Shown here: positions 1 to 33,052 of the stretch, piece by piece
Layout: each line of letters opens with the position of its first letter
Position numbering within the stretch: the stretch's first letter is position 1
Source: a bacterium
Lineage (GTDB): Bacteria > Armatimonadota > JACIXR01
Direction of reading: 5' to 3'
NCBI GenBank assembly: GCA_014360465.1
Contig: JACIXQ010000022.1
Location: 1-33,052, forward strand
DNA: 33,052 bases
The notes under the pieces: generated by a model
What the model was told of the DNA's origin: nothing
Databases searched by the model: none
The model's input: the letters and a program-made list of their open reading frames with translations, nothing else
Position numbers and translations under genes: made by a program

Positions 1-93
1 TGCAGTATCACATTCCAAATAAGAAAGTGATTATATCCCTGCTAACAAAATTCTTAAAATAGAGCCAATTATTTTTAAATAAGAGCGCTAACT

Positions 94-122
94 TTGACCC
101 ATCAATTCTTCATTGTTAAGAT
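94..122 (+). promoter_or_regulatory. Putative sigma70-type promoter of dapB-asd
   Basis: A TTGACC hexamer (94-99) is followed after 17 bp by TAAGAT (117-122). Transcription would start near 129, giving a leader of about 25 nt that contains the dapB ribosome binding site. The rest of 1-148 is AT-rich and holds no gene that I can see. Seen by eye only. Confidence 0.5.
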
Positions 123-154
123 ATTAAATTAAAAAGTAAGGAGGTTCATTGATT

Positions 155-934
155 ATGATAAAGGTTCTCGTTTGCGGAGCTGCTGGAAGAATGGGACGAG
201 AGGTCATCAAAGCTATATCACAAGAAGAGGATATGTCACTCGTATCCGCAGTGGATGTTCGGGAAATCGGAAAGGATGCAGGTGAATTGGCAGGAATTGG
301 TAAAACTGGAATCCTAATAGAAGAAGACCTGCTATCCGCGATTAAAAACACTTCTCCCGATGTGATGGTTGATTTCACCCAGCCCTCGGTAGTGAAAGGG
401 AATATGAAAATCGCTATGGAGAATGGAGTTGTTCCAGTTGTCGGAACAACTGGTTTGAAATATGAAGATATAGAGGAGATCAAAGATTTGGCTAAGAAAA
501 CCGGAGTAGGTGCCTTCATAGCTCCCAATTTTTCCCTTGGTGCCAACCTTATGATGCATATAGCAAAGCAGGTGGCGAGGTTCCTTCAGGCTGTGGAAAT
601 CATAGAATTGCACCATGAAAAGAAGTTGGACGCCCCCTCTGGGACAGCCATAAGGACGGCTCAACTCCTGAGCGAGGTGATAGGGGATAGCCAAACGCCG
701 GATAGCCAACCCTCTCGCGGTGATACAAGATGGGGTATAAGGATTCACAGCGTTCGCCTTCCTGGGCTCGTAGCACACCAGGAGATAATCTTCGGTGGTC
801 AAGGTGAAACCCTTACAATTCGCCACGATGCTCCATCCCGAGAATGCTATATGCCGGGAGTAAAAACAGCCATTAGAAAAGCTGTTGGCTTGAAAGAGGT
901 TATCGTAGGATTGGACAAAATACTCGGTCTTTAA
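155..934 (+). CDS. dapB: 4-hydroxy-tetrahydrodipicolinate reductase
   Basis: Reduces 4-hydroxy-tetrahydrodipicolinate with NAD(P)H in the lysine/diaminopimelate pathway, in the cytoplasm. The N-terminus has the Rossmann dinucleotide motif (VCGAAGRMG), followed by a GTTG segment near residue 97 and the family signature ELHHEKKLDAPSGTA near residues 151-165, with the catalytic His pair and Lys. The length of about 259 aa is normal. I chose ATG 155 because a TAAGGAGG ribosome binding site ends 10 nt upstream; a TTG at 149 in the same frame is only 4 nt from it and is the alternative. asd follows after 15 nt, so two successive lysine/aspartate-family steps are co-transcribed, in reverse pathway order. 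Function is clear from the motifs. Confidence 0.96.
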   Translation: MIKVLVCGAAGRMGREVIKAISQEEDMSLVSAVDVREIGKDAGELAGIGKTGILIEEDLLSAIKNTSPDVMVDFTQPSVVKGNMKIAMENGVVPVVGTTGLKYEDIEEIKDLAKKTGVGAFIAPNFSLGANLMMHIAKQVARFLQAVEIIELHHEKKLDAPSGTAIRTAQLLSEVIGDSQTPDSQPSRGDTRWGIRIHSVRLPGLVAHQEIIFGGQGETLTIRHDAPSRECYMPGVKTAIRKAVGLKEVIVGLDKILGL

Positions 935-949
935 AAGGAGGCAAACGAA

Positions 950-1975
950 ATGCAGGAAGGCTATAACATAGCTGTTGTCGGCGTTGGCGCAGTGGGAGAG
1001 GAACTTCTAAAAGTTCTCTCCAAATCAACTTTGCCAATTAAGGATTTGAAGGTTCTTGCTCGCACGAGCAGACCTATTGAGGTTGAGGGAAAAATCTACA
1101 CGGTGAGGGAAACAAAACCCGATGAATTTGACGGGGTAGATATAGCGCTCTTTGCTGGCACGGAGAGGGCAAGTGAGCTTTTCGCTAAAGAAGCAGTGAA
1201 AAGGGGCGTGATAGTCATAGACAATTCCGCCACATTCCGCCTCGAACCGGATGTTCCACTCGTTGTCCCGGAAGTGAACCCGGAGGATTTGGAGTGGCAT
1301 AAGGGCTTGATAGCTAATCCGAACTGTTCAACAATCCAGATGGTCGTCGCTCTTAAGCCTCTCTATGACCGCTCACGTATAAGGCGAATTTTCGCTGCTA
1401 CATATCAAGCCGTTTCTGGAACGGGAAGGGATGCAATAACCGAGTTGCGTCAGCAGTCAATCCTTCAACTCGTCTATCACGAGGAAGTGAAGATGACCTA
1501 CGCCTACCCCTATAGGATAGCCTTCAACTTGATTCCTCAAATCGGTTCCTTTGATGAGAGAGGCTACACAACAGAGGAAATGAAGATGGTGAACGAGACA
1601 CACAAGATATTCCACGACCCCGAGATAAAGATAACTGCCACCTGTGTTCGCGTGCCAGTTTTCAATTGCCACAGCGAGGCGGTGTACATAGAAACGGAGG
1701 AGAAAATAACAGCCGAGGAGGCAAGGGAGCTTCTACGAAATTCTCCCGGCATAAAGGTCATAGACGAACCTTCTCCACACTCCGGCAGAAGTTACCCGAT
1801 GCCAATCGACGCCGATGGAAGGGACGAGGTCTTTGTAGGAAGGATCAGGGAAGACCCATTTGTGGAAACAGGACTTCATCTATGGATAGTCGCCGATAAT
1901 CTGCGCAAAGGCGCCGCTCTCAATGCTGTGCAAATAGCGGAAGAATTACATAAAAGGGGATTAATAAAAAAGTAA
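950..1975 (+). CDS. asd: Aspartate-semialdehyde dehydrogenase
   Basis: Converts aspartyl phosphate to aspartate semialdehyde using NADPH, at the entry to lysine, threonine and methionine synthesis. The N-terminal Rossmann motif is VVGVGAVGEELL. The catalytic Cys is C126 in NPNCST, the segment YQAVSGTGRDA lies near residues 152-162, and the substrate-binding Arg and catalytic His lie in RVPVFNCHSEAV (H241). The length of 341 aa fits the family. A strong AAAAGGAGG site precedes the ATG. It lies 15 nt after dapB and probably shares its promoter. Nothing looks damaged. Confidence 0.96.
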   Translation: MQEGYNIAVVGVGAVGEELLKVLSKSTLPIKDLKVLARTSRPIEVEGKIYTVRETKPDEFDGVDIALFAGTERASELFAKEAVKRGVIVIDNSATFRLEPDVPLVVPEVNPEDLEWHKGLIANPNCSTIQMVVALKPLYDRSRIRRIFAATYQAVSGTGRDAITELRQQSILQLVYHEEVKMTYAYPYRIAFNLIPQIGSFDERGYTTEEMKMVNETHKIFHDPEIKITATCVRVPVFNCHSEAVYIETEEKITAEEARELLRNSPGIKVIDEPSPHSGRSYPMPIDADGRDEVFVGRIREDPFVETGLHLWIVADNLRKGAALNAVQIAEELHKRGLIKK

Positions 1976-1978
1976 AAA

Positions 1979-2560
1979 TTGCCTCTCACAGGACCTATCT
2001 GGTTGATGCAACCAATTCCCTATTTCGGGGAAGAGTTGGAAGGAGAATGGATTTGGGAACCAAAAGTTGATGGATGGCGAATGCAGGTCCTGAAGTATGA
2101 TGATGGGAGAGTGGGAATCTGGGGGAGGCGATTGGAGCGCCATCCTGACTGGACGCCTCGCCTCCCCTATTTAGTAGAGTGCGCCAGCAAAATTTTACCA
2201 CCAGGCACTCTCCTTGATAGCGAATTATCCCATCCACAAGGGAGAAGATATATCCCTTCCCTTTTCACCTCCAAGGGTTCTAAAGATGCCCAAATCCTCG
2301 TATTTGACATAGTTTTTCTTGAAGGGGAATTCATCGGAAACTTACCACTAAATCAAAGAAAAGAACTTCTTCTTTCCTTAAAGCTAACTCCTCCCTTCTT
2401 CATCCTCCCTTTCAAACCAATCCAGAACCTACCAAAACACTTACAGGAAGCAATAGAAGAAGGGCACGAGGGAATCGTCATCAAAAATCTTTCTTCCACC
2501 TATATTGTAGGAAAAGAAGCTCCAATAGCGACGGAAAACTGGCGAAAAATCAAGGCTTAA
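1979..2560 (+). CDS. Stand-alone ATP-dependent DNA ligase adenylation domain
   Basis: The protein has the nucleotidyltransferase motifs of ATP-dependent polynucleotide ligases: motif I EPKVDGWR with the AMP-accepting Lys (K29), motif III VFDIVFLEG, motif IV EGIVIKNL, and motif V WRKIKA at the very C-terminus. It stops right after motif V, so the OB-fold domain carrying motif VI, usual in ligases, is missing. At 193 aa it is only the catalytic core. The TTG at 1979 follows the asd stop by 3 nt with no clear ribosome binding site nearby; ATG 2006 in the same frame also leaves motif I intact. It may join DNA ends with a partner, or act in another AMP-transfer reaction; I cannot tell which. It ends tail to tail with the next gene, sharing a TTAA. 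Confidence 0.82.
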   Translation: MPLTGPIWLMQPIPYFGEELEGEWIWEPKVDGWRMQVLKYDDGRVGIWGRRLERHPDWTPRLPYLVECASKILPPGTLLDSELSHPQGRRYIPSLFTSKGSKDAQILVFDIVFLEGEFIGNLPLNQRKELLLSLKLTPPFFILPFKPIQNLPKHLQEAIEEGHEGIVIKNLSSTYIVGKEAPIATENWRKIKA

Positions 2561-3078
2561 GTAGAGCTTTCAGCGGAACTTTTCCCCGAAACGAGCTCCG
2601 TCCACTTCTTTGCTAACTCATCCCTGCGTGGTTTATATACAGTCTCATAGAAATATCGCTGGGAAAGCAAGACCCCCTTGTCGTATTGCCTGCATATGTT
2701 GAGGGCTTCCTCCCAGGCTTGAGAGAAGAAATCACCGAAGCGAGAAGCAATTTGCTTCTTGAAAGCTTTTTCATCCTGGATTTCCTTACCGATGGTAAAA
2801 AGAAGTTTTCCGTTTATCTCAACGCTGTAAGCCATCTCGTCGCCAAGATGATATACACCGAAGCCTTTCCTTAATTCCTCTATCTCCTCTTTCCTCTTCT
2901 GGGGAAATAGGTCCTCAAGCTTGGGAGCTGGCATCGCCTTCTTAAATCCTTTCTTCGCCGCAGCATAGAAAATAGCCCTATTTAGTCCCCAGCTGTAAGC
3001 ACTCTCTAAGGGCAAGCCTAAAATATGAGCTCTTGCCGCTTGAAGCAACGCCATAACCTGAAACCTACCAACCGCCAT
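2557..3078 (-). CDS. Uncharacterised protein, 173 aa
   Basis: I do not recognise this family. The protein is soluble-looking, rich in Lys, Glu and aromatic residues, with no signal peptide or membrane segment. The first 50 residues are predicted-helical and Ala-rich; the central part (about 60-100) has alternating charge and a short stretch that could be a beta-hairpin (YSVEINGKLLFTIGK). The last 70 residues look helical with several Tyr/Phe. The start is secure: an AAGGAGG site lies 9 nt before ATG 3078. It converges with the ligase-domain gene and is monocistronic as far as the window shows. Codon use looks like that of its neighbours, so it is probably a real gene. Confidence 0.7.
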   Translation of the reverse strand: MAVGRFQVMALLQAARAHILGLPLESAYSWGLNRAIFYAAAKKGFKKAMPAPKLEDLFPQKRKEEIEELRKGFGVYHLGDEMAYSVEINGKLLFTIGKEIQDEKAFKKQIASRFGDFFSQAWEEALNICRQYDKGVLLSQRYFYETVYKPRRDELAKKWTELVSGKSSAESST

Positions 3079-3172
3079 ATTAATTTTCCTCCTTATTTAA
3101 TATTTTACACCATTCTAACTTAAAGGTAAAGCTTTCACCCGCACCTTTCATCAAAAATAAATATAATTTTAC

Positions 3173-3310
3173 TATCGCACGGCTCTCGGATAAGAGGAGA
3201 TAGTCCTCTTATCTTTTTAAGATATGGAGAGTAGCGGGATACATCTCTCTAAACAAATAGCATAAAGACTTTAAAGTTGGTAAAGAGCAAAAAGAGATAC
3301 AGGTCTTTAT
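3173..3310 (+). pseudogene. Decayed transposase fragment of the local IS
   Basis: 3173-3185 matches transposase positions 17868-17880 exactly. From 3186 on, the sequence resumes at the equivalent of about 17980, implying an internal deletion of about 95-100 bp. The stretch 3214-3253 is then close to identical to 18001-18042 (for example GAGAGTAGCGGGATACATCTC). Weaker matches to 18716-18765 (ATAAAGAC, GGTAA, GCAAAAAGA) suggest that a further scrap extends to about 3310. No open frame survives. It lies in the same orientation as the intact copy. Confidence 0.75.
3189..3218 (+). terminator. Perfect 10-bp hairpin followed by five T
   Basis: GATAAGAGGA (3189-3198) pairs perfectly with TCCTCTTATC (3204-3213) around the loop GATAG, and TTTTT follows. 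On the plus strand this has the form of an intrinsic terminator. It lies inside the decayed IS fragment, between the converging genes ending near 2560 and the leuA promoter, so it could stop plus-strand read-through from dapB-asd. The stem has only four G:C pairs, so strength is uncertain. Confidence 0.45.
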
Positions 3311-3477
3311 ACATCGCGATTAAATCAGGGGGGATCCCGGATGCCCTGGGAACTTCTATCCACCATTCCATAAATAAGTAGACCCACTCTTTATCCTTAG
3401 CGGGGACAATGTTTCTTTTTGTCTGGGGTTAAGGGTGCAAACAATTCCGGAAAGGAACGATTCTCTCACCTACCAAC
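3311..3477. other. Non-coding stretch upstream of leuA
   Basis: This is the remainder of the 448-bp gap between 3078 and 3527, after the IS fragment. I see no open frame with a ribosome binding site, no tRNA and no clear T-box or leader-peptide structure for leuA. It may include further IS debris too degraded to align by eye. Confidence 0.4.
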
Positions 3478-3505
3478 TTGACAAATTCTTTAAATGAAGT
3501 ATTAA
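3478..3505 (+). promoter_or_regulatory. Putative leuA promoter
   Basis: A consensus TTGACA (3478-3483) is followed by TATTAA (3500-3505) after 16 bp, or ATTAAT after 17 bp. The start would lie near 3511, placing the AGAGGTGAT ribosome binding site almost at the 5' end of the mRNA, so the leader is very short. That leaves no room for attenuation downstream of this promoter. Confidence 0.5.
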
Positions 3506-3526
3506 TATGTTAAGAGGTGATATTTC

Positions 3527-5050
3527 TTGCCAGATAAAGTCTATCTTTTTGATACAACTTTGAGGGATGGCGAGCAATCGCCAGGTGCCTCATTATATCC
3601 GGAAGAAAAGCTCCAAATCGCCCAACAACTTGCTCGTCTTGGGGTGGATGTGATTGAAGCAGGCTTCCCCATCTCTTCAAGAGGAGATTTTGAAGCTGTC
3701 AAACAAATAGCCGAGATGATAGAAGGACCGATAATCTGCGGGCTTGCAAGGGCAAAAGAAGAGGACATCAAGGTAGCGGGAGAAGCCCTTAGATTGGCTA
3801 AAAGGAAGCGCATCCACACATTCATTGCCACATCTGAAATCCATATGAAGAAGAAATTGGAGATGACACCCCAAGAGGTTAAAAAAGCAGCAATTGAGGC
3901 TGTTAAGCTCGCTAGGGAGTTCACGGATGATGTGGAGTTCTCCGCTGAGGATGCAACCCGCTCCGATGTGGACTTCCTCTGCGAGGTCTTTGAGGCTGTC
4001 CTTGAAGTTGGAGCAACGACTATAAACATTCCCGATACGGTAGGCTATGCTCTTCCCTGGGAATTCGGCGAATTGGTCAGGAAAATAAAGGAGAATGTCA
4101 GAGGAATAGACAAAGCCATAATAAGTGTCCATTGCCATAACGATTTAGGGCTCGCCGTTGCCAATTCCCTCTCCGCTCTTATGAATGGAGCCCGCCAAGT
4201 TGAAGGCACGATAAACGGCATAGGTGAGAGGGCAGGGAACGCAGCCCTTGAAGAGGTCATTATGACCATCGTCACCAGAAAGGATGCTATTCCTTTCCGA
4301 GTTGATGTAGATACAACCCAAATCTACCGCACAAGCAGGCTCGTTTCCGACCTCACTGGCTTGCCAATCCAGCCAAACAAGGCAATCGTGGGAGATAATG
4401 CCTTCGCTCACGAGGCTGGTATCCATGTCCATGGAGTTATGAAGGATAGAAGAACCTATGAGATAATAGACCCTCGCCAGGTGGGAATTCCTCAAAGCAG
4501 GATTGTCCTGGGCAAACACTCCGGAAGACATGCCTTTGAGGAGAAAATCAGAGAATTGGGATACGAGTTATCAAGGGAAGAACTTGCTCGCGCCTATGTC
4601 CGCTTCAAGGAAATTGCCGATAGGAAAAAGGGGATCACGGATAGGGATATTGAAGCTATAATCTCCGACGAAATTTTTGCTCCACCTGAGACATTTCGTT
4701 TAGATTATGTTCAGGTGACCTCGGGTTCAGGGCTTCTACCCACAGCTACAGTGAGGCTCACAAAGGAAGAATCCTCTTTCGTGGAATCGGCTGTGGGAGT
4801 AGGTCCAGTGGATGCAATCTACAAAGCCATAGCAAAAGTCTTTTCCATCCCTCACCAGCTTGTTGATTTCAGGGTAGAATCAATTACAGGAGAAACGGAA
4901 GCACTTGGTGAAGTTACCGTCAGAGTGGAGAAGGACGGAAGGATACATAGCGGGAAGGGGGCTTCCCAGGATATCTTAGAGGCGGCGGCAAAAGCCTATG
5001 TTCAAGCCTTGAATAAACTACTCGCATTTAGCGGAAAGGAAGGTAGATAG
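3527..5050 (+). CDS. leuA: 2-isopropylmalate synthase
   Basis: Condenses acetyl-CoA with 2-ketoisovalerate, the first committed step of leucine synthesis. The N-terminal HMGL-like barrel opens with [12 protein letters not shown] (metal and substrate binding), carries [13 protein letters not shown] with the metal-binding His pair, and [13 protein letters not shown]. The C-terminal third, from about residue 390, matches the allosteric LeuA dimer domain that binds leucine. The length of 507 aa is that of the bacterial LeuA type 1 family. It starts at TTG 3527, 7 nt after an AGAGGTG site. The HTH gene begins 1 nt after its stop. No other leu gene is in the window. A homocitrate or citramalate synthase is less likely given the full motif set and length. 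Confidence 0.95.
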
Positions 5051-5051
5051 T

Positions 5052-5627
5052 ATGTCTGATAAAAAGATAAGTGCCCAAGAGGTTGCAAAAAGATTGGGAA
5101 TAAGCCTTGCCAAGCTCATCAGCTGGCAGAAGAAAGGAGCACTCCCTCCTGCTCCAGTGAGGGGAAAGAAAAGATTTTACACAGAAGAATATGTAGAAGA
5201 GGCGAAGGAATTCCTCCAAAAGCACATCGGGGTGAAGGATGTCAAAAACATACTCGGGATAACCGATTCGCTCCTTTCCAGATTGGTAAACTCCGGCTTG
5301 CTGAACGCAAAGCGTATCGGTGGCAGACGGATTTTCCTCAAGGAAGAGGTTGAAGAACTTAAAAAGAAATACCCTACTCCCAAAGCCCTCAAGGACATTG
5401 TGAAGGACCAGGTTGGGCAATCGATCAGCTGGTTGGCGAAGGAATTGGGAATCAGCCGACAAACTTTCTACACCTGGTTGCGCAAGGGAATCATATCCCT
5501 TCCGAAAAAAGGAGACAAGGTTTTCATTACTTCACAGTTTCTCCGGGAAATAAAGGAGAAATTAGCCCAAAGATTGGAACAAGCTCATAGGATAAAGGAG
5601 CAGGTTCTGAGAAGCAGAGGGCAGTGA
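5052..5627 (+). CDS. Three-module helix-turn-helix DNA-binding protein
   Basis: The 191-aa protein consists of three tandem excisionase/MerR-like winged helix-turn-helix units. Module 1 (about 5-55) has ISAQEVAKRLGIS and a following wing (GKKRFYTEEYV). Module 2 (about 58-110) has VKDVKNILGITDSLLSRLV and a wing (GGRRIFLKEEVEEL). Module 3 (about 121-175) has ISWLAKELGISRQTFYTWL and a wing (GDKVFITSQFLREI). Each resembles the HTH_17 type that reads short DNA sites. There is no sensor, recombinase or catalytic domain, so it is probably a structural DNA-binder or regulator. It sits between leuA and lnt, overlapping lnt by 4 nt, and must be co-translated with them; that tells little about its target. 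Confidence 0.8.
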   Translation: MSDKKISAQEVAKRLGISLAKLISWQKKGALPPAPVRGKKRFYTEEYVEEAKEFLQKHIGVKDVKNILGITDSLLSRLVNSGLLNAKRIGGRRIFLKEEVEELKKKYPTPKALKDIVKDQVGQSISWLAKELGISRQTFYTWLRKGIISLPKKGDKVFITSQFLREIKEKLAQRLEQAHRIKEQVLRSRGQ

Positions 5628-7081
5628 GATTCCTTTACCTCTGTCTCTCAGCCCTTCTCCTTATCCTTTCTTTCCCTCGCCCTAATCTCTTTCCTTTTGC
5701 CTGGTTTTCACTTTCCTTATTCATCGTATCCCTCAAGGGAGAACCTCCCTTTAGAGCTTTTTTCTTTGGCTGGTTATTCGGCTTCATATTCATAGGAGGA
5801 TTGCTCTACTGGATTCTCCTCTTTGGCTTCATCCCCTGGTTCGCCCTCGCCCTCTACCAGGGTTTCTTCTTCGCCTTATTTGCCCTGCTGTTCTCTCTAC
5901 TTAAAGGAGAACGACTTTGGGGCTCTATTCTCTTCGCTTCACTCTGGACTGGAATTGAATACATAAGGAGTTGGGGTAAATTCGGCTTCACCTGGGGTTC
6001 TCTTGCGCAAAGCCAGTTCCTTGATTATCCCCTTCTCGGAATAACTAAAATCGGCGGTATGTTCCTCCTTTCCTTCTTAATCGCTTTTATAAATGGCGCC
6101 ATAGCTTTACATCCTTTCAAAAAAGCTTGGAAAATAGCCATTTCAATCCTTTTTATCTCCCATTTATTGGGCTATTCTATTAACCAAATTTATCGCCCTG
6201 AAAAACAATTTAAGGTAGCTATTTTGCAGGCAGGAGAAGGGGAAAGGGTAACAGAACAGGCTGGTCTATGGAGCAGTCCATCCGTAGACCAGCTCATTCA
6301 CATTTATGATTCCCTTTTGGATAAAATTGATAAAGCTGACCTTCTCGTCTTTCCTGAAACCGCTTTCCCTGTATCCCTACCCGATGTTGCTTATGTGAGG
6401 GAATGGGTCTCTGAAACGGCAAAAAAGAAGAATAGCAATATCTTGATAGGTTCGCCGGTGGAGGAAGAAGGGAAAATCTACAATAGCGCCTTGCTCTTTT
6501 CGCCCAAGGGAGAAATTATTGGCAGATACGATAAGGTTCAGCTCGTGCCCTTTGGTGAATTCGTTCCTTGGCGAAAAAAATTTCCCTGGCTGAAGAAATT
6601 GGGTGTGCGGGATTTTGATTTTACGCCTGGCGAAGGCTGGTTTCCCCTAAAATGTAAGCGCTTCTCTCTTGGAGTGATGATTTGCTTTGAATCCATATTC
6701 CCCAAAATTGCCAGGGAAATGTGCTTCAAGGGAGCGGATTTTCTCGTCGTCATAACCAACGATTCCTGGTTCGGGAGGACCTGGGCGGCGGAGCAACATC
6801 TCGCCTTCTCTGCTCTAAGAGCTTGTGAGGAGGGAAGGTATCTTCTCCGCTCGGCAACGACTGGCATATCCGCGTTCATTGCTCCCGACGGACAAATATT
6901 GAAAAGAACAAAGCTCTTCACCCCAGCCATCATAGTGGGAGAAATTGGCAAGGGGAAAAACACCCTTTATACCTATATCGGAGATTACCTTCTATTTTTC
7001 CTGCTTCTTCCCATTCCTATTGAAGCAATACGGCGTATTGTTAGTCGAAGGGGGGAGGCGGAGGAGGCGCGGAAGTGGTAA
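5624..7081 (+). CDS. lnt: Apolipoprotein N-acyltransferase
   Basis: Transfers the third acyl chain to the N-terminal Cys of lipoproteins in the inner membrane, the last step of lipoprotein maturation in diderm bacteria. Residues 1-190 form several hydrophobic membrane segments, and residues 195-460 form the carbon-nitrogen hydrolase domain. The Glu-Lys-Cys triad is visible: E245 in LVFPETAFP, K304 in GRYDKVQLVPFGEF, and C354 in GVMICFES. A final membrane helix (about 455-472) follows. GTG 5624 overlaps the HTH stop in a GTGA. Presence of Lnt fits the two lipoproteins in this window. The 3' end overlaps the convergent FN3 lipoprotein gene by 41 bp. Confidence 0.94.
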   Translation: MRFLYLCLSALLLILSFPRPNLFPFAWFSLSLFIVSLKGEPPFRAFFFGWLFGFIFIGGLLYWILLFGFIPWFALALYQGFFFALFALLFSLLKGERLWGSILFASLWTGIEYIRSWGKFGFTWGSLAQSQFLDYPLLGITKIGGMFLLSFLIAFINGAIALHPFKKAWKIAISILFISHLLGYSINQIYRPEKQFKVAILQAGEGERVTEQAGLWSSPSVDQLIHIYDSLLDKIDKADLLVFPETAFPVSLPDVAYVREWVSETAKKKNSNILIGSPVEEEGKIYNSALLFSPKGEIIGRYDKVQLVPFGEFVPWRKKFPWLKKLGVRDFDFTPGEGWFPLKCKRFSLGVMICFESIFPKIAREMCFKGADFLVVITNDSWFGRTWAAEQHLAFSALRACEEGRYLLRSATTGISAFIAPDGQILKRTKLFTPAIIVGEIGKGKNTLYTYIGDYLLFFLLLPIPIEAIRRIVSRRGEAEEARKW

Positions 7082-7442
7082 CTTTAGCCTTATCTCCTTC
7101 CGTCCCATTCACAATGGCAGAAACAAAGTAATCTATGTCAAAAATGTATAAATCCGAGGGGATGTTATCTGTATAGGAGGTAGATGATAACGACTTCAGG
7201 AAGGTTACGGAATTTTGGTTCTCGGCTTTTCTATATATCTTATAAGATTGGGCTCCACTTACCGCATCCCAGCTGAGGTCTGTTTTCTGAGTAAGATTAG
7301 AACCGGATTTAACCCAATTTCTTTCTGCCTTCAAATTCTCTGGAGCGGGGGGTTTTACTACAACACCACCACCCCCTCCCCCACAACTTGTCAAAAGTAT
7401 AATTAGTGCAACTGCTCCAATTAGGATGTTTAACCATTTCAT
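7041..7442 (-). CDS. Fibronectin type III lipoprotein
   Basis: The 133-aa protein starts with a lipoprotein signal peptide ending in the lipobox LLTSC (Cys about residue 20), followed by a poly-Gly linker. Residues 33-125 look like one FN3 domain: PPAPENLKA, LSWDAVSGAQSYKIYRK, TSYTDN, YFVSAIVNGTEG. A poly-Pro tail closes it. Such short anchored FN3 proteins are extracytoplasmic and of unknown role. Its ATG overlaps the stop of the giant propeller protein in an ATGA, so it is translationally coupled to that gene and likely works with it at the cell surface. Its 3' end lies inside the end of lnt on the opposite strand. Confidence 0.85.
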   Translation of the reverse strand: MKWLNILIGAVALIILLTSCGGGGGGVVVKPPAPENLKAERNWVKSGSNLTQKTDLSWDAVSGAQSYKIYRKAENQNSVTFLKSLSSTSYTDNIPSDLYIFDIDYFVSAIVNGTEGDKAKVTTSAPPPPPPFD

Positions 7443-10400
7443 CTCAAAATCACTCCTTTTATCGCTTTGACCATCTGGTTCATATCATCTCTCGCCGTTA
7501 ATTCTACTACATAGATTCCGGAGGGCAATATCCTCCCATCCTCCGTCTTCCCATCCCAGAAAATAGAATTACCCCCTGCGGAAGAAGACCTTAGCCCGAA
7601 ATCCCTTATAAGCCTACCATCGGGTGCCTTCACAACAAGTTTAACCTGGCAATCAAGATTAACATTCCAAACTATATTTACCCCTCCTCCGCTCGCCCTC
7701 GCATCAAGCAAACTTACCATTAAAGGCTGAACGATACCCTCTCCCATTTCTATTGCCAAAACCTTCTCACCCTCAACCTTCACAGCGGAGGTCGTCTTAA
7801 GATAGTATCTTTTTTCTCCATCCTTGAGAATAATCTGCCAACCTTTTGGAACGAGGGATAGATTGGGGAAGAGAAGCACGGCATCCCCTTTCACCCACAG
7901 CCTCCACTCCTGCTTTCCTCCTTCCCTTCTTATATCAATGAACAAGGGCTCGTTATTCCGTAGTAGAGAGATTCTCCTTTGAGCTCCCTGATAGGGAGCA
8001 GGGGGTGGGAAGGGAGATGTTATCTCCTGCCTACCTATCCCAATATAGACATTTTCCCCTACCTCATCGGGAAAAACAGCTTTGATGGGTAAGCAGAAAC
8101 CATTATCTGAAGAATTCATTCCACCTTTTACATTCCAGGGCTCCTTGGGGAATATCAAATAGCAATCTTCTTTAACCCTTATCCAGTAGCCAAACCAGGG
8201 GTAAAGTATGTTCTCCATCCCCTGCTGAAGCCCAGCATTAATGTATTTACTTCCATCCCAGCGGAAAAGTATCTGCCCAATAAGGTTCCCCGCCTGGGAG
8301 AAAGGAATCTTGTTGCCGTCTTTCTCCAATTGAAGCCCGGAAAGGGGTAATTGATAGTTCCAGGGCAAACCTATGGCGTTCCAACCCTTCTTTAGAGAAA
8401 TGGGAATTTCCTGATTTGCGCTCATTGTGTAGCCAATGAGTTTTAATTGAGAAGGGCTGAAGACTTGGCTTGTTTTTAGCCAAAACGCTTGTGTAGGTTG
8501 GATTGTTAGGTCACTTCCAAGGCTATAATTGGTTCCGTTCCAAAAGGCGGTTTGTTCAAATTCAACGAGACCATTGAGGGAATCGGCTGGAGCAAATGGC
8601 AAAGAAATGAAGCTTATCAAGTTTTGGGGTTGAGGTGGTGAAGCGATGAAGTCAACCGAGATATCGCTTTTATTTTGAGAATCATCCTCAGCATGGACGC
8701 TTAACTTGTGGGGACCTTGGGAGAGAGGCTGAGAAGGCAGGGCGAGAAACTGCCTTATCCCTTGGTCGGCATAGAAATAAACAGGTTGAATCTCGCTCCC
8801 ATCAAGAGAGAACTTGACAGTGCTTTCTTTGAGATTCTCATCATAAATGGAAGCGGAGAATATAGGGGTCAGGGATGTTTTGGCGCCATTCTGGGGAGAA
8901 AGGATGGTTATCTTGGGCGCTTCTCTATCGGGAGGAAGAGAAGCTATACCTCCCGCATAAGTGCCCGGTTTTTCTGGCTTCGCAGAGAGTATGGTTGAAT
9001 CTCCCTGGCGTTTCTTATTGGTTTCAAGCTGGAACCAAGTATTTTCCTCGGGATTGAACCAGAATATCGCTAAGTTCTGCCAATCTTTTGAAGGCTCAAA
9101 ACCCCTTTCCCTCAGCTGGTCATCTTTAACCGTTATATTCAGGGTATTTGAATTTTGGGGGAAGGAAGGAACATATGAACCATCTCCTTTCCTCACATTT
9201 AAGTTGACGGCGTATCTCATCCCGGTGAATTCCTGGGTTGGCTGGCGGGATAATACTACTACCTTTTTGTGGCGATAGGGAACAAAGCCGATGGAATAAC
9301 CGCGAGAGGTAGAAAGGAGAATGGGGGTTTTAAGCTCATAGCAAACCAACTCAGCCTGAGGAGCCCCCCTGCTTGCACTGAGAAAACCGGTTACGCCACT
9401 AACCACCCAATTCACCCCTCCTTCTACATAATCCACCGCGTTGTCAACTCCTTCTTGGATCTCCTGGATTACAGATTGGAAGGCATTCTTGAGAGAGTTA
9501 AGGAAGTCTCCATTCGCAAGGACCCTATTTACCATTTGGGTGAAGAAATTGGCTATACCGCCTGCACCGCGATAAGCCGATTGGACCCGGTTGAATTTTT
9601 GGGTAACGACCCGCCCTCCGTTTATGAGCTGACCCTGCTCCGTGGGATAGGAAGTGGATGTCAACGCCTGCCCGTTAATCCCTATCCTGATACCACCCCC
9701 TACTCCAATACTGGCGCCTATGTCAATCTGAAAACCGAGGAAAAGTTGTATTGTTTCCTCTATACTTCTCGTGTAAACCGCTTCTCCCTCGGAAGCATTC
9801 TTGGAGAGAAGTTCCTCAAAACTAACAACATCGTTGATAATTCTCTGGGGTTGAATGCTGGCGACACCTCTTGATACGATGGCGTCTACGGCATTATCCT
9901 GAATTAACTGGGATACCCTGTTGCAAAGGTCGGCGGCACAATTCACCTCGTATTCGTTTATCGTATGAAACTGGTCCAAACCCACATTTGTCCCCTCATC
10001 AACGGTAGCTCTGTAAAAGTAAGAAGATGGATTCTGGATATTGTTAAATCTATAGCCGAGCGCGAAGGAAAACTGTCCCGATTTACCGAATATAAAAGGC
10101 ACTCCCAGGTTACCGCCACTTGCTATTTCAAAAGTATCCTGGCTAATCCAATCTGTGGGATTAAGCAGGGTCAATCTTTCCACTTTTCCACTCACATAAA
10201 CACCCGCTACATCGTTGCTTATCTGTGCCTTTGGGCTTGACTCACTCCCTAAGGAGATAGATAAAAAACCAATTTTACCTTGATATGAAAACCCTCCCGT
10301 TGTATCTTGGCAGTATTGACTCAGAGGGGAAAAATATGCGACCAGGGCATCAACGAAGCTTCCTACCCCAGGAAAAACAACATATCCATAAGAGCTGGCT

Positions 10401-11767
10401 GAGGCTAAGGCAAGCTCCAGGGCATTTGCCGACTGGTTCGCATCGTTCAAGGGATTGGAGAACAAGTAATTATAGCCATTGAGAGCGGTAGCGGTCATTC
10501 CTTGTTGCAAGGCGGTTGCACTGATTGGACCACTCTCTATTTTCCCCAAACCACCCTCTATCTTAGCACCGGTGGAATTTCTCTGGCTTATATTAAGAGA
10601 ATAGTTATTGCCAGAGTGGGAAATGAGGAAGTCAAGCCCCTTCCCTGTTATCGCTCCAACAGCCGCTTCCGCCCCCTTCAAACCGAAATTGGTAATACTG
10701 ATACCTTCCTCCAAATAAATCCCTTGAAATAGACCTGCGTCAAAGGAAAAAGCGATGTCTTCTATAAAATTCGCTGTAGGAACCGCTATGGTTGTTGTAG
10801 TTTCGTTGCTTTCCAAGGAATACTCCTGATAAGTGAGGATGGCTTTATTAGTAATTTTCTCTCCACCGAGAACCTTCACCTTGAAAGAAACCTCACCTTG
10901 CGAACTTGCGTCTAAAGATGCTATTTGCCAGGAAAGGGTTCTACTTGAGGAATCATATGTGGGATTTCCGCTACCACTTCCCCCGATATATTCGCTGTTC
11001 TGGGAAATAAAGTCCGATATAACGATATTTTGGAATGTGGAGGTATCATCGTTCCTATAAGTTATCTTGTAGGTAAGTTCGTCCCCCTTGCTGGCGTTTG
11101 TTTTATCAACAGATTTAATAAGAACAAGCTTTGGAGCCTTGATAATTGTTGAAACTTGGTTGCTTTTGAGGGAGGCACCAGAATAGATGAGAGTGGCTTC
11201 ATTAGAGACAGTTCCCTCTTTAGTAGCCTTAACCTCATAGGAAAGGGAAATCTGGGAACCGCTATCAAGGGAGGAGATTGTCCAGACCAGTTTCTTGTTT
11301 TGCGAATCATAAGTAGGATTGCCGGTAGCGCTTCCCTCAACATATTCTGTATCGGGGGGAATTTCGTCAATGATGGTTATGTTCTTTAAGGGTTCCACCT
11401 CGGTGTTCTTACAGGTTAAAGTATACCGCAAGCGCTCACCTACGAAGGCAGAATTTTTATTGACCGATTTTTGGAAGGAGGAGGGAAACGCCAGAACATA
11501 CATATATATATCCCAATTGCCATTTCTGATATCCTCCCATACCACCTTGTTTTCATATATAGCCGGCATTCTCTGCAGATTGGGTGCCAAGCATATGGGC
11601 ATTTCGCTGTTACTCTTTAGGTCTAACATATAAATATCGGAATTTGAGTATATATTTTGCGGGTCGCTATTTCGGTAATCTACCCAAACAATTTTGTCGC
11701 CATATATATCTGGACGCCATTGGGGAGAGGGGTTAGTGCATATCCGTTTAAGTTGCTGGCTCTTCAA
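7439..11767 (-). CDS. C-terminal part of giant exported propeller/DUF11/FlgD-like protein
   Basis: In order, the 1442 residues hold: the last two and a half blades of a beta-propeller (to about 80), two DUF11-type repeats (about 85-330, each with NPTYDS and GEKITNKAIL-like segments), a long unassigned region (about 335-900), an Ig-like domain (about 950-1055), a domain containing KKGWNAIGLPW (about 1060-1210), and a FlgD-like C-terminal domain ending IFWDGKTEDGRILPSGIYVV. The frame continues directly from the gene at 11795-12484 through one TAA, and this part has no signal peptide and no good ribosome binding site before TTG 11767. It therefore looks like the downstream half of one broken or recoded gene. 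The export route and ligand are unknown. Confidence 0.8.
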   Translation of the reverse strand: MKSQQLKRICTNPSPQWRPDIYGDKIVWVDYRNSDPQNIYSNSDIYMLDLKSNSEMPICLAPNLQRMPAIYENKVVWEDIRNGNWDIYMYVLAFPSSFQKSVNKNSAFVGERLRYTLTCKNTEVEPLKNITIIDEIPPDTEYVEGSATGNPTYDSQNKKLVWTISSLDSGSQISLSYEVKATKEGTVSNEATLIYSGASLKSNQVSTIIKAPKLVLIKSVDKTNASKGDELTYKITYRNDDTSTFQNIVISDFISQNSEYIGGSGSGNPTYDSSSRTLSWQIASLDASSQGEVSFKVKVLGGEKITNKAILTYQEYSLESNETTTTIAVPTANFIEDIAFSFDAGLFQGIYLEEGISITNFGLKGAEAAVGAITGKGLDFLISHSGNNYSLNISQRNSTGAKIEGGLGKIESGPISATALQQGMTATALNGYNYLFSNPLNDANQSANALELALASASSYGYVVFPGVGSFVDALVAYFSPLSQYCQDTTGGFSYQGKIGFLSISLGSESSPKAQISNDVAGVYVSGKVERLTLLNPTDWISQDTFEIASGGNLGVPFIFGKSGQFSFALGYRFNNIQNPSSYFYRATVDEGTNVGLDQFHTINEYEVNCAADLCNRVSQLIQDNAVDAIVSRGVASIQPQRIINDVVSFEELLSKNASEGEAVYTRSIEETIQLFLGFQIDIGASIGVGGGIRIGINGQALTSTSYPTEQGQLINGGRVVTQKFNRVQSAYRGAGGIANFFTQMVNRVLANGDFLNSLKNAFQSVIQEIQEGVDNAVDYVEGGVNWVVSGVTGFLSASRGAPQAELVCYELKTPILLSTSRGYSIGFVPYRHKKVVVLSRQPTQEFTGMRYAVNLNVRKGDGSYVPSFPQNSNTLNITVKDDQLRERGFEPSKDWQNLAIFWFNPEENTWFQLETNKKRQGDSTILSAKPEKPGTYAGGIASLPPDREAPKITILSPQNGAKTSLTPIFSASIYDENLKESTVKFSLDGSEIQPVYFYADQGIRQFLALPSQPLSQGPHKLSVHAEDDSQNKSDISVDFIASPPQPQNLISFISLPFAPADSLNGLVEFEQTAFWNGTNYSLGSDLTIQPTQAFWLKTSQVFSPSQLKLIGYTMSANQEIPISLKKGWNAIGLPWNYQLPLSGLQLEKDGNKIPFSQAGNLIGQILFRWDGSKYINAGLQQGMENILYPWFGYWIRVKEDCYLIFPKEPWNVKGGMNSSDNGFCLPIKAVFPDEVGENVYIGIGRQEITSPFPPPAPYQGAQRRISLLRNNEPLFIDIRREGGKQEWRLWVKGDAVLLFPNLSLVPKGWQIILKDGEKRYYLKTTSAVKVEGEKVLAIEMGEGIVQPLMVSLLDARASGGGVNIVWNVNLDCQVKLVVKAPDGRLIRDFGLRSSSAGGNSIFWDGKTEDGRILPSGIYVVELTARDDMNQMVKAIKGVILR

Positions 11768-11794
11768 GTCATATAAAACAACATCTCCACTTCC

Positions 11795-11797
11795 TTA
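11795..11797 (-). other. In-frame TAA inside propeller blade 5
   Basis: The blade motif WxDxxxGSxDIYxYDL continues across the stop as W-I-D-S-K-stop-G-S-G-D-V-V-L-Y-D-L without any frame change. The stop takes the place of one residue before the conserved Gly-Ser. A single base change could have made it. Confidence 0.85.
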
Positions 11798-12484
11798 TTT
11801 GGAATCTATCCAAACTACCTTATCCTCAAATATAGCAGGCGACCACTGGTCTAAAGAATAGGTAAGTTGTATCTCTTGTTGCTTTGAAAGGTCATACATA
11901 AAAATGGTGGGGTTCTTGGATATATCAGGGTCTCCATATCTCCAATCCATCCAAACAACTTTATCCCCATAGATAGATGGCGCCCTTCCAGGGTCGCCAT
12001 GAGTATTTCCTATGACCTTAGCCTGCTTGGTGGCTATATCATATATATAGATATCGTAGGTCCCTAAAACAACCCATACCACTTTATCAGCGTAAATAGC
12101 CGGGTATAACTCCGACGCATCGGTCGTATTGGTAATCCGTATCTCTTCTTTCTTTGTCAAATCATACATATAAATGTCCGAATTTCCGCTTTGAATCTCA
12201 ACATAGACTATTCTATCCTGAAAGATAGCGGGATCGCTTTGATCACCGGGTCTCGTGCAGATGGGGATTTCCTTTCCTTCGCTTAAATCATAGGCATAAA
12301 TATCCCAGCTTCCGTTCCTGTAATCCATCCAAACTATTTTATCACCCCAAATAGCAGGATGCCCCTGGTCGGCACCGTTTGTGCAAATGGGAATCTCCTT
12401 CCCAGCTTTCAGAGAGAGACAGAGGAAAAGAAGGGAAAACAAAAACAGAATCCCTTTCCTTTGGCTCCTCCCATTTCCCGACAT
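11795..12484 (-). CDS. N-terminal part of the same exported beta-propeller protein
   Basis: The first 27 residues are a signal peptide (basic n-region, then ILFLFSLLFLCLSL). The rest is four and a half TolB-like propeller repeats with the recurring pattern PAIxGDKVVWMDxRxGxxDIYxYDL...EIxIxT. The frame ends at TAA 11795-11797 in the middle of blade 5, and the same frame downstream completes blade 5 and adds blades 6 and 7, the number expected for a closed ring. An AAGGAAGG site precedes ATG 12484, and a good promoter lies at 12561-12589. If the stop is real, only an incomplete propeller is exported. A sequencing error or stop-codon read-through are alternatives. Confidence 0.8.
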   Translation of the reverse strand: MSGNGRSQRKGILFLFSLLFLCLSLKAGKEIPICTNGADQGHPAIWGDKIVWMDYRNGSWDIYAYDLSEGKEIPICTRPGDQSDPAIFQDRIVYVEIQSGNSDIYMYDLTKKEEIRITNTTDASELYPAIYADKVVWVVLGTYDIYIYDIATKQAKVIGNTHGDPGRAPSIYGDKVVWMDWRYGDPDISKNPTIFMYDLSKQQEIQLTYSLDQWSPAIFEDKVVWIDSK

Positions 12485-12560
12485 ATTTCAAACACCTTCC
12501 TTTCTCTTTCCGGAATAAGTTCAACACTACCCCTTATCCCGCAATAGTATTATTTTGAAT

Positions 12561-12589
12561 AATGTATCGCGTTTCTTTTATCTTGTCAA
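12561..12589 (-). promoter_or_regulatory. Promoter of the propeller-protein gene
   Basis: On the minus strand, consensus TTGACA (12589-12584) is followed by exactly 17 bp and TACATT (12566-12561). The start would be near 12554, giving a leader of about 70 nt. The gap 12485-12723 separates this transcription unit from the peptide operon upstream; I see no strong terminator in it. Confidence 0.6.
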
Positions 12590-12723
12590 TACTTTTTAAC
12601 TAATTAAGACAGAGGTGAACTCTCACAAAGATTTTACCCCAGCTTCCTTTCCTTTTTACCAAAGACGGTATCAATCCATATTATTTGAAACGCTACGAGT
12701 TTTTTAATCTAACTTTAAATCGT

Positions 12724-13965
12724 TCAATCTCCCATAAGCCAATTATAGAGCTGAGCGGAAATATTTGAATGGTGGAGCACTTCCTTGGCTTTCTTATCTC
12801 TCCTTGTTAGATTCAAAAGAATTCTACAATAATCCCTTAACAACCAGAGACCTCGGCTTATCCAGCGAACAATATAAAAAATATAGATGCGAGGGGAAGA
12901 AAGTGGTATTCCGTAAATAGCGGAGATGATTTCCCTTGGTGGAAAAAGAACCCTGCGGAAGAGCGATATTCTCTTTCTCCATCCCCTGCTATGCCTAACT
13001 CTCGAAAGAAATGAATGAGGCATTTTCAGGTGGCGGTCTTGCGCTCCTAATTGTTCTATAGCTAATTCAATATAGCACTTATCAAAGTCGGATGGTTCAA
13101 TAGAAGAGAGCCACATCGGGGATATATCGGTAGCAAAAAGCTGGCTGGTAATTCGGAGGATCAAATATACTGGACGAATTACACCCCATTTTTTTGCACG
13201 GGCTGAAATCGCTTCCCAATTCATTTCCTTCCCTTGCCGTTTTATCAGTTCGTTGATATCACAGAGCATCCTAAGAGATATGCCCAAAGAAGTATGGATA
13301 GCTGTATGAAGGCAGAGATGGATGAGGAGGTCATCAGGCGAAAGCACCAAAGCCTTAACATCGCCTAATTTTATTTCCTTGGCTCTTGTCCAGATTTCCT
13401 CTGCTCCCTTAAAAGGTAAGTGCCATCCCAGAAGCTCCCATTGAAGGTCTAAAAATATACCTTTACCGGGTAAATTATAGTGTAAGGCCCTTACCCCTTG
13501 AGCACCCAATAGCTTGCAATTATGTGTATTTTTCCAACCAAGCGATAACAAAATATTGTGTGCCTCTCGTATGTGCTTCTCTTGAATTAATATATCGATA
13601 TCCCCCATAGGTCTAAGTCCTATATTTTCATAAACCATTGCCAGATATATACCTTTTAGAAGAAGCAAAGGGATTCCCTTTCTATTAAACACCCTCAGAA
13701 TTCTTTGCGTTTCTTCATATAGTATGCTGTTGCGGAGGGCGGTTTTGAGAAAAGCCTGTTTTACTTTTTCTTCAAGCTCTTTTGGTATGGAGATGTCCAA
13801 CTCTTTCAAATAATGATATAAAAGGGGCAAAACTTCCTGCTTCATCGCCTCCTCAATCAGCGCTTCCCATTCTTCAGGGGAAAGGTTTGCCAGACTTTTC
13901 TTCTCCGCCTCATCACGATTCCCAAGAAGGATAAGTAAATTCTCTAAGGCTTTATTATTCATCAT
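12724..13965 (-). CDS. NTP_transf_5-type nucleotidyltransferase of the peptide operon
   Basis: The 413-aa protein matches the uncharacterised nucleotidyltransferase family PF14907. After a helical N-terminal part, IPLLLLKGIYLAMVY and GLRPMGDIDILI (residues 99-127) give the family signature, with the D-x-D metal ligands D122 and D124. Further family features are the HTAIH segment near residues 220-225 and the helical C-terminal half. Members occur in several RiPP clusters, including paeninodin-type lasso clusters with an HprK-like kinase; the reaction there is not firmly established to my knowledge. It overlaps the S26-GNAT gene by 11 nt and is the last gene of the operon. It probably modifies the peptide or transfers a nucleotide to a phosphorylated intermediate (inference). 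Confidence 0.82.
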   Translation of the reverse strand: MMNNKALENLLILLGNRDEAEKKSLANLSPEEWEALIEEAMKQEVLPLLYHYLKELDISIPKELEEKVKQAFLKTALRNSILYEETQRILRVFNRKGIPLLLLKGIYLAMVYENIGLRPMGDIDILIQEKHIREAHNILLSLGWKNTHNCKLLGAQGVRALHYNLPGKGIFLDLQWELLGWHLPFKGAEEIWTRAKEIKLGDVKALVLSPDDLLIHLCLHTAIHTSLGISLRMLCDINELIKRQGKEMNWEAISARAKKWGVIRPVYLILRITSQLFATDISPMWLSSIEPSDFDKCYIELAIEQLGAQDRHLKMPHSFLSRVRHSRGWRKRISLFRRVLFPPREIISAIYGIPLSSPRIYIFYIVRWISRGLWLLRDYCRILLNLTRRDKKAKEVLHHSNISAQLYNWLMGD

Positions 13966-14917
13966 TCCTCCAACGCATCACTACATAAGAATGATTGCGA
14001 AAACGAGGGTCAGTTTTAAGAAATTTTTCCACATCCGGTAAAGTTATCTTCTCAAAATTGAGCTTCTCGTAAAGAGAAATTGCTGGTTTGTTATCCGCTC
14101 TTACGAAAAGGAAAACCTCCTTCGCTCTTTCCTTCCTCGCCTCTTCAAGCAAGCGCCTCATCAATGCTTCGCCCACACCCAAACCCCGATATAAGGGGGC
14201 GACATAAAGCGAATATATCCAATGCCCCTCAAAAGGAGCATCTTCTTGAGGATGGTGATAAAGGTTAACGCTACCTATTATTTTTTTACCCATCTTAGCG
14301 ACGAATATCTTCCTTCTCTTTTCAAAAAGCGAAGCCTTACCCTCTTCGTAATCCTGATATAGTTGAGAAATATCCTCTACGGTGGCATAGCCCACCTCGT
14401 ATTTCAGGAAACGCCTTCCTAATCTCCTGTAGCAAGATGAACTCTGAATGAAACGCAAACAAATCCCCGCAAGGTGTTTAAATGGTCTTATAAAACTTCT
14501 CAATATCTGACGAAGAAAACGATTAAGGGGAAATAGATGCACCCAAAGAATCCCCACAATGTGGGGTAAGCCCCGAGATAAGTCAAACCCTCTCCCACCC
14601 CTATAACATCTTACAACCTTCCCTATGATGTTCTCTTTCCCAAATGGACCCTCCAGACTATTTAATGAATCACCCCTCAAATAAAATAATTCTCCCTTCA
14701 CCTTCACAACCCGATGCATAACATATTTGCCATCCGCCCTTCTTATCAACAGTATATCTCCGAATTTGGGCTGAAAATTAAATGACTCTAATTCAACGAC
14801 ATCGCCATTCCTGATGAAGGGAAACATACTGCTTCCTTTAGCGGTGAGTCTAACCCGTTGCCCTCTCTTAAGAGATTCCTCAATGAGAGGCTCCAGCTCT
14901 CGCAGGTTAATGTTCAT
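13955..14917 (-). CDS. S26-type signal peptidase fused to a GNAT acetyltransferase
   Basis: Residues 20-105 match the S24/S26 peptidase fold: GSSMFP with the nucleophile Ser (S30), KFGDILLIRR, YVMHRVVKV with His (H68) in the base position as in the SipW/archaeal type, and a RGDS segment (81-84). A stretch at about 115-170 is basic and hydrophobic and may touch the membrane. Residues 175-315 are a GNAT domain with YVAPLYRGLGVGEALM as the acetyl-CoA loop and a C-terminal NKPAISLYEKLNF motif. The ATG overlaps the kinase stop in an ATGA. In this operon the peptidase half is the best candidate to remove the precursor leader, and the GNAT half could acetylate the freed N-terminus (inference). Confidence 0.82.
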   Translation of the reverse strand: MNINLRELEPLIEESLKRGQRVRLTAKGSSMFPFIRNGDVVELESFNFQPKFGDILLIRRADGKYVMHRVVKVKGELFYLRGDSLNSLEGPFGKENIIGKVVRCYRGGRGFDLSRGLPHIVGILWVHLFPLNRFLRQILRSFIRPFKHLAGICLRFIQSSSCYRRLGRRFLKYEVGYATVEDISQLYQDYEEGKASLFEKRRKIFVAKMGKKIIGSVNLYHHPQEDAPFEGHWIYSLYVAPLYRGLGVGEALMRRLLEEARKERAKEVFLFVRADNKPAISLYEKLNFEKITLPDVEKFLKTDPRFRNHSYVVMRWRNDE

Positions 14918-15774
14918 AATATTGATTTTATCAGATTTAACGCCTCTTGTTTAGGGCGCCAGCGAAGAAGATAAAGGGGAACTCTGGCGATAATATCGTG
15001 AATGCTTTTCATAGATAGCTCAAGCAGATGCTCATCCCACCAGGGGATGAAGGCACGTGCCAGAAGCATCGGAGTGGCAAATGGAGGTAGAGGATGGATT
15101 TCTATCTCGGGTGATTTCTCCAGGAGAAGAATCGCCCGCAAGGGGACAGAATGATTGGAGGCTATCTCAGCACTCCCACCCCAAGGTGTTCCATAACAGA
15201 ACACCTCATCCCCAATAACCCTGACAGCTATCCTGTCATCGCTCATCACGATTACATTCGGCTCATTTTTCCAAAAATTCGCCATCGTGCTTTTTCCCTC
15301 CCCAGAGTGACCAACTATCATTATCCCCTGTCCATTATAATCAATGCCCGCGGCGTGGAAGACCAAACCACCTGTAATCGGCATCTTAACCCTTAGGATT
15401 ATCTCGCCTCCTCCTATCCCGAACACACTTTGCCATCCATCTTTTCCCCTCTTCTCCTTCATCACGATATTATCCCATTCCTTATCAGCTATGATAACTG
15501 CTTTATTCTCCTCGCCACCATATCTGATTTCCGCATAAAACCCTTCTCCATTCCTAAAAAGCCTCCATATAGAGCCGGGGTCAAATATCAAATCGCCCAT
15601 TGCCCTCGGTTCCTCAAGGCTTTCCTCCCAACGAAGATGAACTCGGGCGAAAGGATTTTTCGGTATCCCCAAAAATGAGGCATATCTCTTCTCAATCCCC
15701 ATTTCTTTTAAGGATAAGGAGCTTTCAACCTCTATGAGTATATCAGCTATGGAAATATAAAATTTATGGCGCAT
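14914..15774 (-). CDS. HprK-like kinase of the peptide operon
   Basis: The 286-aa protein has the HPr-kinase-type P-loop GHSGEGKST (residues 155-163), preceded by FHAAGIDYNG and followed by VMSDDRIAV (D179, D180) and CYGTPWGG, the pattern of HprK-like proteins found in peptide-modifying cassettes such as ScmC of SynChlorMet and the kinase of paeninodin clusters. The sensor domain of true HprK is absent and the first 120 residues are family-specific. Start: ATG 15774 has an AGAAGGAAG site 5 nt upstream and overlaps the radical SAM stop; an in-frame ATG at 15804 has no such site. In paeninodin the kinase phosphorylates the C-terminal Ser of the precursor. Both precursors here also end in Ser, which makes them plausible substrates. 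Confidence 0.85.
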   Translation of the reverse strand: MRHKFYISIADILIEVESSLSLKEMGIEKRYASFLGIPKNPFARVHLRWEESLEEPRAMGDLIFDPGSIWRLFRNGEGFYAEIRYGGEENKAVIIADKEWDNIVMKEKRGKDGWQSVFGIGGGEIILRVKMPITGGLVFHAAGIDYNGQGIMIVGHSGEGKSTMANFWKNEPNVIVMSDDRIAVRVIGDEVFCYGTPWGGSAEIASNHSVPLRAILLLEKSPEIEIHPLPPFATPMLLARAFIPWWDEHLLELSMKSIHDIIARVPLYLLRWRPKQEALNLIKSIL

Positions 15775-16819
15775 AAATCTTCCTTCTCTCTTTAGCGATT
15801 TCACATAGATAAGGAACAGGTTCGGTCAATGTTCCGTTTTCTAAGTATGACCAGGCGGGACAACGGGGACAGAAGATGCGGTCCTCACAAGCTTGGCAAA
15901 TGGGTGAGAGGGGAGGAGCGGTGTCAACGAACTTCTGAACCTCTTCCCAGGCTGATTTGAAGCCAATTTCCAGTGGCTTTGCCGAAGGGAAAGGCAAGTC
16001 TATACAGATGTTCATCTCCCCAGATGGGGTTATAACGAAGGTGCTTTTTCCCGCTAAACAGTAAAAGTTTTCCTCAGAATTCTTCTCTCCCCTTAGCACG
16101 GCTTCCTGCCACTCAGTAGCGGAGATTTGGTCAGTTGCCTCAAGCATAACACATTCTCTTGCAGATAAGCGGCAATCCTTTACCTCTGAGGGCGCTCCAT
16201 CTCTTCTTTCCGTGAGTAGCCAAGACCCAATAAAAGGTACGCCGAAACTATGCGCCAGTTGGCGCATAGCCTCCAGCTCTCCAACATTCTGACGTGTGAT
16301 AGTTGTTTTCAACAAAAGGGGCAGCCTTTGCTCTAACAATGCTTCTATCCCTGCCAAACATTGGGCATAGCTGCCGGGAATACGGGTTACAGCTTCATAG
16401 GTCTTTTCCGTTGCGCCATAGAGGGTGATTTCAATTCTATAAGGTGGTGATTGGGCGATGCGTTTGGCTACTTCCTTCGTGATGAGCGTTCCATTTGTAA
16501 AAAGGATGAGCAAGATACCCAATGGCTTGAGCCCTTCCAAGATTTGGAAGAAACCGGGATGGAGCAATGGCTCGCCACCAGTGAGAAGGAGGAAAAGCAT
16601 CCCATTATCCACCGCTTCTTTCCCTAACAATATCCATTGCTCGGCGCTGAGCTCACTCTTAAGCTGAGCGCTATCTTTGGGGGGGTTATTTATATAACAC
16701 ATACGACAACGAAGATTACATCGAGCAGTAAGTTCAAATGTTCCATTTAGGGGAATACGAGAGTTTGCCGCCTTCTTGTTCAGCTCCTCAACAAATTTCC
16801 TGAAATCGGCGTATTCCAG
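15764..16819 (-). CDS. Radical SAM/SPASM peptide maturase, apparent CTG start
   Basis: The radical SAM cluster motif is CNLRCRMC (Cys 34, 38, 41 with a start at CTG 16819). LLTGGEPLLHPGF follows, then GTLITKE and EITLYGATEKTYEAV, typical of the AdoMet barrel. The C-terminal SPASM region (about 255-345) has CLAGKSTFVITPSGEMNIC and then CQACEDRIFCPRCPAW...C, for auxiliary Fe-S clusters. Between the upstream TAG and the first in-frame ATG (16702, inside the Cys motif itself) there is no ATG, GTG or TTG. A perfect AAAAGGAGG sits 7 nt before CTG 16819, which I take as the start. Together with the PqqD-like gene and the two precursors it is the likely core-modifying enzyme, perhaps forming thioether or other bonds at the Cys residues (inference). 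Confidence 0.88.
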   Translation of the reverse strand: MEYADFRKFVEELNKKAANSRIPLNGTFELTARCNLRCRMCYINNPPKDSAQLKSELSAEQWILLGKEAVDNGMLFLLLTGGEPLLHPGFFQILEGLKPLGILLILFTNGTLITKEVAKRIAQSPPYRIEITLYGATEKTYEAVTRIPGSYAQCLAGIEALLEQRLPLLLKTTITRQNVGELEAMRQLAHSFGVPFIGSWLLTERRDGAPSEVKDCRLSARECVMLEATDQISATEWQEAVLRGEKNSEENFYCLAGKSTFVITPSGEMNICIDLPFPSAKPLEIGFKSAWEEVQKFVDTAPPLSPICQACEDRIFCPRCPAWSYLENGTLTEPVPYLCEIAKERRKIYAP

Positions 16820-16883
16820 CTGAACACCTCCTTTTGAGGAGAGTGTTACATCGCTTTTTCCCTATATAACTCTTGGAAAGCCT

Positions 16884-17150
16884 TTAATCCTCCACTAATC
16901 CTGTTTCTCTTAGCTCCTTTAAAAAATTCTCAACATCAATCCTCGCTTGGGCTATATCAACATCAAACTCCTCCGATAAGGCTATAGCGAGCTCTTCAGC
17001 GGAACGTTCTTCCTCCAACAATTCCCAAAGATAGGCTCCCGTTTCGTTCAAGGTTATAACGGCGTTCAAATCCAAAACTTCCTGCCCTATCGGAACAAGA
17101 ATATTTAAATCTCCTACCTTACGCAACAAAAAATTAACCTTCCGTCGCAT
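16884..17150 (-). CDS. PqqD-like peptide-recognition protein
   Basis: The 88-aa protein is a stand-alone PqqD-family RRE (PF05402). The family pattern is clear: VLDLNAVITLNETGAYLWEL, SAEELAIALSEEFDVD, then VENFLKELRETGLV. RRE proteins bind the leader of a precursor peptide and present it to the tailoring enzyme. It lies 46 nt after the second precursor gene and 64 nt before the radical SAM gene. No clear ribosome binding site precedes ATG 17150, so the start is a little uncertain. In lasso systems an equivalent protein reads the YxxPxL leader motif, which both precursors here contain. Confidence 0.9.
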   Translation of the reverse strand: MRRKVNFLLRKVGDLNILVPIGQEVLDLNAVITLNETGAYLWELLEEERSAEELAIALSEEFDVDIAQARIDVENFLKELRETGLVED

Positions 17151-17196
17151 TAATTAAATTAAAAGTATTAGCTTTAATTCCGTAAATACCCATTAG

Positions 17197-17343
17197 TTAC
17201 GACCAGTGGATAGGTAGTCCCTCGCACCCACCTCCACCTTGCCCCGGCGGAAACTTGCCACAGGAAAGGAGTCTTTCCTCCACTTTGAGAGGAACTACAG
17301 TTAACCTCGGTGCTTCATATTTCCTTTTCTTTTGCTCTTTCAT
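17197..17343 (-). CDS. RiPP precursor peptide 1 (48 aa)
   Basis: The leader, residues 1-26, has the lasso-type recognition motif YEAPRL at residues 9-14 and a charged segment KVEER. From residue 27 the putative core is SCGKFPPGQGGGGCEG followed by LPIHWS, with two Cys (28 and 40), a Gly run between them, and Ser last. ATG 17343 has an AAGGAGG site 8 nt upstream; an in-frame ATG at 17382 lacks one. Gene position, leader motif and comparison with the neighbouring copy are the evidence that this is a precursor and not noise. Where the leader is cut and how the core is modified are unknown. Confidence 0.8.
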   Translation of the reverse strand: MKEQKKRKYEAPRLTVVPLKVEERLLSCGKFPPGQGGGGCEGLPIHWS

Positions 17344-17418
17344 TAAGAAAACCTCCTTCTCTTTTAATTGATAGCGTTTCATTTACTGAGCTCGAATCCA
17401 GCAATAAAAGAATACGAG

Positions 17419-17544
17419 CTATGACATCACCAAAACACAGGTAGCATTATCGTCCTTCGCGCAGATAAGGAACCTTTCCTCCGCCCTGAGAGGAACTACA
17501 GTTAACTTCGGTGCTTCATATTTTCTTCTCTTTTGCTCTTTCAC
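17419..17544 (-). CDS. RiPP precursor peptide 2 (41 aa), paralogue of precursor 1
   Basis: GTG 17544 stands 6 nt after a GGAGGTG site and opens 41 codons ending in TAG. The first 30 residues match precursor 1 at about 22 positions, including MKEQK, RKYEAP, LTVVPL and EER. The core then differs completely: after CAK comes DDNATCVLVMS, again with two Cys (28 and 36) and a C-terminal Ser. A conserved leader with a variable core is the hallmark of duplicated RiPP precursors. The gene is short enough that automated callers may miss it. It is the first gene of the operon, and its start codon lies only 48 bp from the end of the insertion sequence. Confidence 0.78.
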   Translation of the reverse strand: MKEQKRRKYEAPKLTVVPLRAEERFLICAKDDNATCVLVMS

Positions 17545-17591
17545 TCAGAGCACCTCCATTATAAAATTTTGCTCTCAAATTTGAAAAATCT

Positions 17592-17617
17592 CCGCTCTTC
17601 CTCAAAAATAATTTACT
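17592..17617 (+). repeat. Left terminal inverted repeat of the IS
   Basis: Pairs with 18969-18994. The same left end is present at 32841-32866. Confidence 0.8.
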
Positions 17618-17647
17618 CGAAAAGGGGTAGTTTCCTCAATAATAATG

Positions 17648-17675
17648 ATGACAAGAGGCAATCATCCCCTACAAT
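17648..17675 (+). promoter_or_regulatory. IS transposase promoter with fold-back arm in its spacer
   Basis: ATGACA (17648-17653), 16 bp, TACAAT (17670-17675): five of six consensus bases in each box. The spacer is occupied by AGAGGCAATCATC (17654-17666), whose exact complement lies at 17715-17727 over the transposase start codon. Transcripts from this promoter begin near 17682 and lack the upstream arm; read-through transcripts contain both. The same arrangement is kept at 32895-32922 in the second copy. Confidence 0.6.
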
Positions 17676-17727
17676 TTATTCCTATAACAAACCTTCTAAA
17701 AGGAGGTGTAAGAAGATGATTGCCTCT
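17654..17727 (+). repeat. 13-bp perfect inverted repeat over the transposase start
   Basis: Arms 17654-17666 and 17715-17727; the second arm contains ATG 17716 and the loop contains the AGGAGGTG site (17701-17708). Conserved in the second copy at 32902-32914 and 32963-32975, although the copies differ elsewhere in the leader. Confidence 0.85.
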
Positions 17728-18951
17728 ATTCCGAAAGAAGTATACTCCCTTGAGGGCAAACGTGCAATAATAAAAGCGAATGCCACCAGGTACAGAGAAT
17801 CAACAAAGAAAGAGAAGACGCTTTTACTTAATGAGTTATGTACAATTCTACACTGGACACGCTCTTATATCGCACGGCTCTTGAGGGGATGTGGTAAAGT
17901 GATATACTTCAAAGGGGTAAGATTTTTAGGGGAATGGGATAGCAGAAGTATACATAGGAGGGGAAGGAAAAAGATTTACTCGGAAGAGATAGTCCCTTAT
18001 CTTTTGAAGATATGGAGAGTAGCGGGATACATCTCCTCTAAGCACTTAAGGGTTTACATTTCTGCAAACAGCGATAAGTTATTCTCCCATCCTGAATTAG
18101 TGTCCGTATCGGAGGAGATAAAGGAGAAACTACTGAAAATAAGTCCCGCTACAATAGATAGACTGCTCAAACAGCATAGATGGAAATTGAGAGCCAAGGG
18201 GAAATACAAAAGCAATCCCTTCAGCTCAAATGTTAAAAGAGCCGTTCCCACGGAAAGCTATTTTGATAAGAGAAAGGAAACCGGGGATATGGAAGTGGAC
18301 ATTCTCTACCATAGTGGGGAATCAGCAAAAGGAGAATTTTTCTTCACGCTTACCGCCACGGAAGTGACCACGGATTGGACGGAGTTGCGCCTTTTAAAGA
18401 ATAAAGCTATGGTGTGGACTGTAGAGGCTTTGAAGAGCATCATCAGTGATATGCCTATAAATGTAAAGAGTATACACACGGATAACGGTTCAGAATTCTT
18501 GAACCATCATATGTATAGATTTTGCCAAGAGAAGGGTATAAAGTTTAGGCGTTCTCGTCCCTATCGCAAGAATGATGCTCCCTATGTAGAGAGCAAGAAT
18601 TGGTCACTTGTTAGGCGTTATACAGGTTGGCGGCGATATGATTCGGAAGAAGAAGGCGAGATACTGAGAACACTTCTTTACCTTCTAAGTTTGAGGCACA
18701 ACATTTTTACTCCTACGATAAAGACAAAAGGCAAGGTAAAGGAAGGTGATAAGGTAAGAGTGCAAAAAGATATCAACACACCATACAATAGAGTGTTAGA
18801 ACTTTCCGAAGTATCGGAGGAGACGAAGGAAAAACTAAAGGCAATGAGAGCTAATATAGACTTATTTGAACTATCAGAACGGATTGAGATGTTGGAGAAA
18901 AGACTTGACAAAGCATATCAAATAAAGGTAAGGAGGTATAACAATGAATAA
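17716..18951 (+). CDS. DD35E (rve-type) transposase
   Basis: The 411-aa protein has a basic helical N-terminal DNA-binding part (about 1-185) and an integrase-like catalytic domain. The catalytic triad is D195 in GDMEVDILY, D256 in IHTDNGSEF and E292 in APYVESKNW, with the classical 35 residues between the last two. A coiled Lys/Glu-rich tail follows. ATG 17716 has AGGAGGTG 7 nt upstream, and the second copy of the element begins at the same codon, so the longer upstream frame is not coding. It appears intact. The family resembles rve-type transposases with an N-D-x-x-Y-V-E motif; closer naming needs a database. Confidence 0.9.
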   Translation: MIASIPKEVYSLEGKRAIIKANATRYRESTKKEKTLLLNELCTILHWTRSYIARLLRGCGKVIYFKGVRFLGEWDSRSIHRRGRKKIYSEEIVPYLLKIWRVAGYISSKHLRVYISANSDKLFSHPELVSVSEEIKEKLLKISPATIDRLLKQHRWKLRAKGKYKSNPFSSNVKRAVPTESYFDKRKETGDMEVDILYHSGESAKGEFFFTLTATEVTTDWTELRLLKNKAMVWTVEALKSIISDMPINVKSIHTDNGSEFLNHHMYRFCQEKGIKFRRSRPYRKNDAPYVESKNWSLVRRYTGWRRYDSEEEGEILRTLLYLLSLRHNIFTPTIKTKGKVKEGDKVRVQKDINTPYNRVLELSEVSEETKEKLKAMRANIDLFELSERIEMLEKRLDKAYQIKVRRYNNE

Positions 18952-19078
18952 ACGGAACAAGCTTTCAAAGCAATTTATTTTTGAGGAAAGACGGTTATTT
19001 AACAAACCGAAGATTCTTGTTAAAATGGTTAAGATTATTAAAAGTGAAGGGAGGGAGCAAATATCAAACCTACGTTAA
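18944..19078 (+). CDS. Small basic ORF overlapping the transposase end
   Basis: ATG 18944 lies 7 nt after an AAGGAGGT site, inside the last codons of the transposase, and opens 44 codons that cross the right end of the IS. The product would be very basic (MNKRNKLSKQ at the start, then mixed Lys/Arg/Phe). It could be a spurious product, or serve to carry ribosomes toward the GH2 gene, whose TTG lies 8 nt after its stop. Because the last 28 codons are in flanking DNA it is not a conserved IS protein. Confidence 0.3.
   Translation: MNKRNKLSKQFIFEERRLFNKPKILVKMVKIIKSEGREQISNLR
18969..18994 (-). repeat. Right terminal inverted repeat of the IS
   Basis: Reverse complement of the left end with about five mismatches; TTATTTTTGAGGAAAGACGG includes the outermost bases. 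Confidence 0.8.
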
Positions 19079-19086
19079 TCCTCAGC

Positions 19087-22000
19087 TTGTTTTTTATCTC
19101 CTTTCTTCAGGCTTTATGTGATTTGAAAATCGGAATAATTGCCGATGAGTTAGTGGATTACTCCACCTGGGCGAAGCCTTATGCTTCTCTCTGGAAGGGA
19201 AAAGCTGTGGTTGAATTTCTTGAAAGGCTTGGTTATTCTGCGAAACTTATCGGAAGGGATGAGCTTTCCTTTGAAGGGTTTTCACAATATGATGTTGTTA
19301 TTATTGCAACTGACCATACCTATCCGGAAAAGGGAAAGTGGGGTGGTCCTGTCGCTCAGGCGTTGAAGGAATATGTAGCTAATGGTGGAATTTACATTAT
19401 GCCTATAGGGGTTCCGCATTACATAAGCAAGGATATCCAAACCGGCGAGCTTGATACTAATCACTGGGATGATTTCTTTGGCTGGCGAGCTAGCGTTGCA
19501 ACTGCCAGCGGGGAATTGCGACTTACGAAGCAGGGAGAGGAGTTATCGCTTCAGAACCCATCCGACTTGCCTGTTCGTCCAATCCGAGTTTTAGAAGTGG
19601 AGCGTTCAGCTGTCCTTATCTGGAGCTCCGATGGGGTTCCATGTTTGAGAGCTATCCCCTATGGCAAGGGATGGCTTGTTCATTGGGGAGGTGGAGAGGA
19701 TATGGGGGAAAAGGTAAGGGATTATTGGTTGAAATCAGCCCTTAAAATTGCCCAGGCAGCAAAGAAAGGATTGCTTAGAGCAACCACCTATGAAGAACTA
19801 TGGGAGGAAGAAGGTTTAAAAGGGAAATCCCTTGACGATTTGGATAGAGAAGTCTTTGCCCCTTCATCTTCTCCTTTCGCTCTACCTCCTATTAAAATAA
19901 AATTGGAAAAGGCAAAGGAGAATAGTTTCAAATCTCCAAACAGTAGTATTAAGTTGGATGGCAAATGGTTGATGATAGGATTCCCTCGCGGAAAAGGGAA
20001 CGAAAGAAAACTTATCAGGGGTGAGGGATGGGAAGAGGCTATAGAGGCTGAAGTTCCCTGTAGCGTGCAGAATGCTCTCTTCAAGGCAGGAAAGATTCCC
20101 GACCCAACTGTAGGTTTCAACGACCAGATCGCTCGAAAGGAGGTTGCAGAAAAGGAATGGTGGTTACGGAGGGACTTTGAATGGAAGACAGGAATGCCGA
20201 CAAGGCTTGTATTTGAGGGGGTGGATTACAGTGCAACTTTCTATCTGAATGGCGTCCGATTGGGAGAACACGAAGGACCTTTTGGTGGACCAACATTTGA
20301 CATCACGGGAATCGTCCGAGAAAGAAATACCCTTATAGTTCGTCTGGACCCAATTCCTCCTGATTGGACAATTGTGTTTAAGACAAATTGCGTTTACGGC
20401 TGGCATTATGTGAATTGCCCGCCAATAGGCATCTGGCGCTCGGTTAGAGTTGAGGAGATTCCAAGCGTGGAAATAACCGATTTCTTTATCTCCACACAGG
20501 ACGCTAAGCGAGGGTTGATGAACCTTTATATTGGGTTAAGGTCTAAGGGTAGCTTCAGGGGAGTGCTTGAAGGGATAATCACGCCCGCCAACTTCAAAGG
20601 AGAAACTTACCGATTTTCATATCCTATTCAGAGCAAGAAGGAATTCTGGGAGGGGAATTTCCAATTTAGCATACCTAATCCGCGTCTTTGGTATCCCAAT
20701 GGACTTGGCGACCAGAACCTATACAAATTAGAGATTGGTTTTAAAGTTGGAGAGAGATTTACCGATGTTCGCTCAACACGATTCGGGATACGCACTATAA
20801 AAATGGAGCCGCTTCCAGATGGTCCCAAACCCCATCTTTACAACTGGACATTTGTCATCAACGGTGAGCGAGTATTCGTTAAAGGGACAAACTGGGCAAC
20901 GCTTGATGCCTTTCTGCGCTTGGATGAATCGCGTTACAAAAGATTCCTCATGCTTGCGAAAGATGCAAACATCCAGCTCCTTCGTTCCTGGGGTGGCGGG
21001 CTTCTCGAAACTGACACATTTTATGATATCTGCGACGAATTGGGTATAATGGTGTGGCAGGAATTTCCCCTTACCTGGCAGAAATTCGACCTTATAAGGC
21101 AGGCTGTGGCGGAGGAAATTGCCGACATAAACATTCGCAGATTGAGGAACCATCCATCCCTCGTCCTTTGGTGTGGAGGTAACGAACATAGCGGGCAAGG
21201 TTGGTTGATAGAGCTTCTCGGCAGGAGATGTTATGAACTTGATGGCACACGACCCTATCATCGGACAGACCCATATGGCGGAAGCATACATAACTATGAT
21301 GTTTACTGGGGGCTTCGGCCCTTAGAGAGAAATCTCGAGCTGACAGCTCCTTTCATCGGGGAATTTGGTCTCGCTTCTCCTTGTTCCTATGAGAGCACCT
21401 TGAAATACCTTCCCCCTGAGGAATGGGAAACCTGGCCTCCGAGGGACGATAGCGCCTTCATCCATCACACGCCCACCTTCACTCCCCAGAATATGGTGCA
21501 TCTTCTCCGATATGCTAAGGAGTTTGACCCCTGTGAGGACTTGAAGGGATTCATAAAGGGAAGCCAGCTGGCACAGGCGACAGGCATAAGGGTTGTTCTC
21601 GAAAGGATGCGAACACTTTTTCCCTATTCTACGGGGGTGATTTATTACAAACTAACGGATGTTTTCCCCGGATGTTCCTGGTCAACCGTGGATTGGTATG
21701 GGGTGCCAAAGATAGCTCATTACTTCGTGCAGGATGCTTATGCTCCTTTGCAGGTCGTTGCTCTCTTCAAATCATTCAGTTATCCGGGTGGTGGTTCCCT
21801 TCCCATAGAAATCTGGCTTCTGGACGACAATAGGAAATTTCAGGGGAATGGCGAGGTCATCATAAAGCTTTACGATGGGGAACTGAAGGTAGTTGAGGAG
21901 AAGAAGGTGGAATTTTCTTCCAATGGTAGGGAGAATCTCCATATCGCAAACATTGAATTATCGGTCCCCTTGCAAAATATCAACCCCCTTTTACTTCTAC

Positions 22001-22350
22001 TTGATTTGAGGAAAGAGGGGAAAACTTTGGCAAGAAATTACTATTGGTTCAATTTCAGGGAGAAGCCGGGTTGCCTTTTCCTTTTGCCGCTGACAAAGCT
22101 TGAAGCAAGATGGGAGGGAAAGAAAGTATTGGTGAAAAATATTGGCAGTTTGCCCGCTGTTGGTGTTCATTTCAGTGCACCCGATGTTTCGGATTGTCTA
22201 CGATTTGAGGACGGATATTTTTGGCTTGAACCAGGCGAGGAAAAGGTGGTGAAGTTTGAGGTTATGCAAAATGTTGATGGGAAGGTTAAGGAATTGAAAT
22301 CGCTCTCTGTTGAAGCCTGGAATGCGGAAAGTGTGGAAATTGGGAGATAA
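19087..22350 (+). CDS. GH2 beta-mannosidase-like glycoside hydrolase with N-terminal amidotransferase-like domain
   Basis: A signal peptide is followed by a domain (about 15-190) resembling the class I glutamine amidotransferase-like fold found with some glycosidases (IGIIADELVDY, YDVVIIATDHTYP). Residues 295-440 form the GH2 sugar-binding domain (WWLRRDFEW, VFEGVDYSATFYLNG), and about 590-860 the TIM barrel: the acid/base Glu is E700 in WCGGNEHS and the nucleophile is probably E759 in PFIGEFGLASP. The total of 1087 aa is long for a beta-mannosidase. Start: a GGGAGGG site at 19050 points to an ATC codon at 19063 in frame, which would give a Lys-containing signal peptide, whereas TTG 19087 gives one without positive charge. 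Substrate is inferred to be a beta-mannoside. Confidence 0.85.
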   Translation: MFFISFLQALCDLKIGIIADELVDYSTWAKPYASLWKGKAVVEFLERLGYSAKLIGRDELSFEGFSQYDVVIIATDHTYPEKGKWGGPVAQALKEYVANGGIYIMPIGVPHYISKDIQTGELDTNHWDDFFGWRASVATASGELRLTKQGEELSLQNPSDLPVRPIRVLEVERSAVLIWSSDGVPCLRAIPYGKGWLVHWGGGEDMGEKVRDYWLKSALKIAQAAKKGLLRATTYEELWEEEGLKGKSLDDLDREVFAPSSSPFALPPIKIKLEKAKENSFKSPNSSIKLDGKWLMIGFPRGKGNERKLIRGEGWEEAIEAEVPCSVQNALFKAGKIPDPTVGFNDQIARKEVAEKEWWLRRDFEWKTGMPTRLVFEGVDYSATFYLNGVRLGEHEGPFGGPTFDITGIVRERNTLIVRLDPIPPDWTIVFKTNCVYGWHYVNCPPIGIWRSVRVEEIPSVEITDFFISTQDAKRGLMNLYIGLRSKGSFRGVLEGIITPANFKGETYRFSYPIQSKKEFWEGNFQFSIPNPRLWYPNGLGDQNLYKLEIGFKVGERFTDVRSTRFGIRTIKMEPLPDGPKPHLYNWTFVINGERVFVKGTNWATLDAFLRLDESRYKRFLMLAKDANIQLLRSWGGGLLETDTFYDICDELGIMVWQEFPLTWQKFDLIRQAVAEEIADINIRRLRNHPSLVLWCGGNEHSGQGWLIELLGRRCYELDGTRPYHRTDPYGGSIHNYDVYWGLRPLERNLELTAPFIGEFGLASPCSYESTLKYLPPEEWETWPPRDDSAFIHHTPTFTPQNMVHLLRYAKEFDPCEDLKGFIKGSQLAQATGIRVVLERMRTLFPYSTGVIYYKLTDVFPGCSWSTVDWYGVPKIAHYFVQDAYAPLQVVALFKSFSYPGGGSLPIEIWLLDDNRKFQGNGEVIIKLYDGELKVVEEKKVEFSSNGRENLHIANIELSVPLQNINPLLLLLDLRKEGKTLARNYYWFNFREKPGCLFLLPLTKLEARWEGKKVLVKNIGSLPAVGVHFSAPDVSDCLRFEDGYFWLEPGEEKVVKFEVMQNVDGKVKELKSLSVEAWNAESVEIGR

Positions 22351-22354
22351 AATT

Positions 22355-22383
22355 TTGAGAAGATTGGAAAATTATGATATAAT
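22355..22383 (+). promoter_or_regulatory. Strong promoter before the TPR gene
   Basis: TTGAGA (22355-22360), exactly 17 bp, then consensus TATAAT (22378-22383). The start would fall near 22390, about 24 nt before ATG 22414, and the AAGGAAGG site lies in that leader. It marks a new transcription unit (TPR, lipoprotein, perhaps the pectate-lyase gene) after the GH2 gene. Confidence 0.7.
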
Positions 22384-22413
22384 TGAAAAAATGTCCAAGG
22401 AAGGTGGTTTTTT

Positions 22414-23001
22414 ATGAAAAAGCAAGGGAAGAATAAGCTTACCCTCTGCGTAGCGGGGGGAGGAGTTATATGGCTTCTTTTGTTATCCTTGCTACAGAAT
22501 CAGGAGACGAGGGAGCCGTTTTTACGGGCAAGGGACCAGTTCGTGGATTATCTATGGGAGAGGAGCGACGACTGTTGGCACGAGGGCGAATACGACTATT
22601 GTATAAAGATAAACAGACTCATAGTTATCCTTGACCCCTCCTTTGTTGAAGCTTATCTCACCTCTGCCTGGCTTGCCGATAGCATGGGGAGGGAAAAGGA
22701 AGCTGAAGGATGGTTGAAGGAAGCCGTGGAGAAAGCGCCTGGATGGGAATCCTACAGCGATATAGGGCTCTTCTATCTTAACAGAAAGGATTATAAAAAG
22801 GCAGAGGAATTTTATAGTAAAGCTGTAAAGGAAGAAGATGCCCCTCCCTATGTCTGGCGAATGTTCGCCCATTCTCTCCGCCATCAGGGAAAGATGAAAG
22901 AAGCAATAGAGATTCTGGAGGAGGAACTGAAGAAGTATCCAGATGACCTTATAGCTAAACAGCTCCTTGAAAGATTCAAAAGCGAGGTGAAATCACATTG
23001 A
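22414..23001 (+). CDS. Membrane-anchored TPR protein
   Basis: The 195-aa protein begins with a basic stretch and one membrane segment (about 9-27). From residue 45 there are three to four tetratricopeptide-like helix pairs: a degenerate first, then PSFVEAYLTSAWLADSMGRE, ESYSDIGLFYLNRKDYKKAE, and VWRMFAHSLRHQGKMKEAIE. TPRs mediate protein contacts. The stop overlaps the TTG of the following lipoprotein gene by 4 nt, so both are translated together and probably act in one complex at the outer face of the membrane; partner unknown. Confidence 0.82.
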   Translation: MKKQGKNKLTLCVAGGGVIWLLLLSLLQNQETREPFLRARDQFVDYLWERSDDCWHEGEYDYCIKINRLIVILDPSFVEAYLTSAWLADSMGREKEAEGWLKEAVEKAPGWESYSDIGLFYLNRKDYKKAEEFYSKAVKEEDAPPYVWRMFAHSLRHQGKMKEAIEILEEELKKYPDDLIAKQLLERFKSEVKSH

Positions 23002-24323
23002 AAATCGGTCGCATAATCCTGATTTTCTTCGCGTTTTTGTTAATCCTTGATCTTACGGGTTGCGTAGAGAGATTTACCTTTTCTCCACCTCCGGAAAAAA
23101 CTGAGGAAACCACAGCCACTACCCCCCAGTCGCCCCAGCAGGCATCACCCGCGCCTACCTCACTGAGGATAGCGGTATCGCCAGAGGACCTCGTGGATTA
23201 TGGGATTTTGAGCGATGCAGCCAATATACTTAGGGATGCTTTGGGAGTGAACATAGATTTCGTTTCTACCCAGAGCGATTGCGACCTGTTCGTAGGAACC
23301 TCTGCTGAGATAATGGGTATGGTGCAGGAAGGAAAACTTCAACCGCTCAACGATATCATCTCCGATACATCTTCTCCTCTCACCTCAGCTTTCAGCCAGG
23401 GGGGAAGTGTCTATGCTCTCCCCCTCGGTGGGAAGGGGAAAGTTCTTTTGATAAATACATCGTTACTTTTGGAGAAAGGATTGCCACCTCGTGCTCCAGC
23501 TACTTTTGAGGAGTGGGCGAAGATGATGCGGCTCCTCAAGTCGAGAGGTGTCCAATATCCCTTACTTCTACCGATGAAGGGCGATTATATCTTGGAGGAT
23601 TTTGAGCTTTTTTCAGCGATATATGGTGGAAGCTCATATTCACAGGATAAGCCTAACTTCACGGATGCTTCCAGAAGAGCGCTCGTGGCTCTTTCTGCTC
23701 TCTCAAAGGACGACTTGATTGACCCACGTTCCTATGAGGCTGATGAAGAAGAAGCCAAGGAAGCTGTAAAGGGAGGAGGGTGTGTCTTTACCGTTGTATG
23801 GGGAGATGATTTACCTTCGGGTGTGGAAGTTGCCCTGGTTCCACCTTCCCAAGATATATACGATTTAGAGAAGAAACCGGCTGTCTCTCTTGGTAAAGTT
23901 AAAGGTGTAGCGCTTATGGCTAACTCGCCGATGGCTAAAGAAGCCAAAGCTTTCCTTAGGCTTGTTGGCTACTTGAATAAGAAAAACAATAGAGACCTGG
24001 AATCGCTTGCCCTTTCCTATGCTTCCCCTTGCCCTTCATTCCGTTCATATCCGCAGGAGAATCAGGTTGTTGCAAGGTTCGTTTATTCAGCGGTTCAGGG
24101 TATCGTATCACCAGAGGAGGCGCTCAATAGAGCAAAAGACGCCCTCAAAGCCATTCCCCAGCCACAAGTCCCTCAGCAGCAAGTCCCTCAGCAACAACTT
24201 CCTCAACAGCAAATACCCCAGCCTTCCACGAATCTACCTGCTCAACCATCAACGCCATCTGCACAACCCCAAGTTCCCACTAATCAACCCCCTGGCTACC
24301 AACTAAATATACCTTCTGGTTAA
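22998..24323 (+). CDS. Solute-binding-like lipoprotein with PQQQ repeat tail
   Basis: A lipoprotein signal (lipobox LDLTGC, Cys about residue 22) and a Pro/Thr/Gln linker lead into a domain of about 55-375 that resembles extracellular solute-binding proteins of ABC sugar importers: LRIAVSPEDLVDY, GKLQPLNDIIS, YALPLGGKGKVLLINTSLLLEKG, PATFEEWAKMMRLLKSRG. The last 60 residues are Pro/Gln-rich with four 15-bp repeats. TTG 22998 overlaps the TPR stop. No permease or ATPase gene is adjacent, so it either works with distant transporter genes or has another binding role. The long sticky tail is unusual for a transporter component. Confidence 0.78.
   Translation: MKIGRIILIFFAFLLILDLTGCVERFTFSPPPEKTEETTATTPQSPQQASPAPTSLRIAVSPEDLVDYGILSDAANILRDALGVNIDFVSTQSDCDLFVGTSAEIMGMVQEGKLQPLNDIISDTSSPLTSAFSQGGSVYALPLGGKGKVLLINTSLLLEKGLPPRAPATFEEWAKMMRLLKSRGVQYPLLLPMKGDYILEDFELFSAIYGGSSYSQDKPNFTDASRRALVALSALSKDDLIDPRSYEADEEEAKEAVKGGGCVFTVVWGDDLPSGVEVALVPPSQDIYDLEKKPAVSLGKVKGVALMANSPMAKEAKAFLRLVGYLNKKNNRDLESLALSYASPCPSFRSYPQENQVVARFVYSAVQGIVSPEEALNRAKDALKAIPQPQVPQQQVPQQQLPQQQIPQPSTNLPAQPSTPSAQPQVPTNQPPGYQLNIPSG
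24156..24215 (+). repeat. Four tandem 15-bp units encoding P-Q-x-Q-(V/L/I)
   Basis: Units start at 24156, 24171, 24186 and 24201; the first encodes PQPQV, the others PQQQ followed by V, L or I. They keep frame in the lipoprotein tail and likely vary in number between strains. Confidence 0.8.
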
Positions 24324-24342
24324 AGTTTAATATGGGAAATAG

Positions 24343-26505
24343 ATGATTAGTTTTTGTTTGATAAAGCTGATCGTCTTTATAGGGATTTCCCCTTTGTTTG
24401 GCGCGAGTATTCCTTCGCTTAACTGGCAAGAGCGCTCGGATTGGATAAATGTTAAAACAGACATCAATCCACCTGCTAAAGGGGATGGTAAATCCGACGA
24501 TACGATAGCTCTTCAGAAGGTTTTCTCCGAACTCAAGGACGGAATGGTAATCTATTTTCCGCCTGGCACATATGTCATAAAAAACACTATAGAATTCAGG
24601 GGTCCAGCAGTAGGAGTGAGTATCATCGGGCATGGAAGGGATACGAGGATAGTTTGGGAAGGCGAGGATGGGGGTAGAATGGTCTGGGTCAATGGTTTGG
24701 CTTATTCTACTTTCCAAGGGATAGTCTGGGATGGAAATAACAGAGCAGGGGTTGGTTTGGATTTCGCCTCCCAACTTCGCTTTAATACGGAATCGCTTCA
24801 CGAATTTGAGGTTTTTCGCAATTTCACTGATTGTGGCATTCGCATAGGATTCCAAGAGAAATTAGCATCTGCTGAGACTACCTATCGTTTCTGCTTATTT
24901 GAAAATTGCAAGACAGGCGTCAGTATGTTCAATTTCAACGATTACAATCACACATTTGATAGATGCGAATTCAGGAATTGCGAGATAGGAATAAGCGACC
25001 TTCACGGCAATTTCTATGTGCGTGATTGCCACTTTGAATTCAATGGAACAGATATCCAGTTCCTTAGCGAACATGGTAACTCCGTCCGACGCACTACATC
25101 CTATGGCTCTGGCGTATTTTTGCGGGAATTGGGAACGATTTCACCTCTTACGATAGAGAATTGCCGCATCACGAACTGGAAATCTACCGAGGGAGCGGTA
25201 ATCCTTAATGGTTCTCCCGTGCTTATTTTAGATTGTGTATTTTCCCAGCCGTCGGGAAAAGCAACAGCAATAAAGGTTGTTAGAGAGGACCAGCGGTTGA
25301 TATTGAGCAATAACAGAGTGGAGGGGAATGTTAAATTATTGGATTCCCCTCAGAATGCAGTGATTGTGGAGGTTCCCAAAGGGAAGGTAGAACCATTGGA
25401 ATTAAAGCCGCGCCGTGCAGTTATTCCGAATGTCGCGTTAATCCCTACAAAGGTATTTGATGCGAAAGCCGATTTCGGAGCGAAAGGGGATGGGATTTCC
25501 GATGATACCGAGGCCATCCAGAAAGCGATAGATTGTGCCAAAGCTTATGGAAAATCAGCAATTGCCTATCTTCCAACTGGCTGTTATAAGGTGAGTAAGA
25601 CTCTCAAAATCAGCGGTTCTAATTTCTTCTTCGGGGGTACAGGATTCAGAACCGGAATAATTTGGGCTGGCGAGAAAGGTGGAGCGATACTCTCCATCAG
25701 GGACGCTCATAATGTCCATATAGAGAACATCTGCATCGGGCACGGGGATTTTCCCCAAGGTCAAAATGGTGATGACATACTCCACACTACATCTAATAAG
25801 GGTTCTTATGTTGTCTACAACAGGGTGTTCGTATTTGGTTGTTATCAGAAGAAACCATTTGAAAAAGGGTTGCATTTGCAAGGTCTTGGACCTAATGATT
25901 TTGTAGATGTTTGGCATATTCAGGGAAACATCAGGATTGAAAATTGTAAGGGAGCGAAGATGTTGTTCAGAAATTCCTATGAAGGGTCGGTTATCATTAG
26001 GGGAAACTCGGAAATTCTACCTGTTTTTCTGATGAGGCTTTCCACCCTTGTTCCTTATAGCATTTACATTTATGACAGCAACTCCGCGATTTTCACCGAT
26101 TTTTACAACGAGCAATCTGAACAACACATATATCTTGAGGGAAAAGAGGGCGACAAAAAGGGTAGCGTGATAATTATGGGAGCTAAATCTCATTTAAATG
26201 AGGAGAAACCCTACGCCGATATAGTTGATTACAAAGGTTCGCTTATCCTGGGAATGAATCAGTTTTATGTAAATCCTAAGGAATTCGTCTTCAATCAAAA
26301 GGGCGAAAATCCTTTTTCTCTCCTCATCTTTGGGCATTTCTTCTATAATACAAAGGTTAAGTTGAACCTTGCTTCCGGCAGGGCTTATTTAGTTGCAAAC
26401 TATCCAGAGGAAATTAGGGAAATCAATCTTGAGGCTATAGAGATGCTCTCCGATGCCCTTGATGGGATGAGGAAGGCAAGTAAGTTGGCAGTTTCTCTAA
26501 GGTAA
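24343..26505 (+). CDS. Secreted protein with two pectate-lyase-superfamily beta-helix domains
   Basis: After a signal peptide (about 1-21), two copies of the Pectate_lyase_3-type parallel beta-helix follow. Copy 1 begins INVKTDINPPAKGDGKSDDT (about residue 32) with YFPPGTYVIKNTIEF; copy 2 begins FDAKADFGAKGDGISDDT (about 375) with YLPTGCYKVSKTLKI. The N-terminal GDGxSDDTxAxQxA motif is the family mark. Middle parts show the regular short strands of beta-helix rungs. No catalytic residues can be assigned by eye, so it may be a polysaccharide lyase, hydrolase or epimerase, or only a glycan-binding protein. It lies 19 nt after the lipoprotein gene with a weak ribosome binding site. Confidence 0.82.
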   Translation: MISFCLIKLIVFIGISPLFGASIPSLNWQERSDWINVKTDINPPAKGDGKSDDTIALQKVFSELKDGMVIYFPPGTYVIKNTIEFRGPAVGVSIIGHGRDTRIVWEGEDGGRMVWVNGLAYSTFQGIVWDGNNRAGVGLDFASQLRFNTESLHEFEVFRNFTDCGIRIGFQEKLASAETTYRFCLFENCKTGVSMFNFNDYNHTFDRCEFRNCEIGISDLHGNFYVRDCHFEFNGTDIQFLSEHGNSVRRTTSYGSGVFLRELGTISPLTIENCRITNWKSTEGAVILNGSPVLILDCVFSQPSGKATAIKVVREDQRLILSNNRVEGNVKLLDSPQNAVIVEVPKGKVEPLELKPRRAVIPNVALIPTKVFDAKADFGAKGDGISDDTEAIQKAIDCAKAYGKSAIAYLPTGCYKVSKTLKISGSNFFFGGTGFRTGIIWAGEKGGAILSIRDAHNVHIENICIGHGDFPQGQNGDDILHTTSNKGSYVVYNRVFVFGCYQKKPFEKGLHLQGLGPNDFVDVWHIQGNIRIENCKGAKMLFRNSYEGSVIIRGNSEILPVFLMRLSTLVPYSIYIYDSNSAIFTDFYNEQSEQHIYLEGKEGDKKGSVIIMGAKSHLNEEKPYADIVDYKGSLILGMNQFYVNPKEFVFNQKGENPFSLLIFGHFFYNTKVKLNLASGRAYLVANYPEEIREINLEAIEMLSDALDGMRKASKLAVSLR

Positions 26506-26532
26506 AGGGGGAATTCGCTTCTAATCTTCGTC

Positions 26533-27918
26533 TTATTCTTGATAAAGTAGGTATTTTTGGAAACGTTCCTCCAAAATTGCTTTCATTTCGTCTTTACACT
26601 CTATGACTTGTACTTTCGTTAGCGGTTCCTCCTTCAAAACGCCCATTGCTTTGCCAGCGAGCAAAGCGGCCCCATAAGCTGTGGTTTCCTCTATCCTTGG
26701 GACAATGATATTTCTCCCTAAAGAATTGGCTAAAAGAATGAGCCAGACCTTGTTCTTCGCTCCTCCTCCAAAAACTATAATCTCTTCTATTTCCCCAACA
26801 AGTTCTTCTATAACTTCTATATTCTTTCTTATCTCAAAGCAGACACCTTCCAAAATACATAAAAGCATTTCCTCAGGAGTGGTGGATAGTGAGATGTTGT
26901 GGAAACTGCCTCGTATATCTTCTCTCCAAAGGGGGGATGAGGCTCCCGAGAGATGAGGGAGGAAGAAAGGAAGATTGCGTATTTTATCAGCTGAGAGCTG
27001 GTGCGTTAGTTTACCTTTTAAGGTTTTCTTTGCCCAGTCATAAGCTGCACCAGCGGTTGAAACAACGCCTTCAAGAACCCAACTATTTTTGATTATATAT
27101 GGGAAGAGAGGTATCCTCATCATCGCATCAAGAACAGGTTTTTCAACGAGGGTGGTTATAGCAGAGGCGGTTCCGAGGGATATCGTAGCTTTACCCGTTC
27201 TGAGTCCTACCGCATATGCAGCGCATTTCTGGTCCTGACCGGCTATGGTGACGGGTATTCTCTTCCAGTAACCTGTTACTTCTCCAGCGTGATGAAGTGA
27301 TGGCAGGTTGGCGGGATTTATCGCGAACTTTTCAAGGATATAATTTGACCATTTGTTTTGCCTCACATTGTGAAGAAGCGTTCCGCTTGCCAGTGTATGG
27401 TCGGTTGCTATTTCACCCGTGAGCTTTAGGTTTATATAATCGGCAACGAGCAAGAATTTAGAAGTTTTCTCATATATATGTGGTTGATTCTTCATTAGCC
27501 AGAGAAGTTTGGGTAGAACATAATATGCTTCTGCCCTTTTACCTGTCAAATGGAAAATTTCTTCGGGAGAGAATTCTTTCAGTATTTCTTTCAATTCTTC
27601 AGTAGCACGGGTATCAAGCCAGGAAATGGCATCTGACAAAGGTTTGCCCTTACCATCAACCGGTATGAATGTTATCCCTTGCGATGTAATCCCGATTCCC
27701 TTGATTTCATCAGGTTCCGTAGTGCTTTCAAGTTTTGTGATTATTCTTTCCACCGCTTGCCAAAGCTGGAGCGGAGATTGTTCTATTCCCCATTGCTTAT
27801 AAAGAAGGGGATATTCAACATAAGCCTTGGCTAAAATTTTACCCTTTTCATCTAAAACTAAACCTTTACATCCGCTTGTTCCTACATCAATGCCGATAAA
27901 CTTAGCCCTTTGGTTCAT
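26533..27918 (-). CDS. FGGY-family sugar kinase (xylulokinase-like)
   Basis: Phosphorylates a free sugar with ATP in the cytoplasm. The N-terminal phosphate-binding loop is FIGIDVGTSGCKGLVLDEKG, followed by IGITSQG, ISWLDTRATEE (the substrate-binding segment) and GQDQKCAAYAVGL with GKATISLGTASAI. The C-terminal ATP domain has EEIIVFGGGAKNKVWLILLANSLG and ETTAYGAALLAG. The length of 461 aa is slightly shorter than XylB. Its start overlaps the creatininase-family gene by 17 nt. With a D-lyxose isomerase-like gene and an aldolase in the operon, D-xylulose is the simplest substrate, but other ketoses (ribulose, fuculose, fructose) fit the family too. Confidence 0.87.
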   Translation of the reverse strand: MNQRAKFIGIDVGTSGCKGLVLDEKGKILAKAYVEYPLLYKQWGIEQSPLQLWQAVERIITKLESTTEPDEIKGIGITSQGITFIPVDGKGKPLSDAISWLDTRATEELKEILKEFSPEEIFHLTGKRAEAYYVLPKLLWLMKNQPHIYEKTSKFLLVADYINLKLTGEIATDHTLASGTLLHNVRQNKWSNYILEKFAINPANLPSLHHAGEVTGYWKRIPVTIAGQDQKCAAYAVGLRTGKATISLGTASAITTLVEKPVLDAMMRIPLFPYIIKNSWVLEGVVSTAGAAYDWAKKTLKGKLTHQLSADKIRNLPFFLPHLSGASSPLWREDIRGSFHNISLSTTPEEMLLCILEGVCFEIRKNIEVIEELVGEIEEIIVFGGGAKNKVWLILLANSLGRNIIVPRIEETTAYGAALLAGKAMGVLKEEPLTKVQVIECKDEMKAILEERFQKYLLYQE

Positions 27919-28699
27919 AAAAATAAAACTCTTTTATGAACTGGCAAAGCTTTTGGACTATTTCCTCATAGAGCAGCTTTCCCGTCTCCTCACTCGCCTT
28001 GGTTGGGTCGCCATAAATGCCCGTCTCGCTTTTCTGAATTCCCCAGGTTGACCAAAAAACTCCTTTTCCGGGGGCGAAGTTATCGCCGGGTACGAATTCC
28101 GAGTGATACCGCATAATGTCCTCAGCGGTGAACTCTTCCTTCTTTACTTTTTGCTTAAAGTGAAGCATAAGCGAGGTTTCCCATTCTCCCCCGTGAATAC
28201 TTCCTCCAATTTGGGACATTCTTATTTTGCGATAGAGCTCGGCACTCAAGCCCGCGGGGCTCACACTTGCGGGAAAGACCCCGTATTCATCGCCTATCTG
28301 ACGCAAAGCCACCTCAATTATACCCTTATGATGTCCATGTCCATCCAAGATAATTATTTTTCTGAAGCCCATCTCTATCAGAGATGCGAGGATATCGTGA
28401 ATCAACTGAATAAGGACAAGAGGATTGACCCTGATTGTCCCCGGCCAGTGGGTCATTTCCTTTGCTGAATAGCCAGTCCAGAGGGTGGGAAGAACGAGGG
28501 TAGGAATCTCACCTTTTAATTTTTCCGCCGCTCCTTTTGCTATCTCATTGACGATGACGCTATCGGTTGAGACGGGAAGATGCTTCCCGTGTTCTTCTAT
28601 TGTGCCGATGGGAAGGATGATGAGGGAGTTTCTTTTCACAGCTTCTTCCAATTCGGGCCAGGTTTTGTCAGCGAAATAGAAGGAATCCTCCATAATCAA
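27902..28699 (-). CDS. Creatininase-family amidohydrolase
   Basis: The 265-aa protein has the family's metal-binding signatures: ILPIGTIEEHGKHLPVSTD (residues 28-46), IILDGHGHHKG with the conserved His/Asp, and GGSIHGGEWETSLML containing the Glu ligand. Creatininase-type enzymes open cyclic amides or amide bonds with two divalent metals, but many members are of unknown substrate. Here it stands inside a sugar-catabolic operon between the isomerase and the kinase, overlapping the former by 4 nt, so the substrate may be a sugar-derived amide or lactone-like compound (inference). Fully intact. Confidence 0.88.
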   Translation of the reverse strand: MIMEDSFYFADKTWPELEEAVKRNSLIILPIGTIEEHGKHLPVSTDSVIVNEIAKGAAEKLKGEIPTLVLPTLWTGYSAKEMTHWPGTIRVNPLVLIQLIHDILASLIEMGFRKIIILDGHGHHKGIIEVALRQIGDEYGVFPASVSPAGLSAELYRKIRMSQIGGSIHGGEWETSLMLHFKQKVKKEEFTAEDIMRYHSEFVPGDNFAPGKGVFWSTWGIQKSETGIYGDPTKASEETGKLLYEEIVQKLCQFIKEFYFYEPKG

Positions 28700-29172
28700 A
28701 GCACCCCTATTCGTTCATCTTCAAAAATGCTATCGCGGGCGACGCAGGGCTTGGAGACCTCAAGAATAAGGGCTGGTCCTTCAATAGCGGTGAAGGAATG
28801 GATGGTTCCCTGAGGCATAGGAAGAGTGCCTCCTTCTTCAATGATTTTTTCCTCGTTATTTACTTTCATAGAAACCTTCCCTTTGAGGACGAAAAATGTT
28901 TCGTGTTTCTGTCTATGATGGTGTGCGGGGCAAGTTTGGTTAGGAAATAGAAAGAGGAACTTACCACAGTAGCCTTCCTTTTCCTCATTGGCAATCCAGA
29001 ATTCAACGAGTCCATATCGCAAGAAATCGCCAAGCCCAAAATCAAGGAGGAGAGTGATGCCATCCGGCATCTTAAGTCCCCAGCTACTTATGATTTCTTT
29101 CGCTTTGGCTATAATCGCTTCCCTTTCTCCCTCTATTTCCTTCCCCTTTGTCCAATTTATTCTCATAATCAA
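28696..29172 (-). CDS. D-lyxose/D-mannose isomerase-like cupin
   Basis: The 158-aa protein matches the D-lyxose ketol-isomerase family of single-domain cupins (YdaE-like). Signatures are FGLGDFLRYGLVEFWIANEE, GYCGKFLFLFPNQTCPAHHH and KHETFFVLKGKV, with metal ligands H84 and H86, E91 and H125. Family members convert D-lyxose to D-xylulose or D-mannose to D-fructose. The ATG overlaps the aldolase stop in an ATGA. Next to a mannosidase-like GH2 gene elsewhere in the window and an FGGY kinase in this operon, either activity is plausible. Confidence 0.83.
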   Translation of the reverse strand: MIMRINWTKGKEIEGEREAIIAKAKEIISSWGLKMPDGITLLLDFGLGDFLRYGLVEFWIANEEKEGYCGKFLFLFPNQTCPAHHHRQKHETFFVLKGKVSMKVNNEEKIIEEGGTLPMPQGTIHSFTAIEGPALILEVSKPCVARDSIFEDERIGVL

Positions 29173-29987
29173 ATCTCCTTCATTGCCGTTGGGACATCCA
29201 CATCGTCGTGAACGATTCTGCAGATTGCGCGTATTAGAGCTGCAGGGTCTCTGAAAGTCCAGACATTCCTTCCTACGGATACCCCCTTAGCACCGCAATT
29301 CATCGCTTCCCTGATGAAATTGAGGAAGACATCGGGGTCATCTGAAGAAGGACCGCCCAGAACGACATAGGGAACGGGGCAGTATTTGACAACTTCCTTA
29401 AAGCTTTCAGGGTCACCGGTGTAGTACCCCTTGACGATATCCGCCCCAAGCTCAGCTGCTACCCTGGCGCTGAATTTAACGATTTCGGGGTCCGAGGGCC
29501 ATTTCCTTTCCGCTCTATCCTTGAATTGATGTTCAAGTATCTCAGGGGGAATCATCTCCGTAAGCATCGGCATGCCCCATTTCTCGCAGGCTTCGTTGAC
29601 CATCCCTATTTTATGGGAAAGCTGGGCTTCCCTTGGTACCCCGATAACTCCGAATGTTGCAACAGCATCAGCTCCCATCCTTAAGGCTCCCTCCACTGTG
29701 AATATCAGTTCGTCGTTTGTTAAATCCGGTCCTATTGATGTGGCTGTTCCATCTATCCTGAGCATAAGGGCTATTTTACCTGCTATTTCTTTGTAAACCT
29801 TCCTGGCGATGCCAGGGGTAAGGAGAATTGCATCTGCCCCGCCTTCAATTATAAGCCGCACTACCTTAATGGGGTCCTCGATCTCCTTCATCGGATTTAT
29901 GCAAATTCCGTGATCCATCGTTACAAGGACCATTCTACCGCTTTTGCGGTTGAATAACCTTGCCATTCTCAGTTCTTTTCCTATCAT
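29169..29987 (-). CDS. Class I DhnA/FbaB/LsrF-type aldolase
   Basis: The 272-aa TIM-barrel protein has the features of the DeoC/FbaB family: VLVTMDHGICINP near the N-terminus, ALRMGADAVATFGVIG, VAAELGADIVKGYYTGDPESF with the putative Schiff-base Lys K186, and VLGGPSSDDPDVF plus GAKGVSVGRNVW for phosphate binding. Such enzymes cleave ketose phosphates or related 3-keto-phosphates (fructose-1,6-bisphosphate, phospho-AI-2 and others). AGGAGG precedes ATG 29987. It lies 12 nt after the glycosidase gene and before the isomerase, suggesting that it cleaves the sugar phosphate made by the FGGY kinase. The exact substrate is not readable from sequence. Confidence 0.87.
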   Translation of the reverse strand: MIGKELRMARLFNRKSGRMVLVTMDHGICINPMKEIEDPIKVVRLIIEGGADAILLTPGIARKVYKEIAGKIALMLRIDGTATSIGPDLTNDELIFTVEGALRMGADAVATFGVIGVPREAQLSHKIGMVNEACEKWGMPMLTEMIPPEILEHQFKDRAERKWPSDPEIVKFSARVAAELGADIVKGYYTGDPESFKEVVKYCPVPYVVLGGPSSDDPDVFLNFIREAMNCGAKGVSVGRNVWTFRDPAALIRAICRIVHDDVDVPTAMKEI

Positions 29988-29999
29988 TTTAAACTCCTC

Positions 30000-31727
30000 C
30001 TATTGATTAGTTTTTTGTTTTCTAACTATAACTTCTTTGACGCAGATATCACCGGGTGATGCCACGACACTGATGGAGAAGTTCCAACCCCAGCAGTTGG
30101 CGAAATTGGCGTCCTTGATATGAAAGGTATGTTCATACCAGCCGGTTCCAGGTGGTATGCTCCACCAGTCGTTAATGGTTTTATAGCCCTCTGTGGATTC
30201 GTAGATAATGTTGCATCCCGTTCCTTCTGGCTGGTATTCGTCCAGTCGGCGGGCTACAACGGTTATTTCAAGCTCGTTGTCTCCTACTGATGCGAAGCTA
30301 TCGGCAACATCAAACTCTATATAGAAATCCTTATTATTCCTATCTGTTCGCAAGGCGTAGGTATCATTGTCCTTTATCACATTTTTGCCTCTTTGCCAAG
30401 GTATTCTGTAAAGACCCTTCTCAATGTCCTTTCCATCTTTCCCTAAACTCCAGCGAACTTCCGTGGCCTTTCTATAATCTTTCAGCCAGGGGAAAGGTTT
30501 ATTTTTGTTATTTATCGCTTGGATTATCCAATTCGTGGGAAGATGTAGAAGGAAAACCGGAGTGGAACTAAGGGATAAAGTATTCCCGTTTCCAAATGAA
30601 ACGGATTGCCCCATATAATCTATGACTTTGACGGTTTTGGGAAGGCGAATTCTCTCATCCTTGCTTGCCCAGCTTACCATAACCACGCCCTTCTCTCCCC
30701 TGAAAACATAGCTGTGGCTGTAGTCGGAAAGGGGGAACCATCCCAGGTATTTGGGGTTGGGACCGAGGAGTTTTATCAAGGTTTGTAAGGCATAATATGA
30801 TGCTCGTTTTGACCAATCTTCCTTGAGGATTCCGAAACTGCCACCTGGACCATAGGTGGGACCTCTGCCCTCAAACCAGAAAATCCTCTCAATACCTTGG
30901 AGCAGGCAAAGGACATAAGCTTTGATTAGGGCTTCTGCTTGTCTTTTTTCCGAGGCAGGGTCATCGGTTGCAGGGATGCCGATTTCAGTTACCCAGAGAG
31001 GGATATCTTCTCTTTGACCGGTTTTCCTCAGCATCTTTTTGAAATTCTCCATCATTGTGAGTATGGCTTCCTCTCTGCCGAGCATAACCCTATCAAGAAT
31101 TGCGTAAGGATGGACGCAGACGAAGTCAAAGTGCCCACCAGCTCCTAATTTTATCACCTTCTCCAACGAGCTCAGGTCGAATTCGTTCCAGTTGAGCCCA
31201 ACTTTACATTGGGGGTCTATTTCCTTCACCACATCATAGGAGTTTATAACAAGTTCAGCATAATCCTTATGGGTTCCGTTTTCGCTGAAGGCGGCAAACT
31301 CGTTGTAGACCTCCCAGTATTTGATGTCCTGGCTATAGCGCTTCACAACCTCTCTGACATAATCCCGCCAATAGCGGATGTCCTTGATGGGGAAAGCACG
31401 GGTAGAGGGAGGCTTTGCCGAGACCCAGGGGGCAAGGTAAAGGAAAATGCCGAGAATTTGGAGGTCATTCTCCTTGGCGCATTTGACCAAATCGTCGGCG
31501 AGGGAGAAGTCCCACTGGTTCTCTTTTGGTTGGATGTTAGCCCATTCGGGGAAAATCCGGACAAAGCTAACACCTGCTTCTCTGAGAAGGGGAAAAAGCT
31601 GAGAATAATAACCAAGAGTTTCTGCTCCTGTCGCTATGGCATAAGGATTTGCTTCCCCAGAGAATGCAATGATGGATACAAAGCACAGCGAAAGGAAGGG
31701 CAGAATTAAGAGATGACCTTTGACCAT
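30000..31727 (-). CDS. Secreted GH39/GH5-like clan A glycosidase with C-terminal beta-domain
   Basis: A signal peptide (VKGHLLILPFLSLCFVSIIA) is followed by a clan GH-A barrel (about 30-330): the acid/base Glu lies in YWEVYNEF (E143 from this start) and the nucleophile in PLWVTEIGIP (E248). Also seen are VRIFPEWANIQP and FDFVCVHPY. The C-terminal 160 residues form a beta-rich domain (WSLGKDGKDIEKGLYRIPW, WYEHTFHI) that may bind carbohydrate. I place the start at ATG 31727 because a TATAAT box covers the first codons of the longer frame (ATG 31745). Family assignment between GH39, GH5 and similar is uncertain. It is the first gene of the sugar operon. Confidence 0.82.
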   Translation of the reverse strand: MVKGHLLILPFLSLCFVSIIAFSGEANPYAIATGAETLGYYSQLFPLLREAGVSFVRIFPEWANIQPKENQWDFSLADDLVKCAKENDLQILGIFLYLAPWVSAKPPSTRAFPIKDIRYWRDYVREVVKRYSQDIKYWEVYNEFAAFSENGTHKDYAELVINSYDVVKEIDPQCKVGLNWNEFDLSSLEKVIKLGAGGHFDFVCVHPYAILDRVMLGREEAILTMMENFKKMLRKTGQREDIPLWVTEIGIPATDDPASEKRQAEALIKAYVLCLLQGIERIFWFEGRGPTYGPGGSFGILKEDWSKRASYYALQTLIKLLGPNPKYLGWFPLSDYSHSYVFRGEKGVVMVSWASKDERIRLPKTVKVIDYMGQSVSFGNGNTLSLSSTPVFLLHLPTNWIIQAINNKNKPFPWLKDYRKATEVRWSLGKDGKDIEKGLYRIPWQRGKNVIKDNDTYALRTDRNNKDFYIEFDVADSFASVGDNELEITVVARRLDEYQPEGTGCNIIYESTEGYKTINDWWSIPPGTGWYEHTFHIKDANFANCWGWNFSISVVASPGDICVKEVIVRKQKTNQ

Positions 31728-31736
31728 TGCAAATCC

Positions 31737-31765
31737 ATTATACATTTACTCTAAGGAAAGAGCAA
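31737..31765 (-). promoter_or_regulatory. Promoter of the sugar operon, likely leaderless
   Basis: On the minus strand TTGCTC (31765-31760), 17 bp, then consensus TATAAT (31742-31737). Initiation would fall near 31730, only about 3 nt before ATG 31727, and no ribosome binding site lies in front of either candidate start. This suggests a leaderless mRNA. Confidence 0.5.
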
Positions 31766-31777
31766 TAATGGAATAAT

Positions 31778-31801
31778 ATGAACGACGAAGAAGTCGTTCA
31801 T
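31778..31801. repeat. 9-bp perfect inverted repeat, 6-nt loop
   Basis: ATGAACGAC and GTCGTTCAT flank GAAGAA. It lies between the small membrane-protein gene (ending 31849) and the sugar-operon promoter. It lacks a clean T run, so it may be a weak terminator for the prepilin operon or an operator site. Confidence 0.4.
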
Positions 31802-31848
31802 TCATAGTTCCTTATAAATTCTTTTGAAATATACGCCCGCTTTAAAAT

Positions 31849-32052
31849 TTAACTACTTGGAATTTCCAAGACAAGGGGTAGGTGAAAGATCAACGGTGTT
31901 ATCATACTTGGTGGGGCTTTGGGGACCGGCATAACCCCTGGCGGCGGTTTTTTAACCTGCTTAGATGTGAATTTAATATAAACGAAGGCGATGATGGCGA
32001 GTATCACAACGATGACTATTATGAGGGTAATTGGAGAGAGCTCTTTCTTCAA
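31849..32052 (-). CDS. Small single-span membrane protein, Pro-rich tail
   Basis: The 67-aa product has a short basic start, one membrane helix (about 8-28, LIIVIVVILAIIAFVYI), then a Lys stretch and a Pro-rich tail (KKPPPGVMPVPKAPP). TTG 32052 follows AAAGGAGG by 5 nt. It comes 15 nt after the prepilin gene, so both are probably made together; it might assist the pilin-like protein, but no family is recognised. Confidence 0.65.
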   Translation of the reverse strand: MKKELSPITLIIVIVVILAIIAFVYIKFTSKQVKKPPPGVMPVPKAPPSMITPLIFHLPLVLEIPSS

Positions 32053-32067
32053 TTTGACCTCCTTTCT

Positions 32068-32751
32068 TCAGTCTGTGGGGCTCCATACATTGCCCCAGAA
32101 TTCCAGCTTATACCAGTAATTGCCTTGTTGGCAAACCTGGTCTCGCTTGACATATTTGCAGTGCCCATCGAGAAAAAGGACATTGAAGCCGTCCTGATGA
32201 CGAGAGTCTGTAAGGTCCCAAGTAGGGTCCATAGCAGCGGAATACTGGTTCCAGAAAGTGAAGTAGCCCCAGGCATAAGCTTTGCCCGTTGGCTTATCCC
32301 AGTAAATTGTGTCTATGAACCAGCAGCGTTCGGAGGGACGATTCTGGGCGCCGTAGTGTCTCCAATGCCAGGAGCTTCCCGTGTAATACTCCGCTGCCCC
32401 CCAACCGTTAAGCCCATAATGGGGCACAATCGCTTTTACACAATCTGGCCAATCCGTGGTATCAGGATAGCCAAGGGTCGGGCACCAGTATACATTCCAG
32501 TTCTTGATGTAGGGTTGAAGAGTAGCTGCCCAGGAACCCGTTCCCATTTCCTGGCACTGATGGAGGTCATACTCGTCCCAATCCTGAAGATACATCAGCG
32601 CTGCTTGCCCAATTTGCCTGAGATTGGAGAGGCATTGAGTTTGTCTCGCCTTTTCCCTTGCCTGGCTGAAAACGGGGAAAAGTATCGCTGCTAATATCGC
32701 TATGATAGCGATTACCACGAGCAGCTCTATCAATGTAAACCCTTTTTTCAC
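32068..32751 (-). CDS. DUF1559-type prepilin-like protein (H-X9-DG)
   Basis: The N-terminus [20 protein letters not shown] is a type IV prepilin/pseudopilin signal, cleaved before the Phe by a prepilin peptidase. [21 protein letters not shown] then gives the family's helix, and the C-terminal part has [20 protein letters not shown], the H-X9-DG region. The 227-aa globular part is Trp/Tyr-rich. Such proteins are numerous in Armatimonadota and Planctomycetes-like genomes, which is the best taxonomic hint here. GTG 32751 has an AAGGAGG site upstream. Probably a surface or secretion-related pseudopilin. Confidence 0.92.
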
Positions 32752-32840
32752 TTCTTTTCCTCCTTTCTTTTCTAATTTTTATAATTTTATTCTTAATCAC
32801 AATGAAATTGTAGCACTTTTTAATAATAACCGCAAGACGG

Positions 32841-33052
32841 CGCTCTTCCTCAAAAATAATTTACTCGAAAAGGGGTAGTTTCCTCAATAATAATGATGAC
32901 AAGAGGCAATCATCTCCTACAATTTATTCCTATAACGAACTTTCTAAAAGGAGGTGTAAGAAGATGATTGCCTCTATTCCGAAAGAAGTATACTCCCTTG
33001 AGAGCAAAAGGGCAATAAAAGCGAATGCCAGCAGGTACAGACAAGCAACAAA
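32841..33052 (+). mobile_element. Second copy of the IS, cut by the window edge
   Basis: From 32841 the sequence follows the left end of the element at 17593 with scattered substitutions and one deleted codon, in the same orientation. It includes the terminal repeat, the promoter, the 13-bp fold-back repeat and the transposase start. The differences show it is an older or separate insertion, not a recent duplicate. Confidence 0.9.
32964..33052 (+). CDS. Transposase, N-terminal fragment (runs off the window)
   Basis: ATG 32964 behind AGGAGGTG opens a frame that stays open to the edge. It begins MIASIPKEVYSLE as in the first copy, then lacks one Ile codon (KRAIKANA against KRAIIKANA) and differs at a few residues. 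Whether the rest is intact cannot be seen. Confidence 0.85.
   Translation, partial: MIASIPKEVYSLESKRAIKANASRYRQAT

Follow-up and report, generated by a model that had tools for sequence, protein, structure and literature searches.

Introduction

Linear polyphosphorylated peptides (LPPs), published in May 2026 and described as restricted to Bacillota, are encoded with a core set of an RRE, an SpI-type S26 peptidase, an HprK-like kinase and an NTP transferase, as in the lpp cluster of Paenibacillus alginolyticus (PMC13381572). The LPP leader peptidase LppS is RRE-dependent and has the residues S29, H68 and D93, and the kinase LppK phosphorylates Ser3 of the core, not the C-terminus (PMC13381572). 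Among lasso peptides, PadeK phosphorylates the C-terminal serine and lasso kinases require an H-K-D-D motif (PMC9266682, PMC8498205); in some lasso clusters the B2 protease is fused to a nucleotidyltransferase (PMC8498205). RRE-Finder reported that, among the RREs retrieved with its model for discrete lasso RREs, some 300 are found alongside radical SAM enzymes and not lasso enzymes; these were counted as false positives, and no precursor, kinase or class was described for them (PMC7470986). PqqD-like, radical SAM/SPASM and HprK-like proteins also occur together in the SynChlorMet system of NCBIfam (ScmC–ScmF), for whose function we found no description in the literature searched.

Here we analyse an operon in a 33-kb window, i.e. 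the whole 33,052-nucleotide stretch of bacterial DNA under study, and argue that it is likely to encode a RiPP phosphopeptide pathway resembling those of LPPs and paeninodin, with a radical SAM enzyme in place of the lasso cyclase.

Results

All seven predicted genes of the minus-strand operon (12724–17544) were found. The first two encode short precursors: p1 (17419–17544) is an ORF of its own with a GTG start and the Shine–Dalgarno sequence TGGAGGTG, and reads VKEQKRRKYEAPKLTVVPLRAEERFLICAKDDNATCVLVMS, while p2 (17197–17343) starts at the ATG at 17343 behind AAGGAGGT and reads MKEQKKRKYEAPRLTVVPLKVEERLLSCGKFPPGQGGGGCEGLPIHWS. They are followed by a discrete PqqD-type RRE, or peptide chaperone (16884–17150; PF05402, 69 bits), a radical SAM/SPASM maturase (15764–16819; PF04055), an HprK-like kinase (14914–15774) that overlaps the maturase gene by 11 nt, an S26-GNAT fusion (13955–14917) and a nucleotidyltransferase-family protein of the NTP_transf_5 type (12724–13965; PF14907, 216 bits). 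The tight packing expected throughout holds for the last four genes, which overlap by 4–11 nt, but the first genes lie 46–75 nt apart, and the operon is therefore packed only in part. Neither a transporter nor an immunity gene adjoins the operon, and the only hits in a search for defence genes were a generic one to radical SAM (viperin) and a weak one within the acetyltransferase part.

The leader of p1 carries a YxxPxL motif and its core a CxK...C pattern; both p1 and p2 end in serine. The two leaders are 76% identical and score E=1.4e-10 (p1) and E=6e-11 (p2) against a profile of 26 positions that was built from leaders only, the core being excluded. A third precursor is encoded in trans on another contig (C149) of the window's own genome, with a leader that resembles that of p2 (90%). 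Given this third precursor and the identity between p1 and p2, the common leader is not a chance resemblance, which bears out the prediction of two short peptides with a shared leader. Both the third precursor and the C-terminal serine, the most informative feature of these peptides, had escaped the original prediction.

Serine is the last residue in 45 of the 50 precursors that we collected, compared with 8.1% of 720 ORFs; counted by genome it is found in 34 of 39 (binomial p ~2e-32, uncorrected for relatedness). One cassette (L166) has a precursor ending in threonine. The cores are otherwise highly variable, both between and within genomes, the window's genome alone having three different ones. 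Nearly all precursors have two or three core cysteines, and cysteine, present in 49/50, is the most constant core residue. The distance from the leader Y/W to the first core cysteine is 19–20 residues in every one of the 49 Cys-bearing precursors, and in 40/50 a lysine lies within two residues of that cysteine.

The radical SAM gene most likely starts at the CTG at 16819, which is preceded by AGGAGGT; the sole long ATG ORF (start 16702) would lose the CxxxCxxC motif. This motif and the SPASM cysteines 254, 272 and 320 are invariant in our alignment, and cysteines 308, 311, 317 and 339 are kept at ≥90%. A radical SAM family with 30% identity and without PqqD nearby (f4) was set aside as a different branch. 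The solved structures nearest to the radical SAM profile are the sactisynthase SkfB, which is the best match, and PqqE, a C–C bond former. The two features looked for in sactipeptides and ranthipeptides, a radical SAM/SPASM maturase and a Cys-containing core, are both present. The radical enzyme probably cross-links the precursor cysteines. A rather unlikely, though serious, alternative is that it makes some other cross-link or a backbone change, for example at the conserved lysine beside the first cysteine, the cysteines being engaged in disulfides or in metal binding. The frequency of that lysine and the fact that the profile matches PqqE as well as SkfB speak in favour of such chemistry, whereas the near-constancy of cysteine, its fixed distance from the leader and the rank of SkfB as best match argue against it.

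In the HprK-like kinases H140, the P-loop K161, D179 and R181 are invariant, and an H-K-D-[DE]-R motif is kept in most cassette kinases. The structure model (pLDDT 94) matches the HPr kinase and PEPCK folds. Where the acidic pair of the motif is followed by arginine, 41 of 43 precursors end in serine, as against one of four where the kinase has [DE]-E-Y (Fisher p=0.002). That one is the Ser-ending precursor of L090; conversely, in L084 a D-E-R kinase is paired with a Cys-free precursor that ends in lysine. A covariation of the second Asp of the motif with the C-terminal serine, clean in the home phylum, was weakened by Nitrospirota, where D-E-R kinases also go with serine, which leaves only the [DE]-E-Y group, L090 excepted, as different. 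Since LppK phosphorylates Ser3 of the core, homology of the kinase alone leaves the site unfixed; taken with the precursors, the data indicate that the kinase probably phosphorylates the final serine.

The best NCBIfam matches of the PqqD-type protein are the lasso PqqD models, under their cut-offs. The S26 domain (approximately residues 1–115) is of the archaeal/ER signal peptidase-like type and related to SEC11C (E=9e-10); its S30, H68 and D83 are invariant, and the Ser, His and Asp of LppS are thus kept. The GNAT part (approximately residues 170–320) is nearest to RimI/Naa50-type enzymes and matches N-alpha-acetyltransferases; its role may be to cap the N-terminus left by cleavage. The fusion is not unique to the window, as it recurs in four further cassettes (L044, L085, L167 and L168); it is also present at two loci without a radical SAM gene nearby (L096 and L098). 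The remaining cassettes have S26 alone or S26-NTP, with S26 joined to NTP_transf_5 in L030 and L165, much like the B2–nucleotidyltransferase fusions of some lasso clusters.

Many genera of the window's phylum have the cassette PqqD-rSAM-HprK-S26(-NTP), which is also present in Nitrospirota, and the radical SAM gene adjoins in nearly every cassette of the two phyla. Of 291 genomes from the window's phylum, 24 yielded precursors with the leader-only profile (19 at E≤1e-4, 15 of these with the radical SAM gene). The same profile gave hits in 20 of the 346 genomes from Nitrospirota, with PqqD-rSAM-HprK-S26 adjoining the precursor in 18 of the 20. This co-occurrence of leader and cassette across two phyla substantiates the prediction of a RiPP operon with two precursors. 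A check for homologous operons that lack a YxxP-leader ORF did not contradict this prediction: if the operon itself has no precursor, one is usually encoded at another place in the same genome, and several genomes have multiple precursors in trans. The cassette is absent from both genomes of the same genus; in these the flanks lie on different contigs, and there is therefore no clean empty site.

Discussion

In this study we have traced a cassette whose gene order is conserved in two phyla, together with its leader, its cysteine pattern, the C-terminal serine and intact catalytic residues. We read it as LPP- and paeninodin-like because the C-terminal serine is the target of the paeninodin kinase and the S26 peptidase keeps the LppS residues. 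From these features we infer the following chemistry. There is a strong case for the first step, in which the RRE would bind the two precursors of the operon and the third one in trans by their [Y/W]xxPx(hydrophobic) leader. The radical SAM/SPASM enzyme would then cross-link the core, most likely into Cys thioether rings in a C-x(0,1)-K-x(n)-C arrangement. After phosphorylation of the final serine, NTP_transf_5 is predicted to put a further group on that phosphate, perhaps a sugar by analogy with pseudomycoidin. By the precedent of LppS, S26 would cut off the leader at a point that precedes the first core cysteine while the RRE presents the substrate, and, more speculatively, the fused GNAT could acetylate the new N-terminus in a cut-and-cap step.

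No class with this gene set is named in NCBIfam, Pfam or the literature searched. It is possible, if short of probable, that the cassette defines a new RiPP class present in at least two phyla, with radical-made Cys rings, a C-terminal serine that is phosphorylated and then decorated by the nucleotidyltransferase, and a leader peptidase that is fused in some members to an acetyltransferase capping the N-terminus, so that both ends are blocked. The cassette suggests a modular RiPP phospho-core, made up of an HprK-like kinase and an NTP transferase together with the RRE and the leader peptidase, that takes either a radical SAM enzyme or a lasso cyclase as an exchangeable part, and it suggests a role for the S26-GNAT fusion. 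The leader profile and the C-terminal serine also provide a simple mining handle for this two-phylum family.

The claim that the operon matches no known class needs qualification, as four of the five enzymes make up the LPP core set and three are common to paeninodin-type lasso clusters; it differs from LPPs in having a radical SAM enzyme, cysteines in the core and a serine at the C-terminus. LPP clusters and the cassette share a discrete RRE with a YxxP leader, an archaeal-type signal peptidase-like leader protease with matching Ser/His/Asp, an HprK-like kinase, an NTP transferase, several variable precursors and the lack of a lasso cyclase (PMC13381572). That the operon is simply an LPP cluster with a radical SAM enzyme as a local tailoring addition is nevertheless improbable. 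The radical SAM enzyme belongs to the conserved core here and is not an occasional member, whereas LPPs, linear products restricted to Bacillota as described, lack it or any ring-forming enzyme. Of the LPP leader YxxPxVLxHQxIxFETxxS only YxxP is shared, the MsbA-like transporter of LPP clusters is missing among the larger ORFs of the window, and the precursors lack core Ser3.

It is less probable still that the operon makes not a secreted natural product but a cofactor or signal derived from a peptide, as PQQ and mycofactocin are. The models matched by the maturase do include those of PqqE and of the mycofactocin maturase, and the missing transporter and immunity genes and the precursors in trans would suit such a role, but cofactor precursors are normally conserved and these cores are not. 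A paeninodin-type lasso pathway with its cyclase and B2 encoded elsewhere and the radical SAM enzyme as an accessory can practically be dismissed: for all the paeninodin features listed below, the genome (98% complete) has no Transglut_core3 (B2) at E≤0.1 and only short partial PF00733 (Asn_synthase) matches, and the radical SAM gene accompanies the cassette throughout.

With the paeninodin/pseudomycoidin-type clusters (padeK, thcoK, psmN) the operon shares a discrete RRE, a YxxPxL-like leader, an HprK-like kinase with H-K-D-D, a C-terminal serine and a nucleotidyltransferase, but these have macrolactam cyclase C and the Transglut_core3 protease B2 where the cassette, which has no Asn synthetase-like cyclase, has radical SAM and S26. 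SynChlorMet membership was ruled out, as that system has two radical SAM genes instead of one and the scores fall far under the cut-offs (rSAM 98/400 bits for ScmF, HprK 29/125 for ScmC, PqqD 19/100 for ScmD); one locus, L092, is nearer to it. The sactipeptide and ranthipeptide maturases SkfB, CteB and PapB are also radical SAM enzymes that have SPASM clusters and modify Cys-containing cores, but in the cassette the enzyme is partnered by a kinase and an NTP transferase as well as by a discrete RRE. Finally, the roughly 300 radical SAM-associated RREs of RRE-Finder probably include those of the present cassette, which links them to the C-terminal serine kinases of paeninodin and to the signal peptidase-like leader peptidase of LPPs.

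Organisation and conservation of the window operon

The window is the whole of contig C77 (33,052 bases), from a 2.69 Mb genome that is 97.8% complete. All seven genes of the original prediction were found on the minus strand, at 12724-17544. Their tight packing holds for the radical SAM/SPASM, HprK-like, S26-GNAT and NTP_transf_5 genes, which overlap by 4-11 nt, and not for the precursors, PqqD and the radical SAM gene, which lie 46-75 nt apart. Since ATG 16702 falls within the CxxxCxxC motif, we take the radical SAM gene to begin before its first ATG, with CTG 16819, which is preceded by an AGGAGGT, as the most likely start codon; the second precursor most likely starts at ATG 17343. An IS481/IS3-like transposase gene (17533-18951, plus strand) is divergent from the first precursor, and at 5052-5627 (plus strand) lies a gene whose product matches excisionase/MerR-type helix-turn-helix models several times (HTH_17, three stretches).

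Radical SAM homologues in the home phylum, Armatimonadota, share 29-53% identity. Genes for PqqD, HprK-like and S26 proteins, mostly with NTP_transf_5, recur beside the copies at 34-53% identity and a few weaker ones, usually with the gene order of the window operon, and short ORFs with the leader [YW]xxPx(hydrophobic)...V.L..EE...L..C flank the radical SAM gene 5' or 3'. In Nitrospirota, PqqD-rSAM-HprK-S26 directly adjoins the precursor in 18 of 20 genomes with a leader match, counting G292, whose radical SAM gene is cut by a contig edge and whose region was pieced from two loci. The window operon is a real, widespread cassette, and its RiPP nature is almost certain.

Three loci (L171, L174 and L181) carry variant cassettes, a distinct sub-family in which the radical SAM ORFs number three and the precursor core is unusual (CSLSAMSVSNGGGGGC...GPRAS). 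At L084 (1833-4375), HprK-like and NTP transferase genes lie beside a leader-type, Lys-terminated precursor without Cys (MKKHYEAPEVRLIPVRPEDAVLQQYGSPEQEALKQVGLGSGDSGK) and no radical SAM gene, possibly a linear cousin.

Most precursors end in serine

Core cysteines, mostly two or three, occur in 49 of 50 collected precursors, the first lying 19-20 residues past the leader Tyr/Trp in all 49; in 40 of the 50, Lys follows it within two residues. The C-terminal residue is Ser in 45/50, compared with 58/720 background ORFs (8.1%); by genome, 34 of 39 are all-Ser (p ~2e-32, uncorrected for phylogeny).

A profile of the leader part only, from 13 aligned precursors, was searched against all 291 home-phylum genomes and 346 Nitrospirota genomes. 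The former gave 27 matches at E<=5.4e-5, of which 24 end in Ser although cores were absent from the profile; the radical SAM gene is also present in 15 of the 19 genomes with these matches. Nitrospirota, which played no part in spotting the C-terminal feature save for L025, one of the 13 profile rows, gave 23 matches in 20 genomes, nearly all again Ser-terminated.

Many precursors are located in trans. A third home-genome precursor of the same leader family (MKKQKKRKYEAPRLTVVPLRAEERLLSCGKIRGQAPLCELSPDVS; C149 155-244, minus strand; locus L130) has no biosynthetic genes around it; by eye, the next gene encodes a long SpoIVB-like secreted protein, and pieces of a similar IS481/IS3-like element lie ~6 kb away (L130 6357-6984).

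Predicted maturation chemistry

In the radical SAM enzyme CxxxCxxC is invariant and seven SPASM cysteines are each kept at >=90%. Its nearest solved structures are SkfB (3.6e-29), PqqE (2e-24) and 5wgg (5.7e-15), the last of which we take to be CteB. We moderately favour conversion of the core cysteines to thioethers.

The HprK-like protein keeps His, the P-loop Lys, Asp and Arg in all 22 copies, and its confidently predicted model (pLDDT 94) resembles the folds of PEPCK and HPr kinase. Where the kinase has an Arg behind the acidic pair, 41/43 precursors end in Ser; where it has [DE]-E-Y, 1/4 do (p=0.002, from small numbers and a post hoc grouping). Phosphorylation of the Ser is probable; that the phosphate carries a sugar or nucleotide is plausible, if slightly short of favoured. 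Four loci (L035, L036, L038 and L090) have Trp-type leaders and as many as five core Cys; their kinases read [DE]-E-Y instead of D-[DE]-R, and three of the four lack the C-terminal Ser. By eye, two further ORFs adjoin the cassette at L030 (1260-3000, minus strand), one a second HprK-like copy and the other resembling a sulfotransferase.

The S26 domain matches the ER signal peptidase SEC11C best, and its Ser, His and Asp are invariant throughout the aligned set. LppS of the linear polyphosphorylated peptide (LPP) pathway is likewise an archaeal-type signal peptidase, one that acts as an RRE-dependent leader peptidase and requires S29, H68 and D93 (PMC13381572). In L030 and L165 a single protein joins S26 and NTP_transf_5; because this mirrors the fusion of B2, the Transglut_core3 protease, to a nucleotidyltransferase in some lasso clusters (PMC8498205), it supports, by analogy, S26 as a functional stand-in for B2. 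The S26-GNAT fusion occurs in both phyla. Its GNAT part is most similar to N-alpha-acetyltransferases (RimI, Naa50, Naa60, Ard1) and streptothricin-type acetyltransferases, and N-terminal acetylation is a tentative, rather doubtful suggestion. L096, L097 and L098 encode HprK-like, PqqD and S26-type proteins, with the GNAT fusion in L096 and L098 and no radical SAM gene detected nearby; a relation to NCBI's HPr-rel-A type systems is possible.

Comparison with known systems

SynChlorMet shares PqqD, a radical SAM enzyme and an HprK-like protein with the window cassette but has two radical SAM genes, and the window proteins fall well short of the cut-offs of its models. One home-phylum locus (L092, 2463-8613) is SynChlorMet-like, with two radical SAM genes nearest ScmE and ScmF, HprK-like, PqqD and NTP_transf_5. 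LPP (PMC13381572) has the RRE, S26, kinase and NTP transferase in common with the cassette, but it lacks the radical SAM enzyme, and its leader motif, transporter, phosphosite and phylum are different. Paeninodin-type lassos have the same type of leader, a C-terminal Ser and both the kinase and the NTP transferase, yet require a cyclase and B2; in the genome of the window no B2 turned up at E<=0.1, and the Asn_synthase (cyclase-type) matches were all short and partial. RRE-Finder counted ~300 radical SAM-associated RREs as lasso-model false positives (PMC7470986), some of which probably belong to this family. A literature search restricted to non-subscription papers found none combining radical SAM, HprK and a precursor peptide. 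The cassette appears to be a new form of phosphorylated-RiPP pathway, with a radical SAM enzyme in the place of the lasso cyclase.
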